A DNA stretch of 64,000 nt. It comes from Nostoc sp. UHCC 0702. GTDB taxonomy: Bacteria > Cyanobacteriota > Cyanobacteriia > Cyanobacteriales > Nostocaceae. A model generated the notes under the pieces. It was not told where the DNA came from. It saw nothing but the letters and a program-made list of their open reading frames with translations, and did no database searches. The stretch lies in the NCBI GenBank assembly GCA_017164015.1, contig CP071065.1, forward strand, positions 1,367,409 through 1,431,408. The letters run 5' to 3'. The position numbers and the translations under genes were made by a program. Below, piece by piece: positions 1 through 64,000 of this stretch (its first letter is position 1; each line of letters starts with the position of its first letter).

Positions 1-328
1 TACTGCTGTCAGAGCGCCTGATGCTGTTTTTGTCGCTAAAGGACGTTTACCACAAGGATGGGATCAGCAAGAAGACAAATTTATCAACTTAGCACCCGAC
101 TTTGTAATTGAAATTCGTTCTCAAAATGATAGCTTAGAAAAACTCAAAGCCAAAATGGTAGAGTATACTGCTAATGGTGTGCGGTTGGGATGGTTAATTG
201 ACCGCCAAAATCAGCAAGCTTTGGTTTATCGTCAGGATGGTTCCATTATTCAATATCCAGCTACAACAATTTTGAGTGGTGAAAATGTTGTGCCTGGGTT
301 TACATTACCTTTGGCAAAATTGTTGTAA
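1..328 (+). CDS. Uma2 family protein (DUF820), 3' part only
   Basis: The gene enters from the left edge and reads in frame 2 to a TAA at 326-328. The visible C-terminal half has the Uma2 pattern: APDAVFV, then PDFVIEIRSQND followed by a helix with Lys (KLKAKMVEY) and GVRLGWLID, which matches the PD-(D/E)xK-like core of this family. Uma2 proteins are very abundant in cyanobacteria and are thought to be nuclease-like; their biological role is unknown. The N-terminus lies outside the window. A second Uma2 gene follows about 250 bp downstream on the same strand. Confidence 0.85.
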   Translation, partial: TAVRAPDAVFVAKGRLPQGWDQQEDKFINLAPDFVIEIRSQNDSLEKLKAKMVEYTANGVRLGWLIDRQNQQALVYRQDGSIIQYPATTILSGENVVPGFTLPLAKLL

Positions 329-356
329 ATGTCTGTGAATTTAAGGATGAACCACA

Positions 357-480
357 AATATAGCGGTTCTCGAACTAGTGAGGTACAATTTTGACCTCTC
401 TGGTAAACCTCTCTCCTTTTAGGAGAGAGGCTTTGAATTGTTCCCCCTTCCCGCTTCGGGAAGGGGGTTAGGGGGTTAGG
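357..480. repeat. Dispersed repeat with two strong hairpins between the Uma2 genes
   Basis: The segment starts with TATAGCGGTTCTC (358-370). It then has a hairpin at 408-430 (10-bp stem CCTCTCTCCT, loop TTT) and another at 443-467 (11-bp stem CCCCCTTCCCG, loop CTT). The same TATAGCGGTTCTC word occurs inverted near 50886, next to a similar CTCTCC/GGAGAG hairpin, so this is probably a dispersed intergenic repeat that may also terminate the upstream gene. Confidence 0.6.
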
Positions 481-582
481 TCTATTTCCATACCTATACC
501 TCACCGGATTGAAAATGGCTATAAGTTTACAAATAGACTTGAGATTATTTGTTTGCTGGGATTAGTCTAGGAGTAATTGCTG

Positions 583-1155
583 ATGACGCTATCAACTCAG
601 GTATCTTCCAATCTTTCCCTAGCAGAGTTTCTGAAATTGCCAGAAACTAAACCAGCTAGTGAATATATCAACGGATGCATCTACCAAAAACCAATGGGCC
701 AGGGAAAACATAGTATAATCCAAACTGAATTATCATCTGCTATCAATCAGGTTGCTAAATCACCGAAGTTAGCTTTAGCATTAACCGAGTTACGCTGCAC
801 CTTTGGGGGACGTTCCTTAGTTCCAGACATTGCTGTATTTGAGTGGTCACGTATCCCAACTGATGAAGATGGAGAGATTGCTAATCGGTTTAACAGCTTC
901 CCTGATTTCACAATTGAAATCCTATCACCAGAGCAATTTCCTAACCGTGTGATTGATAAAATTATTTTCTGTATTAATCAAGGGACTAAATTAGGTTGGT
1001 TTATCGATCCTAATGATAAATCAGTGATGGTATTTCAACCAAACAAACTGCCAGAAGTGAAATATGATAATGATATATTACCTGTTATTGACGTGTTGTC
1101 AGATTGGCAGGTCAAAGCAGCAGATATTTTTAGTTTCTTGAAGATTAAATACTAA
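583..1155 (+). CDS. Uma2 family protein (DUF820)
   Basis: About 190 residues with the typical Uma2 order: an N-terminal LSLAEFLKLPETKPASEYI segment, LVPDIAVFEW, then FPDFTIEILSPEQ, and LGWFIDPNDKSVMVF near the end. The PD...E-x-L core corresponds to the restriction-endonuclease-like fold. I chose ATG 583 (MTLSTQVSS); a TTG at 577 is in frame, but GGAG at 570-573 is well spaced for 583. Function in the cell is not established for this family. Its 3' end overlaps the convergent toxin gene by 4 nt. Confidence 0.85.
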   Translation: MTLSTQVSSNLSLAEFLKLPETKPASEYINGCIYQKPMGQGKHSIIQTELSSAINQVAKSPKLALALTELRCTFGGRSLVPDIAVFEWSRIPTDEDGEIANRFNSFPDFTIEILSPEQFPNRVIDKIIFCINQGTKLGWFIDPNDKSVMVFQPNKLPEVKYDNDILPVIDVLSDWQVKAADIFSFLKIKY

Positions 1156-1529
1156 AAATCTAATATTTCCTTAATAGCAGTTATTAAATCTGCATCAGCA
1201 GGGCGTTTTGCAAACTGTTCGTGACTATAAATCCACAAAGGCGTGATTACGCAATCTACTGTATTGACTAAATACATTAATCTAATTTGTCCAGAAGCTC
1301 CTTTAGAAAAGGTAAAGTCTATCTTATGAAATGTCCATCCTTGCGGTAAATGCATTTTCCCTGGTAAAGGTTCCTGACGAGAATTATTAGGATACTGATC
1401 TACCATCAAATCTTCTAAAATCTCTATGACAAACTCAATAAAAGCATTTCCATGAACTTTTTTAAGTTTCTTGAGAGAACGTTTGAATTTCTCGGTTTCA
1501 TCAATCGAGAAAGGAATTGAGCCAGTCAC
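1152..1529 (-). CDS. RelE/ParE-like toxin of a Panacea toxin-antitoxin pair
   Basis: A 125-residue basic protein with RelE/ParE-superfamily features: an N-terminal helical KFKRSLKKLKKVHG stretch, then GWTFHKIDFTFSKGASGQIRL-type strands and LWIYSHEQFAKRP near the end. Toxins of this fold usually act as ribosome-dependent mRNA interferases or gyrase poisons; the target here is unknown. The start is GTG at 1529, supported by AAGGAG six bases upstream, and lies inside the 3' end of the antitoxin gene (29-nt overlap). This indicates translational coupling with antitoxin first. Fold assignment is by eye and moderately certain. Confidence 0.65.
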   Translation of the reverse strand: MTGSIPFSIDETEKFKRSLKKLKKVHGNAFIEFVIEILEDLMVDQYPNNSRQEPLPGKMHLPQGWTFHKIDFTFSKGASGQIRLMYLVNTVDCVITPLWIYSHEQFAKRPADADLITAIKEILDF

Positions 1530-2088
1530 GCACTTCTCCTTTACGAATACGAGTTGATGATTCCGAAGTCAAAGCATCTTTTAAAATTTCCTGCATTACG
1601 AGTTGATAGGCAGGATGGTCACGCTCTATTTGGTCTAGTTTTTGATATCCCAATTCTTTTAAGTCATCAAGAAGAATTGGCTGAGTTGAGCTAGCTTCAG
1701 GTGGCAACCCCCTACGAGCCTTTTTCCAAGGGAATTCTAAGTGGGTCATACCACTAAGTCGATAGGCATGGTAACCACCAAAATATTGCCATACTTCTTC
1801 TAGAAGCTGTTTTTGATTATCAGGTATTTCTAACAGTGATTCTTGACTGGGAACAGGCAATTGTTGGGCTTCAAATTCACTGTAAAATCTATAAGCAGGA
1901 GGGCAAACAGGGCCATACCGCCATGCTTGTATTTCTTGTTCAAACAATGGCTCGTTATACATCGCTAAATGCAAGCTTTGTGCATAATATAGAAGCTTTT
2001 GAACCTTCATATTAGTCATTTCTGCTTCTATACCATCTTCATAAGCTCTTGCGATGAAGTAGCGAGCTGCATTTAGACAATTAATCAT
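1501..2088 (-). CDS. Panacea-domain (DUF4065/SocA-like) antitoxin
   Basis: 195 residues. The N-terminal half carries the Panacea/GepA/SocA signature: MKVQKLLYYAQSLHLA, then EIQAWRYGPVCPPAYRFY. In described PanAT systems this domain neutralises many unrelated toxins encoded next to it. The gene is the first of a two-gene operon with the RelE-like toxin, overlapping it by 29 nt. The middle and C-terminal parts (Pro-rich, then helical with charged residues) are not covered by the motif and may provide toxin specificity. ATG at 2088 is the only plausible start. Family is clear; partner function is inferred from context. Confidence 0.8.
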   Translation of the reverse strand: MINCLNAARYFIARAYEDGIEAEMTNMKVQKLLYYAQSLHLAMYNEPLFEQEIQAWRYGPVCPPAYRFYSEFEAQQLPVPSQESLLEIPDNQKQLLEEVWQYFGGYHAYRLSGMTHLEFPWKKARRGLPPEASSTQPILLDDLKELGYQKLDQIERDHPAYQLVMQEILKDALTSESSTRIRKGEVRDWLNSFLD

Positions 2089-2442
2089 AATCAGACTCGC
2101 AAATCAAATTTAATAAACTATCTTAGAGCTTTTAACGCTTACTTACACATAATATTATAGTCTAATTCCAATTAATTAGTACATTTTTACTATAATTAAA
2201 CATGGTACTCCACTACACTAAAACTTTGACGGGTTAATTTTTCTGCTATTACATCTGCTTACGTTCGCCAGTCATTTCTGGGTCGGTCGAGTACTAAGGC
2301 GATCGCAAGACTGTAAATTCCCCACCATTCCCAAAAACCATAATCCCACATAATTAAAAGCTTCCAAGCAAAAAACACCACCCAGCCTGCCTAATTTCCA
2401 ACCTCGCAGGCATTTACAAGTATTGGAGCAGAAAGCCCACCA

Positions 2443-2480
2443 GCAACAGACTGAAAATTTTTGGATTTTCAGTCTGTTGC
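2443..2480. repeat. Perfect 16-bp inverted repeat at the transposon's left side
   Basis: GCAACAGACTGAAAAT at 2443-2458 is exactly mirrored at 2465-2480 with a 6-nt loop. It lies left of tnpA and may be part of the transposon left end or a terminator. Confidence 0.7.
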
Positions 2481-2507
2481 GTCCTTCAGGGGTGGGATGA
2501 ATGTGTA

Positions 2508-2521
2508 GCACCTTTAGGTGC
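2508..2521. repeat. Small hairpin, possible IS605 left-end hairpin
   Basis: GCACC-TTTA-GGTGC. IS200/IS605 elements carry short imperfect hairpins near each end that the TnpA dimer binds. The position left of tnpA fits a left end, but the exact boundary cannot be fixed from this sequence alone. Confidence 0.4.
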
Positions 2522-2547
2522 AGTCTCATTATTAGGCACCTGCAAAG

Positions 2548-2646
2548 AAAAAAATGTCCCACCGGATCATAAATATTTTGGACATAGTGTTGATATATTG
2601 GGGCTTTCGCCCCTTCGGGGCGAAAGCGACGGTGGGACATTTTTTT
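2548..2646. terminator. Compound palindrome, probable bidirectional terminator
   Basis: A 16-bp perfect stem (AAAAAAATGTCCCACC at 2548-2563 with its complement at 2631-2646) encloses a second perfect 11-bp hairpin (GCTTTCGCCCC, loop TTC, 2603-2627). The outer stem gives an A-run, a GC-rich stem and a T-run on either strand. It sits 14 bp beyond the end of tnpA on the minus strand. Confidence 0.6.
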
Positions 2647-2659
2647 TATTGGAACTCCC

Positions 2660-3055
2660 TTAGCGAGTTTTTTGATTAGCAATATACTTTTTGATTGTCT
2701 CACTTGAAGCATCCCCAGCCGTTCCACAAAAATAACTTCTTGTCCACATTCAGGGCAATCTTAATAAATGTGGAAACTCTTGCCTTAGTATCCTGGATGT
2801 ATATCCCTTCAATCTAAACATAATTTGGTCTGGAGCTAAGGTCGGAGGACAGCTAACAAAAAGATGTACATGGTCTTCGATAATTTCAAGAGCTAGAATC
2901 TCACACTCTAGCTCTTTTGTTTTTTCATAAAGCAATTCCTCAAGCCTGATAGCGACATTTCCAACTAATACTTTTTTGCGTCTTTTTGGTATCCACACGA
3001 AATGGTAATTAATCAGAGTGACTGATGTTGTCTTGTGCCTGTATTTTCCTGGCAT
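2660..3055 (-). pseudogene. tnpA: IS200-type TnpA (Y1 transposase) with internal TGA
   Basis: A 131-codon frame typical for Y1/HUH transposases, with LINYHFVWIPKRRKKVL at the N-terminus and the HUH metal-binding pair in IIEDHVHLFVSCPP. After LLRLP (codon 101) there is a TGA at 2752-2750. The same frame then continues MWTRSYFCGTAGDASSETIKKYI to a TAA at 2660. The second half contains the WTRSYF block and the helix with the catalytic Tyr (KKYI), so the product is cut just before its nucleophile. A serine codon TCA changed to TGA by one substitution would explain it. No frameshift is needed. Confidence 0.85.
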
Positions 3056-3149
3056 ATGTAAACTTTATATAAATCTATGGTCAATAGGTCGTACCTATTG
3101 AGGATATGACACTAGAATAAAGAAAAGCATCTAATCAGGTCTAAATATT

Positions 3150-3377
3150 ATGCTTGCAGGTAAAAGTCCTATCAAGAGCTACAAGAATAATGATGTTAAA
3201 GAAAGTGAATCCGTCAAAATAAGAGGCAAGTGGCTTTATGCGGTTCGCAACCAAGGTGAAGCACTTAATCTACTGGGTAAATACTCAGTTCATGAATTAG
3301 GTTGGGGTTCTAGTTATTATGATTGCGATAGTTTTACAGCCCAAGAGAAAGCGTTACTAAAACAGACAATTAAATAA
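3150..3377 (+). CDS. Small accessory ORF of the IS605 element, unknown function
   Basis: 75 codons from ATG 3150, same strand as tnpB and 33 bp before it, so probably co-transcribed. The protein is polar with a central RGKWLYAVRNQGEALNLLGKYSVHELGWG segment; no membrane helix, signal peptide or metal motif. I do not recognise the family. Its position between divergent tnpA and tnpB suggests it belongs to the transposon. It could also be a host fragment trapped in the element. Confidence 0.5.
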   Translation: MLAGKSPIKSYKNNDVKESESVKIRGKWLYAVRNQGEALNLLGKYSVHELGWGSSYYDCDSFTAQEKALLKQTIK

Positions 3378-3410
3378 TTTAATTACAGTAGAGATTATTA
3401 GGTTAAGCCC

Positions 3411-4589
3411 ATGCTGGTCTTAGAAGCTAAGTTAAAAGGTAAACAAAGTCAGTACCATTTAATAGATGAAGCTCTTAGAACTGCTTTATTTATCCGCAAC
3501 AAAGCTCTCAGACATTGGATGGACAATAGAGATATTGGCAAGAACGAACTGCAAAAACTTTGTGCTGTTTTAGCTAAAGAGTTTGATTTTGCAGACAAAC
3601 TTAACTCTATGGCTCGTCAAGCTTCTGCTGATAGGGCATGGCTTGCAATTAAACGTTTTTACGATAATTGCAAAGCTAAGAAACTGGGCAATCAGGGATT
3701 TCCTAAATTTAAAAAACGTGGACATTCTGTAGAGTACAAAACGTCAGGATGGAAACTTTCTCTTGACAAAAAATACATTTCATTTAGTGATGGGTTTAAT
3801 ATCGGTAGGCTGAAATTAATTGGTACTCGTGACTTAAGTTTCTACTCTATCAAACAGATTAAGCGAGTCAGAATAGTTAAACGTGCTGACGGTTATTTTT
3901 GTCAATTTTGTGTTGATGTTGAACGCACAGAACAGCATCAACACAATGGTAAACAAGTAGGAATTGATGTAGGACTCGAATTTTTATACACTGATTCTGA
4001 TGGTAAGACAGTTGAAAATCCCAGGCTATTACGTAAGTCTCAGAAGTCTTTGAAACGCAAACAGCGCAAAGCTTCTAAATGTAAAAAAGGTTCTTATAAT
4101 CGCCGCAAAGCTGTTAAAAAACTAGCTAAAAAGCACCTCAAGGTAAGTAGACAGAGGAAAGATTTTGCTGTTAAGACCGCGAGAACTCTAGTCCAGTCAA
4201 ACGACTTGGTAGTTTATGAGGACTTGCAGGTGCGAAATATGGTTAAGAACCATCATTTAGCTAAATCTATCAGTGACGCTTCCTGGTCATTGTTCACTGA
4301 TTGGGTGGACTACTATGCCAAAGTTTTTGGCACTTGGGCAATAGCAGTTGCACCTCACTACACATCTCAAGATTGCTCTGTTTGTGGAACACGAATAAAA
4401 AAATCTTTGTCCACTCGCACCCACAAATGCCATTCTTGCGGAACAGTGATGCACCGCGACCACAACGCAGCTAAACAAATATTAGCCAAGGGGATTAAAA
4501 ATACGGGAGGGCATCCCGAAATCAACGCTTCTGGACAGAACAACCTCTATCTAGGTGGGGAAACTCCTCTAGACAAGTTGACTGGTTGA
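3411..4589 (+). CDS. tnpB: TnpB RNA-guided nuclease (IS605 family)
   Basis: 392 residues. The split RuvC core is complete: Asp186 in GIDVGLEF, Glu270 in VVYEDLQV and Asp350 in HRDHNAA, with a zinc finger of two CxxC pairs (CSVCG and CHSCG) between the last two. The basic N-terminal half (LIDEALRTALFIRNKALRHW, FPKFKKRGHSVEYK) is the usual recognition lobe. TnpB proteins are guided by an RNA made from the transposon right end to cut DNA next to a target-adjacent motif. The 3' end of the gene and the right-end hairpin at 4598-4620 would form that RNA. All catalytic residues are present, so activity is plausible. Confidence 0.92.
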   Translation: MLVLEAKLKGKQSQYHLIDEALRTALFIRNKALRHWMDNRDIGKNELQKLCAVLAKEFDFADKLNSMARQASADRAWLAIKRFYDNCKAKKLGNQGFPKFKKRGHSVEYKTSGWKLSLDKKYISFSDGFNIGRLKLIGTRDLSFYSIKQIKRVRIVKRADGYFCQFCVDVERTEQHQHNGKQVGIDVGLEFLYTDSDGKTVENPRLLRKSQKSLKRKQRKASKCKKGSYNRRKAVKKLAKKHLKVSRQRKDFAVKTARTLVQSNDLVVYEDLQVRNMVKNHHLAKSISDASWSLFTDWVDYYAKVFGTWAIAVAPHYTSQDCSVCGTRIKKSLSTRTHKCHSCGTVMHRDHNAAKQILAKGIKNTGGHPEINASGQNNLYLGGETPLDKLTG

Positions 4590-4597
4590 AAGAAGAA

Positions 4598-4627
4598 TCC
4601 CACACCTTCAAGGTGTGGGAGTGTCAA
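4598..4627 (+). repeat. IS605 right end / guide-RNA scaffold hairpin
   Basis: A palindrome (TCCCACACCTT-c-AAGGTGTGGGA) is followed by GTGTCAA, where the element is inferred to stop. The same GGGAGTGTCAA tail follows a different hairpin sequence at the other tnpB copy (21507-21535, opposite strand). By analogy with ISDra2, the bases immediately to the right (starting TAAACTCTCC) would act as guide. Confidence 0.65.
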
Positions 4628-4770
4628 TAAACTCTCCGCAATTGTGACGATTACGCTAGAATTGTTAAAGGTTCTTTACAGAATTTGCCGATCGCCCACA
4701 ATTCTGTTAGAAATGCCTAGCACACAAATGTAAATCTGAAAATCCCCTCTAAAGTTCACCAAAACCCTCT

Positions 4771-6561
4771 ATGACGCTCCCAATTCGTAACGTCGCTATT
4801 ATTGCCCACGTTGATCACGGCAAAACCACCCTGGTTGATGCACTCCTCAAACAATCCGGCATTTTCCGAGAAGGTGAAGACGTTCCGGATTGTGTCATGG
4901 ACTCCAACGCCCTAGAACGGGAACGGGGAATCACCATCCTCTCGAAAAATACAGCGGTTCGCTATAAAGATACGCTGATCAATATTGTTGATACCCCTGG
5001 ACACGCTGACTTCGGCGGAGAAGTCGAACGAGTACTGGGCATGGTTGACGGATGCCTTTTGATTGTCGATGCCAATGAAGGCCCCATGCCTCAAACGCGC
5101 TTTGTACTGAAAAAAGCTTTGGAAAAAGGGCTGCGCCCCATCGTTGTGATCAACAAAATCGACCGTGCCAAAGCTGATCCACACGTTGCTGTTGATAAAG
5201 TTTTGGATCTGTTCTTGGAATTAGGGGCAGATGAAGACCAGTGCGATTTTACCTATTTGTTTGCCTCCGGCATGGGAGGTTACGCCAAAGAAAGCATGGA
5301 AGCAGAATCAGTAGACATGCAACCTTTGTTTAATGCGATTCTGCAACACGTTCCAGCACCAGTAGGTGACATCAACAAGCCCCTACAATTGCAAGTCACA
5401 ACCTTAGATTATTCTGAATATTTAGGGCGGATTGTGATTGGCAGAATTCACAACGGCACTATCCGTGCTGGGCAACAAGCAGCTTTGATAACAGAAAGTG
5501 GCGCAATTGTCAAGTCCAAAATCACTAAATTGATGGGCTTTGAGGGATTGAAGCGGGTGGAAATGGAAGAAGCTAGTGCCGGTTATATTGTTGCCGTAGC
5601 TGGTTTCGCCGATGCTTATATTGGGGAAACAATTACTGACCCCAACGAACCCCAAGCTTTACCACTAATTAAAGTAGACGAACCAACCTTACAAATGACC
5701 TTCTGGGTGAATGATTCACCCTTTGCAGGTCAAGAAGGAAAGTTGGTGACTTCACGACAAGTGCGCGATCGCCTATTCCGCGAATTAGAAACCAACGTGG
5801 CTTTACGGGTTGAAGAAACCGATTCTCCTGATAAATTCCTGGTTTCCGGTCGTGGCGAATTGCACTTGGGTATCTTAATCGAAACCATGCGCCGGGAAGG
5901 CTTTGAATTTCAGGTATCTCAGCCACAGGTAATTTACCGCGAAGTCAACGGTCAACCTTGCGAACCTTATGAACTCTTGGTGTTGGACATTCCTGCTGAT
6001 GCTGTGGGTAGCTGTATCGAACGCCTGGGACAACGCAAAGGCGAAATGCAAGATATGCAACCAGGTAGTGGCGATCGCACTCAACTAGAGTTTGTCATTC
6101 CCGCCCGTGGTTTGATTGGTTTCCGTGGTGAATTCATGCGGATGACTCGTGGCGAAGGCATCATGAACCACAGCTTCTTGGATTATCGCCAACTTAGTGG
6201 TGACATTGAAGCCCGTAACAAAGGTGTTTTAATTGCCTTTGAAGAAGGCGTTGCTACTTTCTACGCCATGAAGAACGCTGAAGATAGAGGCTCATTCTTT
6301 ATCACTCCTGGCATTAAAGTTTACAGAGGTATGATTGTCGGAGAACACAATCGTCCCCAAGACTTGGAACTGAACGTTTGTAAGACCAAGCAGTTAACCA
6401 ACCACCGTGCATCTGGTGGCGATGAACTAGTGCAGTTGCAAGCCCCAGTAGACATGAGCCTAGAGCGTGCTTTGGAGTACATCGGGCCTGATGAATTGGT
6501 GGAAGTTACACCTAAATCGATTCGTCTGCGGAAGATGTCGAAGAAGTTGGCGAAACGTTAA
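4771..6561 (+). CDS. typA: Translational GTPase TypA/BipA
   Basis: 596 residues, normal for the family. GTPase motifs are G1 AHVDHGKT (residues 12-19), switch [10 protein letters not shown] and NKIDR. They are followed by elongation-factor-like domain II and domain V and the TypA-specific C-terminal region ([18 protein letters not shown]). TypA binds ribosomes and assists 50S assembly and stress or cold adaptation. The protein is cytoplasmic. ATG 4771 gives the canonical N-terminus [17 protein letters not shown]. It is a stand-alone gene followed by a good terminator. Confidence 0.97.
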
Positions 6562-6584
6562 GTAAAGTTACTTAATTGATTTAT

Positions 6585-6608
6585 AAAGCCCGCATCAGCG
6601 GGCTTTTT
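6585..6608 (+). terminator. Rho-independent terminator of typA
   Basis: AAAGCCCGC-atca-GCGGGCTTTTT starts about 23 bp after the typA stop: GC-rich stem, 4-nt loop, T-run. Confidence 0.85.
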
Positions 6609-6756
6609 GGTTTGTTATTTAAATTGCATCAGACGCATAATACAGCAGCCTAATCTATTGAATTCTTCTTGATTGCGTAATGACATGTCTTGCAAACTAC
6701 TGTTATAACTAATGAAGCTACGCAAATAACACAATAGTACTATCAAATTTTACCCT

Positions 6757-9381
6757 ATGCATCTCAAGACAGTCTTCATCCGCTTCTATAAATCCTTTAA
6801 TGACGACTTCCTGAGAAAGCATAATAACAAAGTAAAGCCTAAACCTTGGGAACTGATAGACAATGTTTTCTACCCATATATTGAAGTCTCAGTAGAGCCT
6901 AAAATTACAACAATTGTTGGTGCCAATGAATCTGGAAAGTCTCACTTGTTAAGTGCTATTGAAAAGGCTATATCCGGCAAAGATATTGAGCGGAGCGATT
7001 TCTGCCGCTATTCTCCTTTTTTCACAGTTAAACAGAATGAATTAAAATATCCTGATTTTGGTTCTGAATGGGCTGGACTTTCTAAGTCTGAACAGGATGG
7101 ATTAAGAGAAATTATTCCAGAGATTCATATAAATTATATTATTAAGAATTTTTTCATATTCCGCAACAATATTGATAATTTAACAATATATTTACCTGAA
7201 AAAGGAGAGTATACACCATACCCAATTAATGAAAAAGAAGTTATCAAGTTACACAAACTACTTCCCATAACGTTTAGAGTTCAGTCTAGTGTCGCACTGC
7301 CTTCAAGCGTTCCCATTAAAAAATTAGTTCAGTTGGGTCAAGATAATTATTCAGGGAGTAGAAAATTTGAACTACTGGATCGAGAACAAAGAAGCAAAAT
7401 AGTAGATGAACTGGATGTTTTTAGTAATGAAAAGAGTGAAAGACTTGAACGTGAAGAAGCTACGTCACTCAAGTCAATTAAATCAGCACTAAATGAAGTA
7501 ATTCTTAGCCCTAAAGAGAAGGAAATAAGAGAAAAGCAATTTAATTTAGCTTATAAGTTAATTTGTAAAATTGCCCAGGTTGATGTTAAATCTTTAATTG
7601 ACTTGGATAAGGCAATTAAAGATGGATTACAAGGTTACGCAAATGGAATTATCAAGGATATCAATCATCAATTGGCTATTAATTTAAATTTTCCCAATTA
7701 TTGGGTTCAAGATCGAAACTTTAGTCTAAAAGTTATGGCAAGAGACTATGACTTAGTTTTTACCATAACAGATAGGACAGGAACTGAATATTCATTTGAT
7801 GAGAGGAGCCAAGGGTTACAATACTTTCTCAGCTACTACATTGAGTACCGATCTCATGAACCCCATCCAGATAAAACTGAAATACTATTGATGGATGAAC
7901 CAGATGCTTACCTGTCTAGTCAAGCACAACAAGATTTACTCAAAATATTTGACTTATTTGCAAATCCCGAACCAGGTTCGCATTTAACTCGTCCAATTCA
8001 GGTAGTCTACGTAACTCACTCTCCTTTTTTAATTGATAAGAACCATTCTGAGCGTATTCGGGTTTTACAGAAGGGAAATGACGATGAAGGAACACGCGTA
8101 GTCAAAGATTTTGCCATCCACCGTTATGAGCCTCTGAGGTCTTCGATTGGGCCTCATATAGGCGAAACGGTTTTTATTGGTAATTGTAATTTAATGGTCG
8201 AAGGTATTGGCGATCAAATTCTTCTTGCAGGAGCCGCAACATATCTTCGCGCCAATGGAGCATCTAATTTAGAAACTTTAGATTTAAACCAAATTACAAT
8301 TGTTGATTCTGGCGGAGCCTCACAAATTCCCTACATGGTCTATCTAGCTTGTGGAAGGCACGCTGATGAAATCGCAGCCATAGTTTTATTGGATAGCGAT
8401 CGGAGTGGCAATGATGCTAAGAAGCATTTATTAGGTAAAGGGGGTCAACATAGAAAACCTTTACTTAAAGAGAAGTTTATTCTTCAACTTGCTGATCTTA
8501 AAGAAGAATTCTGCTTAGATGACAAGGTAACAGCACAACTTGAAATAGAAGATATTATTCCCTTACCTATTTGCATACAAGCAACAAAGCTTTATTTACA
8601 AGAGTTTCTTCAATTAGAAGAAACAGAGCTTATGTTCCTTACTGAGGAATTAATATCAAGCAAGATTGCTGGTCAAACTATTCTTAATGTTATAGAACAA
8701 ACTCTAAAAGACTTTCCTGAGAAAGAGTTAGAAATTAGTAAGTCTGGCTTTGCTCGTAACGTTATTCGAGTAGTAAATAAGTGGTCACAAAAACAAAATT
8801 TATTGGCTGAAAGTGAAATTCATGCACTAGGAGTTTTTGAGCAGAACTTCAAAATTTTGTTTAAGAAGTTGAACATCATGCAGCGCAGTGCCCAGCAGAA
8901 ATTGACTAGAGAAAGATTGTCTCAAAAGATAGAACGTCTAAAAAAGGACTTTATTGCACGTCATCCTGTTTCTGCAAGACGTGAGCATGGTGTTATTTTG
9001 TTTGATGAGATTGAGGGAATTTTAGAGAGCAATATAGAGAATGAATCAATTAAGGAAATTGAAGCAGTTAAGAACGCAATCCAAAATTTACGTCGTGATT
9101 ACAAGCTTGATATTGATATGAATCAAACAATTCACGGCTATACTGGGTTTCAAGTGGGCTTAGAAAGAATTAAGTATGCAGGGCTTTTAGTTAGTCAAGA
9201 AGAAACTCCCGATGAAGCTCAAGCAGAGAAGTTAGCTATTTCTGAAGAAGTTCTTGGAGAGATAGAAACGGATAAGCTCATTCTGGATGAAGAAGCACAA
9301 TTAGTTAATGAGCAAGTACCTACCGTCTCTGACGTAGAAACTGCTGAAGTTTCTGGTAATTCCAAACAAAAGTTCCAGTAA
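6757..9381 (+). CDS. OLD-family ATPase with TOPRIM nuclease domain
   Basis: 874 residues. An ABC-type ATPase comes first: Walker A GANESGKS (residues 55-62), a signature-like DERSQGLQYFLSYY segment, Walker B EILLMDEPDAYL (about 376-387) and VVYVTHSPF as the H-loop. A TOPRIM domain follows: Glu in LMVEGIGDQILL (about 482), then VLLDSDRSG with the acidic pair (about 546-548), and a long helical C-terminal extension ending in an acidic tail. OLD proteins are DNA nucleases; P2 Old blocks phage lambda and GajA is the nuclease of Gabija. No UvrD-type helicase lies beside it, so this resembles a stand-alone class 1 OLD. AT-rich codon use suggests transfer. Confidence 0.85.
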   Translation: MHLKTVFIRFYKSFNDDFLRKHNNKVKPKPWELIDNVFYPYIEVSVEPKITTIVGANESGKSHLLSAIEKAISGKDIERSDFCRYSPFFTVKQNELKYPDFGSEWAGLSKSEQDGLREIIPEIHINYIIKNFFIFRNNIDNLTIYLPEKGEYTPYPINEKEVIKLHKLLPITFRVQSSVALPSSVPIKKLVQLGQDNYSGSRKFELLDREQRSKIVDELDVFSNEKSERLEREEATSLKSIKSALNEVILSPKEKEIREKQFNLAYKLICKIAQVDVKSLIDLDKAIKDGLQGYANGIIKDINHQLAINLNFPNYWVQDRNFSLKVMARDYDLVFTITDRTGTEYSFDERSQGLQYFLSYYIEYRSHEPHPDKTEILLMDEPDAYLSSQAQQDLLKIFDLFANPEPGSHLTRPIQVVYVTHSPFLIDKNHSERIRVLQKGNDDEGTRVVKDFAIHRYEPLRSSIGPHIGETVFIGNCNLMVEGIGDQILLAGAATYLRANGASNLETLDLNQITIVDSGGASQIPYMVYLACGRHADEIAAIVLLDSDRSGNDAKKHLLGKGGQHRKPLLKEKFILQLADLKEEFCLDDKVTAQLEIEDIIPLPICIQATKLYLQEFLQLEETELMFLTEELISSKIAGQTILNVIEQTLKDFPEKELEISKSGFARNVIRVVNKWSQKQNLLAESEIHALGVFEQNFKILFKKLNIMQRSAQQKLTRERLSQKIERLKKDFIARHPVSARREHGVILFDEIEGILESNIENESIKEIEAVKNAIQNLRRDYKLDIDMNQTIHGYTGFQVGLERIKYAGLLVSQEETPDEAQAEKLAISEEVLGEIETDKLILDEEAQLVNEQVPTVSDVETAEVSGNSKQKFQ

Positions 9382-9437
9382 AAGGAGGAAGTCTAATACC
9401 GGCTAGTAATATGGTGAAAATCCAGTAAAATCAAGGT

Positions 9438-9731
9438 ATGAAATTCGAGTGGGATCAGCAAAAGAATCAAGCAAATATTGCAAAGCATGGACTTGATTTT
9501 GCAGACGCGCCCAGAATTTTCAATCTACCACTCCGTATTTCTTTAGATGAACGTCAAGATTATGGCGAGGATCGATTGATTGGGCTGGGAATACTTGATG
9601 GGCGTGTTGTGGTTGTAGTTTTTACAGAACCAGACGAGCAAACAATCCGAATTATTTCACTTCGCAAAGCTCTGCCTTATGAACGAAAACGCTATGAACA
9701 ATACCTCAAAGACGAACTGGGACAAAGTTGA
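9438..9731 (+). CDS. brnT: BrnT-type toxin
   Basis: 97 residues with the BrnT pattern: MKFEWDQQKNQANIAKHGLDFADA at the N-terminus, a central RLIGLGILDGRVVVVVF strand block and RIISLRKALPYERKRYE at the end. BrnT is a RelE-fold ribonuclease neutralised by BrnA, whose gene overlaps this one downstream, as in known brnTA loci (toxin first). It lies 56 bp after the OLD gene; whether they share a transcript is unclear. Confidence 0.9.
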   Translation: MKFEWDQQKNQANIAKHGLDFADAPRIFNLPLRISLDERQDYGEDRLIGLGILDGRVVVVVFTEPDEQTIRIISLRKALPYERKRYEQYLKDELGQS

Positions 9732-9945
9732 CTCACTCACAGAGGATGAAATCGATACATCTGATATTCCTCCTTTAACTGAGGAGTTTTTTGGTAAGTC
9801 ACGCTGGTGGAAACCTGTAACACCACTAAATGTTCTTGTCCAAGTAGATCCTGAAACGCTGGCTTGGTTTCAATCTCAAGGCGAGGATTATGAAAAGAAA
9901 ATGGCTGCGGCACTACGGATTTATGCAGAGGCTCACAAGGTGTAG
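9679..9945 (+). CDS. brnA: BrnA-type antitoxin
   Basis: About 88 residues overlapping brnT in another frame. It shows the BrnA layout: an acidic N-terminus with DEIDTSDIPPLTEEFF, then KPVTPLNVLVQVDPETLAWFQSQGEDYEKKMAAALRIYAEAH, a ribbon-helix-helix C-terminus that binds DNA and represses the operon. The start is ambiguous: ATG 9679 or ATG 9694, neither with a strong ribosome-binding site. Translational coupling to brnT is likely. Confidence 0.88.
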   Translation: MNENAMNNTSKTNWDKVDSLTEDEIDTSDIPPLTEEFFGKSRWWKPVTPLNVLVQVDPETLAWFQSQGEDYEKKMAAALRIYAEAHKV

Positions 9946-9977
9946 TCTTAAAAGTTAAGAATTCTACCAATATCACG

Positions 9978-10661
9978 CTACGATGATGAGCGATCGCTTT
10001 CATCCGTTAAAATAACTTCTTCAGCCTCAGATTCTGCTGCATAAATCAGGGGATAGAGTGAAAGCCTATCTCTAATATCTCTAGCCAATTGATCAAATGT
10101 TATACAAATAACTTTGCGTGAGTCTACTAAAACCTTATTTAAACGCCATGTCAATCTCGTTTTATCAATAGGAGAGATAAAAGCATCTCTGCCGATAAGA
10201 AGAATACCGTAAAATTCTATATTCTCACTGCCAAAAATAGAACGAGCTAAAGAAGTATTCTTAAAATCATCAATTTTCCAAAACCAATCAATGATTTGAC
10301 TAAATCCATGTTCAAATCTCGGCGACCAATCTGATGTACTTCTTCCTTTATCTATAAATATACTCTCTTGAGTAGCATCTTCAAATTCAATGAAACAGTA
10401 AGTATTATTTACAGAATCACCCACAACTAAATCAGCGCGAAAATCACCATAAAAGGTGAACTCATGTTTAATTTGGTTGAATCTAACAATTTGAGGAACG
10501 TAAGAACCGATAAATGCAGATAAATGTAGTCTTTGTTTAAAGAAGGGAAGTATATCCTTATTCTCTTTTAATTCATTATTAGTATTAAGTAAGTTTTCAA
10601 ATTCCTCAAGCTCATATAGACACTGTTTAAGGTCTAGGGTAAAAGAATCTAGACCTTTCAT
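9978..10661 (-). CDS. Shedu-like (DUF4263) nuclease
   Basis: 227 residues. The centre matches the DUF4263/SduA family: FYGDFRADLVVGDSVNN, then YCFIEFEDATQESIF and RFEHGFSQIIDWFWKIDD, i.e. the D...E-x-E core of a PD-(D/E)xK fold followed by the conserved Gln/Asp-Trp helix. Shedu is a single-gene anti-phage nuclease. The third catalytic residue is Glu where many relatives have Lys (EFE rather than ExK), so catalysis needs checking. The gene is translationally coupled (ATGA, 4-nt overlap) to an upstream RelE-like gene. It is AT-rich relative to housekeeping neighbours. Confidence 0.72.
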   Translation of the reverse strand: MKGLDSFTLDLKQCLYELEEFENLLNTNNELKENKDILPFFKQRLHLSAFIGSYVPQIVRFNQIKHEFTFYGDFRADLVVGDSVNNTYCFIEFEDATQESIFIDKGRSTSDWSPRFEHGFSQIIDWFWKIDDFKNTSLARSIFGSENIEFYGILLIGRDAFISPIDKTRLTWRLNKVLVDSRKVICITFDQLARDIRDRLSLYPLIYAAESEAEEVILTDESDRSSS

Positions 10662-10981
10662 TTTTTAGCCTCTTTTAATGAGCCATATAATATTTCAAGA
10701 CGGTCGTGATTAACTAGATCAACAATAGTTATTTTTCCAGGTTGAAATTCAAAAATAATTCTATATATACCTAAGCGTGCAATAAAATAATTGGGAATCG
10801 ATCTCAGTTTATCAGTTTGAAGCGATGAACAAAAAGGAAACTCTTCTAAGCAATTGATACCACGAATAACTTTTTCTTTATCTTGTGGCTGTAAAGCATC
10901 AAGTGCTATTTGTGCTTTATCGAGTAAAACTACTTGGTTTCTCTTTAACTGTTTATTATTAGATTCAATACCTGAATTCAT
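10658..10981 (-). CDS. RelE/ParE-like protein coupled to the Shedu gene
   Basis: 107 residues from ATG 10981 (a TTG at 11005 is also in frame). The C-terminal half is typical of RelE/ParE toxins: SIPNYFIARLGIYRIIFEFQPGKITIVDLVNHDRLEI. No cognate antitoxin gene is visible beside it. Instead its stop overlaps the start of the DUF4263 nuclease gene. It may be a toxin held in check by the nuclease, or an accessory subunit. Family confidence is good; the relationship is inferred. Confidence 0.72.
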   Translation of the reverse strand: MNSGIESNNKQLKRNQVVLLDKAQIALDALQPQDKEKVIRGINCLEEFPFCSSLQTDKLRSIPNYFIARLGIYRIIFEFQPGKITIVDLVNHDRLEILYGSLKEAKK

Positions 10982-11107
10982 AACAGAAAACTTATTTTTT
11001 ATCAATTATGCTTATATTCTACTAATTTTTTTTCATTTTATCTCATGAAATGAATGAACTGACTCGTACCATACAAACGTCAGCTTCAAATTATTTTGTA
11101 ATTTAAA

Positions 11108-12172
11108 TTAATTTTTGGCTGATTCAGAACGAGACTTAAATTCATCAAAACTTAAGCAGATTGGAGGAAAGAGATATGGCTCTATTTCAATGTTAGATGG
11201 TTCTATTTGAATTTGAGGTGGATTTCGATCTGTCTGTGAAAGCTTTTCTTTTAAAGCTTCCTTAAACTCATCAAGTGTTTCTGGCTTAGATTTTACTTGT
11301 AACCCACAGCCGCTATCATCAAATAATGGGCTTAGAAAATCAAGAGCGAAACCAGGCAGCCAAGAATATGTTTTAATTCCTCCATGTATAAATATATTTG
11401 CCCATTTATACATTCGCTCAATTAAATACACTTTCACTTCAAGCTTAATCTTTGTCGTTTGTTCAAATTCCTTTAAGACTTCAAAGAAATGGCTCATTCC
11501 AATAGGCGTTTCATTTTTAAAGCATCCAGAAATTCCTAGACCCCATTTTATCCTTAATTCGATCATCATTCTGATTATCACTGGGGAAACATCATTTTTG
11601 ACAGATGGATCTTCAAATATAAGTTCTCCATGTATTAATTGATAACAGGCATCATAAAAATCACTGCACTTTGGCAATTTTGGTTTTATAACAGGGAAAA
11701 GCAAAGATTCCAATTCGACAATTCCAATATTTTTATTATGGGCATTATTCAAAATATGTTCTAATTCACTAATTCCGATATTTTTATGATAGTCATTAAT
11801 CAAAATCAGGCTATCCTCCAATAAGCTGATTAATAATGGCCGATATTTAATTTCAGTTTTATTCAATGGAGAATTTTTCTTATATTCAATATAATATAGT
11901 ACTTTGTACAATGCATATTTTATTAAACTGCATGAACCTGATTTCACTGCCAACCATAAAGAGTATATTTGTTGAAATGGGATAATTTCACGGAAGATAC
12001 AATTCAATATCTCATTAATGATTTTATTTGAAACAATCATTAGTGCTGAAATATTCGCTCGATAATAATTCTTGTCAATCGCTACTATTCTGCCGATATT
12101 CTTCATACAGTTCATGCTGTTGCAACTGGAGCGAAACCCCCTGAAAGAACCGAACAAATTCCGGTTGCTCAT
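11108..12172 (-). CDS. Unknown AT-rich gene, about 350 residues
   Basis: A long frame with no motif I recognise. Predicted mostly helical, with an internal near-repeat NDYHKNIGISELEHILNNAHNKNIGIVELESLL, a Lys/Glu-rich middle (FFEVLKEFEQTTKIKLEVK) and a C-terminal tail with IQIEPSNIEIEPYLFPPICLSFDEF. Base composition is clearly more AT-rich than neighbours such as DUF58, pointing to transfer. The first residues overlap another minus-strand frame (12185-12075), so the true start may be a later Met, e.g. MKNIGRIVAID or MIVSNKIINEI. It sits between the Shedu pair and a DUF433/DUF5615 pair. Confidence 0.6.
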   Translation of the reverse strand: MSNRNLFGSFRGFRSSCNSMNCMKNIGRIVAIDKNYYRANISALMIVSNKIINEILNCIFREIIPFQQIYSLWLAVKSGSCSLIKYALYKVLYYIEYKKNSPLNKTEIKYRPLLISLLEDSLILINDYHKNIGISELEHILNNAHNKNIGIVELESLLFPVIKPKLPKCSDFYDACYQLIHGELIFEDPSVKNDVSPVIIRMMIELRIKWGLGISGCFKNETPIGMSHFFEVLKEFEQTTKIKLEVKVYLIERMYKWANIFIHGGIKTYSWLPGFALDFLSPLFDDSGCGLQVKSKPETLDEFKEALKEKLSQTDRNPPQIQIEPSNIEIEPYLFPPICLSFDEFKSRSESAKN

Positions 12173-12185
12173 CTAGAATCAGCAT
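12075..12185 (-). pseudogene. Short ORF overlapping the unknown gene's 5' end, possible remnant
   Basis: 36 codons from ATG 12185: it begins MLILDEQPEFVRFFQGVSLQ and ends EYRQNSSD before TGA. Its amino-acid composition looks more protein-like than the overlapping N-terminus of the 354-residue frame. It could be the truncated start of a lost gene, or the native start of that gene disconnected by a frameshift. Low certainty. Confidence 0.3.
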
Positions 12186-12248
12186 AATCAACGCCGCGTA
12201 ACGTTAGATTGTCAAGTTATCGGTAAAGACAACAAAATTGCAAACAAA

Positions 12249-12470
12249 ATGGAAGATGAATTACGTCCTGAGTACGACTTTGCTCAAATGGAAGGGGGAG
12301 TTAGAGGTAAATATGTTGAGCGATATCGTACAAAAACGAACCTAATACTTTTAGATCCCGATGTTGCCCAAGCTTTCCCCAACGATAAAGCAGTGAATGA
12401 CGCATTAAGATTATTAATCCAGATTGCCCAGCGCCAGCAGCCGAATAATACTGTAAAGCAAACAGAATAA
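12249..12470 (+). CDS. Small cyanobacterial protein, antitoxin-like
   Basis: 73 residues: MEDELRPEYDFAQMEGGVRG then KYVERYRTKTNLILLDPDVA and an AFPNDKAVNDALRLLIQ helix. This layout is common in cyanobacteria, often near toxin genes, and resembles an antitoxin with a short DNA-binding or toxin-binding C-terminus. No toxin directly follows; the next genes form a separate DUF433/DUF5615 pair. Exact function unknown. Confidence 0.7.
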   Translation: MEDELRPEYDFAQMEGGVRGKYVERYRTKTNLILLDPDVAQAFPNDKAVNDALRLLIQIAQRQQPNNTVKQTE

Positions 12471-12571
12471 AAATTGTCGGCAGTAGTTCAGGTCGAAAAG
12501 CGATCGCTCAAAACTGGTGAAAGCTTCAGCTTATACTAGAACCAGAAGACTAGAAGAATCTTGCTCTCAAA

Positions 12572-12904
12572 ATGCTACTTGTTCCTACGGCTGACCAAAT
12601 TCCGCTTGTAACTGATGCCAATGGCGTTGTCCGCATCAGTAAAAGCCGCGTAACCTTAGATACAGTTGTTACAGGTTTTTTGGAAGGAGCTACAGCAGAA
12701 GAAATCAACGCACAGTACCCATCGCTTCAACTTTCCGATATTTATTCTGTAATTGGCTATTACTTACGACATCAAGCAGAAGTTGATGAGTATCTTCTAG
12801 AACGTCAGCGTCTTGCTCTGGATGTTCGTCAGGAAGCTGAGAGACGTTTTAACCCTGTTGGGATACGCGATCGCTTACTAGCGAGACGCAAACCACAAGG
12901 GTAA
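12572..12904 (+). CDS. DUF433 antitoxin
   Basis: 110 residues with the DUF433 pattern: ISKSRVTLDTVVTGFLEGATAEEINAQYP and LSDIYSVIGYYLRHQAEVDEYL. DUF433 proteins are winged-helix-like antitoxins that precede DUF5615 PIN-like toxins (VapB45/VapC45 type). The toxin gene starts 6 bp after this stop, so the pair is an operon. Confidence 0.88.
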   Translation: MLLVPTADQIPLVTDANGVVRISKSRVTLDTVVTGFLEGATAEEINAQYPSLQLSDIYSVIGYYLRHQAEVDEYLLERQRLALDVRQEAERRFNPVGIRDRLLARRKPQG

Positions 12905-12910
12905 ACTTAT

Positions 12911-13264
12911 ATGTTGCGATTCTTGGCGGACGAGAACTTTAACAATCAGATTGTCCGTGGGATTCTGCGTCGTAATTCTGATGTTGATATTGTCCGTGTT
13001 CAGGATGTAGGGTTGGCAGAAGCAGACGACCCAACTGTCTTGGAATGGGCAGCCCAAAATGGTCGTTTAGTACTAACTCACGATGTAACAACGATGATCA
13101 ATTTTGCCTATGAGCGAGTGCAAGCAGGCTTGCCAATGCCAGGATTATTTGAAGTGAGTCGTCGTGTTCCAGTTGGTTTAGCGATTGAGGAAATTCTATT
13201 GTTGGATGAGTGCAGTCTGGAAGGCGAATGGGAAGGGCAAGTACGATTCTTGCCTTTGCGTTGA
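12911..13264 (+). CDS. DUF5615 PIN-like toxin
   Basis: 117 residues. The N-terminus MLRFLADENFNNQIVRGI carries the acidic pair of the PIN-like fold, and GRLVLTHDVTTM supplies a further Asp. The family is a predicted ribonuclease toxin (VapC45/Mut7-C-like). It directly follows its DUF433 partner. Confidence 0.88.
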   Translation: MLRFLADENFNNQIVRGILRRNSDVDIVRVQDVGLAEADDPTVLEWAAQNGRLVLTHDVTTMINFAYERVQAGLPMPGLFEVSRRVPVGLAIEEILLLDECSLEGEWEGQVRFLPLR

Positions 13265-13350
13265 CAATCATTGCGCGTCTATGCATTCCCCCCTTTTAAT
13301 CCCCTACTAATACTGTGAATTTGAGGTGGTCTTGGGTTACAAAGGATACT

Positions 13351-14514
13351 ATGAAAATCATTAAACCCATCACCAACTGGTTAGAAACCCGCGCTTGTGC
13401 CCCTGCATACAGTGGTTGGGTTCTAGGAGGAATTGCTATTTGTTTTTTTGGGGCTGGTATCAATACGATGGCAGGCTGGCTATACGCCATTAGCGGTGTG
13501 AGTTTTGCTCTTTTGGCTGTAGCAGCAATTTTACCACCGCGATCGCTTGTCGGTCTATCCATCACACGCCGTCCTATTCAACCTGTGTCAGCAGGTGACG
13601 ACTTGACTGTAGAATTAGAAATCCACAATCAGACACAGCAACCCATAAGCTTAATACAAATTGAAGATATCCTGCCTTTCGTCTTAGGCAAACCAGTACA
13701 AAAGGCAATCGATACAATTCCTGCCAAAGGCAGTCACCGTTGGCTATACTACCAACCTACCCTTCGCCGGGGCATATATCGCTGGCATACAGTCGAATTG
13801 GCTACTGGTGCGCCTTTGGGCTTATTTTGGTGTCGCCGTCAACGTGATAGCAACGCCACAGCCATTGTCTATCCTACCGTCTTACCCCTGACCACTTGCC
13901 CCCTAGTCGATGAAATGGGACAAGAAGACAGCCAAAAAGGCGATCCTCGTGGCAGACCCTTGCAAACAGCCACCACAGGACTAGTGCGATCGCTACGTCC
14001 CTACCGCATCGGAGATCCCACCCGCCTGATTCACTGGCGCACTAGTGCCCGCTACGGTGAATTACGAGTCAGGGAGTTAGAAATTATTACAGGTGGACAA
14101 GAGATAATTATTGCCCTTGACAGCGCTGGCAATTGGCAAGCAGAAAACTTTGAACAAGCAGTAATTGCCGCAGCATCACTGTATTTTTATGCACACAAAC
14201 AGCAGTTACAAGTACACCTGTGGACAGCATCCACAGGTTTAGTCAAAAGTGAGCGCATTGTTTTAGAAACTTTAGCAGCAAGCCTGTGTCAAGAAGAGGC
14301 GATCGCCATAAATCCTCAAAACTCACCTTTAATTTGGCTGACTCAAAACCCCCTGACTCTTTCTTCTCTATCTTTGGGTAGTCGTTGGGTGTTGTGGCAA
14401 GATACCTCATCAGGAACAGAACAAGTAGTAGTCAATTGGGATTATCCTGGAATTATTGTGCAAAGCGAGCAGGAACTGCAATCTCAACTACAAAAGCCGT
14501 TACATTCATCATGA
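13351..14514 (+). CDS. DUF58 domain membrane protein
   Basis: 387 residues. Two N-terminal hydrophobic segments (SGWVLGGIAICFFGAGINTM and WLYAISGVSFALLAVAAIL) precede a soluble region with the DUF58 signature RPYRIGDPTRLIHWRTSAR and an integrin-A-like LRVRELEI...IIALDSAG segment. DUF58 proteins usually work with MoxR AAA ATPases in assembling surface or metalloprotein complexes; no MoxR gene is adjacent. ATG 13351 is preferred over GTG 13315 because AAAGGA lies just upstream. Confidence 0.85.
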   Translation: MKIIKPITNWLETRACAPAYSGWVLGGIAICFFGAGINTMAGWLYAISGVSFALLAVAAILPPRSLVGLSITRRPIQPVSAGDDLTVELEIHNQTQQPISLIQIEDILPFVLGKPVQKAIDTIPAKGSHRWLYYQPTLRRGIYRWHTVELATGAPLGLFWCRRQRDSNATAIVYPTVLPLTTCPLVDEMGQEDSQKGDPRGRPLQTATTGLVRSLRPYRIGDPTRLIHWRTSARYGELRVRELEIITGGQEIIIALDSAGNWQAENFEQAVIAAASLYFYAHKQQLQVHLWTASTGLVKSERIVLETLAASLCQEEAIAINPQNSPLIWLTQNPLTLSSLSLGSRWVLWQDTSSGTEQVVVNWDYPGIIVQSEQELQSQLQKPLHSS

Positions 14515-14731
14515 GCTTATATCTTGTATATTCAAAATCCCAATGAATGCTTGCAAGCTCAGCTTTTGTGATGTTTGAGGTTTTTTTGATCCCAGTATGC
14601 TGGACATACAAGTGTTCAAGCAAAAGTCAATTAACTTGAAAAACTCAGGTTGGGGAAATACACCCAGTAATAGCTTAGTGAGGCTGATGTACAATGCAAA
14701 GAAATATTTAAATTATGAGCCGCCGATCCAC

Positions 14732-15097
14732 ATGATCTCATCAGAAGCTAACACAAAATCCAGCGATAAAAGCCTAGAGGCAATGCGGCATTTTTCCGAG
14801 CAATACGCCAAGCGTACCGGAACATACTTCTGTTCTGAACCTTCTGTGACAGCAGTCGTAATTGAAGGACTAGCTAAACATAAAGATGAACTAGGTGCGC
14901 CTTTGTGTCCTTGCCGCCACTATGAAGATAAAGAAGCCGAGATTCACGCCACATATTGGAACTGTCCTTGTGTTCCCATGAGAGAACGCAAAGAGTGCCA
15001 CTGTATGCTATTTCTCACCCCAGACAACGAGTTTGCAGGAGACAAACAAGAAATATCTCTCGAAACCATTAAAGAAGTACGAGACAGTATGGGATGA
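14732..15097 (+). CDS. ftrC: Ferredoxin-thioredoxin reductase, catalytic (beta) chain
   Basis: 121 residues from ATG 14732. All diagnostic cysteines are present with FTR spacing: C59 and C61 (CPC), C78 and C80 (NCPCVPMRERKE), C89 and C91 (CHC). By family numbering, C59/C78/C80/C89 bind the 4Fe-4S cluster and C61/C91 form the active disulfide. FTR passes electrons from photosystem I ferredoxin to thioredoxins in the cytoplasm. An upstream frame extension to 14597 is not part of the conserved protein. The stop overlaps the DUF309 start (ATGA). Confidence 0.95.
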   Translation: MISSEANTKSSDKSLEAMRHFSEQYAKRTGTYFCSEPSVTAVVIEGLAKHKDELGAPLCPCRHYEDKEAEIHATYWNCPCVPMRERKECHCMLFLTPDNEFAGDKQEISLETIKEVRDSMG

Positions 15098-15486
15098 GCG
15101 AAACCATACCCCAAGAGTTTTGGCAAGGCATAGAACAGTTCAATTCTGGACAGTTCTACGCCTGTCATGACACTTTAGAGGCTTTGTGGATAGAAGCCAG
15201 CGAACCGGAAAAATCTTTTTATCAAGGCATTTTGCAAATTGCCGTAGCACTTTATCATCTGGGGAATCGTAACTGGCGAGGTGCTGTGATTTTACTGGGA
15301 GAGGGCAGCAACCGCCTGCGGCGTTACCCATCGACTTACAGCGGCATTGATGTAGACGAATTATTGAGTCAGAGTGCAACATTGTTGACTATGTTACAAC
15401 AAACTGGAGCCGACAAGATTATCGCCGATGGGCTGAGTGAAAATGAAGCCTTGCTTTTGCCTAAGATTGTGGCAACAAATGATTAG
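15094..15486 (+). CDS. DUF309 family protein
   Basis: 130 residues with the DUF309 signature FWQGIEQFNSGQFYACHDTLEALW and FYQGILQIAVALYHLGNRNWRGA, a small all-helical family of unknown function common in cyanobacteria and plastids. It overlaps the ftrC stop by 4 nt, so the two are probably co-transcribed and translationally coupled. Confidence 0.88.
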   Translation: MSETIPQEFWQGIEQFNSGQFYACHDTLEALWIEASEPEKSFYQGILQIAVALYHLGNRNWRGAVILLGEGSNRLRRYPSTYSGIDVDELLSQSATLLTMLQQTGADKIIADGLSENEALLLPKIVATND

Positions 15487-15797
15487 TAAATTTTACTCAG
15501 GTGATTCAGACTTAGTAATTGGGGAATGGAAAACTTTTTCCTATTCCCCAATTTTTTAGACTTAACAAATATTTAAGATGTCGTCATGTAATGCGTACCC
15601 CATAACGAATGAAAACCCTTTTCCTCTTTGTGTCTTGGTGACAGCAGTCGCGCGGCTGTCTGGCGACCGAACGCGCTGCCTCGTCTTTGCGTGAGGCTAA
15701 TTCATACTTTAAATCAGCAACGCCCAAAATTTTTTACCTCTAAGGCACAAAGGCACAAAGTATTTTCAAGGCAGCTGATCACGAAAAAATCCCACAA

Positions 15798-15933
15798 TCC
15801 CCAATCCCCAGTCCCCAGTCCCCAGTCCCCAGTCCCCAGTCCCCAGTCCCCAGTCCCCAGTCCCCAGTCCCCAGTCCCCAGTCCCCAGTCCCCAGTCCCC
15901 AGTCCCCAGTCCCCAGTCCCCAGTCCCCAGTCC
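15798..15933. repeat. CCCCAGT heptanucleotide array (STRR)
   Basis: About 18 near-perfect tandem copies of CCCCAGT, starting with a CCCCAAT variant. This is the short tandemly repeated repetitive sequence class (CCCCA[A/G]T) described in heterocystous cyanobacteria. Shorter tracts of the same heptamer occur inside metH at 48001-48051. Confidence 0.95.
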
Positions 15934-16087
15934 GCAAATCTGAACTCGTAGCGAAACCTCAAGGTTTGGCACAGCGTCAATATTTCAGCCAGGAGTTATC
16001 GCAAGTTATTCCAGATAATAATTATTATCTATGGATAAAGTACTTAAGATAATTACCATAGCAGTCCTAAATCATTCGTGAGAAACA

Positions 16088-16120
16088 AGATACCCGACTT
16101 CTTTGAGAAGTCGGGTATCT
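16088..16120. repeat. Perfect 15-bp-stem palindrome, copy 1
   Basis: AGATACCCGACTTCT, loop TTG, then the exact complement. A near-identical palindrome with a compensatory base-pair change is at 43668-43700. It lies about 70 bp upstream of lptA; it is a dispersed repeat and may be structured in RNA. Confidence 0.9.
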
Positions 16121-16190
16121 GAAACATTTAATTCTTACAAATCAAATAGGATTGCTATATACCAGCCCAAATCCCAAATCCCAAGTTGCT

Positions 16191-16688
16191 ATGATGCCCC
16201 GCTCTCAATTGCCCAGATCACAAATGTGCCGCTTTGGACTATCTTTAGTATTACCAGTTGCACTCTTGGGTGCGATCGCTTTCCCGATGCAAGTGCAAAC
16301 TGCTACAGCACAAACATCCGGGGAAAATCGTCCACTCACAATCCGCTCCGACGTGCAAGAATATGATGCCAAAACTCAAGTAATCACTGCTCGCGGCAAT
16401 GTACAAATGTTATACCCGGCTCGCCAACTTCAGGCAACATCTGCCCAAGCACAATACTTTAGCAAAGAACGCCGAATTGATTTCACTGGCAACGTTTATA
16501 TTTTGCAACAGGGCGGTAATAGTATCCGAGCCGAGAAGGTAACTTATTTAATTGACGAAGGGCGATTTGTCGCCTTACCCCAATCCAACCGTCAGGTAGA
16601 ATCCATCTACATGGTGGAGGAATCAGATGATAGTGGACAAGCTGCTACACCTCCCCCAAAGACACCAGGCTTCAAGCGTTCTAATTAG
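16191..16688 (+). CDS. lptA: LptA/OstA-like periplasmic LPS transport protein
   Basis: 165 residues from ATG 16191 (16194 also possible). An N-terminal signal peptide (FGLSLVLPVALLGAIAFPMQ, then AxA-type sites at QTATAQT) is followed by an OstA/LptA beta-jellyroll pattern: LTIRSDVQEYDAKTQVITAR, GNVQMLYPARQLQATSAQA, FTGNVYILQQGGNSIRAEKV. LptA bridges the inner-membrane LptBFG complex to outer-membrane LptD. The gene is followed after 28 bp by lptB and then an lptF-type permease, which supports the assignment. Confidence 0.88.
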   Translation: MMPRSQLPRSQMCRFGLSLVLPVALLGAIAFPMQVQTATAQTSGENRPLTIRSDVQEYDAKTQVITARGNVQMLYPARQLQATSAQAQYFSKERRIDFTGNVYILQQGGNSIRAEKVTYLIDEGRFVALPQSNRQVESIYMVEESDDSGQAATPPPKTPGFKRSN

Positions 16689-16716
16689 CATCTACCATTA
16701 ACAAAGGCCGCGAGTA

Positions 16717-17445
16717 GTGAAAATTGTCCTAGAGAATATTCATAAATCTTACGGCAAGCGACCGATTGTCAAACGGGTCAACCTTTCCATAGCCCAAGGC
16801 GAAATAGTGGGTTTACTAGGCCCCAATGGCGCGGGGAAAACTACGACATTTTATATTGCCACAGGCTTAGAAAAACCTAATCAGGGAAGAGTCTGGCTGG
16901 ATAGTTTAGAAATTACTGCAATGCCAATGCACAAACGGGCACGACTGGGCATTGGCTATCTCGCCCAAGAAGCAAGTGTTTTTCGCCAGCTTTCTGTGCA
17001 AGATAATATTCTGTTAGTGTTTGAGCAAACTAATGTGCCACGATGGGAGTGGCCAAAACGGTTACAAACTTTACTGCGAGAATTTCGTTTAGAAAAATTA
17101 GCTAGAAGTAAAGGAATTCAACTTTCTGGAGGTGAAAGAAGGCGGACAGAATTAGCCAGGGCTTTGGCAGCAGGAAGAGAAGGCCCAAAATTTTTATTTT
17201 TAGATGAACCATTTGCTGGTGTTGATCCCATTGCAGTTTCCGAAATTCAGCAAATTGTGGCACGATTGCGCGATCGCGGTATGGGTATTCTGATCACAGA
17301 TCACAATGTCCGCGAAACCCTTGCCATTACAGATCGTGCTTATATCATGCGTGAGGGACAAATTCTCGCTTTTGGCACTGCCGATGAACTTTACAGCAAC
17401 CCCCTCGTGCGGCAATATTACTTGGGAGACAATTTTCAAGTCTAA
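16717..17445 (+). CDS. lptB: LPS export ABC transporter ATPase LptB
   Basis: 242 residues starting at GTG 16717. Walker A GPNGAGKTT (about residues 35-43), ABC signature LSGGERRRTELARAL, Walker B FLFLDEPFAGVDP, and the LptB-like end LITDHNVRETLAITDRAYI. It energises LPS extraction from the inner membrane with LptF/LptG permeases. It lies 28 bp after lptA. A GTG start is supported by the canonical N-terminus KIVLENIHKSYGKR. Confidence 0.95.
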   Translation: MKIVLENIHKSYGKRPIVKRVNLSIAQGEIVGLLGPNGAGKTTTFYIATGLEKPNQGRVWLDSLEITAMPMHKRARLGIGYLAQEASVFRQLSVQDNILLVFEQTNVPRWEWPKRLQTLLREFRLEKLARSKGIQLSGGERRRTELARALAAGREGPKFLFLDEPFAGVDPIAVSEIQQIVARLRDRGMGILITDHNVRETLAITDRAYIMREGQILAFGTADELYSNPLVRQYYLGDNFQV

Positions 17446-17798
17446 ATTAATAAATATTTAGTTAATAATTTCAAAAGGTATTTTTTTACTTTTTTCTTCA
17501 GTACTCATTGGGTATTAATTTCGCTTTACTTCTGCAATTATTGATAGTTGAATTACAGTTCAAATTTAAGTAACTATACATAGTTTAGGTAAATCCAAAA
17601 ATTAAATTATCACTATCCTGCATTCAAAACGACTATCAGATTCTTCTTCCCCTGCCCCCCTGCCCCCCTGCCCCCTGCCCCCCTGCCCCCCTGCTCCCCT
17701 GCTCCCCTGCTCAAGAGCTGCCTATTTGTATCAACATTAAAGTAAAACGGTATCAATCCTTTACTAGGGTAGCCCGTATTTAATTTTTAATTTTGCTT
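17446..17798. repeat. Intergenic region with C-rich minisatellite
   Basis: 17446-17640 is AT-rich with no gene. 17645-17713 holds a tandem array of CCCCCCTG-like 8-mers (later copies TCCCCTGC). A related G-rich array follows lptF at 18975, on the opposite strand sense. The array separates lptB from lptF but does not rule out a common transcript. Confidence 0.8.
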
Positions 17799-18974
17799 AT
17801 GACCTCAACGAAGCTTCAGTCTTTTTATAGCCTCAATTCGCTGCTGCCTTTCACAATTATGGATCGCTACTTGATCAGCGAATTACTGCCGACGTTTTTC
17901 TTTGGTGTCGGAGCTTTTTCATCAATTGGTGTGACAATTGATTCTGTTTTTGATTTAGTTAGAAAAGTAGTAGAGTCTGGGCTACCTGTAAATACTGCCA
18001 TTCAAGTTTTTTTGTTAAAACTGCCTAGTTTTATTGTTTTGGCTTTCCCCATGTCCACATTGCTGGCTACTTTGATGACATACAGTCGTCTTTCCAGTGA
18101 AAGTGAATTAATTGCCCTGCGTGGCTGTGGGGTGAGTGTCTATCGCATGGTACTAACCGCCGTCATCTTGAGCCTTGTGGTTACAGGCATGACATTTGTG
18201 TTTAACGAGCAAATTGCACCAGCGGCAAATTATCAAGCAACTCTGACTTTGGAGCAAGCCCTTAAGTCAGATAAACCAAATTTAAAACAGCAGAATATCT
18301 TCTATCCCGAATACCGGGACATCAAAGAAACAGATGGTACTAAGACCAAGATACTGTCACGCTTATTTTATGCTGACCAGTTTGATGGCAAGCGTATGAA
18401 AGGTTTGACGATTATAGATCGTTCTACACAAAATTTGAATCAAATTGTAGTTTCAGAATCTGCCCAGTGGAATGGATCTCAAAACGTCTGGGATTTTTAC
18501 AACGGCACGATTTATATGGTAGCTCCCGATCGCTCTTATCGCAGCATTTTGCGGTTTGAACATCAACAACTGCAACTGCCCCGCACACCATTAAGTTTGG
18601 CAGAAAAAAGCCGGGATTACGGTGAGATGAATATTTCGGAAGCTTTAGAACAACTAACTGTAGAACGTCTCGGTGGCGATCGGCAAAAAATTCGTAAACT
18701 CCAAGTCAGAATTCAACAAAAAATTGCCTTGCCATTTGTATGTGTAGTTTTTGGTCTAGTAGGTGCAGCTATGGGAACCATACCCCAGCGCACTGGGCGA
18801 GGCACAAGTTTTGGTATTAGTGTGATAGTAATTTTTTCATACTATATGATTTTCTTTATTAGTGGGGCAATGGGACAAGCAGGTATTTTCTCTCCTTTTA
18901 TGGGAGCTTGGTTGCCTAACTTTATTTTTTTTGGAGTCGGGGCATTCTTATTAATGCGGGTAGCTAAAAGGTGA
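17799..18974 (+). CDS. LptF/LptG-type permease (YjgP/YjgQ family)
   Basis: 391 residues from ATG 17799. The YjgP/YjgQ pattern is clear: MDRYLISELLPTFFFGVGAF, early membrane helices including FIVLAFPMSTLLATLMTYSR, a periplasmic jellyroll of about 150 residues, then three C-terminal helices (ALPFVCVVFGLVGAAMG, ISVIVIFSYYMIFFISGAMG, LPNFIFFGVGAFLLM). Cyanobacteria often have a single permease of this type. It lies downstream of lptA and lptB, giving a near-complete LPS export group. A later Met (MDRYLIS) is an alternative start. Confidence 0.92.
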   Translation: MTSTKLQSFYSLNSLLPFTIMDRYLISELLPTFFFGVGAFSSIGVTIDSVFDLVRKVVESGLPVNTAIQVFLLKLPSFIVLAFPMSTLLATLMTYSRLSSESELIALRGCGVSVYRMVLTAVILSLVVTGMTFVFNEQIAPAANYQATLTLEQALKSDKPNLKQQNIFYPEYRDIKETDGTKTKILSRLFYADQFDGKRMKGLTIIDRSTQNLNQIVVSESAQWNGSQNVWDFYNGTIYMVAPDRSYRSILRFEHQQLQLPRTPLSLAEKSRDYGEMNISEALEQLTVERLGGDRQKIRKLQVRIQQKIALPFVCVVFGLVGAAMGTIPQRTGRGTSFGISVIVIFSYYMIFFISGAMGQAGIFSPFMGAWLPNFIFFGVGAFLLMRVAKR

Positions 18975-19095
18975 AGCAGGGGAGCGGGGGAGCGGGGGAG
19001 CAGGGGGGCAGGGGAGCAGGGGAGAAGTTGTAACAAATCTATCTCCCTCATCCCCCTCATCCCCCTCATCCCCCTCATCCCCCTCATCCCTCATT
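18975..19095. repeat. G-rich and CCCCCTCAT minisatellites
   Basis: An array of GCAGGGGAGCGGGG-like units is followed by five or so CCCCCTCAT 9-mers up to 19092. They fill the space between the convergent lptF-type gene and the CBS-CP12 gene. The same GATGAGGGG/CCCCTCATC unit family reappears between argC and eno (57938-58095). Confidence 0.85.
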
Positions 19096-19100
19096 TACCA

Positions 19101-19721
19101 TCAAGGATGATAATTTCGACATTCAGGTGCATCTGGATTTTCTTTACAGTATTCTTCAAAGGATATTTTGGCTGAAACCATGCCTTCAGCTTTTTGATGA
19201 GCGGCTTCTGCTTGAAGTTCTTCTACCTCATCCCAAGCAACAGCACAGGCTTTAGAATAAGCACCATACTCGGTACAAATGGCACGAGCCTCTTCAATGG
19301 CTTTTTGAATTCTCCCCTCCAACAGTAGCGCTTTTGGTGTTTCCACAAAGTTGCTCTTGGTTAAAATGTCGCTAATTGAGATAATGCCCAACAACTTACC
19401 TTGAATCACGGGTGCCCGATGGATACCAATATTGGCAAATAACCGCGCTACATATTCCACACTCAACTCAGGATTTACCACAATGCAAGGCTTACTCATG
19501 ATTTCGTAAACCCTTATTTGCTTGGGGTCTTTACCGTAGGCTATTACTTTATAAACAATATCCGTTTCAGTGACGATACCATAGGCATCATCATCATGAC
19601 GACGATCCACAACCAAAGCGCGTAATTTTTTTTCTTTCATCAGTCCCACCGCTTCAGCGACTGTTGCTGAACCGCGAATGGTAACTACGTCCTTGGTCAT
19701 GATATCTTCAGCTTTCATCAT
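19101..19721 (-). CDS. CBS-CP12 fusion protein
   Basis: 206 residues from ATG 19721, chosen because AGGAG precedes it (longer upstream frame rejected). Residues about 6-125 form a CBS pair (EDIMTKDVVTIRGSATVAEA; YEIMSKPCIVVNPELSVEYV; VIQGKLLGIISISDIL). The C-terminal 70 residues are a CP12 domain: two Cys in AICTEYGAYSKACAVAWDEV, the AWDEVEELQAE core, and EYCKENPDAPECRNY. CP12 binds GAPDH and phosphoribulokinase to switch the Calvin cycle; CBS pairs sense adenine nucleotides. Fusions occur in cyanobacteria and are proposed to link energy state to CP12 function. Confidence 0.95.
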   Translation of the reverse strand: MMKAEDIMTKDVVTIRGSATVAEAVGLMKEKKLRALVVDRRHDDDAYGIVTETDIVYKVIAYGKDPKQIRVYEIMSKPCIVVNPELSVEYVARLFANIGIHRAPVIQGKLLGIISISDILTKSNFVETPKALLLEGRIQKAIEEARAICTEYGAYSKACAVAWDEVEELQAEAAHQKAEGMVSAKISFEEYCKENPDAPECRNYHP

Positions 19722-20138
19722 TGCTGTAGTCTCCTGGTGAATAAGTACGGTGCGGTGCGTAGATATGGAGTGGCTTGTCATCAGACATCGCGTGGAGTGC
19801 AGCGCCCTTGTACCGTTTTTCAAATGTTTGCTACAAGCGAATGGGTATCATGGGCGTATTGAAGCATTGCAGCGCACTGTTTAGTAAGTAGAGAGTCAAT
19901 TGGTTGAAATATTGTCCAGCCACAACAATAAATTAGTGCAACTGGCAATTTGTGATCATATCCAAAGTGACCAAAGCTTAAAATCTTAGGATTACAAAAA
20001 TTTTCAGATTTTTAATGAATAAATAAATACTCAAAGGCTAGGATAAAACTATCATCTAACTTCGATTGGGTGATTTCCTCAATCGTTGTCAGACTGTATC
20101 ATGTTTTGTTACTTGCCAGTAAATTTGTAATACCAGCC
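19722..20138. other. Divergent promoter region
   Basis: AT-rich spacer between the divergent CBS-CP12 gene and the 432-codon frame. It should hold both promoters. I see no hairpin or repeat of note. Confidence 0.5.
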
Positions 20139-21368
20139 ATGCCACATCGCCATTATCCGCCGGCCTACTTACGCTATCTCAAAGCTAGGTTATGGAATTT
20201 AGGCAAACCTAGTTTTTGGGGCACAGCAATTTTTTTATCTGTGGTAGGGCTGGGAATTCGAGAATACTGGTCTAATCCAAATCTGTTCACTTACAAGCAC
20301 AACAAACAAGTCACCTCTGTAAAGCCGGATAAACCCTCACTTTCAGCAGAAGATAAAGCCATTGCGGCTGACATTGATAATTTACCATCTCTGTATGATG
20401 GCTTGGAGCAAGTAATACCAACAACAGTCACTAACTCCAAGAACAACTCTCAGGCAAACAAAAGCAAAAGCTTTTTAGAGGATGTAATTAGCAAAAAACA
20501 GTCTTCTAGTGGTGACAAATCAAATCCTAGTCAGGGGATAGTGAATAATGCACCCGTAACCCAAGAGAAAAATCTCTTTGTTTCACAGGCAGAAGATTTA
20601 TTGGAGTTTGGAAAGCTTGATACTGGTAGCCAATTTTCAGGTGTGAAGTCTGTAAATGCAGCTACTGAACCGATAGGGTTAGGACAAACCTCTTCTAGGC
20701 TAGGGATGGGATTAGTTAATCAAACTGATAATAGTCAAAATAGGAACTCTATCAGCCCGCTGCCAACACCAATTAACCAATCGACTAATCAAACGCTGCC
20801 AAGTTTGAGTGGTACGGGTTTAACTTCACCTAATGTTATTGGGCAAACTTCTGATAATGGGCGAGGTTTACAGACTCCAGTTACCAATTATTTACCTAGC
20901 CAGACTTTTTCATCTGGCTCAGGGCTAAATAATACACCGAGTTATATTCAGCCAACTGTAACAAATTCAACGCTCAATCCCTACAGTAACCTAGGTAGCG
21001 GTCAGACATTGCCCAACCAGAATGCTTCATCTGTAACAAAGCTAAATCCTCAAACTGGTTACATTCAACCAATTGAACTGAATTCACGAATCAATTTTTC
21101 AAATTACTTCAATAGGCGGCAGCCATTGCCGAGTCAAGTACAATTACAACCGCTAGCACAGCCTATTACTTCTACACCTACAAATGTTTCACCGTACTCC
21201 ATTCAGAATCCGAGTCCAAATGTTGGTACATCCACAACCCCAATAGTACCTAACAATTACGGTAATTCTATTTGGCAACAGCCTAGTCAAGTACCACAAT
21301 CTAATTTCTCAGCTCCTGGCCAAATTCCAGGACAATATACAGGTAATGTTCAGAACAATGGTTACTGA
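20139..21368 (+). CDS. Membrane-anchored Asn/Gln/Ser/Pro-rich protein, unknown function
   Basis: 409 residues from ATG 20139 (the open frame extends to 20070). The basic N-terminus (MPHRHYPPAYLRYLKARLW) and one hydrophobic helix (FWGTAIFLSVVGLGI) suggest an inner-membrane anchor with the rest outside the cytoplasm. The remainder is low complexity, rich in N, Q, S, T and P, with repeated GLGQT, GSGQTLPNQ and PSQVQLQP-like motifs. No catalytic motif. It may be an envelope or matrix protein. I do not recognise a family. Confidence 0.7.
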   Translation: MPHRHYPPAYLRYLKARLWNLGKPSFWGTAIFLSVVGLGIREYWSNPNLFTYKHNKQVTSVKPDKPSLSAEDKAIAADIDNLPSLYDGLEQVIPTTVTNSKNNSQANKSKSFLEDVISKKQSSSGDKSNPSQGIVNNAPVTQEKNLFVSQAEDLLEFGKLDTGSQFSGVKSVNAATEPIGLGQTSSRLGMGLVNQTDNSQNRNSISPLPTPINQSTNQTLPSLSGTGLTSPNVIGQTSDNGRGLQTPVTNYLPSQTFSSGSGLNNTPSYIQPTVTNSTLNPYSNLGSGQTLPNQNASSVTKLNPQTGYIQPIELNSRINFSNYFNRRQPLPSQVQLQPLAQPITSTPTNVSPYSIQNPSPNVGTSTTPIVPNNYGNSIWQQPSQVPQSNFSAPGQIPGQYTGNVQNNGY

Positions 21369-21514
21369 TACTAATTCCAAACTTGACTCTGTTCCTCCTC
21401 TAATACATGGAATACTGATTTGCTATCAGATCCTTAAAAAGAAATAGTTTTTATGACAAACTAAGGGGGCACAGCTAGCTGTGTCCCCTTATTAATATCT
21501 TTGTTTTTGACACT

Positions 21515-21535
21515 CCCCAGCCATAAATGGCGGGG
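21515..21535 (-). repeat. Right-end hairpin of the second tnpB element
   Basis: CCCC-a-GCCA-TAAA-TGGC-GGGG on the plus strand. Read on the minus strand it ends GGGGAGTGTCAA, after which the putative guide would begin AAACAAAGAT. Different stem sequence but same tail as 4598-4627. Confidence 0.65.
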
Positions 21536-21544
21536 ATTCCAGCG

Positions 21545-22723
21545 TCACTGACGTTCCTTGCTTTTACAGGTCTTACGACCAATAGAAGTAGAGGGAACAT
21601 CTCGACTGGCGTTACTTTGGATCTGCCCGACCCTAGCGCTTGCACGACTTAAAATTACTTTGGCAGCATTTAGATCACGTTGCTCAATGTGTCCGCACTT
21701 GTTGCAAGAATGTGTCCGAGTGCTTAAAGATTTCTGGACTCTAGCGCCACAATTACTGCATTCCTGGCTTGTGAAGTGGGGAGGGACTGCAATAATTTCT
21801 CTGCCAAACTTCCCTCCAAAGTATTCGAGGAAGGCGCGGAAGTTGTACCAAGAAGCGTCAGTTATACTTTTGGCTAGTTTGTGGTTTCTTACCATGCCGG
21901 AAACATTCAAATCTTCCAAGACGACCTTAGCGTTAGCCAGGGTTAAGTTACGTGCGAGTCTCTTCGCATGTTCATCCCTTTGTCTTGTTACTTTTAAATG
22001 CTTACGGGCATAAATACCACGAGCTAATATCCTACCAGATGACCCTTTCTTCTTCTTGTAAATGTTACGTTGGCTAGCTTTAATCTCCTGTTCTGCCTTG
22101 CGTAGAAAACGCGGGTTCTCCTCATGATTACCGTTACTATCAGAGTAGAAATATTCCAATCCCACATCAATACCAATTTCTGATGTGGTTATTGGTGCAT
22201 CTTGTTGGTTGTCCACTTTGACGCAAAATTGAACATAGCAACCATCGGCTCTACGAACAATCCGAACTCGTTTAATTAGCTCAACAGGGTATTGATGAAT
22301 ATCCCATTTACCTAATAGCTTGAGTTCGCCAATACCTTTTTTATCAGTAAAAGTGATGCGGCGCTTACTTGGGTGCAGCTTCCAAGACTGTTGCTTATAT
22401 TCAACAGAACGACTATGTTTTTTGAACTTTGGATAGCCCTTCAACCCTTGTTTTTTAGCTTTGCAATTAGCAAAAAATCTGTTGATTGCTCGTTCAACAT
22501 TTTCTACTGATGCTTGACAGGCATGACTGCTTAAGTTTCTCACAAAGTCATATTCTGCTCGTAATTGAGTGTTGTACTGGTACAATTCTTTTTTGCCAAT
22601 ACCGTGATTATCCATCCAGTATCTAAGCACTTTGTTTCTGACAAACTGACTTGTGCGGATAGCTTCATCTATAGCTTTAGCTTGTGCTTTTTTAACAACT
22701 GCTTTGTATTCCAATACCAACAC
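21545..22723 (-). CDS. tnpB: TnpB RNA-guided nuclease, second copy
   Basis: 392 residues, the same length as the copy at 3411 but clearly diverged. RuvC residues are all present (GIDVGLEYFYSDS, VVLEDLNVSGM, EQRDLNAAKVIL), as are the zinc finger CSNCG...CNKCG and the N-terminal RTSQFVRNKVLRYWMDN block. It is predicted active. The divergent small gene at 22784 starts 61 bp from its start codon, so the two share a promoter region. Confidence 0.92.
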   Translation of the reverse strand: MLVLEYKAVVKKAQAKAIDEAIRTSQFVRNKVLRYWMDNHGIGKKELYQYNTQLRAEYDFVRNLSSHACQASVENVERAINRFFANCKAKKQGLKGYPKFKKHSRSVEYKQQSWKLHPSKRRITFTDKKGIGELKLLGKWDIHQYPVELIKRVRIVRRADGCYVQFCVKVDNQQDAPITTSEIGIDVGLEYFYSDSNGNHEENPRFLRKAEQEIKASQRNIYKKKKGSSGRILARGIYARKHLKVTRQRDEHAKRLARNLTLANAKVVLEDLNVSGMVRNHKLAKSITDASWYNFRAFLEYFGGKFGREIIAVPPHFTSQECSNCGARVQKSLSTRTHSCNKCGHIEQRDLNAAKVILSRASARVGQIQSNASRDVPSTSIGRKTCKSKERQ

Positions 22724-22783
22724 CCTTGAATCACCTCCCTTACATTTGCTAGAATTTATTTAGTATACACGGCATTACTAAAC

Positions 22784-22978
22784 ATGACAACTAAAAAGCG
22801 ATTAAGAAACATACCTGTTTTGCATGATGAGGTGAAGACAAAGAGAACCGTGGTACTCACTCCTACGACTTGGAAAAATATTAAAGCTGAAGCAATAAAT
22901 AGGGGTATCAGTGCTAGTGAGCTAATAGAAGAATGGGGACGGCGATTAAAATCGCCAACGCCTAACCCCCATAAATGA
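22784..22978 (+). CDS. Small ribbon-helix-helix-like protein divergent from tnpB
   Basis: 64 residues. KTKRTVVLTPTTWKNIKAEA followed by NRGISASELIEEWGRRL has the strand-helix-turn-helix layout of CopG/Arc-type DNA-binding proteins. It shares a 60-bp intergenic region with tnpB and could bind there. Near its 3' end the sequence contains the palindrome GGCGATTAAAATCGCC (22941-22956). Whether it belongs to the transposon or to the host is open. Confidence 0.7.
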   Translation: MTTKKRLRNIPVLHDEVKTKRTVVLTPTTWKNIKAEAINRGISASELIEEWGRRLKSPTPNPHK

Positions 22979-23142
22979 ATTTAGGGGCTAGCCCGCCGTT
23001 GCTACTTTGGTCTGAAATAGTGGCTACACTTCAGTTGGCACTTCCCCAACTGTAAAAATTTCGCTATGCTCATTTTGACAAAAAGTCGGGGGATTCTTGC
23101 TTCAAAGGGGACTCGAATTCGGCGTTTACTGATATCTACAGG

Positions 23143-23850
23143 ATGAAACCTTACCAACAAATCGCGATCTTAGAATGTGGTGAACCACTAGTAAAGATTC
23201 CTTTGGAACTGTTTGCTGTGGAATTTCCACATCCCTATGAAAAATTAGGTGCGCCTTATGGGGAACATTCGCCTTATTATTTGCGCGAAAGTGTTATTGA
23301 CAATTTAATCCAAGCCCAAAATTATCTTCATCTGTTGTTTCCTGACTGGCGCATCCAAATCTTTGATGCTTATCGTCCGGTAAGCGTACAGCAGTTTATG
23401 GTAGATTACAGCTTTGCACAAGTGGTACAGCAACAAGGATTAATTGAGGTAGATTTATCAGCAAACCAACGCCAAGAAATTTGGGAGTTGGTTTATGAAA
23501 TTTGGGCTGTACCTAGTTTGGATGCACAAACTCCTCCACCCCACAGTACAGGTGCCGCTGTGGATGTGACGTTGGTAAATGATAGAGGACAAATAGTCGA
23601 TATGGGTTCGGTGATTGATGAATTGTCAGAGCGATCGCATCCCGATTACTATACCAATAGTTCTCATCCACAGGCTCAACAGTATCATGCCCACCGTCAG
23701 TTGTTGCAAAATGTGATGTTAAAAGCAGGTTTTCAACGTAATCCCAAAGAGTGGTGGCATTTTTCTTTTGGTGATCAAATGTGGGCTTGGCTGAATAATC
23801 AAGCTAATCCTGCTAATTCCTTAACAGCGCGCTATGGGCGTTTGGTATAA
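23143..23850 (+). CDS. D-Ala-D-Ala dipeptidase (VanX/DdpX-like, peptidase M15D)
   Basis: 235 residues. Zinc-peptidase motifs: IFDAYRPVSVQQ, PHSTGAAVDVTL (His and Asp ligands) and EWWHFSFGDQ (catalytic Glu and third ligand). The enzyme hydrolyses D-Ala-D-Ala; in non-resistant bacteria it serves peptidoglycan recycling or scavenging. No signal peptide, so cytoplasmic. No vanH/vanA neighbours, so not a resistance cluster. MysD further downstream is a D-Ala-D-Ala ligase homologue but not a partner. Confidence 0.9.
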   Translation: MKPYQQIAILECGEPLVKIPLELFAVEFPHPYEKLGAPYGEHSPYYLRESVIDNLIQAQNYLHLLFPDWRIQIFDAYRPVSVQQFMVDYSFAQVVQQQGLIEVDLSANQRQEIWELVYEIWAVPSLDAQTPPPHSTGAAVDVTLVNDRGQIVDMGSVIDELSERSHPDYYTNSSHPQAQQYHAHRQLLQNVMLKAGFQRNPKEWWHFSFGDQMWAWLNNQANPANSLTARYGRLV

Positions 23851-23996
23851 GTTTACTGAAGAAGGGATGAGGGGGATGTAGTTCGACTTCGCGGTAGTTG
23901 AGCGTAGTCGAAACTCACCAACCGGGAGATGAGGAGGACAAAGAGAATAATTTTTGCCTCCTGACAACTGACAACTGACAACTAACCACTGACAGA

Positions 23997-24470
23997 CTAC
24001 GCATCTTCAGGATTTAAGTGTCTTAACTCATCGGTGGTGTATGCTCCGATAGGACTCCAAAGTAGGTAGGGTATAAGTAATAGTGTTGCTAGCCCAGAAA
24101 TTGGCAAAACACATATTGCCAAAACAATGGCTGAACTTAGACCAATTAGCCCAATAATTTCCCCTGTCTTGAGGCTGCGGAACCTCAGCATTAAAGGTAT
24201 GTATGCAACAGTAATTATTTCTAGCAATAGGTATAGACCCATTAGCAGCCAAGTAACTACGCTTGCGGGATTTTTTTGCAAAACAATATTAGCTGAAGCG
24301 GCACCACAAATAAAAATTATAGTCCAAATCAGCGGGATAAACGGCTCAAAAATTAACCATCGAGGGCGACTCAACTGGGCGAACCATTTGACATCGCGGG
24401 GTGTGATGAAAAAACTAGCGATCGCAACTAAGAATGTTACAGCCCCTATAACCATCCAAGATGAAATCAT
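23997..24470 (-). CDS. tspO: TspO/MBR family protein, copy 1
   Basis: 157 residues with five predicted membrane helices. TspO-type motifs include KWFAQLSRPRW, PLIWTIIFICGAASANIV, WLLMGLYLLLEIITVAYIPLM and LLIPYLLWSPIGAYTT. TspO proteins bind tetrapyrroles and related ligands and act in stress and light responses. An ungapped paralogue of the same length (roughly 60% identical by eye) lies at 30961-31434, so the two genes bracket the mys cluster. Both point left. Confidence 0.88.
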   Translation of the reverse strand: MISSWMVIGAVTFLVAIASFFITPRDVKWFAQLSRPRWLIFEPFIPLIWTIIFICGAASANIVLQKNPASVVTWLLMGLYLLLEIITVAYIPLMLRFRSLKTGEIIGLIGLSSAIVLAICVLPISGLATLLLIPYLLWSPIGAYTTDELRHLNPEDA

Positions 24471-24976
24471 ACTTACACTACGTCTGTGTCTTTTGTCAAT
24501 TCCTACACTGCAAGTTTGACAATTTAGGGTCTATGTTTAATCAGTCCTTGGTTTGAATTTCAGTACATCATTACATATAGCGGCGGACGGACATCGAAGA
24601 CAGATTGATCAGCTAGCTGTAATGCTTGTCATATAGGCTTTTTATCCTTGTTCCCTGCTATATATTATTTGATTTTTAAGTAAAAGTACTCAATTATATC
24701 AAGTTCGGCTAATTACTTACGATCTAGTCGGTTTGCTTGGTAATAGGTAATGGGTAATGGGTAATAGGTAATACTCAAAACCAATTACCAATTACCAATT
24801 ACCAATACTTCGGCTTACCTCGACTTCGCTACTTCGACTGCGCTCAGCACAAGTCGGTACAAGTGCGAGAGTACAAGTTCCCAATTACCGACCTCCACAG
24901 ATATCATAAGTGTTTAAACGGACATGATATGAAATCTCTTTTGGGCCGATCTGGCTGTTCAGGAGATATATGTAGT
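24471..24976. other. Intergenic region upstream of the mys leader
   Basis: No gene. 24740-24815 contains a dispersed repeat made of GGTAATGG and CAATTACC words (GGTAATACTCAAAACCAATT) that recurs at 60118-60190. 24815-24880 carries a CGACTTCG/CGAAGTCG-type repeat remnant related to that at 23885-23915. Confidence 0.6.
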
Positions 24977-25005
24977 TTGTCAATAAGCATTCATACTTAT
25001 ATAGT
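24977..25005 (+). promoter_or_regulatory. Candidate sigma-70-type promoter far upstream of mysA
   Basis: TTGTCA (24977-24982), a 17-bp spacer, then TATAGT (25000-25005). It is close to consensus and points toward mysA, 1.13 kb away, with both leader copies in between. Prediction only. Confidence 0.35.
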
Positions 25006-25199
25006 AAAAAATCATACTTAGCTTATAAAACTAGCAAAATTCTAAAACTGTATATCTATCGTTTGAAATGTGCCTTTAGTATAGGTGCATTAATTTCCGA
25101 ACAATGCTATGTTTAGAAACGTAAATAAAATGTGAAGCGTTTTAAGCAGGTAAAATAACTGCTCAGGGTTGCTTCCCGCCCGTTAACCCATGCGCTAAA

Positions 25200-25575
25200 A
25201 GTCCGTAACTTCCTAGGACTACATCTACTGCTAACGCTTTAAAAATGAGAGACAATTCATGAAACTTCATTTATTCGGATTTTTAGGAGCCATAGGCTTC
25301 AAAAAAGACCCCTGACATCTCTGCTGCGCTTGCGAAAGTAGATGCGTTGAATATTTAGCGCTCTATTTTGCTATGCCTAACTTTTTAAATATCATTAAAA
25401 GCTCTGAGACATACCTCTTTTTCCTATTGAATGAGAGCGATTTCAGATGCAATATATTTTTGGCTAAGTATGCTTTTGTTAAAAGTGACTTAACTTCTAA
25501 CCGAATCAGAAAAAGAAAGCAACTTGGCTTCATGTTCGCATAACCTTTTATTGCACATAAAGGATAAAAATAATG
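25200..25575 (+). promoter_or_regulatory. mysA leader, copy 1 (diverged duplicate ending in a dead start codon)
   Basis: Collinear with 25780-26140 at an offset of about 565-580 bp. Shared landmarks: a 21-nt hairpin at its start (AGTCC...GGACT, 25200-25220), GAGAGA near 25250, TGCTGCGCTTGCGAAAGTA at 25322, CCTCTTTTT at 25414, GCGATTTCA, ACTTCTAACC, and finally AATAATGA with ATG at 25573. Reading from that ATG gives only M-N-T-V-stop. It appears to be an ancient tandem duplicate of the mysA 5' region. Confidence 0.75.
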
Positions 25576-25779
25576 AACACTGTTTAGACAAGTTTAAACC
25601 CATTGAAATAAAGCCTCATAGAGATAAATCACTTGTTTTGATAGAAAATTACGAAAATCAGGTGCAAGAATTTGCAAATAATGGTATGTTGAGAATTGTA
25701 AACAAAATCTTAAGCGCTTTCATCAGTCAGACAGTTTCTCTCACTTAGTTGCAATTCATTTTATTATTCATTTGCTAGA
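25576..25779. other. Spacer between the two mysA leader copies
   Basis: A 74-codon frame spans 25524-25748, but it begins with TTG inside the leader and has no ribosome-binding site or recognisable motif. I see no clear similarity to the mysA 5' coding sequence. Probably non-coding. Confidence 0.4.
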
Positions 25780-26137
25780 AGTTCCTAATTTTCAGGGACT
25801 ACACCTAGTTTTAACACTTTGGAAGTGAGAGAAAATCTATTAAGTCTTTCTGACTGTGTTTGCAGAAACATTAAGTTTCAGCAAATACTTATAAAATTTT
25901 TGCTGCGCTTGCAAAAGTTAATGTGCTAAAGCCTAGCACTACATATTCACATGCTTAAAATTGCGATTTTCATCAAATATATTGAGAAAATGCCTCTTTT
26001 TAATATTTGATTGGAGGCGTTTCAATTATTGGGAATTTTTAGCAAAGCATGTAATTCTAGAAGTTACATCACTTCTAGCTGAACTGAACACACCAATCAA
26101 CTCTGTACTGCTATTTTTTAACCAAAGGGAAAGAATA
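25780..26137 (+). promoter_or_regulatory. mysA leader, copy 2 (functional position)
   Basis: Begins with a hairpin AGTTCC...GGGACT (25780-25800) that pairs as well as the copy 1 hairpin despite base changes. It continues with TGCTGCGCTTGCAAAAGTTA (25901), CCTCTTTTT (25993), GGCGTTTCA and ACTTCTAGC, and ends AAGGGAAAGAATA before the mysA ATG. Likely a long, conserved 5' untranslated region. Confidence 0.65.
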
Positions 26138-27373
26138 ATGAGCATCGTCCAAGCAAAGTTTGAAGCTTCTGCAAATGCCTTTCATGTTGAAGGTTATGAA
26201 AAGATTGAGTACGATTTAGTTTATGTAAATGGAGTTTTTGATATTAAAAATCAAGAACTAGCAGATGCATACAGAAGTTTTGGTCGCTGCTTGGCCGTTG
26301 TAGATGCTAACGTTAGCCGTCTGTACGGTACTCAGATTCAGGAATATTTCCAATATTACGGGATTGATTTAACACTTTTTCCGATTACTATTACAGAACC
26401 AAACAAAACTATCCAAACTTTTGAGACAGTTATAGATGCGATCGCAGATTTCAAATTAGTTCGCAAAGAGCCAGTTTTAGTAGTAGGCGGCGGTTTAATC
26501 ACGGATGTTGTCGGTTTTGCTTGCTCTACTTACCGCCGTCGCAGCAATTATATCCGTATTCCTACAACTTTAATTGGTTTAATTGATGCCAGCGTAGCCA
26601 TCAAAGTCGCAGTTAACCATAAAAAACTGAAAAACCGTTTGGGTGCTTATCATGCTTCCAAAAAGGTTTTCTTAGACTTCTCTTTGTTGCGGACTTTGCC
26701 TACAGACCAAGTGCGTAACGGCATGGCAGAATTAATCAAAATCGCTGTAGTTGGTCACAAAGAAGTATTTGAGTTGTTGGAAAAGTACGGCGAAGAACTG
26801 TTACGCACTCACTTTGGTAATATTGACGCAACTCCAGAAATTCAAGAAGTAGCTCATGAAGTGACTTACAAAGCCATCAAAAAGATGCTGGAGTTGGAAG
26901 TACCTAACCTGCATGAGTTAGACCTAGATAGAGTAATTGCTTACGGTCATACTTGGAGTCCGACTTTGGAACTTGCACCCCTCGTACCGATGTTCCACGG
27001 ACATGCAGTCAACATTGATATGGCCTTATCTGCAACGATCGCAGCTAAACGAGGTTATATTACCACCCAAGAACGCGATCGCATTTTAGGCTTGATGAGT
27101 CGTATCGGTTTAGCACTCGACCATCCTTTGTTGGATGCAGAACTTTTATGGCGTGCTACCAAGTCTATCAGTCTTACCCGTGATGGTTTACAAAGAGCCG
27201 CCATGCCAAGACCCATTGGTGAGTGCTTCTTTGTCAACGACTTCACAGAAGAAGAATTAGCAGAAGTTTTGGCTGAACACAAAGAACTTTGCATCACCTA
27301 TCCTCGTGGTGGCGAGGGTGTAGAGATGTACCCAGCTACCGCGCCCAAAGAACTAGTCGGGAGTGCAAAATAA
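26138..27373 (+). CDS. mysA: Desmethyl-4-deoxygadusol synthase (DHQ synthase-like), MAA biosynthesis
   Basis: 411 residues from ATG 26138, with AAGGGA upstream. A sugar-phosphate cyclase of the dehydroquinate synthase superfamily: NAD-binding [42 protein letters not shown], and the metal-ligand histidine region [20 protein letters not shown] with [11 protein letters not shown]. The cyanobacterial enzyme (Ava_3858 type) converts sedoheptulose 7-phosphate to desmethyl-4-deoxygadusol. An in-frame N-terminal extension to 25961 is leader sequence, not protein. First gene of mysABCD; the mysB start overlaps its stop (TAATG). Confidence 0.95.
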
Positions 27374-28212
27374 TGTCTAGCGTAATTGCAAAACCGACAG
27401 CTAGACCTGTGACACCGTTGGGAATCTTGACAAAGAAGCTAGAAGCTGCTGTACAAGAGATCAATCAACGCGCAGATTTACCAGCGGAACTAGTAGCTAA
27501 TATCAAGCAAGCATGGCGTTTGGCAGCAGGTCTAGATCCTTACTTAGAAGAATATACCACTCAAGAATCAGCTGCCTTAGCTGCATTAGCCCAAACAACA
27601 GCAACAGAAGCCTGGGGTGAACACTTTACAGAAGGCACAACTGTACGACCTTTAGAACAAGAAATGCTATCTGGTCATATAGAAGGACAAACCCTAAAAA
27701 TGTTTGTTCACATGACCAAAGCCAAAAAAGTGCTAGAAATCGGCATGTTCACAGGTTATTCTGCACTAGCGATGGCAGAAGCGTTACCTGCGGATGGACT
27801 TTTGGTTGCTTGTGAAGTAGACCCTTACGCGGCTGAAGTGGGACAAACTGCTTTCAATCAATCTCCTGACGGTGCAAAAATTCGCATCGAATTAGGTTCA
27901 GCTTTAGAAACCTTGGAGAAATTGGCTGAGGCTGGAGAATCCTTTGACTTAGTATTTATCGATGCCGATAAAAAAGAGTACATAGCGTATTTCCAAATCC
28001 TGCTAGATACCAATTTGCTAGCACCATCTGGATTTATCTGCGTTGATAATACATTGCTGCAAGGGGAGGTATATTTACCTGCACAAGAACGCAGCGTTAA
28101 CGGCGAAGCGATCGCGCAATTTAATCGTACCGTAGCTCTTGACCCGCGTGTAGAACAGGTAATATTGCCGCTGCGAGATGGCTTAACAATTATCCGCAGA
28201 GTAAATCCGTAA
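27373..28212 (+). CDS. mysB: O-methyltransferase making 4-deoxygadusol
   Basis: 279 residues from ATG 27373, overlapping the mysA stop by one base (TAATG). SAM-binding motif I is VLEIGMFTGYSALAMAEAL, followed by VACEVDPYAAEVGQTAF and LVFIDADKKEYIAYFQ, typical of CCoAOMT-like enzymes. It methylates desmethyl-4-deoxygadusol to 4-deoxygadusol, the common mycosporine core. Translational coupling with mysA suggests matched amounts. Confidence 0.95.
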   Translation: MSSVIAKPTARPVTPLGILTKKLEAAVQEINQRADLPAELVANIKQAWRLAAGLDPYLEEYTTQESAALAALAQTTATEAWGEHFTEGTTVRPLEQEMLSGHIEGQTLKMFVHMTKAKKVLEIGMFTGYSALAMAEALPADGLLVACEVDPYAAEVGQTAFNQSPDGAKIRIELGSALETLEKLAEAGESFDLVFIDADKKEYIAYFQILLDTNLLAPSGFICVDNTLLQGEVYLPAQERSVNGEAIAQFNRTVALDPRVEQVILPLRDGLTIIRRVNP

Positions 28213-28226
28213 TTGCCTGGTTTTTT

Positions 28227-29621
28227 ATGGCACAATCTATTTCTTTTTCTTCCACACCTGCTACACCGTCTGTTCCTTCACAAAGCAAAATAGCCGCTAT
28301 TTTCCCCAACATAGGGACATTGACTTTGCTTTTACTAGCATTGCCAATTAATGCCAGCATCGTTTTTTTATCTTTGCTGTGGCGTGCTATTTTGCGTCCT
28401 TTCCTACCTCCAGCCGTCAAAGCTGGAAATCCGAAAAACGTCCTGATCAGTGGTGGTAAAATGACCAAAGCTTTACAACTAGCAAGGTCATTTCACGCCG
28501 CTGGACATCGAGTCGTTTTGTTGGAAACTCATAAATACTGGTTAACAGGACATCAATTTTCCCAGGCGGTAGATAAATTTTACACAGTTCCCGCCCCCCA
28601 GGAAAACCCAGAAGGTTATACCCAGGCTTTAGTAGATATCATCAAACAAGAAAACATTGATATCTACATTCCTGTCACCAGTCCTGTAGGAAGCTATTAC
28701 GACTCCCTAGCAAAACCAGAGTTATCGCGTTATTGCGAAGTATTTCACTTTGACGCAGATATTACCCAGATGCTAGATGATAAATATGCCCTTGCTGAAA
28801 CTGCGCGATCGCTTGGTTTATCAGTACCTAAATCTTTCCAAATCACCTCTGCTGAACAAGTCTTAAATTTTGACTTTTCTGGTGAAACTCGTAAATACAT
28901 CCTCAAAAGCATACCTTACGACTCAGTGCGGCGTTTGGATTTAACCAAACTTCCCTGTGCGACACCAGAAGAAACAGCAGCATTCGTCAGAAGTTTACCC
29001 ATCAGTCCCGAAAAGCCGTGGATCATGCAAGAATTTATTCCTGGTAAGGAATTTTGCACCCATAGCACTGTCCGAAATGGTGAATTGAGATTACATTGCT
29101 GTTGTGAATCTTCAGCGTTTCAAGTCAACTATGAAAACGTTGAAAATCCTCAAATCTTGGAATGGGTGAAGCATTTTGTCAAGGAACTGAAACTCACAGG
29201 ACAGATTTCCTTTGACTTTATCCAAGCTGAGGATGGCACAGTTTATGCTATAGAGTGCAACCCGCGTACTCACTCAGCAATTACTACTTTCTACGACCAT
29301 CCCCAGGTTGCAGAAGCTTACCTTAGTAAAGAAGCAACAGCTGAAACTTTACAGCCACTACCCACAAGCAAACCCACCTATTGGACTTATCATGAAGTCT
29401 GGCGTTTGACTGGTATCCGTTCTTTCACGCAATTGAAAACATGGATTTGGAATATTTGGCGCGGGACTGATGCAATTTATAAATTAGATGACCCGTTACC
29501 ATTTTTAATGGTGCATCACTGGCAAATTCCCCTGTTGTTGCTGAAGAATTTGCGTCGACTCAAAGGTTGGACGCGGATAGATTTCAACATCGGGAAGCTG
29601 GTGGAATTGGGGGGGGATTGA
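28227..29621 (+). CDS. mysC: ATP-grasp ligase forming mycosporine-glycine
   Basis: 464 residues starting 14 bp after mysB. A hydrophobic N-terminal helix (IGTLTLLLLALPINASIVFL) suggests membrane association. The ATP-grasp part has KNVLISGGKMTKALQLAR, QMLDDKYALAETARSLG, YILKSIPYDSVRR and IQAEDGTVYAIECNPRTHS (metal-binding Glu/Asn). MysC phosphorylates 4-deoxygadusol and couples glycine to it. ATG 28227 gives the expected MAQSISFSS N-terminus. Confidence 0.95.
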   Translation: MAQSISFSSTPATPSVPSQSKIAAIFPNIGTLTLLLLALPINASIVFLSLLWRAILRPFLPPAVKAGNPKNVLISGGKMTKALQLARSFHAAGHRVVLLETHKYWLTGHQFSQAVDKFYTVPAPQENPEGYTQALVDIIKQENIDIYIPVTSPVGSYYDSLAKPELSRYCEVFHFDADITQMLDDKYALAETARSLGLSVPKSFQITSAEQVLNFDFSGETRKYILKSIPYDSVRRLDLTKLPCATPEETAAFVRSLPISPEKPWIMQEFIPGKEFCTHSTVRNGELRLHCCCESSAFQVNYENVENPQILEWVKHFVKELKLTGQISFDFIQAEDGTVYAIECNPRTHSAITTFYDHPQVAEAYLSKEATAETLQPLPTSKPTYWTYHEVWRLTGIRSFTQLKTWIWNIWRGTDAIYKLDDPLPFLMVHHWQIPLLLLKNLRRLKGWTRIDFNIGKLVELGGD

Positions 29622-29720
29622 GGGATTTGCCTCACGCAAAGACGCAAAGACGCAAAAAGGAAGTTTTTCTCTGTGTCTTTGTGGCTTTGTGGTTTATTTA
29701 TAACTTTAGGTAGATGAATT
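29622..29720. repeat. mysC-mysD spacer with CGCAAAGACG-type repeat
   Basis: Contains CACGCAAAGACGCAAAGACG, then CTGTGTCTTTGTGGCTTTGT, a dispersed cyanobacterial intergenic repeat also seen near 38360-38440 and 39755. It separates mysD from the tightly packed mysABC and may carry processing or termination signals. Confidence 0.65.
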
Positions 29721-30773
29721 ATGTCAGTACTTCGTATTATTCATTTAGTTGGGTCAGCAGACAATGAATTTTATTGTAATTTGTCACGTCTTTATGCTCA
29801 AGACTGTTTAACAGCAACGGCAGATCCATCGCGCTATGACTTTCAGATTGCATACATCACACCTGACGGCCAGTGGCGATTTCCTCGTTCTCTCAGTCGA
29901 GAAGATATTGCTGTCAGCAAACCGATTCCTTTGTTTGAGGCTATAGAGTTGATCACAAAGCAAAACATTGACCTTGTGTTACCACAAATGTTTTGTATTC
30001 CTGGAATGACTCACTACCGGGGTTTATTTGACCTACTTAAGATTCCTTACATCGGCAATACTGCGGATCTCATGGCAATAACGGCGCACAAAGCCAGAAC
30101 TAAAGCAATTGTCGAAGCAGCAGGGGTGAAAGTGCCTCGTGGAGAACTACTCCGCAAAGGTGACGTTCCGACAATTACACCTCCAGCAATCATCAAACCT
30201 GTAAATTCTGACAACTCTTTAGGAGTGACCTTAGTCAAAGAGGCTTCTGATTATGACGCTGCTCTCAAGCAAGCATTTGAATATGCAGATGAGGTGATTG
30301 TAGAAACATTCATCGAAGTCGGTCGCGAAGTCAGATGTGGTATCATTGTCAAAGATGGAGAGCTAGTGGGTTTACCCCTTGAAGAGTATCTGCTAGACCC
30401 CCAAGAGAAACCCATCCGCAAGCATACTGATAAACTTCTACAATCGGACGATGGTGATTTGCGTTACGCCGCTAAAGATAATATCAAGTCTTGGATTGTA
30501 GACCCTAACGACCCGATCACCCAAACAGTTCAGCAAATAGCTAAGAAGTGTCATCAGGCTTTGGGTTGTCGCCACTACAGTTTATTTGACTTCCGCATCG
30601 ACCCAATGGGACAACCTTGGTTTTTAGAAGCTGGGCTGTATTGTTCTTTTGCCTCCACAAGTGTGATATCCTCTATGGCGAAAGCAGCGGGAATTCCTCT
30701 AAATGAGTTATTAATAACGGCTATCAATGAAACTTTAGGCACTAATCAAAAGGCGATCGCTTATAGTAGGTAA
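29721..30773 (+). CDS. mysD: D-Ala-D-Ala ligase-like enzyme making disubstituted mycosporines
   Basis: 350 residues. ATP-grasp/Ddl pattern: DLVLPQMFCIPGMTHYRGLFD, ITAHKARTKAIVEAAGVKVP, PAIIKPVNSDNSLGVTLVKE, EVIVETFIEVGREVRCGIIV and SLFDFRIDPMGQPWFLEAGL. MysD adds a second amino acid (Ser, Thr or others) to mycosporine-glycine to give shinorine or porphyra-334 type products; specificity cannot be read from the sequence. It follows mysC by 99 bp. Confidence 0.94.
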   Translation: MSVLRIIHLVGSADNEFYCNLSRLYAQDCLTATADPSRYDFQIAYITPDGQWRFPRSLSREDIAVSKPIPLFEAIELITKQNIDLVLPQMFCIPGMTHYRGLFDLLKIPYIGNTADLMAITAHKARTKAIVEAAGVKVPRGELLRKGDVPTITPPAIIKPVNSDNSLGVTLVKEASDYDAALKQAFEYADEVIVETFIEVGREVRCGIIVKDGELVGLPLEEYLLDPQEKPIRKHTDKLLQSDDGDLRYAAKDNIKSWIVDPNDPITQTVQQIAKKCHQALGCRHYSLFDFRIDPMGQPWFLEAGLYCSFASTSVISSMAKAAGIPLNELLITAINETLGTNQKAIAYSR

Positions 30774-30960
30774 TATCTAAGTATAATCTACCTCCAAGGA
30801 AGCTGAGAATATGAGATTTTTCGTTTTGCCCTACTCCCCTATAGCCAGGATTCGAGTATTCAAAACGACTTGACAAACATCCTCCGAGGCTTTGCAAGCA
30901 TACAAATTGCGATCGCGCTCTTGGGGGCGCATTGCTTCCAGTACTGTATTAGTTTATAAG

Positions 30961-31434
30961 TTAAGCATCTTGAGGATTTAGGCGAGCCATTTCCCAAGTT
31001 GTGTAAGTGCCTATGGGACTCCACAGTAAATAAGGAACTAATAATAGTGCTGCCCAACCGGAAATAGTTAAGACTATAAGTGTCAAAAAAGCACCTATAA
31101 TGAAACCTGTACCACCAATAATTGTGCCTGCTTTCAAGCTGCGAAGCCTGAACATTAAAGGTGTGTAGGCAATAGTCACAATTTCTAAAAGTAGGTATAA
31201 ACCTATTATTAACCACGTTGTAGTGGTTCCTGGGTTTTTTTCCCAAACAATATAAGCTGACCAAGCAGCACAAATAAATATTACAGTCCAGATGACGGGA
31301 ATGGCTGCTTCAAAAGTTAGCCAATTTGGTCTTTGTAGACGTTTGAACCACTTGCGATCGCTCGGCGTAATCAAGTTAGCTCCCAAGGCAACTATAAAAG
31401 CTACACCTCCAATCACCATCCAAGATTTAATCAT
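30961..31434 (-). CDS. tspO: TspO/MBR family protein, copy 2
   Basis: 157 residues from ATG 31434 (an upstream frame extension to 31503 is not conserved with copy 1). Five membrane helices with KWFKRLQRPNW, PVIWTVIFICAAWSAYIVW and LLVPYLLWSPIGTYTTWEM. It aligns without gaps to the gene at 23997-24470. It faces mysD convergently, with 187 bp between the stops. Confidence 0.88.
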   Translation of the reverse strand: MIKSWMVIGGVAFIVALGANLITPSDRKWFKRLQRPNWLTFEAAIPVIWTVIFICAAWSAYIVWEKNPGTTTTWLIIGLYLLLEIVTIAYTPLMFRLRSLKAGTIIGGTGFIIGAFLTLIVLTISGWAALLLVPYLLWSPIGTYTTWEMARLNPQDA

Positions 31435-31780
31435 ACACTTTATCCTTTGCGTTGACTCGTAGAGGCTTGTCGTTACACATCGCTGCTTTTGTTTAAATAT
31501 CACTCTTGATAGTGCGATTTTGTCAATTTAATTGCTAATTACTCATCACCCCTGAGTTTGATCAATTAATATCATTTGGCAGGATTTTAAAAATCGGTAG
31601 ACAAAAGTTAGTTGTTAGTTCTCAGTTGTCAGTTGTCAGTTGTTAGTTGTTATTCTTCCCCTGCGCTAAGTATTCCCTAAGATTGCCAGATGATTCTGCC
31701 CAAAGATGGGGGTATACAGTTAGCTGTGGGAATATTCTTAAAAACTGGGGATATTGTGATTAGTCAGGGTGTAAATTAAT

Positions 31781-32302
31781 ATGCAAAGTGAATCAGAAGT
31801 GCGATCGCTAGCACCAGCAACTCAAGGAATTGGTAATACTATTCGCTTCACAGGCTGGATTGCTTTCTGGCTACAATTGGGACTTGGAGTGGTTTCTGGT
31901 ATAGCTTTGTTATTTGCTGCTACTGGCCGTGGTTTTGCCGATCAACCAAATGCCGGTCTTGGCGTTGGCATATTTTGGGCTGTATGCGGAGTTTTATTGC
32001 TATTATTCAATATTTATTGGGATTTTCGTTACACTCGCATAGGTAAAAAATTAGCAAATCCTAATCCGGCTCTGCATCTTAGTAAGGCAGATACAACTAA
32101 AGCTATTCGATTGGGAATAATTGTAAGTTTAGTAGGGATATTATTAACACTGTTGGGTGCTGGAGCAACCTTAGCAGTACTGATAGCAAAATCTATATCC
32201 CAACCCCCCGGAGTAGCAATTACTGACCCAAACAAAATTAGGGAGCAACGCGATTTTCTGAAGTCGGATTTTAAACGAGCCATCGCTAAAATATCTAGTT
32301 AA
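31781..32302 (+). pseudogene. DUF3611 family protein, 5' fragment
   Basis: About 150 residues of the DUF3611 membrane protein (IRFTGWIAFWLQLGLGVVSG, IFWAVCGVLLLLFNIYWDF, AIRLGIIVSLVGILLTLLGA), then SQPPGVAITDPNKI, after which the frame runs into unrelated sequence (REQRDFLKSDF to a stop). The missing C-terminus is found 1.66 kb downstream at 33899-34016, so the gene has been split by an insertion. A truncated protein with three membrane helices could still be made. Confidence 0.85.
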
Positions 32303-32863
32303 ATACAATAGAGATAAATAGCATTGGCTCTCAAAAGCATTGATAAATCACGCTTAGGAGCAATTCATTAAGTTTTATTGCTTATTTCTTACTGCTGCTA
32401 AATTCCATAAATAAAACCCTCATAAACACTATGAAGGCTATCAGATGCAATTTTACTAAAAATAAATCTTGGGGGAGCTATAAATGTAGTGTAATGATAC
32501 AGACGTTACATTTACATAAGCCATCGCCTCCGAGCGAGTTGTAATTAATCGTTTGGTTCTAAAAGCTTGCCCAAAGGGCTTGAACCTTTAGTCTCTTAAC
32601 CGAAAGTTTCTCACAATTGGCGACATTGAAATTAAGCTGCGATCGCGTTTGCATAGATGTTAACTAATGCCGATTAATTAATAATCATGAAATTACTTAT
32701 GGAATAGAGCGTTTTAAGAAAGCCTTGTAAGTCTTGGGAATTGATTGACTCGCCGAAAAGCGCTATTGATAAGGGTTATGGAGAGGAGCGACCTAGAAAC
32801 TTCCTTGCGAAGTCGAGGCTAGGGAGTTTTTTGATAATTTTTAATTCATTAACAGTGTACTCG
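32303..32863. other. Non-coding part of the insertion
   Basis: 561 bp with no gene. AT-rich, with one HIP1-like site near 32640 and a GC-richer patch (CCTAGAAACTTCC...GGCTAGGGAGTTTTTT, 32789-32832) that could be a terminator or repeat end. Nothing else seen. Confidence 0.5.
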
Positions 32864-33673
32864 CTATTTTTCCCCAATTGATTGGGCATCTGACAGCCGA
32901 AAGTGAGCAACCTTCAGTAGTTTCTGTTTTCCACCGACCAAAAACGGAAGAAACTTCATTACCCCTTGACGCTCCTTGTAATAGTCGTAGCAAAAATACT
33001 CTTTGATCAGCGTAATCCTTGAATCCCAAGCTAACATTGTGCTACAGTCATCAATTGCCCACTGAAATCGACCGCCTGGAATTGCTTTAGAACGAAAAAT
33101 TTGGGAACTCCTCAAAATGAATTTACCGATGACTTCCATCACAATTTCTGAATTAGGAAATCTTTGTTGAAGCGACAAAATAACCTGCTTGACTTCAGAT
33201 TCTGTCAAATACAGGAAGACTCCCTCAGCGATAAATAATACTGCTCGCCCTGCTGAGACAATTTGATTCATCCAAGTCAAGTCTGTGACAGCCGAAGGAA
33301 TAAAGTGATTACGCTCAGATTCTCCGATCAATTGATTCCAAAATACTTCAACATCGGGAGCATCAATGCAAAACCACTCAGCTTGACCGTTATCAAGTAG
33401 GAATGGTCGAGTTGCAAGTCCGCCTCCGAGGGTAATTATGACAGCATCAGAATGCTGTCGTAGAAATTGTTTGACAACTTTATCAACAAGCAATGTATGA
33501 ATAGCGATGCCAAACTGAATTGTCCAATCGTCAACGTTCGGGCAATTAGGGGACATCATCTCCACCAGGGTGACTGCCAGAGCGTCTTTAATGATTCCAT
33601 CAGCCCGCTGTGTTTCTTTTGCACGAAAGTAGACAGGCTTAAATAAATCTTCTGGAACGTTTGCTACTTTCAT
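32864..33673 (-). CDS. Class I methyltransferase of the leucine carboxyl methyltransferase/PPM1 family
   Basis: 269 residues. Pattern of this family: RAKETQRADGIIKDALAVTL near the N-terminus, VIITLGGGLATRPFLLDNGQ as SAM motif I, EWFCIDAPDVEVFWNQLIGE, and AVLFIAEGVFLYLTESEVKQV. Bacterial members methylate small molecules or polyketide intermediates; the substrate here is unknown. It is the only gene of the insertion in the DUF3611 locus, so it appears to be cargo. Confidence 0.8.
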   Translation of the reverse strand: MKVANVPEDLFKPVYFRAKETQRADGIIKDALAVTLVEMMSPNCPNVDDWTIQFGIAIHTLLVDKVVKQFLRQHSDAVIITLGGGLATRPFLLDNGQAEWFCIDAPDVEVFWNQLIGESERNHFIPSAVTDLTWMNQIVSAGRAVLFIAEGVFLYLTESEVKQVILSLQQRFPNSEIVMEVIGKFILRSSQIFRSKAIPGGRFQWAIDDCSTMLAWDSRITLIKEYFCYDYYKERQGVMKFLPFLVGGKQKLLKVAHFRLSDAQSIGEK

Positions 33674-33898
33674 TCTCTTTCAAAGTCTGGATGGAGTTCT
33701 GAATCTTTGTATTACCAGTATCTCTCACGTATTGCGACTCGACTCGTGAAAGAAAAACGCAACTAACAAAGCAACTAAGAAAAAATCTAATCACTTAGCT
33801 TAATAGCTTTATTGATAAAGCTTTCAGCAGCCAGTGCTGAGTACCTTGATTGCTCCCCGCTGCCAATGGGGAGCAACTTCCCCCCCCAGCCACCCCAG

Positions 33899-34016
33899 CA
33901 AAATTATTCGAGCGCTTGATGTGTTCGTAATGGTAGGTAATGTTAATGCTATTGCTGCTCACTTTGTCGGTACTGTCGCTTCACTGTGGTTGCTAGAGCG
34001 AGTGCATCAACACTAA
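33899..34016 (+). pseudogene. DUF3611 family protein, 3' fragment
   Basis: In-frame remainder of the split gene: KIIRALDVFVMVGNVNAIAA then HFVGTVASLWLLERVHQH and stop. The pattern LDVFV..N.N.I.AHFVG...LWLL is the conserved DUF3611 C-terminus. A GTG at 33834 opens an upstream extension, but that part is insertion sequence. Confidence 0.85.
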
Positions 34017-34298
34017 TTAATTAATTTTGGTTTTTAGATTTTAGATTGTAGAAGAATTAGAAAAGTAGGGTGCATTGCGCGGGGCGACAACGCACCGACA
34101 ATAATTAAAGATGTGTAAATCCTGATTATGTGAATTTAAATTATTAAGGTAATTCCAAATAAAAAATATCCCATTGTTCACAGTGATCAGTTATCAACTA
34201 TAACTAAAATAATTTATTTCTTAGAGTTACTTAATGATTTTAACTCAACGGCGTTGTAATCTATAAAAAAGGATCAATGCTAACAAGGGGTTTTTATT

Positions 34299-35021
34299 AT
34301 GTCAGCTGAAATTACCACAGCAGCAACCAACCCTACACAAGGACTAGAGGACTGGGTAGATCCGCCCATGCCACCCACAGATTTGATTTTTGACGACGGA
34401 GTACCTTTGGAAAGCAACCGCCACCGCATCGGTATGAATGCCTTGATTCGGTCACTACAACATGCTTGGGCTGACCGTAATGATTACTTTACTGGCGGTA
34501 ATATGTTCGTGTATTACAGTCGCGCCCAAGTCAAAAACCGCGATTTCAGAGGGCCTGATTTCTTTGTTGTATTAGATATTGATGGAAGTTATCCCCGTCA
34601 AGGTTGGGTTGTGTGGGATGAACATGGACGTTATCCAGATGTAATTGTTGAACTTTTATCAGAAAGTACTCAAGAAGTAGATAAAGGGGCGAAAAAAGAT
34701 TTATACGAAAGAGTTTTTCACACGCGAAATTATTTTATTTTCGACCCCTTTGATGCAAACTCTCTGCAAGGTTGGCAGTTAAATTCTTCCCAAAAATACC
34801 AACCTTTGGAATTAGATAGTCGTGGCTGGCTTTGGTGTGAAGCATTAGGTTTATACTTGGGAACTTGGGAAGGTTGCATTGACCGGGAAACAGCAGCGTG
34901 GCTAAGATTTTATGATCAGGCAGGAAATTTAGTATTGTTGCCAGAGGAAGCAGCCGCACAACGCGCCGAACGTCTTGCAGCACGGTTGCGAGAATTGGGG
35001 GAAAACCCAGATTTTTTGTAA
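34299..35021 (+). CDS. Uma2 family protein (DUF820) with C-terminal extension
   Basis: 240 residues. The core shows RGPDFFVVLDIDGS, YPDVIVELLSESTQEVDKGA, KKDLYERVFHTRNYFIFDP, i.e. the Uma2 PD...ExL...K layout. A Glu/Arg-rich helix at the C-terminus (EEAAAQRAERLAARLRELGE) is common in longer cyanobacterial versions. ATG 34299 follows AAGGGG. Function unknown. Confidence 0.88.
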   Translation: MSAEITTAATNPTQGLEDWVDPPMPPTDLIFDDGVPLESNRHRIGMNALIRSLQHAWADRNDYFTGGNMFVYYSRAQVKNRDFRGPDFFVVLDIDGSYPRQGWVVWDEHGRYPDVIVELLSESTQEVDKGAKKDLYERVFHTRNYFIFDPFDANSLQGWQLNSSQKYQPLELDSRGWLWCEALGLYLGTWEGCIDRETAAWLRFYDQAGNLVLLPEEAAAQRAERLAARLRELGENPDFL

Positions 35022-35195
35022 ATTCTTGCTTAGGACTCTGAGCGATACTGGAAGTAACAACAACTAGTGCGGAATGTGGGTTCTAGATATCATCTATGTT
35101 CAGGTATTATACTGGATCTTTTTTGTATATATACTTAGCATGGGTAAATATGTGGAACGATCGCCCCAAAACACAGCTTCTCACACCATCAGTAA

Positions 35196-35873
35196 TTACA
35201 CCAATCCTGAACGCAGGGCGACGACGGCTGCTTGCACGCGATCGTCAACTGCTAATTTGTTCATGATTCCCCGGACGTGAGTTTTAACTGTATTGGGGCT
35301 GAGATAAAGTTTTTCAGCTATCTCTGGGTTGCTTAACCCATCTACCATTAGTTTTAAGACTTCTAACTCGCGCCCAGATAGGTTAGCGGTGTTGTTGGTG
35401 GGTGAGGGCGGTTTGAGATTGTCAATTACTTGTCTGGCAATTTGAGGATCGAGGTAGGCTGCACCATCAACTGCGGCAGCGATCGCACTCAACAGTCGCT
35501 CTACACTCGCACCTTTGATACAATAGGCATCGGCACCGCTAGATAATGCCGCGATAATTTCTGTCTCGGTTTTATGGGATGTCAACATCACCACATGAGT
35601 TTCTGGTAATGCTGCCTTAATTTGCTTTGTGGCTGCAATGCCATCTAGCCTTGGTAAGCCAATATCCATGACTACCAAATCAGGTTTTAATTTCAGCGCT
35701 GCTTGCACTCCCAAATAGCCATCTTCCGCTTGTCCCACAATTTGCAACTGGGGATGAGCCATTAATGACTGTTCTAATCCCAGTTGCATCATGGGATCAT
35801 CCTCGACTATTAACACGCGCAATTGAGGAACATCGGTAGGTAAGTTGAAGTGATGGCTAGTATCTGGAGACAT
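35196..35873 (-). CDS. NarL/FixJ-type response regulator
   Basis: 225 residues from ATG 35873. Receiver domain: VLIVEDDPMMQ (acidic pocket), VVMDIGLPRLDG (phospho-acceptor Asp), MLTSHK and YCIKGA (conserved Lys). It is followed by a LuxR-type helix-turn-helix: LSGRELEVLKLMVDGLSNPE, IAEKLYLSPNTVKTHVRGIM. It binds DNA upon phosphorylation. No histidine kinase gene is adjacent, so the partner is unknown. Upstream lies a TTGACTA-type tandem repeat. Confidence 0.93.
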   Translation of the reverse strand: MSPDTSHHFNLPTDVPQLRVLIVEDDPMMQLGLEQSLMAHPQLQIVGQAEDGYLGVQAALKLKPDLVVMDIGLPRLDGIAATKQIKAALPETHVVMLTSHKTETEIIAALSSGADAYCIKGASVERLLSAIAAAVDGAAYLDPQIARQVIDNLKPPSPTNNTANLSGRELEVLKLMVDGLSNPEIAEKLYLSPNTVKTHVRGIMNKLAVDDRVQAAVVALRSGLV

Positions 35874-35875
35874 TT

Positions 35876-35962
35876 TAATAGTCAATAGTCAATGGTCAAT
35901 GGTCAATAGTCAATGGTCAAAAATCTATGGACTATAGACTATTGACTCTTGACTCTGGACTA
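35876..35962. repeat. TTGACTA/GGTCAAT heptanucleotide repeats
   Basis: Tandem AGTCAAT/GGTCAAT heptamers, then a mirrored set (GACTATTGACTCTTGACTC), another of the short tandem repeat classes of heterocystous cyanobacteria. It fills the gap between the response regulator and era, both on the minus strand. Confidence 0.85.
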
Positions 35963-35968
35963 ACTTGT

Positions 35969-36937
35969 TTATTCTTCCACGCGATAGCCCAACTCGGCTA
36001 AGCTGACGCGAGAGTGACGCCATTTTGGTTGCACTTTCACGAATAGTTCTAGGTAGACTTTGCCTGAAATTAACTTTTGGATCTGTTCGCGGGCTGCACT
36101 ACCAATTGCTTTGAGCATTGAGCCACCTTTGCCAATGAGAATGCCTTTTTGAGAATCCCGTTCTACGTGTATGGTGGCGAGTACACGGGTAATGCTTGGT
36201 GTTTCTTCTACTTGATCAATGGCGATCGCTACTGAATGAGGTACTTCTTCCCGCGTCAATAGTAAAATTTGTTCACGAATCAATTCGCCCATGATAAAGC
36301 GTTCCGGTTGGTCTGTCACCAAGTCCGGGGGATAGTATAATGGCCCGGTTTCTAAATGCTCGATTAATATCTGTTGCAGTTCGGGTAATCCTGCAACAGT
36401 CTTGGCAGAAAATTTCACTATTGGCCATTGATTAGATTCAGCCAACTGCTCGTAACTCTCATCGATAATGTGGGAATCTGCGGGTTGTTGGTCAATTTTA
36501 TTTAAACCCAAAATCACCGATGTTTGACTGCGAATCAGTAAATCGGCAATAAAGCGATCGCCTGCACCACAAACTGCTGTTCCATCTACTACAAATAGCA
36601 CTACGTCTACTGATTCAATGGCTATTTTGGCATTTTGTACCAGCACTTCCCCCAATTGATGATGGGGTTTATGAATGCCTGGTGTATCTACAAAAATTAA
36701 CTGCGCTTCTGGTGTAGTTAAAATGCCTCGTAAACGATTACGTGTTGTTTGTGCTACAGGTGAAGTTATTGCAATTTTTTGTCCTATTAATTGATTCATT
36801 AAAGTAGATTTACCGACATTTGGACGACCAATAATGCCGATAAAACCTGACTTAAATTCAGGAGGAGCCTGAGGAATTGCGACTTCTCCTGAATAAGAGA
36901 AGGTGTAATTATCAATACTAGTCAACTTTGGCTCCAT
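35969..36937 (-). CDS. era: Ribosome-assembly GTPase Era
   Basis: 322 residues. GTPase motifs: GRPNVGKST (residues 37-45), FVDTPGIHKPHH, GLNKIDQ. The C-terminal KH domain is marked by HVERDSQKGILIGKGGSMLK. Era binds 16S rRNA and helps 30S maturation. A short N-terminal extension of about 30 residues precedes the G domain, as in other cyanobacteria. Confidence 0.96.
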   Translation of the reverse strand: MEPKLTSIDNYTFSYSGEVAIPQAPPEFKSGFIGIIGRPNVGKSTLMNQLIGQKIAITSPVAQTTRNRLRGILTTPEAQLIFVDTPGIHKPHHQLGEVLVQNAKIAIESVDVVLFVVDGTAVCGAGDRFIADLLIRSQTSVILGLNKIDQQPADSHIIDESYEQLAESNQWPIVKFSAKTVAGLPELQQILIEHLETGPLYYPPDLVTDQPERFIMGELIREQILLLTREEVPHSVAIAIDQVEETPSITRVLATIHVERDSQKGILIGKGGSMLKAIGSAAREQIQKLISGKVYLELFVKVQPKWRHSRVSLAELGYRVEE

Positions 36938-37108
36938 CCTCGTATTTTATAGATGAGGTAAATGGGTTTTTTCCCAAAACATCAACAATCATAAAATCAC
37001 CCTAACATTTTTGGGGATTGCTTCTGCTTAGGCTTAATCTACTACTAACCTTTGCTTAGGTTTAATCTACTACTAATCATACTTGGATCATAACGTCAAA
37101 AGAAAGAT

Positions 37109-38191
37109 ATGGGAGAACGCAAACGCATTGGCATTCTGACTAGTGGGGGAGATTGCTCTGGTTTGAATGCTGTAATTAGAGCTGTGGTACATTGTGCTGT
37201 GAATACCTATGGCTGGGAAGTGTTAGGAATTCGTCAAGCTACATTAGGATTGATGGCACGTCCGCCACAAGCCACAAAACTGGAAATTGAACAAGTAGAC
37301 TCGCTGTTAACTGCCGGTGGTACAATGTTGGGAACAACCAATAAAGGCGATCCTTTTGCTTTTCCCATGCCCAATGGTAGTTTATGCGATCGCTCCGCAG
37401 AAATCATTGCAGGCTATCATGAATTAAATTTAGATGCTTTGATTGGTATCGGTGGTGATGGCAGTTTGGCAATTCTCCGTCGTTTGGCACAACAAGGTGG
37501 CATTAACCTAGTTGGTATTCCCAAAACCATTGATAATGATATTGGCGTTACTGAACATGCGATCGGTTTCGATACAGCGGTTAATATCGCCACAGAAGCA
37601 TTAGATCGGTTGCATTTTACAGCTGCTAGTCATAGCCGCGTCATGATTTTAGAAGTGATGGGACGTGATGCTGGACACATAGCAATAGCTGCGGGAATTG
37701 CGGGGGGAGCAGATGTAATTTTAATTCCAGAAATTCCCTACACAATTGATCATATTTGCTACAAAATCAAAGAACGCCAAGAGACAGGCAAAAACTATTG
37801 TTTGATTATTGTATCTGAGGCAGTTCGCACCCACGATGGCGAAATTGTGACGATGACAAATCGTTTAGGACAATCTCGATATGGTGGTATTGGTGAGTAT
37901 CTAGCCGATCAAATTATCCAGCGTGTTGGTGTAGAAACACGAGTCACAGTTTTAGGACACATTCAACGAGGTGGAACTGCTTCACCACTGGATAGATTAG
38001 TTGCAACCGCTTTTGGCGTAGCCGCAGTTAATTTAATCGCAGAAGGTAAATATGATCGCATGGTGACATGGCAAAATCGTCAAGTATTAAGCGTACCAAT
38101 TACAGAAGCGATCGCTCAATATAGCGCCGTCGATCCTAATGGTACTTTAGTTAAAACCGCTCGTGGTATGGGGATTTATTTAGGAGACTAA
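37109..38191 (+). CDS. pfkA: 6-phosphofructokinase
   Basis: 360 residues. GILTSGGDCSGLNAVIRAVV at the N-terminus, GGDGS (115-119) in the phosphoryl-donor site, GIPKTIDNDIGVTEHAIGFD with catalytic Asp residues, and EVMGRDAGHIA. Gly118 is the ATP-type residue, while Lys139 sits where E. coli PFK has Gly. This Gly/Lys combination is typical of group III ATP-dependent enzymes rather than PPi-dependent ones. It catalyses the committed step of glycolysis. Confidence 0.95.
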   Translation: MGERKRIGILTSGGDCSGLNAVIRAVVHCAVNTYGWEVLGIRQATLGLMARPPQATKLEIEQVDSLLTAGGTMLGTTNKGDPFAFPMPNGSLCDRSAEIIAGYHELNLDALIGIGGDGSLAILRRLAQQGGINLVGIPKTIDNDIGVTEHAIGFDTAVNIATEALDRLHFTAASHSRVMILEVMGRDAGHIAIAAGIAGGADVILIPEIPYTIDHICYKIKERQETGKNYCLIIVSEAVRTHDGEIVTMTNRLGQSRYGGIGEYLADQIIQRVGVETRVTVLGHIQRGGTASPLDRLVATAFGVAAVNLIAEGKYDRMVTWQNRQVLSVPITEAIAQYSAVDPNGTLVKTARGMGIYLGD

Positions 38192-38519
38192 ATTTAGTTA
38201 GGAGTTAGGAGTTAGGAGTTAGGAGTTTGGAATTTTTGACTAACAACTCTTAGCAATTTTTGTAGGGTGGGCACTGCTTGAGGTTAGTTCAAACCCTTAT
38301 TTTAACTTGTCAGCAGTGCCCACCACAGGATTAATTGAGAATAGTGTAAGTTATCACTTATGCTTTTCTCTCTGTGTCCTTTGTGTCTTTGTGGTTTAAA
38401 AATAATTTATTTAACCACTCTAGACGCAGAGAACGCAGAGAAAATCAAGAAAGATTTTCACGATGATTTAGCACTGCTATAGCATTATCAGTCATCAGTC
38501 ATCAGTTATCTGTTATCTA
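38192..38519. repeat. Intergenic repeats and a 12-bp inverted repeat
   Basis: 38195-38228: TTAGGAG heptamers. 38267-38278 GTGGGCACTGCT is mirrored perfectly at 38312-38323, enclosing 33 bp (possible terminator or miniature repeat). 38355-38445: CTGTGTC/TTTGTGG and GACGCAGAG dispersed repeats. 38485-38515: AGTCATCAGTTATC repeats. No gene. Confidence 0.65.
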
Positions 38520-39647
38520 TTAATTAATAACTCCTAATACAAATTCACCTTGATTTACTGCTTGATTAGTTGAAATGTCATAAACCAATCCACTTTCTTG
38601 GGCAAAGATATCTATAACGGTGGGCAATTTACTCTCTTTATTAAAACTGAGGATTTGATACAGTTTATCTCCAGCTTTGACTTGACTACCTAATTCCACT
38701 CTAGATTGAATCATGCCACCTGCGATCGCATAATATTTTTTCCTCTTGCTGCTGGTGCAAAAAGTCATTTCATGATTTTTTATTTCATGTGGTAAATCAG
38801 GAATTTGCAATACACCTTTTTGTACTAAATAGTTTTTTACACCCCTAACACCTTTGGCAACTGAATCAGAATTCATTTGCATTCCTGTCCCTAATTCCAG
38901 CGTCCAAGCTTCTATATCAAATCTGATTTCTCTACCAAGCTGTTGAAAAACAGCTTCTAAAGCTAACCAAGGTTTGATAAAAGCCTCATCAAAAGCATCA
39001 CCATCATATTTGTCAAGTAAAATTCCGAAATCGAGCAGAAAGTATTTTGCACTATCTTCTCGATTGCGGAAGTAATAAAGGTAGTCTAAAGCTTGATTTG
39101 TAGAACTATGTAAATCAATCAAATAATCTGCATCTAAACTGAGAGATTGTAATTGATAGCGAAAATTTTCGGTGAAAGGTACACTCATAGGAGAATTAAT
39201 TTTTTCTAAAAGTTTGGCGAATTGCTCCTGAATTATAGTTAAATAATTCTGGCGAACGACCTCTGGAGTAAAATGAAGTTGAGATTTAGTAAATGCGACT
39301 AAATCGTCAGCTTCTTTTTCATAGTCCCAAAATATCCTGTTCCAATCTTTAGCTTCGTAGGTACAATAGCGACCAGGCGAAAAATGTTGAGCGCGTTCAT
39401 TTGTACCCATAGGATTACAAACCGGAACTAACCAAATTTCTCCAACCAAATCAGCATCATTGATTGTCAACAAAAACTCAATTAATTGATGAATAACAGC
39501 ATTACCAGCAATTTCTGCACCATGTAAATTAGATTGAATATAAACCTTTTTACCTGGTTGAGCGCCAATGAATTTGTAAACTTGAATAAATAGGCGATCG
39601 CCTGAAGCCATTTGACGTAAAGTAATAGTTTCAATAATCGGAAGCAT
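38520..39647 (-). CDS. Succinylglutamate desuccinylase/aspartoacylase-family zinc hydrolase
   Basis: 375 residues. Zinc-site motifs: YIQSNLHGAEIAGNAVIHQL (His and Glu), VPVCNPMGTNER, DADYLIDLHSST (third ligand). The C-terminal region has a barrel-sandwich-like segment (GGMIQSRVELGSQVKAGDKL). Family members deacylate N-acyl amino acids or cleave amides; the substrate here is unknown. Some cyanobacterial homologues are called AstE-like. No operon partners. Confidence 0.85.
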   Translation of the reverse strand: MLPIIETITLRQMASGDRLFIQVYKFIGAQPGKKVYIQSNLHGAEIAGNAVIHQLIEFLLTINDADLVGEIWLVPVCNPMGTNERAQHFSPGRYCTYEAKDWNRIFWDYEKEADDLVAFTKSQLHFTPEVVRQNYLTIIQEQFAKLLEKINSPMSVPFTENFRYQLQSLSLDADYLIDLHSSTNQALDYLYYFRNREDSAKYFLLDFGILLDKYDGDAFDEAFIKPWLALEAVFQQLGREIRFDIEAWTLELGTGMQMNSDSVAKGVRGVKNYLVQKGVLQIPDLPHEIKNHEMTFCTSSKRKKYYAIAGGMIQSRVELGSQVKAGDKLYQILSFNKESKLPTVIDIFAQESGLVYDISTNQAVNQGEFVLGVIN

Positions 39648-39830
39648 AAAGAATTTACTGATGGTTTGAGTACATTATCGCTGTATCTGTACTGCATTAA
39701 AAACGATACAAACTCAAATCATACCAACTTGCGTGAATTAACAAAACTCAATCTTTCCTTCTGCGCTTCTGCGTCTCTGCGTGAATTACACAAATAAGCT
39801 AGCATCACATTAACTAGTATGGGGGTAGTT

Positions 39831-42800
39831 ATGGTGGAAAATTGGTTGCGGATAACTCATCAAGACGATAAAATCCAACTTTCCTGGCAACGGGAACAAT
39901 CAGCACCACGTTCAGCACCTCCCATCACTTTTGAGCATCCCTTTGATGAAGAGACATTAACCGATTTACGCTGGTATCTGGAACAGTATTTACCTTTTCC
40001 CTACGGTATCTACCCTGACAAAGCCAACAAAATCGAGCAAAAGTTCCAAGAGTGGGGACAGCAGCTATTTGAGTTAGTATTTCCCCGCACCACTAAAGCT
40101 TGGGATTTTTTCCAAGAAGCTACCAGGCAAGGGCTGGACAAGTGCGAAATTAACATTTCTTCCGATAACCCTACAGTGCTAAATTTGCCTTGGGAGTTGC
40201 TGCATTCCCCTGATTATCAATTTCTTGCACCGTCTTTAGCGGGGATGTATCGCAGTCTTAATGGTTATGCAGTGCGGGCAAATATAGGAAAATTACCCCA
40301 GGATAAGTTAAATATTTTACTGGTAATTGCCCGTCCTTATGGCGAAAAAGATGTAGCTTTAAAAACTATTGCTCGTCCCCTACTGGAAGCGTTGAAACCG
40401 ATTCAAAAGTATGTCAACCTCAAGGTATTGCGTCCGCCTAGCTTTGAGGAATTTGAGCAAGAACTGAATGCTCACAAGGATTTTTACCACATCGTCCATT
40501 TTGATGGACATGGGAGCTTTGACGAAAATAGCACCGGATTTCAACATTCCTACGGCAGCAAAGGGCAGGGAGTATTGGTGTTTGAAAATACCGATGGTTC
40601 GCCGCAAATTATTACTGCTGCCCAAATTGCTCAGAGTTTAAATGATTGCCGCGTGCCGATTTTCGTGTTAAATGCTTGTAAATCAGCCCAGGAAGGAGAT
40701 GGTAGTTTTTCCTCCGTAGCGACGCGTTTGGTGTCCTTGGGTGCAAAGAGCGTGGTGGCAATGGCTTATAATGTGCAAGTCGAAGCAGCGAAACATTTTA
40801 TTGGACGGTTTTATCAGCAACTAGTAACGGGAACCGATGTATCTACTGCGGTAGCGGCAGCGCGGCGACAGGTTGTCAATCAACGCCTGCGTTCCAGTCC
40901 TAGAGGTGATTTGCCCTTGGCTGACTGGATGGTTCCGGTGTTGTACCAGCAGGAAACCTACACACCGTTTGAGCAGGCAAATAAAAATACGGAAGATATT
41001 AATGATATTGATAACTTATTAAAAGAGTCTGTCAGCAACTTGTTGGGGTTTCCAGAACAGGGGCGTTACGGTTTTATTGGTCGAGACTACGATATTTTAC
41101 GGTTAGAGCGGGCTTTTCGCCAAAATAATAGCGTGCTGTTGCAAGGCATGGGAGGGGTGGGTAAAACTGAGTTAACCACAGGGTTTGGGCGGTGGTTGGA
41201 AGAAACTCAGGGGCGTAAGCAGATATTTTTTACTTCCTTTGAGTCTGGTGCGTCGCTGAGTCGGGTGGTAAATGAAGTAGGAAGGGCGGTTTGGGTAGAT
41301 AAGTTTTCCCAGTATGACGCAGAGCAACAACAACGAGCAGTATTGAAATATCTGCAATCTCAGCCCTGTTTGTTGATTTGGGATAACTTTGAACCTGTGA
41401 ACGGTTTTCCCACAGGGAATGAACCATTATTGACTGGGGAAGAGAGAAATAAATTAAACCAGTTTCTTAAGGAATTGCGGGGTGGTAAATCTTGGGTATT
41501 AATTACCAGTCGCCGCGAAGAACCTTGGCTTGATTGTGGGTATAGTTTCAATCTGCGGGGGTTGTCTCAAGCGGATGCCCAAGAGTTAGCCGCGAAGATT
41601 CTGCAAACGGTGGGTGTAGAGAGAAAGAACTTGCAAGCAGAGTATTTGGAGTTGTTGAAATTGCTGGGGGGACATCCCTTGTCTTTGCGGGTAGTATTAC
41701 CGCATTTGCAGACACAGACACCTGTGCAGTTAATTGAAGCGTTGCGGCGAGGGTTGGATACTTTTACGGGACAAGAGGAAGAAGGCAGAGAAAAATCTCT
41801 TACTGTGTCGTTGGATTATTCTTTTGCTAAGTTGTCAGAGAAGGCGCGGCAACATTTACCGTTTTTGGCTTTGTTTTCGGAACGGGTTTATGCTTATTGG
41901 CTTAGTATCTTCTTAGCAAATCCAGATAGTGATTATGGACAGGTATACAGAGATGTTTTTGGTGAAAATGTGCAAGCTAGCGATTGGCAATTAATTCTTG
42001 ACGAGGCAACAGAAATAGGTATATTAGAACATCTAGGTTCAACAGTTTATACAATTCACCCTGCATTACCTTGGTATCTGCGCCAACGCCTAAATGACCA
42101 AAGCACTCAAGCAGCGATTCTGGAACTGGAAAAAAAGTTACTAATTTTTTATGCTGCCTTGGCAGAACACTATGATAAACAGCTAATTAGCAATGCTGAC
42201 AATATTAGCCTGATGTTGCGAATAGAAGAACCAAATTTTTTACAAAACCTACGCTTTGCTGAACAAAATAAGGATTGGCGTAATGCTCAGTTAATTTTGA
42301 CGATTTTGGGAGAGGTATATAAGCGATGGGGCCGTCAACAAGAATTTAACTCACTGCGGCAGAGAGCATTTAAGCAGATAGGCTTAAACCTCAAACAGGT
42401 AAAAGAAAAAGGTAACGCAGCCTTTGATTTGTGGATGTATTTACGTAACAACGAAGCTAATGAAGCTTTAGCTATTAATGACTTGGAAAGAGCAAGAACA
42501 ATATATCAAGAAATTTTAGATGAGTTGATAGCATTAAGAAATCCTTCTGTAAATGACGGCATAGCAACTTTGAATAATAATTTAGCAGGTGTAGCTGTCG
42601 GGCTAGGAGATTTAGAAACTGCCACTGTTGCTTACGAAAGAGCGCTGAATCTTAGGGAAGAATCTGGAGAATTTTACAAAGCTGCTGGTATTTATTTAAA
42701 TTTGAGTAAGGTTGCCCAATTGCAAAGACAATTCCAGAAAGCCATAGATTATTCACAAAAAGCTTTAAGAATATACGAAGATGCTAAAGACCTATACAAG

Positions 42801-43664
42801 ATGGCAGATACATACTATCAATTAGGTGAAATAGCACGAGAGCAGCGACGATACAGTGAAGCTATTTTTTATTCTAAAGAAGCCCTAAATATTTACGAAA
42901 ATTCTGGAGATTCACATAAAGCTGCGGACACATACCATCAAATGGGAAGCATCATATATTTACAAGAACAGTTTGTGGAAGCAAACAATTATTACAAGAA
43001 AGCCATGAAGATTTATGAAGATGCACAAGATTGGAACAACGCAGCTGATGAGTATCTCCAACTAGGTCAGGTAGCCGAAATAAGTCAGCACTACGATGAT
43101 GCTTTTGCCTATTATAAAAAAGCATTAATAATTTTTGAAAATGCCAAAAACCCGGATAAAACTGCCACTGTTTACCATCAACTAGCTATAATGGCACAGA
43201 GGCAAAATCTGTTTAATGAAGCAATTGGTTATTGTCAAAAAGCTTTGAAAATTAGAGAAGAGACACAAGACTGGTACAAAGCAGGGGATGACTATTATTT
43301 GTTGGGGATGGTAGCACAACACCAAGAAAAATTTGAGGTTGCATTTGATTATTACAAAAAAGCATTTGAAGTTTTTCAGCAATTTGAAGATTGGTATAAA
43401 ACTCCTTTAGCATTGATGGGCTTGGGTAATATTGTAGAAGCTCAATCAAATTTGACTGAAGCAATAAAAATTTATCTGCAAGCCTTAAGTATAGATTGGC
43501 AGCATTATAAAAAGTGGGTTGACTTGCTTATTAATAACTTAGCCCGTATACTCAAGCACTTAGGAGAAAACCAGTTTCAAGCCATTTGGCGCGAGGCGAC
43601 GGGTGAAGAGTGCGCTGGAGAGGTGCGCGAGGCGATTTGGGCAGCGCGGGATGAACTAGGTTGA
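39831..43664 (+). CDS. CHAT protease - STAND NTPase - TPR protein
   Basis: About 1,277 residues (ATG 39831 preferred; ATG 39819 also in frame). Residue numbers count from 39819. A CHAT (caspase-like) domain is marked by HFDGHG (His231) and VLNACKSAQEGD (Cys287). Next is an NB-ARC/AAA-type NTPase: FIGRDYDILRLERAF, QGMGGVGKTEL (about 441-451), CLLIWDNFEPV (Walker B) and VLITSRRE. A winged-helix-like linker leads to about eight 40-residue tetratricopeptide repeats (residues about 900-1230). The layout resembles apoptosome-type STAND sensors with a protease effector. A function in phage defence or regulated death is inferred. A VapBC pair and a small membrane protein follow. Confidence 0.93.
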   Translation: MVENWLRITHQDDKIQLSWQREQSAPRSAPPITFEHPFDEETLTDLRWYLEQYLPFPYGIYPDKANKIEQKFQEWGQQLFELVFPRTTKAWDFFQEATRQGLDKCEINISSDNPTVLNLPWELLHSPDYQFLAPSLAGMYRSLNGYAVRANIGKLPQDKLNILLVIARPYGEKDVALKTIARPLLEALKPIQKYVNLKVLRPPSFEEFEQELNAHKDFYHIVHFDGHGSFDENSTGFQHSYGSKGQGVLVFENTDGSPQIITAAQIAQSLNDCRVPIFVLNACKSAQEGDGSFSSVATRLVSLGAKSVVAMAYNVQVEAAKHFIGRFYQQLVTGTDVSTAVAAARRQVVNQRLRSSPRGDLPLADWMVPVLYQQETYTPFEQANKNTEDINDIDNLLKESVSNLLGFPEQGRYGFIGRDYDILRLERAFRQNNSVLLQGMGGVGKTELTTGFGRWLEETQGRKQIFFTSFESGASLSRVVNEVGRAVWVDKFSQYDAEQQQRAVLKYLQSQPCLLIWDNFEPVNGFPTGNEPLLTGEERNKLNQFLKELRGGKSWVLITSRREEPWLDCGYSFNLRGLSQADAQELAAKILQTVGVERKNLQAEYLELLKLLGGHPLSLRVVLPHLQTQTPVQLIEALRRGLDTFTGQEEEGREKSLTVSLDYSFAKLSEKARQHLPFLALFSERVYAYWLSIFLANPDSDYGQVYRDVFGENVQASDWQLILDEATEIGILEHLGSTVYTIHPALPWYLRQRLNDQSTQAAILELEKKLLIFYAALAEHYDKQLISNADNISLMLRIEEPNFLQNLRFAEQNKDWRNAQLILTILGEVYKRWGRQQEFNSLRQRAFKQIGLNLKQVKEKGNAAFDLWMYLRNNEANEALAINDLERARTIYQEILDELIALRNPSVNDGIATLNNNLAGVAVGLGDLETATVAYERALNLREESGEFYKAAGIYLNLSKVAQLQRQFQKAIDYSQKALRIYEDAKDLYKMADTYYQLGEIAREQRRYSEAIFYSKEALNIYENSGDSHKAADTYHQMGSIIYLQEQFVEANNYYKKAMKIYEDAQDWNNAADEYLQLGQVAEISQHYDDAFAYYKKALIIFENAKNPDKTATVYHQLAIMAQRQNLFNEAIGYCQKALKIREETQDWYKAGDDYYLLGMVAQHQEKFEVAFDYYKKAFEVFQQFEDWYKTPLALMGLGNIVEAQSNLTEAIKIYLQALSIDWQHYKKWVDLLINNLARILKHLGENQFQAIWREATGEECAGEVREAIWAARDELG

Positions 43665-43667
43665 TTC

Positions 43668-43700
43668 AGATCCCCGACTTCTTGAAGAAGTCGGGGATCT
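43668..43700. terminator. Perfect 15-bp-stem palindrome, copy 2, after the CHAT gene
   Basis: AGATCCCCGACTTCT, loop TGA, exact complement, starting 4 bp after the CHAT gene stop. It differs from the 16088-16120 copy by a compensated A-T to C-G pair and a different loop. It probably acts as terminator or RNA stabiliser here. Confidence 0.85.
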
Positions 43701-43782
43701 CGCAGCTTTTCAACTTGTGCGTGTTATTCATTTATAAGTTTTGTTTAAGTTTTACTAGCGATCGCATAAGCATTTGCCACAA

Positions 43783-43950
43783 ATGTCGTAATGTTGATGA
43801 CCAACGTTGTAATGTTGATGACCAATGTCGTAACGTTAATGACCAACGTTGTAATGTTGATGACCAATGTCGTAACGTTAATGACCAACGTTGTAATGTT
43901 GATGACCAATGTTGTAATGTTGATGACCAACATTGTAATCTTAGTCACGA
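43783..43950. repeat. Seven to eight copies of a 21-bp minisatellite
   Basis: The unit is ATGTCGTAATGTTGATGACC plus A, alternating with a variant starting ACGTTG, so a 42-bp higher-order unit is visible (copies 3-4 and 5-6 are identical). The last copy is degenerate. Because 21 is a multiple of three, both strands stay open over the array, producing spurious heptapeptide frames. Confidence 0.92.
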
Positions 43951-44027
43951 CAAGCTAGTTATTCAGTAGTGCGATCGCAACATTGACAGCAGCGTGTTCT
44001 ATCCTAGAAAGAAAAAGGATCATAAGT

Positions 44028-44312
44028 ATGCAAGCCTACAAGCTCAACGCCACAATTGATGAATCCGGTCATTTAATTATTGACGAACCTCTGAATATTG
44101 CTCCTGGTAAAGTGGAAGTCATTATTTTGCAGCCAGTTCCATCCTTGGAAAGTTCTACAGAAACTTCTGCTGAGTCACAGCCAGAGAAGCCTAAGAGACA
44201 AACAAAAATCAAAGCTTTGCAAGGCTGGTTTGAAAAAACACAACCTGCTCCTCCTGATTTTGACCCAGACCAAGCCAGATGGGAAGCTTTAAAGGAGAAA
44301 CATAATCTGTGA
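44028..44312 (+). CDS. Antitoxin-like protein preceding a PIN toxin
   Basis: 94 residues from ATG 44028, with AAAAGGAT upstream. The N-terminal MQAYKLNATIDESGHLIIDE followed by PLNIAPGKVEVIIL looks like an AbrB/VapB-type swapped-hairpin strand set. A Pro/Glu/Ser-rich middle and an acidic helix at the end could wrap the toxin. Its stop overlaps the GTG start of the PIN gene by 4 nt. Confidence 0.8.
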   Translation: MQAYKLNATIDESGHLIIDEPLNIAPGKVEVIILQPVPSLESSTETSAESQPEKPKRQTKIKALQGWFEKTQPAPPDFDPDQARWEALKEKHNL

Positions 44313-44728
44313 AAGTCCTGTTAGACAGCAATGTTATTCTAGATGTTGCTCTTGAACGACAACCTTTTTTTAGCAATAGCGAGACAGTTGTATCATTTGT
44401 TGAAAATGGGCAAATAGAAGGCTACATCTGTGCAGCTTCTTTTGGTGACATTTACTACATAATCCGTAAAGAAAAAGGTCGAAATCTAGCCCTTGAATTT
44501 TTGAGGGAAATAGTTACTTTCTGTCGTATCGCTACCGTAGACAGTACCGCAATCAATGTGGCACTAACGACTAATTTTAGAGATTTTGAAGACGCTATTC
44601 AATATAGCACTGCGGTACTCAATCACTTAGATGCTATTATTACTCGCAATCCTGGAGATTTTCCAGTTACTACTCCCCGAATTCTCACACCTGAACAGTT
44701 GATTCAAGAATTAACAAATACTCAATAA
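44309..44728 (+). CDS. PIN-domain ribonuclease toxin (VapC-like)
   Basis: 139 residues, GTG start at 44309 coupled to the antitoxin stop. PIN active-site acids: VLLDSNVILDVALE (first Asp), CAASFGDIYYII, and FRDFEDAIQYSTAV with the acidic pair, then DAIITRNPGDF. VapC-type PIN proteins cleave tRNA or rRNA. The toxin follows its antitoxin, as in standard vapBC operons. Confidence 0.9.
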   Translation: MKVLLDSNVILDVALERQPFFSNSETVVSFVENGQIEGYICAASFGDIYYIIRKEKGRNLALEFLREIVTFCRIATVDSTAINVALTTNFRDFEDAIQYSTAVLNHLDAIITRNPGDFPVTTPRILTPEQLIQELTNTQ

Positions 44729-44747
44729 ATAATTAAGTTAAAAATAC

Positions 44748-45185
44748 ATGACTATCCAATTAACCCCTGTCGAAATAGAAGAAATTCAACAACTTCTCTC
44801 AAACGACACCCAAGCGCAACAAGCATTAGCTACTCTGCAACAAAACAACGGCTATCTCGAAGCTAGTTTTGATGCACTTTGGCAGGAGAAATTTGGTAAA
44901 ACAGATTTTGGCAAAGGCAAATCTCTCTTGCAACTCACCCTCGATGAAATTCGCGCTGAAATCTGCGGTGATGATGGTTTACGAGGCAAAGTAAAAGAAT
45001 ATACAAGTAATCCCAGTAGTGCTTCTTTATTCAACAGTATTATCGGCTCCCTAGTCGCCGTTGCAGCAGTACATGGAATACCCATTGATGGTGCGATCGC
45101 CACAATTGTAGTATTGTATATTTTAAAGATTGGGATAAACGTTTTTTGTAAATATACTGAGAATGGCCAGGGTAAGAACAACTGA
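44748..45185 (+). CDS. Small hypothetical protein with hydrophobic C-terminus
   Basis: 145 residues, starting 19 bp after the PIN toxin. The N-terminal half is helical and polar (TPVEIEEIQQLLSNDTQAQQ). The C-terminal half has two likely membrane segments (SLFNSIIGSLVAVAAVHGIP and GAIATIVVLYILKIGINVF). I do not recognise the family. Its position after the CHAT protein and VapBC pair makes a membrane-acting role conceivable, but this is speculation. Confidence 0.65.
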   Translation: MTIQLTPVEIEEIQQLLSNDTQAQQALATLQQNNGYLEASFDALWQEKFGKTDFGKGKSLLQLTLDEIRAEICGDDGLRGKVKEYTSNPSSASLFNSIIGSLVAVAAVHGIPIDGAIATIVVLYILKIGINVFCKYTENGQGKNN

Positions 45186-45222
45186 CAACTGACAACTGAC
45201 AACTAACCACTGACAACTGACA
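45181..45222. repeat. CAACTGA heptanucleotide repeats
   Basis: Five to six tandem copies of ACAACTG, one with the variant ACCACTG, another cyanobacterial short tandem repeat class. It overlaps the stop codon of the preceding small gene. Similar tracts lie at 23960-23998 and 31612-31650. Confidence 0.9.
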
Positions 45223-45361
45223 AAGCTTTAGTAAGCGATCGCCCCCTATCAAGATATCAAGTTCATCAAAATACTAACGAAATTTTCGTAATTATGGAAA
45301 ATAATATAGTAAGGCGAGTATCACAATACTCTATTGATTTACTCATTTTCTCTAGGACAAT

Positions 45362-48300
45362 ATGACTCATCCTTTCCTTGAACGGCTGCGTAGTCCAGAA
45401 CTTCCGGTTATCGTCTTTGACGGTGCGATGGGAACTAATTTACAAACGCAAAACCTCACGGCTGAGGATTTTGGCGGCCCGCAGTATGAAGGTTGTAATG
45501 AATACTTAGTCCACACAAAACCGGAAGCTGTGGCTAAGGTTCACCGTGACTTTCTCGCCGCTGGTGCAGATGTCATTGAAACGGATACTTTCGGCAGTAC
45601 ATCCATTGTACTGGCAGAATATGACTTGGCAGATCAAGCATATTATCTCAGCAAGACAGCGGCGGAATTAGCAAAGCGTGTGGCTGTGGAATTTTCCACG
45701 CCAGAAAAACCCAGGTTTGTGGCGGGTTCCATCGGCCCCACAACTAAATTACCTACCTTGGGACATATTGACTTTGACACCATGAAAGCTTCTTTTGCCG
45801 AACAAGCAGAGGCGTTGTGGGATGGTGGGGTGGATTTATTTCTGGTGGAGACTTGCCAAGATGTGCTGCAAATTAAAGCGGCGCTGAATGGCATCGAAGA
45901 AGTCTTTGCCAAGAAGGGCGATCGCCGTCCGCTGATGGTGTCTGTGACAATGGAAAGCATGGGTACAATGTTGGTGGGGACGGAAATCAGCGCTGTGTTG
46001 ACGATTCTGGAACCTTACCCAATTGATATTCTTGGCTTGAACTGTGCCACAGGCCCAGACTTGATGAAACCGCACATCAAGTATTTGGCAGAACATTCAC
46101 CTTTCATCGTTTCTTGTATTCCCAACGCCGGGTTGCCTGAGAATGTCGGTGGTCAAGCACACTACCGCCTGACACCGTTAGAATTACGGATGGCGTTGAT
46201 GCACTTTGTTGAAGATTTGGGTGTCCAAGTGATTGGGGGTTGCTGTGGGACGCGTCCAGAACACATTCAACAATTGGCAGAAATAGCTCAAGATTTAAAG
46301 CCCAAGGTGAGACAGCCGAGTTTAGAACCTGCGGCAGCATCAATTTACACCACGCAACCATACGATCAAGATAATTCTTTCTTAATTGTGGGTGAACGTC
46401 TCAACGCCAGCGGTTCTAAAAAGTGCCGCGATTTGCTAAATGCGGAAGATTGGGATGGACTAGTATCGATGGCGAGGGCGCAAGTCAAAGAAGGCGCACA
46501 TGTCCTCGATGTTAACGTCGATTATGTGGGGCGCGATGGTGTGCGGGATATGCACGAATTAGTCTCCCGCATTGTGAATAATATTACACTGCCGTTGATG
46601 CTCGACTCCACGGAATGGGAAAAGATGGAGGCGGGTTTAAAAGTTGCTGGTGGTAAGTGTTTGCTCAACTCCACCAACTACGAAGATGGGGAACCCCGGT
46701 TTTTGAAAGTGTTAGAGTTGGCGAAAAAGTACGGGGCTGGTGTAGTCATTGGTACTATCGATGAAGAAGGCATGGCGCGGACAGCAGAAAGAAAGTTTGC
46801 GATCGCCCAACGCGCTTACCGCCAAGCTGTAGAATACGGCATAGCTCCCACGGAAATATTCTTTGATACTTTGGCGTTACCTATTTCTACGGGGATTGAA
46901 GAAGACCGAGAAAACGCTAAAGCCACCATTGAAGCCATTCGGCGGATTCGTCAAGAATTGCCAGGTTCTCATGTAATGTTAGGTGTATCCAATATTTCCT
47001 TCGGCTTGAACCCAGCAGCCCGAATCGTGTTGAACTCGGTGTTTTTGCACGAAGCGATGGCAGTGGGAATGGATGCAGCTATAGTCAGCGCTAGCAAGAT
47101 TTTACCACTTTCTAAGATTGAAGAACGCCATCAAGAAGTTTGTCGGCACTTGATTTACGACGAGCGGAAATTTGAGGGTGATGTCTGCGTTTATGACCCA
47201 TTGGGAGAACTGACTACATTATTCCAAGGAGTGACGGCAAAACGCGATCGCGGTGTTGATCAAAGTCTACCCATCGAGGAACGTCTCAAGCGTCATATCA
47301 TCGACGGCGAACGCATTGGTTTAGAAGAACAGCTGAAAAAAGCTTTAGAACAATATCCCCCCTTGGAAATTATTAACACTTTCCTGCTGGATGGCATGAA
47401 AGTTGTCGGGGAGTTATTTGGTTCTGGACAAATGCAACTACCTTTCGTCTTGCAGTCTGCGGAAACCATGAAAACGGCGGTGGCATTTTTAGAACCGTTC
47501 ATGGAAAAGTCGGAGAGTGGTAACAATGCCAAGGGTACGTTTATCATTGCCACAGTTAAAGGTGATGTCCACGACATTGGCAAGAACTTGGTGGATATTA
47601 TCTTGTCAAACAACGGCTACAAGGTGATTAACCTGGGAATTAAGCAGCCGGTGGAAAACATCATCCAAGCTTACGAACAGCACAAAGCTGATTGTATTGC
47701 CATGAGTGGTTTGCTGGTGAAATCCACTGCTTTCATGAAAGAGAATTTGGAGGTGTTTAACGAAAAGGGAATTTCCGTTCCTGTGATTTTAGGTGGTGCG
47801 GCGCTAACTCCCAAATTTGTCAATCAAGATTGCCAAAACACTTACAAAGGTAAAGTTGTTTATGGTAAAGATGCCTTTTCTGACTTGCATTTCATGGATA
47901 AATTAATGCCAGCCAAAGCTGCTGGTAATTGGGATGATTTGCAAGGATTTTTGAATGAAGTAGAAACTGAAAAACCAGAAACTAATAACCATAAATCCTC
48001 AGTACCCAGCCCCCAGTCCCCAATACCCAGTCCCCAGTCCCCAGTCCCCATCGATACTCGGCGTTCCGAAGCTGTAACTTTAGACATTCAACGTCCGACG
48101 CCGCCTTTCTGGGGAACGAAGTTGTTACAGCCTAGTGATATTCCTTTTGAGGAAATATTCTGGTACTTGGATTTGCAAGCTTTGATTGCGGGACAATGGC
48201 AATTCCGCAAACCAAAGGAACAATCTAAGGAAGAATATCAAGCTTTCTTGGATGAGAAGGTGTATCCGATTTTGGCAAGCTGGAAGCAGCGAATTATTGA

Positions 48301-48898
48301 GGAGAATTTGTTGCAGCCCCAGGTGATTTATGGATATTTTCCTTGTCAGGCTGAGGGGAATACTTTGTATGTTTATGATCACAACCGCCAAGACGCAGAG
48401 GTAAAGGCAAGTTTTGAGTTTCCTCGGCAGAAATCGACGAAAAGGCTGTGTATTGCAGATTTCTTTGCACCGAAGGAGTCGGGAATAATTGATGTGTTTC
48501 CCATGCAGGCGGTGACTGTGAGTGATATCGCCACAGAGTTTGCCCAAAAGCTGTTTGCAGCAAATCAGTACACTGATTATCTGTATTTTCACGGTTTGGC
48601 GGTGCAAGTTGCAGAAGCCCTGGCGGAGTGGACACACGCCAGAATTCGCCGAGAGTTGGGTTTTGATGCCCAGGAACCGGATAACATTCGGGATGTATTG
48701 GCACAGCGATATTCTGGTTCGCGGTATAGTTTTGGCTATCCGGCTTGTCCGAATATTCAAGATCAGTTTAAGCAACTGGAGTTATTGGAGAGCGATCGCA
48801 TTAACTTATATATGGATGAAAGTGAACAACTTTATCCAGAACAGTCAACAACAGCGATTATTGCCTATCACCCAGTAGCGAAATACTTCAGCGCTTAG
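45362..48898 (+). CDS. metH: Cobalamin-dependent methionine synthase
   Basis: 1,178 residues with the full MetH order: homocysteine domain ([12 protein letters not shown]; zinc Cys in LNCATGP and [11 protein letters not shown]), pterin domain ([18 protein letters not shown]), cap, cobalamin domain ([13 protein letters not shown], about residues 734-746) and the AdoMet reactivation domain ([14 protein letters not shown]). It makes methionine from homocysteine and methyl-tetrahydrofolate. Residues about 880-897 ([17 protein letters not shown]) are encoded by a CCCCAGT-type repeat placed between the cobalamin and reactivation domains, an unusual in-frame insertion. No cobalamin riboswitch was recognised upstream. 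Confidence 0.97.
48001..48051 (+). repeat. CCCCAGT/CCCCAAT repeat inside metH
   Basis: About seven heptamers (TCCCCAG, ACCCAGC, TCCCCAA variants) translate in frame to Ser-Pro-Gln-Ser-Pro-Val-Pro. Same repeat class as the intergenic array at 15798-15933. Confidence 0.92.
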
Positions 48899-48909
48899 AA
48901 TTATTTGTG

Positions 48910-48931
48910 GAGGCGTATGGTAATACGCCTC
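48910..48931 (+). terminator. Hairpin after metH
   Basis: GAGGCGTA, loop TGGTAA, TACGCCTC: a perfect 8-bp stem 12 bp after the metH stop. It lacks a T-run, so termination is tentative. Confidence 0.55.
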
Positions 48932-49146
48932 TATGATTTAATTACTAAAGTTGCGGTTTTCAAACAAACTTGTCAAATTTTCCCTGATTGTGATCTTCTA
49001 AATTAGTGGTTTCTGGAACTATAGTTGGCATTTGCGTCAACAATTTGTTATTTACTTATATCTCCTGAGTATGACAGACACATCAAGCTATATTCAATTT
49101 TATCATTAATAGGATTTCAAAAAGACTAACACTGTCAAAAAATAAA

Positions 49147-49794
49147 TTATTGCTGCTGTATCTGCTGTCGCACCCAAAGCCGAAAAGCTTCAATTGTCGT
49201 ATTTCTGCCTGCTGTGAAACTTTGCCTGAGATACTCAGGTATCGCCTCAATTAATGGTAAATTAGGAAAATTTAAGCTTTCTTGAGACTCTACATAAACA
49301 CCATCTTGTAAAATATTAATCTGTAATTTACCCTGATAAAAACGCCAAAGCTCAGGCACTTTTAACGCTTCGTAAATATGAATATGACTCCGAGAACTGA
49401 TATCAACTTCTAAGGCTAAATCTGGAGGCATATCTCCTGTTAAATCTAATTGCGTATTTGCTGCAAATTTTAATTCAGTTTTTATAGAAAAACATTGATC
49501 AGGTTCTATATATTGACCCATTAGTTCGTTTTTAAAAGTAGTAGAACCCAAAGTAATAAACTCAATATCTACTTCTTCTAATAGCGCCTTTATTAAATCC
49601 CCAATAATTTCTTGATCATATTCATGTTCTGGCAGCGGTACCATAATTTCTAATGTTCCCTTGTCATAAGCAATTCGTGCTGCACGTTGTTCTCCCAATT
49701 CTTCGAGAAGAATTTCCAATTCTTCCCATGTGACATCCCGCAGCAGCACTCTTTGTCCCGGTGGAACATGAATGCGCTTTAATTCCAATAACAT
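49147..49794 (-). CDS. Uma2 family protein (DUF820)
   Basis: 215 residues. After an N-terminal HVPPGQRVLLRDVTWEELEI helix region come the Uma2 core DQCFSIKTELKFAAN, PPDLALEVDISSRSH, and VPELWRFYQGKLQINIL. The Glu in LALEVD is the nuclease-like acidic residue. It is the fourth member of this family in the window. Function unknown. Confidence 0.85.
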   Translation of the reverse strand: MLLELKRIHVPPGQRVLLRDVTWEELEILLEELGEQRAARIAYDKGTLEIMVPLPEHEYDQEIIGDLIKALLEEVDIEFITLGSTTFKNELMGQYIEPDQCFSIKTELKFAANTQLDLTGDMPPDLALEVDISSRSHIHIYEALKVPELWRFYQGKLQINILQDGVYVESQESLNFPNLPLIEAIPEYLRQSFTAGRNTTIEAFRLWVRQQIQQQ

Positions 49795-49889
49795 TATTTC
49801 TACTCCCAGTAACTCACTAAATTTAGGTTACTCTAGTTGGGTGATATCCTGCTGTTAACTCTCAAATTCAAAATTGGAGAGAAAAAACC

Positions 49890-50528
49890 TTGAGCCTACA
49901 TCTTTATTTACTCCGTCATGGACAAACAGAATGCAGCCGTACTAATGCTTTTTGCGGTTCCATAGACTCAGAACTTACCCCAGAAGGCTTAGAAATGGCA
50001 AAAGCTTTTGCCTCTGCATACAAATCTCTTCCTTGGACTGATATTTTTTGCAGTCCTATGCGGCGAACTGTCGAGACAGCAAAACCTCTGTATACAGCAA
50101 TAGGGATGGAACCACAACTGCGGGATGGTTTGAAGGAAATTAATTATGGCAAGTGGGAAGGAAAAACACCACAAGTAATCAGTCAAGAATATCACGATGA
50201 TTATATTCGCTGGTCAGCCGATCCCGCTTGGTATGCACCAACTGGTGGAGAAATAGCAGTGACAATTGCTTATCGCGCCATGCAAATAATTGAAGAAATC
50301 AAGCATCTCTACAGCAGTGGCAATGTTTTAGTAGTTTCTCACAAGGCAACTATCAGAATTATTCTGTGTAGTTTGTTGGGAATTGATGTAGGACGTTTTC
50401 GTTTTCGTTTAGGATGCCCTGTGGGGTCGGTCAGTGTTGTAGAATTTACTTCACATGGGCCACTGTTACATGCTTTGGCAGACCGCACTCATTTAGATGA
50501 GCAGTTACGAAATTTACCTGGGACATGA
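49890..50528 (+). CDS. Histidine phosphatase family protein (phosphoglycerate mutase-like)
   Basis: 212 residues. The catalytic LYLLRHGQTE (His10) lies at the very N-terminus. The family also needs FCSPMRRTVETAKPL, ELKE-like LKEINYGKWEG and VVSHKATIRIILC (second His), all present. The start is TTG 49890: GGAGAG lies eight bases upstream and no ATG precedes the RHG motif. The substrate is unknown; relatives include GpmB, CobC and sugar-phosphate phosphatases. Confidence 0.9.
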   Translation: MSLHLYLLRHGQTECSRTNAFCGSIDSELTPEGLEMAKAFASAYKSLPWTDIFCSPMRRTVETAKPLYTAIGMEPQLRDGLKEINYGKWEGKTPQVISQEYHDDYIRWSADPAWYAPTGGEIAVTIAYRAMQIIEEIKHLYSSGNVLVVSHKATIRIILCSLLGIDVGRFRFRLGCPVGSVSVVEFTSHGPLLHALADRTHLDEQLRNLPGT

Positions 50529-50633
50529 GTTTTTGGGATACTCCAAGAAAAAAATTATTCTGGTTGATGGCTGATGACTGATGGCTGTGAACAGTAGGAT
50601 ATTTTTTACTTGGAAGTTCCTTAATACTCGTGA

Positions 50634-50774
50634 ATGAAGCTTCTCCCCATAACAGGCTTACTGTTAGAAGAAAAAGATCCACAACAACACTGGGGTGGAC
50701 TCAAGAAAATCTTGACACCAGAGGGACATTATCTGTGGCTGTGCGAACACCACGCAGCAGAATATAAGCGCTAA
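50634..50774 (+). pseudogene. Short ORF resembling the C-terminal tail of a larger protein
   Basis: 46 codons from ATG 50634: LLPITGLLLEEKDPQQHWGG then LKKILTPEGHYLWLCEHHAA and a short end. The dense Trp/Cys/His signature (TPEGHYLWLCEHH) looks like a conserved C-terminal module rather than random sequence. I suspect a remnant of a larger cyanobacterial protein but cannot name it. Confidence 0.4.
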
Positions 50775-51303
50775 CGACCTCACCCCCAACCCCTCACGCC
50801 ACTTGCTTCAAGTCGGCGAAGCCGCCCAACGCAGTGGCTCTCCTTACCAAGGAGAGGGGAGTGTTTGCGACTGTATTGCAACGAAGTGAGAACCGCTATA
50901 TTTCTTTCTCTGCGTTCTCTGCATTATTGGCAGTTAGTTTAATACAATAAAGTGCATTTGCATAGATTATTGGTATAATAAATTATCTATAATTATGACT
51001 TACGCCAAAATCCCTCAAATAATAATTTATCAAACCACCAAGATACAGAGAACGCCAAGAATTTGGAGAGTGAACGTAAATGTTAATACAAATTCATTAT
51101 CTAACAGTTTAACTGTGATATTAACTCTATCGGAGGCAACAATATAGAGACATAAATATATAATTGAAATAGCCCACAAGAAAGAGGTAACATCTTCAAT
51201 TAATATCTAATATATTAGCATTTTCAACTACTATTAACACTCCTTATTTTTTGAGCAAAATTAATAAAAATTATTTTTAACAATTTTACAATTAGCAACA
51301 AAA
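50775..51303. other. Intergenic region with dispersed repeats
   Basis: 50780-50900 is a repeat with the hairpin CTCTCCTT-acc-AAGGAGAG (50838-50856) ending in GAGAACCGCTATA, the inverse of the word at 358-370. Words such as TCTGCGTTCTCTGC (50908) follow. 50940-51300 is very AT-rich and probably holds the amidase promoter. No gene seen. Confidence 0.6.
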
Positions 51304-52182
51304 ATGAAGTTTAGAGACTGGGCGACTAGGGTACTATTTATTTCTCTAATGTTCACTGCTTTAATTTTGGCACTGTTTGCAGGGAAAGGCACAAAACTTT
51401 CAAATAATCCAACCAGTAACACAATATTATCAAATCCAGAAATTCCAGTTTTGAGCCAATATCCCCAAATAGATTTGCAATCAAAAAACCAAGCTAGCAA
51501 ATCTCAAAACCCGCCCAAATCTCCAGTTAAAAATAATAAGGTTTTTGGAAGATACAGAACTACTGAGGCTTTTGCAAAATACAGACCACCATATGATATT
51601 GCCTCAGTACACCCAAGCAACTATGGAGAGCGGTATGCTCAAGATGTTAATGGCGTACCTGTGAAAAATCAAGCGATTATTGTCCTTCACGAAACTGGTT
51701 ATTCTGCCTCTAGCGCCATTAATTTTTTTCAATCACCCCATGAAGAAAATGAAAGTATTCAAGCGAGTTACCACACCTTAATTAAGCTTGATGGAACCAT
51801 TGTTTATCTAGTCCCGCCAGAAAAACGGGCTTTTGGAGCAGCTAATTCAGTATTTAATGGTATTGATGGGCCTGAGACTGTCCAGACTAACCCGACTTTG
51901 CCGCCATCAGTCAATAATTTTGCCTACCATGTTTCCTTAGAAACTCCCCCAGATGGTCGTGGAGATAACCTAAAATTTCATAGTGGTTATACACAAGCTC
52001 AATATAATTCTCTAGCCTGGTTAATTGCTCAAAGTCAAGTCCCAGACGATCGCATCACCACGCACAAAGAAGTAGACCGTTCAGGTCAAAAAGTTGACCC
52101 AGTAAGTTTTGATTTTGATAAATTCCTCAACTTATTGGATACTTTTCGGCAAATCAGTCCAGTTTATCGAACGCAAAAATAA
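51304..52182 (+). CDS. N-acetylmuramoyl-L-alanine amidase (Amidase_2 type), membrane-anchored
   Basis: 292 residues. N-terminal signal or anchor helix (VLFISLMFTALILALFAGKG), a Pro/Gln/Ser linker of about 70 residues, then the zinc amidase fold: QAIIVLHETGYSASSAINFF (first His), ASYHTLIKLDGTIVYLVPPE, FAYHVSLETPPDG and ITTHKEVDRSGQKVDP (third ligand and catalytic region). It would cleave peptidoglycan stem peptides outside the cytoplasmic membrane. It converges with the RloB gene, 8 bp between the stops. Confidence 0.88.
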   Translation: MKFRDWATRVLFISLMFTALILALFAGKGTKLSNNPTSNTILSNPEIPVLSQYPQIDLQSKNQASKSQNPPKSPVKNNKVFGRYRTTEAFAKYRPPYDIASVHPSNYGERYAQDVNGVPVKNQAIIVLHETGYSASSAINFFQSPHEENESIQASYHTLIKLDGTIVYLVPPEKRAFGAANSVFNGIDGPETVQTNPTLPPSVNNFAYHVSLETPPDGRGDNLKFHSGYTQAQYNSLAWLIAQSQVPDDRITTHKEVDRSGQKVDPVSFDFDKFLNLLDTFRQISPVYRTQK

Positions 52183-52190
52183 GTAGTAAA

Positions 52191-52883
52191 TTATTTAAAT
52201 TGTTTTTGTTTTTGCAGTTCTTGAACAAAAATATGAACTTTCGTTGATGGGTTAGTACATCCATCTTCATTAGGATGGTTTTTTTCTAAGCGAACAGCAT
52301 GTTTTATTGCATTATCTTGTTGACTTTTTAGCTTTTTATATAGTTCTTTATCACTTTTATTATACAGTTCTCCTTTTTTTAAGACACCAGCCTTGATCAT
52401 TTCTGTTTCCAGCTTTGGACATAATTCTTTATAATTAGCAAAAGGACTAGTAGTATAGCAATAATGCAGTAAAAACCAAAATTCAAAACATGGAATTGAG
52501 GTAATAGTTTCAAAGCCATTTTTTTGAGCTTTTGGTAGCGCTTCCTGATACTTTTTCGGTTTATTATCATCATCAAATATACAAAATACTTTATCAAACC
52601 TGACTGTATTACCTCTATTACTGTTTCGCTCATTTTCTTGACATAACTTCTCAGCTTCGTTAACAGTGACAAGAGGGTCGCCACCATAAGCAGGAACCAC
52701 TTTTATATCAACGGTTGATAGTTCTAGTTCATGTTTCAGAGCGCAAACATAATTATATTCGGTTTCCTCACCTTCAACTACAATTAAAATATAGTTCCTA
52801 GAGTTTTTATTGCCAGACCGGCGTTGTAAATCTTGAGTTGATTTTCCTCGTTTTAAGGAATTATGAGAATTACCCTTTGGCAT
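52191..52883 (-). CDS. RloB-like protein (AbiLii-type, TOPRIM-like)
   Basis: 230 residues. RloB pattern: the basic N-terminus KRGKSTQDLQRRSGNKNSRN, then YILIVVEGEETEYNYVCALK (Glu of the TOPRIM-like fold), KVFCIFDDDNKPKKYQEALP (acidic cluster) and SIPCFEFWFLLHY. RloB pairs with the ATPase RloA and corresponds to the second protein of the AbiL abortive-infection system. It starts 3 bp after the upstream ATPase gene, so the two form an operon. Confidence 0.85.
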   Translation of the reverse strand: MPKGNSHNSLKRGKSTQDLQRRSGNKNSRNYILIVVEGEETEYNYVCALKHELELSTVDIKVVPAYGGDPLVTVNEAEKLCQENERNSNRGNTVRFDKVFCIFDDDNKPKKYQEALPKAQKNGFETITSIPCFEFWFLLHYCYTTSPFANYKELCPKLETEMIKAGVLKKGELYNKSDKELYKKLKSQQDNAIKHAVRLEKNHPNEDGCTNPSTKVHIFVQELQKQKQFK

Positions 52884-52886
52884 AGT

Positions 52887-54194
52887 TTAGATACTTAGCC
52901 CATTAATAAAAGGAATCGCACCATATCGACCTAGCAGATAGCCTTTTTGTAAGGATTCATGTTCACGGGGACGGAAATCTAGCAAAGAATATAAATTGGT
53001 CATACATTTATGTTTTTCAGTAAACCATACTTGATCTGGTCGTAATATTTCGCTATCTAAAAGTGTAGTGTCGTGTGTTGTAAATATTAATTGAGCATTA
53101 TTTTTATTAATTTCTGGATCATTAAACATTTTCAATAACGATTTGGAAAGAATTGGATGTAGGCTTCTGTCCAGTTCATCTAAAATTAATATTTCTCCAT
53201 ATTCTAATACATATAACCATATTCCAGCGATTTCAAATAAACGTTGTGTACCATCCGATTCTTCATCGAGATCAAATTCTATCTGTTGATCACAATCGTT
53301 CATTTGGTGAAGAGTTCTGATGTCCACTGTATGAATCTCATCAATGTTCGCTTCTCCTCTTTCTAGCTTTCCAATTTCACTTTTAATAAATTCTTGGAAA
53401 ATGGAAGATGATCTGACTCTTTCAGGTATAGGTATTTTATCAATTTTTATACCCGAAATATCAATATCTGCCTCAGTTAAAAGTTTAGCAACTTGCTCTA
53501 GAAAAGTATCTTCTTCATCAAATCTATTAAGAGTAAATTCTACAGCATGAAAATTTGGACTCAGAAAATTAAATTTATCTTGAAACCATTCAAATATCTC
53601 TGTTAACTGAGGATGATTATTTTGTACAGCATGTGATAAAAATAAAGAATTGGAACGCACAAATCTTTTAATACGTAGTTTTTCACCCTTTAGTCCTTTA
53701 CCAAAAGACCATTTATATCCTTCATCTGGTTGCAGTTCTGGATTATCTGGAATATATGTACGAGAAAACCAGTTTTGTTTGATTTCATTTGGGTAAGCAA
53801 TTAACCATTCTTCGTATACTCGTTCTCGATTTAAAGAAAGTCCATACTCATAACGAGTATCTTGTTCAATAAAAATTACTTCAAATGTTGTAGGTTGTTT
53901 GGCTGATTCTCTATTTAATTTAAATGGTTCAATAGGTAATTTGTCACCTTTTTGCATTTTACTAGCTGAGTTGACTACAAGGTCTTTCAATGTTTCCATA
54001 GCCTGCAATAAATTACTTTTACCTGAAGCGTTAGGGCCATAAATTACAGCACTAGTAACTAAACGCAGGTTGTCACTATTTGGTATGGTAAAAGTGTTAC
54101 TTTCCAGCATGGTTTCATCTTCTGACGCTACCATACTAAATGTTTGCTTTTTTTGTATTGAACGATAATTTTCTACACTGAATTCAATAAGCAT
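52887..54194 (-). CDS. RloA/AbiLi-like AAA ATPase
   Basis: 435 residues. SMC/ABC-like ATPase: MLIEFSVENYRSIQKKQTFS, Walker A YGPNASGKSNLL (about residues 53-64), signature-like ESDGTQRLFEIAG, Walker B EILILDELDRSLHP, and QLIFTTHDTTLLD. These AAA_15/21 ATPases pair with a TOPRIM-type effector in AbiL, RloAB and PARIS. The following RloB supports the first two over PARIS, which uses DUF4435. AT-rich codon use relative to neighbours suggests transfer. Confidence 0.87.
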   Translation of the reverse strand: MLIEFSVENYRSIQKKQTFSMVASEDETMLESNTFTIPNSDNLRLVTSAVIYGPNASGKSNLLQAMETLKDLVVNSASKMQKGDKLPIEPFKLNRESAKQPTTFEVIFIEQDTRYEYGLSLNRERVYEEWLIAYPNEIKQNWFSRTYIPDNPELQPDEGYKWSFGKGLKGEKLRIKRFVRSNSLFLSHAVQNNHPQLTEIFEWFQDKFNFLSPNFHAVEFTLNRFDEEDTFLEQVAKLLTEADIDISGIKIDKIPIPERVRSSSIFQEFIKSEIGKLERGEANIDEIHTVDIRTLHQMNDCDQQIEFDLDEESDGTQRLFEIAGIWLYVLEYGEILILDELDRSLHPILSKSLLKMFNDPEINKNNAQLIFTTHDTTLLDSEILRPDQVWFTEKHKCMTNLYSLLDFRPREHESLQKGYLLGRYGAIPFINGLSI

Positions 54195-54437
54195 GTTTGG
54201 AATTTAAATTAACTATTTACATATAACCCACAAGTTGTTATATATCAGCCAAAATACAGCTAATATTTACAAATTAAATGCCTATTTTTTTGTGAGACTT
54301 ATTTAAGAATTAACCTGATATCTATGGGTTAATTTAAGCATATTATGTATGACCAACAAAAAACTCTAGCTTTTGGGCTAGAGCTAGATAATCTTATAAT
54401 TATACAAATGCTCAAAAACGCAGTAAATATTTAAAAC

Positions 54438-56246
54438 TTATTTACTAAAGCTGTAAATTTGCTGTTTCTCCAAGCGATCGCTAATTGATGAAGGTAGCAC
54501 ATCTAAAGAGAAAGTCTGCCGATCAAGTTGGACTTGCAAATTAGCCAAGGGGTCGCTACCTGAAGAAATCAGGAATTCTAGCTTTTGGATGTAAGGAAAA
54601 GTTGCTAGTTTGTCCAGAATTTGGAAGACTGCTTGCAAGTAAGGATGACCACTCTGCTGATACCAATCACAACTTGCCACTTTTGCCTGGTCAAAACCTA
54701 AGTGTACTGTCAAAGATGGCTCGTCAAACAAAGCAAGACCCAAGGGACGCGCTTCTTCTTGCAACAATAAATCATAACTCCTCGCAAGATGCCGCAATTT
54801 TTCTAAGCGCTCATAGCGTTTCGTCACCAATTGCGGGTCATCTTGCCAGTGAAGCGCTACTGTTACTAAATAGGTTTGTAACAGCATATGACCGAGCTTT
54901 TTCGCCTTTGTTGCTAAGTAATAAGAATTGTAATCGTTGGCCTCAATCAACAAAGGCACGCGATCGATTACTTCCAACCCATAACCTTTAACACCCGCAA
55001 TTTTACGGGGATTATTGGTAATCAGGCGAATCTTTTTCACACCCAAATCCATAAGCATTTGCGCTCCCATGCCGTAGTCGCGCAAATCAGCGGGAAATCC
55101 CAAACGTTCGTTTGCCTCGACTGTATCCAGTCCCATATCCTGTAACGAATAGGCTTTGAGCTTATTAATTAAACCAATTCCCCGTCCTTCTTGTCGCAGG
55201 TAAACGACTACACCTTGACCAGCACTTTCAATCATTTTCAGTGCTGCTTGTAACTGCATCCGACAATCACAGCGCAAAGAACCCAAAGCATCGCCAGTTA
55301 AACATTCTGAATGCATCCGCACCATCACCGCTTCATCTTGGAAATGCGCGGGGTCGCCCTTAACAAGGGCAACATGTTCCGAGCCATCGAGAGTGTGGCG
55401 GTAAGCGTAGATTTGAAAGTGACCGAACTGCGTGGGCAATTCCGCAATGCTTTCGCGGATGACCAAGCGATCGTGTTGTAAGCGGTAACTAATTAAATCA
55501 GCAATACTGATAATTTTTAACTCGTGATGTCGAGCGTATTCAAATAGCTGGGGCAAGCGCGCCATCGAGCCATCAGGGTTTTGAATCTCACAAATCACCC
55601 CCGCTGGGTACAGCCCTGCCAATCGCGCTAAGTCAACACCCGCCTCCGTATGTCCTGCTCGTTTGAGTACGCCTCCCTCCTTCGCCCGAATGGGGAAAAT
55701 ATGACCAGGACGACGTAAATCTAAAGGCCTTGTAGCTGGGTTCAGAGTGACTTGGATAGTCCGGGCCCGGTCTTCTGCTGATATCCCAGTACTTACACCT
55801 AGATGGGGGCCTGCATCAATACTAACTGTAAAAGCAGTCTGGTTAGTATCTGTAATATTGCTCACCATTAAGGGTAAATCTAATTCATCTAAGCGATCGC
55901 CAGTCATCGCCAGACAAATCAGTCCTCTTGCTTCCACCGCCATAAAATTGATCGTGTCTGGTGTGGCAAATTGAGCAGCACAAATTAAGTCGCCTTCATT
56001 TTCCCTATTTTCGTCATCCACTACAACGATGACGCGACCTGCTTTCAAATCTGCCAAAGCAGCATCAATCGAATCAAATTCAAAGCTTTGAGTTGAGGAG
56101 GGAGTGCTGTGAGTGGTGTTCCCTAATTTAGGAGCCACATTCGGGCGAGCATCTTCCCCATTGGGGGGAGTAGTATGAGACTGCGGTGTAGGGTTAGGCG
56201 TTGTCACAGAGGATTTCCGGCTACCAAAAGTAAATTTTTTTAACAA
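54438..56246 (-). CDS. ribBA: Bifunctional 3,4-DHBP synthase / GTP cyclohydrolase II
   Basis: 602 residues. The N-terminal 50 residues are low complexity. The DHBP synthase domain has [27 protein letters not shown] and [14 protein letters not shown]. The GTP cyclohydrolase II domain has [20 protein letters not shown] (zinc Cys) and [20 protein letters not shown]. The last 150 residues form the extra C-terminal region seen in cyanobacterial RibBA. Both domains start riboflavin synthesis (from ribulose 5-phosphate and GTP). No FMN riboswitch was recognised upstream. Confidence 0.95.
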
Positions 56247-56879
56247 TTTCTACTTTTAAATTGTAGCTCGTTTATACGGCACAGAAGTAGACTAGCAATG
56301 ATTTGATATCATGGCGAAATTTCTACCGCTAAAATTGGCGTTTAGTACTAAAGTGTAGCGATAACCAAAAGGCAGGAGGTGAAGCAGGGGGGTGAGGTAG
56401 CCCTCGTCTTAGTGCGGCTATTGTTTGCTTAAGTCCTGATTTCCCTTTTTTCAACCTACAGCCGCCAACGTTTACATGATGAACTATCACAATAGCTCCT
56501 GTCGTAACAGGAAATTTCCTCAGATCAAAGACTGGTGATAATCTGGCTGGTGAGAGTGTGAATCTCGCCGTAACCCAAGTGTGGAGCTAGAGATATTCCA
56601 GCTTGTTTAAATGGTGTTTTTTGCATCTTGTGTCTAGTAGCTGATAAGTAGGTAGGCATAAATAAACTATGTACAAATGTGTAAAAATACTTAAAAACCT
56701 GACCAATTGAAGAATCTCGCCACTTGCAAAGGCTACCAAGAAACCATGCGCGGCAGTCGCTAATGACGACTTTCTTTTGTGGTGGTTGCTGCGCGAACAC
56801 GAGTTAACATTATTTTGCCGACCTACTTAGTTGATAACTGATAACGAATTAACCAAAAACGGATAAGGATTTCATAATC
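56247..56879. other. Intergenic region upstream of argC
   Basis: No gene supported: a 91-codon minus-strand frame (56525-56800) has no family resemblance or ribosome-binding site. The stretch 56525-56640 has short inverted segments (GAGAGTGTGAATCTC, GGAGCTAGAGATATTCCAGC) that could fold, but I cannot match them to a known RNA family. Confidence 0.45.
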
Positions 56880-57938
56880 ATGGGCAATTCAAGACGCGTA
56901 CCTGTTGGAATTGTTGGCGCGTCAGGCTATGGCGGAGTACAGCTAGTGCGATTACTGATGGAACATCCAGAAATCGAACTAGTTTATTTAGGCGGTGAGA
57001 GTAGTGCGGGAAAATCCTTTGCGGATCTCTACCCACATTTAGGTCATGCTATTAACTTGCCAATAGAGGCTGTAGAACCGGAAATCATCGCTGACCGTTG
57101 TGAAGTGGTGTTTCTCTCGTTACCAAATGGTCTGGCTTGCCAAATCGCACCAGATCTGGTGGCAAAAGGACGTAAAGTACTAGATTTGAGTGCTGATTAT
57201 CGGTTTAGTGAGTTGGCAACTTACACCACATGGTATGGCACCGAGAGAAGCGATCGCGCCACTGCCGCCACAGCAGTGTATGGATTACCAGAACTTTATC
57301 GCGATCGCATTGCGGAAGCACAGCTGATTGGCTGTCCTGGTTGCTATCCTACCGCTAGCCTCCTAGCACTGTCGCCGCTTCTCAAGCAAGGCTTAATCGT
57401 GCCAGAAACCGCCATCATCGATGCGAAATCTGGCACATCTGGCGGCGGACGACAAGCCAAAGTCAACTTATTACTAGCTGAAGCAGATAACTCATTAGCA
57501 GCATATAATGTCGCTCGTCACCGCCATACCCCAGAAATTGAGCAAATATGCAGCAATTTGGCAGGTCACGAAGTGAAAATTCAATTTACACCGCATCTCA
57601 TCCCAATGGTACGTGGGATTTTAGCAACCGTATATGCCACACTGCGCGACCCTGGACTAGTAAGAGATGACTTACACACAATTTACACAGCTTTTTACCG
57701 TAATTCTCCTTGGGTGAGAGTCTGCGAAAGTGGCGTTTATCCCCACACGAAGTGGGCAAGTGGCAGCAATCTTTGTTATATCGGTGTAGAAGTTGACCCC
57801 CGCACTGGTCGCATCATTGTCATGTCAGCCATTGACAACCTAATTAAAGGTCAAGCAGGCCAAGCAATTCAGTGTTTGAACATCATGATGGGCTGGGATG
57901 AAACTTTGGGGTTGCCCAAGTTGGGATTTTATCCCTAG
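56880..57938 (+). CDS. argC: N-acetyl-gamma-glutamyl-phosphate reductase
   Basis: 352 residues. NADP-binding [36 protein letters not shown], catalytic Cys155 in [31 protein letters not shown] and the histidine-containing [11 protein letters not shown]. It reduces N-acetylglutamyl phosphate to the semialdehyde in arginine biosynthesis. ATG 56880 follows AAGGATT at close range. Confidence 0.96.
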
Positions 57939-58095
57939 ATGAGGAAGATGAGGAAGATGAGGGGGATGAGGGGGATGAGGGGGATGAGGAAGAGTAATTT
58001 TCAAGTTGCTCCCTCATCTGCCCCTACTCCCTCATCTCCCCCTACTCCCTCATCTCCCCCTACTCCCCCATCTCCCCCTACTCCCTCATCTCCCC
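57938..58095. repeat. GATGAGGGG / CTCATCTCCCCCTA minisatellites between argC and eno
   Basis: Directly after the argC TAG come GATGAGGAA and GATGAGGGG 9-mers (57938-57990), then a 15-mer array CTCATCTCCCCCTACT (58012-58095) up to 8 bp before the eno stop. The two halves have opposite strand composition and could pair. They fill the whole gap between the convergent genes. Confidence 0.88.
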
Positions 58096-58102
58096 CATCT
58101 CT

Positions 58103-59458
<1,356 letters not shown>

Positions 59459-59611
59459 TTAGAGGACTTTCTCGCCTGAGATTAAAGAAGATTTCCAGAT
59501 ATGTGGTGAATTGCCGTTAGATCCGCGGACTTGGGATTTTGGGCAAGTTGGGTAACTTCTGTAAAATATTGGCAGAAATCATTATTTACAAAGCCAAATC
59601 AAAAGGTCATT

Positions 59612-60046
59612 ATGCGATTACTACACACAATGCTACGGGTAGGCAACCTTGAAGAGTCTTTGAAATTTTACTGCGAACTCCTGGGAATGAAATTACTGCG
59701 ACGAAAAGATTATCCAGGGGGAGAATTTACCTTGGCTTTTATCGGCTACGGCGATGAAACTGACAACACAGTGCTAGAACTCACTTACAACTGGGGAGTG
59801 GAAAAATACGAATTAGGTAATGCTTACGGTCACATTGCCCTTGGTGTTGATGATATTTATGCTACCTGTGAAGAAATCAAAAATCATGGTGGGAAAGTAG
59901 TGCGGGAACCAGGGCCGATGAAACATGGTTCGACAGTAATTGCTTTCATCGAAGATCCAGATGGTTACAAAGTTGAACTGATTCAACTGGGAACTCAAGG
60001 ATCTCAGGAGAAACCAGCAGCACAAGAGCAACTTGTGAATGAATAA
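59612..60046 (+). CDS. gloA: Lactoylglutathione lyase (glyoxalase I)
   Basis: 144 residues from ATG 59612 with AAAAGG upstream; a frame extension to 59531 is not conserved. The four metal ligands fall at the same positions as in the E. coli nickel enzyme: His5, Glu56, His74 and Glu122. Other conserved blocks are [20 protein letters not shown] and [20 protein letters not shown]. It detoxifies methylglyoxal as the glutathione hemithioacetal. A short Gln/Glu tail follows the fold. Confidence 0.95.
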
Positions 60047-60587
60047 AGGGGAGCAGGGGGGATGGAGGGCATTGGGGCCCCCTCTGGGGTTGGGGGGCAA
60101 TGGGGAGATGGAAAGATAGGGTAATGGGTAATACTCAAAACCAATTACCAATTACCAATTACCAATTACCAATTCCCAATTCCCCATTCCCAATATTTAC
60201 CATGACACCATCTGCCACAGTAATATCGGAATGGTGTTTTCGTTTTAAATTAGGGAATAGGTGGTTGATCAAGCGATCGCCAATTACTCACCCCAGATTG
60301 TAACCACAGATACATGCCGATACACGCTAATAATGTTTGGATAATTATTCGGTGAGTAGATACTGGGAAAGCGACAAGGATTAAGTATCAAAGATGAAGT
60401 ATGAAATTTTTCAGTCTACTCTACACTACAGGAACGTCTCTGGCATACGCATAACCTCCCGTATCGTCAAAAAGTCGCTTTCAACTGAGCCAAAAAAGTC
60501 TTGAGCTATCCTCACTAACCAATCTTTACACTAAACTTCAAAATCTAAAATCTAAAATCCAAAATCTAAAATCCAAAATTATTAAAG
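60047..60587. other. Intergenic region with dispersed repeats
   Basis: 60047-60110 is G-rich (GGGGCCCCCTCTGGGGTTGG). 60118-60190 repeats the GGTAATACTCAAAACCAATT / CAATTACC unit found at 24740-24815. 60538-60580 has AAAATCTAAAATCCA repeats before clpB. The rest may hold the clpB promoter. No gene supported. Confidence 0.6.
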
Positions 60588-63257
60588 ATGCAGCCTACAG
60601 ATCCCGATAAATTTACTGATCCAGCCTGGGAAGCAATTGTAAAATCTCAGGATATAGTCCGTGCATATCAACAACAGCAATTAGATGTTGAACATTTAAT
60701 CATTGCCCTGTTACAAGAACCGACTAGTCTAGCAATCCGAATTTTAGCCAGAGCTGAGGCTGATCCGCTGCGCTTGCAACAGCAACTAGAAGCTTTTACC
60801 CAACGTCAACCGAAAGTCGGCAAAAGTGACCAACTCTACCTCGGTCGCAGCTTGGATGTGATGTTAGACCGAGCTGAGGAAATTAAAGTCAAAATGGAAG
60901 ATTCCCTGATCTCTGTGGAACACATACTCTTAGCTTTTGCTGAAGATGAACGCATCGGACGGCGGGTACTTAAAAGTTTGAACGTGGACATCACTAAGCT
61001 GGAAAGCGCAACGAAAACTGTTCGTGGGAGACAAAAGGTGACAGATAAAAATCCAGAGTCTCGGTATGAAGCCTTACAAAGATTTGGTAGGGACTTGACA
61101 GAACAAGCAAAATCTGGAAAGCTTGACCCGGTGATTGGGCGAGATGAGGAAATTCGCCGGGTAATTCAGGTATTGTCTCGCCGTAGCAAAAATAACCCTG
61201 TATTAATTGGTGAACCAGGGGTAGGAAAAACCGCGATCGCCGAAGCTTTGGCACAGCGGATGGTCAATGGCGATGTTCCTGAATCTCTCAAAGACCGCAA
61301 ACTCATATCTTTAGATATCGGCAGTTTGATTGCTGGAGCTAAATTACGAGGAGAATTTGAAGAACGTCTCAAAGCAGTTCTCAGGGAAGTTACGGAATCT
61401 AACGGTAACATAGTTTTATTTATTGATGAACTACACACCGTTGTTGGTACCGGTTCCAGCCAACAAGGAGCAATGGATGCCGGAAATTTACTCAAACCCA
61501 TGTTGGCGCGGGGAGAACTGCGTTGCATTGGCGCAACTACCTTGGATGAATACCGCAAGCACATTGAAAAAGACGCAGCGCTAGAACGTCGCTTTCAGCA
61601 AGTATTTGTAGATCAGCCCAGCGTGGAAAATACTATTTCTATTTTGCGCGGGTTGAAAGAACGTTACGAAGTCCATCACAACGTCAAAATTTCTGATTCG
61701 GCATTGGTAGCAGCTGCAACTCTATCAGCACGGTACATTGCTGACCGCTTTTTGCCAGATAAAGCCATTGACTTGGTGGATGAGGCAGCCGCACAGCTGA
61801 AAATGGAAATTACCTCTAAACCAGCAGAATTGGAAGCTATCGACCGCCGCTTGATGCAGCTAGAAATGGAAAAGCTATCATTGGCTGGTGAAGAAAAAAC
61901 TATTTCCCCAACAAAAGAGCGTTTAGAACGAATAGAGCAAGAAATCGCGTCTTTAACTGTAAAACAGCATGAATTCAACGAACAATGGCAAGGTGAAAAA
62001 CAGCTGTTGGAAGCCATCAGCGCTTTAAAGAAAGAAGAAGATGCTTTGCGGGTGCAAATCGAGCAAGCAGAACGTGCTTACGATTTAAATAAAGCTGCCC
62101 AATTGAAGTATGGCAAATTAGAAGGAGTGCAGCGCGATCGCGAAGCTAAAGAAGCAGAACTTCTAAAAATTCAAAGCCTTGGTTCTACCCTACTGCGTGA
62201 ACAAGTCACTGAAGCTGATATTGCCGAAATCGTCGCTAAGTGGACAGGAATCCCTGTAAATCGGCTTTTGGAATCAGAACGGCAAAAATTACTACAACTC
62301 GAACACCACTTGCATGAACGTGTGATTGGGCAAGAGGAAGCCGTAGCAGCAGTAGCAGCAGCAATTCGTCGCGCCCGTGCGGGGATGAAAGACCCTTCCC
62401 GCCCCATTGGTTCATTTTTGTTCATGGGGCCTACAGGTGTGGGTAAAACCGAACTCGCCCGCGCTTTAGCTCAATTTCTCTTTGATTCTGATGATGCTTT
62501 GGTACGCTTGGATATGTCCGAGTATATGGAGAAACACTCGGTTTCTCGCCTTGTGGGAGCGCCTCCAGGATATGTAGGCTACGAAGAAGGCGGTCAACTT
62601 TCGGAAGTGGTTCGCCGTCATCCTTATTCGGTGGTACTTTTGGACGAAGTGGAAAAAGCCCACCCCGATGTGTTTAATATTTTATTGCAAGTACTGGATG
62701 ATGGTAGAATTACTGATTCACAGGGAAGAACGGTAGATTTTCGTAATACTGTGATTGTCATGACCAGTAACATTGGTAGCGAACATATCTTAGATATATC
62801 TGGTGATGATACCAAATATGACATGATGCGCGATCGCGTCACAGATGCTTTGCGATCGCATTTTCGCCCCGAATTTCTCAACCGCGTTGATGATATCATT
62901 CTCTTCCATACTCTCAGTCGCTCAGAAATGCGGCACATCATCCGCATTCAGCTCAAACGAGTAGAAAATCTCCTCCGAGAGCAAAAAATCTCCTTTGAAA
63001 TTTCTGCATCTGCCTGTGATTATCTCGTGGAAACAGGCTATGACCCAGTTTATGGCGCACGTCCACTCAAACGGGCAATTCAGCGACAAGTAGAAAACCC
63101 CCTCGCCACCAAGTTATTGGAGAACACTTTTATCTCCGGCGATACTATCATCATTGACAAAGGTGAAAAAGGTCTGACTTTTGCTAAAAAATTACCAGTT
63201 AAGGTGTCAGCTCTCCAAACTATTGGAAACTTTCTGGAACCGTCATCTGAACTGTAA
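60588..63257 (+). CDS. clpB: ClpB chaperone (AAA+ disaggregase)
   Basis: 889 residues. N-terminal Clp repeat domain (about 1-150), first AAA domain with [16 protein letters not shown] and [12 protein letters not shown], a coiled-coil middle domain (about 410-530), second AAA domain with [16 protein letters not shown] and [16 protein letters not shown], and the D2-small region ([25 protein letters not shown]). It works with DnaK to dissolve protein aggregates. Nostocales usually have two clpB paralogues; which one this is cannot be decided here. Confidence 0.96.
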
Positions 63258-63573
63258 ACAATAAAAAGTTAAAACCTACACAAAACTACATATTGTAGCG
63301 GACATGATATGACCGCTCAATTACTTATTAAACCCTAAGAACCCCACCCCACCAAAGTTACGCTTTGTTTCCCCTCCTCGTTCACGGGGAGGGGTTAGGG
63401 GTGGGGTGCAATGACTGTGGGAATCATAACTAATTAATCGGACTTTATATAATTTATGAATTGCCGCTACATGGCAATAAAGCTTTCGGCTATTGTTTGC
63501 ACTATTGGTAATAGTATTAAATTTTTGACTCCAGACTGGGCATCATAAAACCAGAATCTTTTGAGTTGAATTA
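63258..63573. repeat. clpB downstream region with nested inverted repeat
   Basis: 63341-63350 ACCCCACCCC pairs with 63398-63407. Inside, CCCCTCC...GGGGAGGGG (63371-63394) forms a second stem. This is either a clpB terminator or a dispersed palindromic repeat similar in style to 443-467. The remainder upstream of the glycosyltransferase is AT-rich. Confidence 0.65.
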
Positions 63574-64000
63574 ATGTGCGTTGATTTTACCGTAGTCATT
63601 CCCACTTACAACGGAGAAAGCCGTTTATCCAAAGTTCTTGAGCGATTACAGACTCAGACGGGTGTAGAACAGCTTAATTGGGAAATTCTTGTTGTTGATA
63701 ATAACAGTACTGATAATACAGCAAAGCTAGTTCAAAATTACCAAGCTAGCTGGTCTAATCATGCATCCCTGCGCTACTGTTTTGAAGGTGAACAAGGACT
63801 AGCTTTTGCCAGAAGTAGAGGCATTAAAGAAGCAAAAGGCGAATTTGTTGGTTTTTTAGATGATGATAATTTACCTGCACCCACCTGGGTAATCTCAGCA
63901 TACAAATTTGGTAAAGAACATCCCAAAGCAGGTGCATACGGTAGTCAAATTCATGGCTTATTTGAAGTTGAACCTCCAGAACACCTCAAAAAAATTATTT
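63574..64000 (+). CDS. Family 2 glycosyltransferase, HpsE-like, 5' part
   Basis: The first 142 codons of a gene running off the right edge. GT-A fold: VDFTVVIPTYNGESRLSKVL, WEILVVDNNSTDNTAKLVQN, EGEQGLAFARSRGIKEAKGE and FVGFLDDDNLPAPTWVIS (the DxD-type metal motif). The N-terminal pattern resembles HpsE of the hormogonium polysaccharide locus, which builds the extracellular polysaccharide needed for gliding. Naming is tentative since only a third of the gene is visible. Confidence 0.82.
   Translation, partial: MCVDFTVVIPTYNGESRLSKVLERLQTQTGVEQLNWEILVVDNNSTDNTAKLVQNYQASWSNHASLRYCFEGEQGLAFARSRGIKEAKGEFVGFLDDDNLPAPTWVISAYKFGKEHPKAGAYGSQIHGLFEVEPPEHLKKII

Follow-up and report, generated by a model that had tools for sequence, protein, structure and literature searches.

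Why is the DNA ahead of a mycosporine operon present twice in Nostoc sp. UHCC 0702, and do both copies serve a function? Mycosporines, which act as natural UV filters, are of interest both commercially and ecologically. The operon mysA, mysB, mysC and mysD is located within the window, i.e. the whole stretch of 64,000 nucleotides of contig CP071065.1 that was analysed and to which all positions refer. It is opened by mysA (26138–27373, plus strand), coding for a 2-demethyl-4-deoxygadusol synthase of the DHQ-synthase family (Pfam DHQ_synthase, E 1.5e-31) and preceded by the Shine-Dalgarno-like sequence AAAGGGAA (26125–26132, plus strand). An O-methyltransferase is encoded by mysB, and mysC is followed by mysD, coding for a D-Ala-D-Ala-ligase-like ATP-grasp protein. 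MysA orthologues are 71–96% identical among the Nostocaceae matches listed, and the strain is close to Amazonocrinis nigriterrae CENA67, with a MysA identity of 96%. From the comparison of genomes presented here, it is probable that an old tandem duplication of the mys promoter and of a structured 5′ leader has left two functional copies.

The surroundings of the operon display several features of their own. The mys cluster is flanked on both sides by TspO/MBR (tryptophan-rich sensory protein) paralogues (23997–24470 and 30961–31431, both on the minus strand), which are about 62% identical to each other. At locus L038 the match to the left paralogue spans residues 1–73 only, and at L039 the left paralogue alone was found in the stretch of DNA examined there. 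A VanX-like D-Ala-D-Ala dipeptidase (Peptidase_M15; 23143–23850, plus strand) is encoded near the cluster, MysD being also D-Ala-D-Ala-ligase-like, and a TnpB-like RNA-guided nuclease of an IS200/IS605-type element (NCBIfam guided_TnpB, E 5e-75) is encoded at 21545–22723 on the minus strand. AT-rich inverted short repeats (GGTAATGGGTAATAGG ... CCAATTACCAATTACC) at 24731–24811 gave spurious weak Rfam matches only. A palindromic dispersed repeat, ATATCATAAGTGTTTAAACGGACATGATAT, lies at 24900–24942, just 5′ of the first leader copy, and has matches of 28–45 nt in its own genome and in about 20 Nostocales genomes.

The initial annotation had described two collinear leader copies, at 25200–25575 and 25780–26140, sharing a number of short sequence blocks. 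All of these blocks are present, and a Blast comparison aligned 25083–25608 with 25660–26174 in a collinear manner (61% identity over 532 nt, E 4e-41). The Smith-Waterman local score of both copies (696) is far above that of 500 dinucleotide-preserving shuffled pairs (mean 357, sd 25, maximum 440), which settles the question whether the identity exceeds that of shuffled AT-rich sequence. The repeat was thus correctly recognised and its limits were not, as the duplicated unit of about 0.56 kb starts approximately 120 nt earlier, at a promoter-like block (25083 and 25660). Copy 1 covers 25083–25608 on the plus strand, as defined from self-alignment and relatives, and its homology to single-copy relatives weakly reaches upstream to about 25007. 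Copy 2 (25660–26174, plus strand) adjoins and enters mysA, the unit including the first ~36 nt of the gene and ending inside codon ~13. The sequence following the leader had been said to differ between the copies, which is not exact considering this extension of the homology into the coding sequence (ATGAACACTGTTTAGACAAGTTTAAACC against ATGAGCATCGTCCAAGCAAAGTTTGAAGC). Since the duplication carried the first ~36 nt of mysA along, the ATG of copy 1, from which only M-N-T-V-stop can be read (ATG AAC ACT GTT TAG ..., 25573–25608, plus strand), is the decayed 5′ end of mysA and no independent start; it had rightly been called a dead start. The start codon of copy 1 is also gone at L038 and L039, the two nearest relatives retaining that end.

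Two other classes of element were considered for the repeat and rejected. A mobile element or dispersed repeat was discarded, as a search of the own genome with 25150–26200 returned this region only and the covariance model of the leader start (CM R1, see below) the two copies only. A protein-coding leader, upstream open reading frame or gene remnant was discarded as well, since no frame is conserved and indels and stops are frequent in every copy; an open reading frame of 74 amino acids (25524–25748) matches the two nearest relatives only, as the DNA identity predicts.

The distribution of the leader was investigated with DNA located 5′ of mysA in GTDB genomes, from which a sequence profile was built. 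CM R1, corresponding to the first 150 nt, was run over 218 Nostocaceae genomes, and a second model (CM R2), corresponding to the part comprising hairpins H2 and H3, over 391 genomes of the order. In the window, copy 1 was detected with E 1.1e-23 by CM R1 (G000:C1:1392490-1392641) and E 2.6e-13 by CM R2, and copy 2 with E 4.3e-20 and 9.6e-12, respectively. All strong CM R1 matches (E<1e-6) are located upstream of mysA, in 33 of the 218 genomes, with a tandem in 17 and a single leader in 16. The initial annotation had proposed to look for the leader 5′ of mysA in other Nostocales, and it is indeed conserved in these 33 Nostocaceae genomes. The tandem spans five genera (both g1 genomes, g16, g36, one g27 and twelve g39 genomes) and occurs in each of the 12 g39 genomes having a match. 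Nothing beyond mysA leaders was matched by CM R2 in the 391 genomes, and two weak full-length CM R1 matches (E 0.003–0.009) inside a shikimate dehydrogenase gene were attributed to chance. The leader accompanies mysABC regardless of the presence of mysD downstream. Of the 152 Nostocaceae genomes that possess mysA, about 119 have no detectable leader, which is thus not needed for mys expression as a general rule. In a Richelia metagenome-assembled genome (L054, 4300–4551), a leader-like stretch (profile positions 99–367) was observed about 1.45 kb upstream of mysA, not adjacent to it.

The 5′ end of every copy displays the pattern GTGCAA/T, a spacer of 17 nt and TG-N-TATGTT (or TACATT). Six positions of the alignment (T24, G25, T27, A28, T31 and T32) are invariant in 34 copies. 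This block has the pattern of a sigma-70-type promoter with extended −10 element, from which transcription is predicted to start near 25120 and 25697. In the window, the putative promoters P1 (GTGCAT, 25085–25113) and P2 (GTGCAA, 25662–25690), both on the plus strand, have the 17-nt spacer, TATGTT and the TG of the extended −10 element, and they are recognised by the invariant columns and by their conservation. Among 45 genome pairs, the identity of the promoter block averages 79% (copy 1) and 71% (copy 2) versus 56% at the fourfold-degenerate sites of mysA, and the leader body shows 53% (copy 1) and 49% (copy 2), near the neutral level. The body of copy 1 is more conserved than that of copy 2 in 39 of the 45 pairs. 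That the leader itself is constrained had been proposed initially and is supported by the comparison of genomes; the promoter-like block heading each copy had been missed.

Downstream of each promoter block lie about 440 nt that contain five small hairpins (H0 to H4), revealed as five recurrent minima by windowed folding; all positions given are on the plus strand. H0 (AGCAG/CTGCT) is located at 25145–25163 in copy 1, where it pairs with two-sided changes, and is not clearly formed in copy 2 of the window. H1 corresponds to the hairpin of 21 nt noticed initially (copy 1, AGTCC/GGACT, 25200–25220; copy 2, AGTTCC/GGGACT, 25780–25800). H2 is found at 25344–25361 (GCGTT/AGCGC, followed by TCTATTTTG) and 25923–25939 (GTGCTA/TAGCAC), and H3 at 25414–25438 (CTCT/AGAG) and 25992–26018 (GCCTC/GAGGC). 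For H1 and H2 of copy 2, the assignment relies on the sequence and on base-pair counts. H4 was identified from the sequence in copy 1 (TTAAAAGT/ACTTCTAA, 25479–25500), where it contains one mismatch and is lost in many relatives; it is perfect in copy 2 (CTAGAAGT/ACTTCTAG, 26057–26078). Folding of the window leaders gave z −4.47 for copy 2 and −2.36 for copy 1. A perfect inverted repeat of 12 bp (25735–25746 with 25823–25834) surrounds H1 of copy 2 and may form a longer-range helix.

As the loops differ in length, RNAalifold failed to detect most of the hairpins in small, automatically built alignments, and alignment-light tests were therefore used. In the first of them, the 5′ arm of each hairpin was paired in turn with its own partner and with the corresponding region taken from other genomes, using 29 representatives less than 75% identical. 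The own arm pairs better in all five hairpins, with family-wide z values of −4.0 (H0), −5.1 (H1), −5.0 (H2), −5.7 (H3, the value listed for either copy) and −3.5 (H4; −3.35 with copy 2 only). The plus strand outscored the minus strand at H0 to H3, and both strands scored about equally at H4. The depletion of G-U cells was slightly weaker than that of A-C cells, which favours the sense of mysA only slightly. In an unbiased all-against-all comparison of 3,140 pairs of leader segments (background mean −0.04, sd 1.07), the top six corresponded to H2, H3 and H1 with z from −4.1 to −5.3, the latter value belonging to H2; an outer extension of H1 and longer-range pairing were hinted at with z of about −3.2 to −3.7. 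In plain MAFFT alignments, the paired percentage, the two-sided changes and the covariation score were higher than in any of the 500 shuffles and in any slid control, which answers the covariance check suggested initially with compensatory base-pair changes at the hairpins. Copy 1 taken alone still covaries (H1 0/5000 with z −5.3, H2 0/5000, H3 11/5000), even where the ribosome site and the start codon are gone. The original argument for a constrained, possibly structured leader carried little weight, as the same pattern is expected from a tandem duplication by itself and the homology also enters mysA. The claim is now supported by conservation in 33 genomes and by the compensatory hairpins.

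The best surviving alternative is a regulatory region acting at the DNA level only, in which the dyads are sites for a regulator such as OrrA and RNA structure is irrelevant. It gains some weight from the palindrome TTACATT-N4-AATGTAA, which several promoter blocks hold across the −10 region, and from OrrA itself, a DNA-binding protein described in a 2026 paper as the only characterised prokaryotic regulator of mycosporine (MAA) synthesis (PMC13131328). H1, H2 and H3, however, change their letters and keep their pairing (GCGC/GCGC, GUGC/GCAC, ACGC/GCGU), and a protein site recognised by its sequence would not withstand such changes. A role at the DNA level only is considered unlikely.

The history of the duplication could be followed in the g39 clade, where the two copies cluster apart from each other, each group mirroring the species pattern; the duplication is therefore older than those species. 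A single clean split into a copy-1 and a copy-2 clade was rejected (AU p 0.011), as the second copy of L039 falls among the copy-1 sequences, an arrangement read as conversion between copies. The single leader of genome G035 (L119) is a chimera, its 5′ part resembling copy 1 of the relative L040 (e.g. 41/49 versus 32/48) and its 3′ part copy 2 of L040 (37/44 versus 20/43). As read from these matches, it is a tandem collapsed by recombination. The duplication is hence dispensable in G035 and the tandem can be lost, and it is still kept in 17 genomes. Promoter conservation and copy-1-only covariation clearly indicate that copy 1 is held by selection, and at the level of genome comparison both copies appear to be maintained.

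Copy 1 could also give rise to a small RNA of its own, which would imitate the leader and titrate away a factor binding to it. In the Anabaena-type clade, copy 1 indeed retains profile positions 1 to ~240–430, with the promoter and H0 to H3, and has lost the ribosome site and the start codon, and a T-rich stretch follows H2 in the window. Against this, a search for intrinsic terminator-like sites between the copies of the window gave none, and the T-rich tail shows no strong conservation; H2 with this tail scored as terminator-like once in the window and was rejected as a terminator, as such sites are no more frequent than in shuffles (2 versus 0.9±1.1) and the tail varies. A small RNA is thus regarded as very unlikely. 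Least probable of all is an accidental duplication leaving copy 1 as a functionless relic, to which the decayed mysA fragment, the loss of the 3′ end of copy 1 in many genomes and the loss of the tandem in G035 would correspond, but which conflicts with a copy 1 promoter block more conserved than fourfold sites and than that of copy 2, with hairpins of copy 1 that covary by themselves, and with the persistence of the tandem in 12/12 g39 genomes with a match and in four further genera, despite its possible deletion by homologous recombination.

According to the preferred reading, two functional promoter-leader units, each unit would start with its sigma-70-type extended −10 promoter, followed by ~440 nt transcribed as 5′ untranslated leader and folding into a string of small hairpins with conserved pairing. 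The transcript from P2 would carry a leader of ~440 nt, and that from P1 one of ~1,020 nt with both hairpin arrays. Points against this reading are the slight size of the strand preference, the lack of a clear H0 in copy 2 and the imperfect H4 in copy 1 of the window, the many mysA genomes in which no leader is detected, and the collapsed tandem of G035. The likeliest function would be a second start site for a UV- and osmotic-inducible operon, together with control of the stability or translation of the mys mRNA at the RNA level and a tie to the response to UV and osmotic stress. Under UV-B, the mys genes of Chlorogloeopsis fritschii PCC 6912 are up by 4.8–7.7 log2 (PMC7693272); this strain is among the single-leader genomes. 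A more specific and rather improbable proposal is a new class of RNA switch, in which the 5′ arm of H3 would alternate between its 3′ partner and the ribosome site of mysA, and tandem leaders would sharpen or split the UV and osmotic response. Between the 5′ arm of H3 and the Shine-Dalgarno region, pairing (about −4.6 versus a mean of −3.1 kcal/mol) is more stable than that of most leader windows. As it showed no significant covariation, a Shine-Dalgarno switch via H3 is retained as a possibility only.

A search of Rfam with window positions 24400–26500 gave no bacterial regulatory family; the matches with E<1 were eukaryotic snoRNA and miRNA models on the AT-rich repeat at 24731–24811, far below gathering thresholds. 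A further 11 leader loci gave no match at E<=0.5, and no description of the mysA leader was found in the literature searched, mainly open-access papers. The leader is located directly upstream of mysA in 33 genomes and shows compensatory base-pair changes, as expected for a structured cis-regulatory leader. Since no known family matched, it is proposed as a candidate new RNA family of this kind, of which the stably inherited tandem form is unusual. If true, this would account for a possible loss of native UV control in heterologous promoter-swapped constructs, and the single- and double-copy strains represent a ready set for probing the effect of the duplicated leader.

Structured 5′ leaders, riboswitches among them, are conserved structured regions between promoter and start codon and are sometimes duplicated. 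The mysA leader shares with tandem riboswitches the structured region in tandem ahead of a biosynthetic operon. In contrast to them, it consists of small separate hairpins, with no compact multi-branched aptamer core, known ligand or Rfam match, and its unit also duplicates the promoter and the first codons. Stress-inducible operons may possess tandem promoters, giving two start sites for one operon, and two predicted starts would likewise drive the mys operon; here, each promoter has its own structured leader of ~440 nt and the transcripts would differ in leader copy number. A third comparison is the mysA promoter of Nostoc flagelliforme, reported to be bound by the LuxR-family response regulator OrrA, with which the mysA regulatory region and the induction by osmotic stress and UV are shared (PMC13131328). 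The accessible part of that paper presents OrrA as a DNA-binding response regulator and mentions no UTR or leader structure. If true, a conserved and covarying RNA leader with its own promoter, which many filamentous cyanobacteria keep twice in series, would extend this control to the post-transcriptional level.
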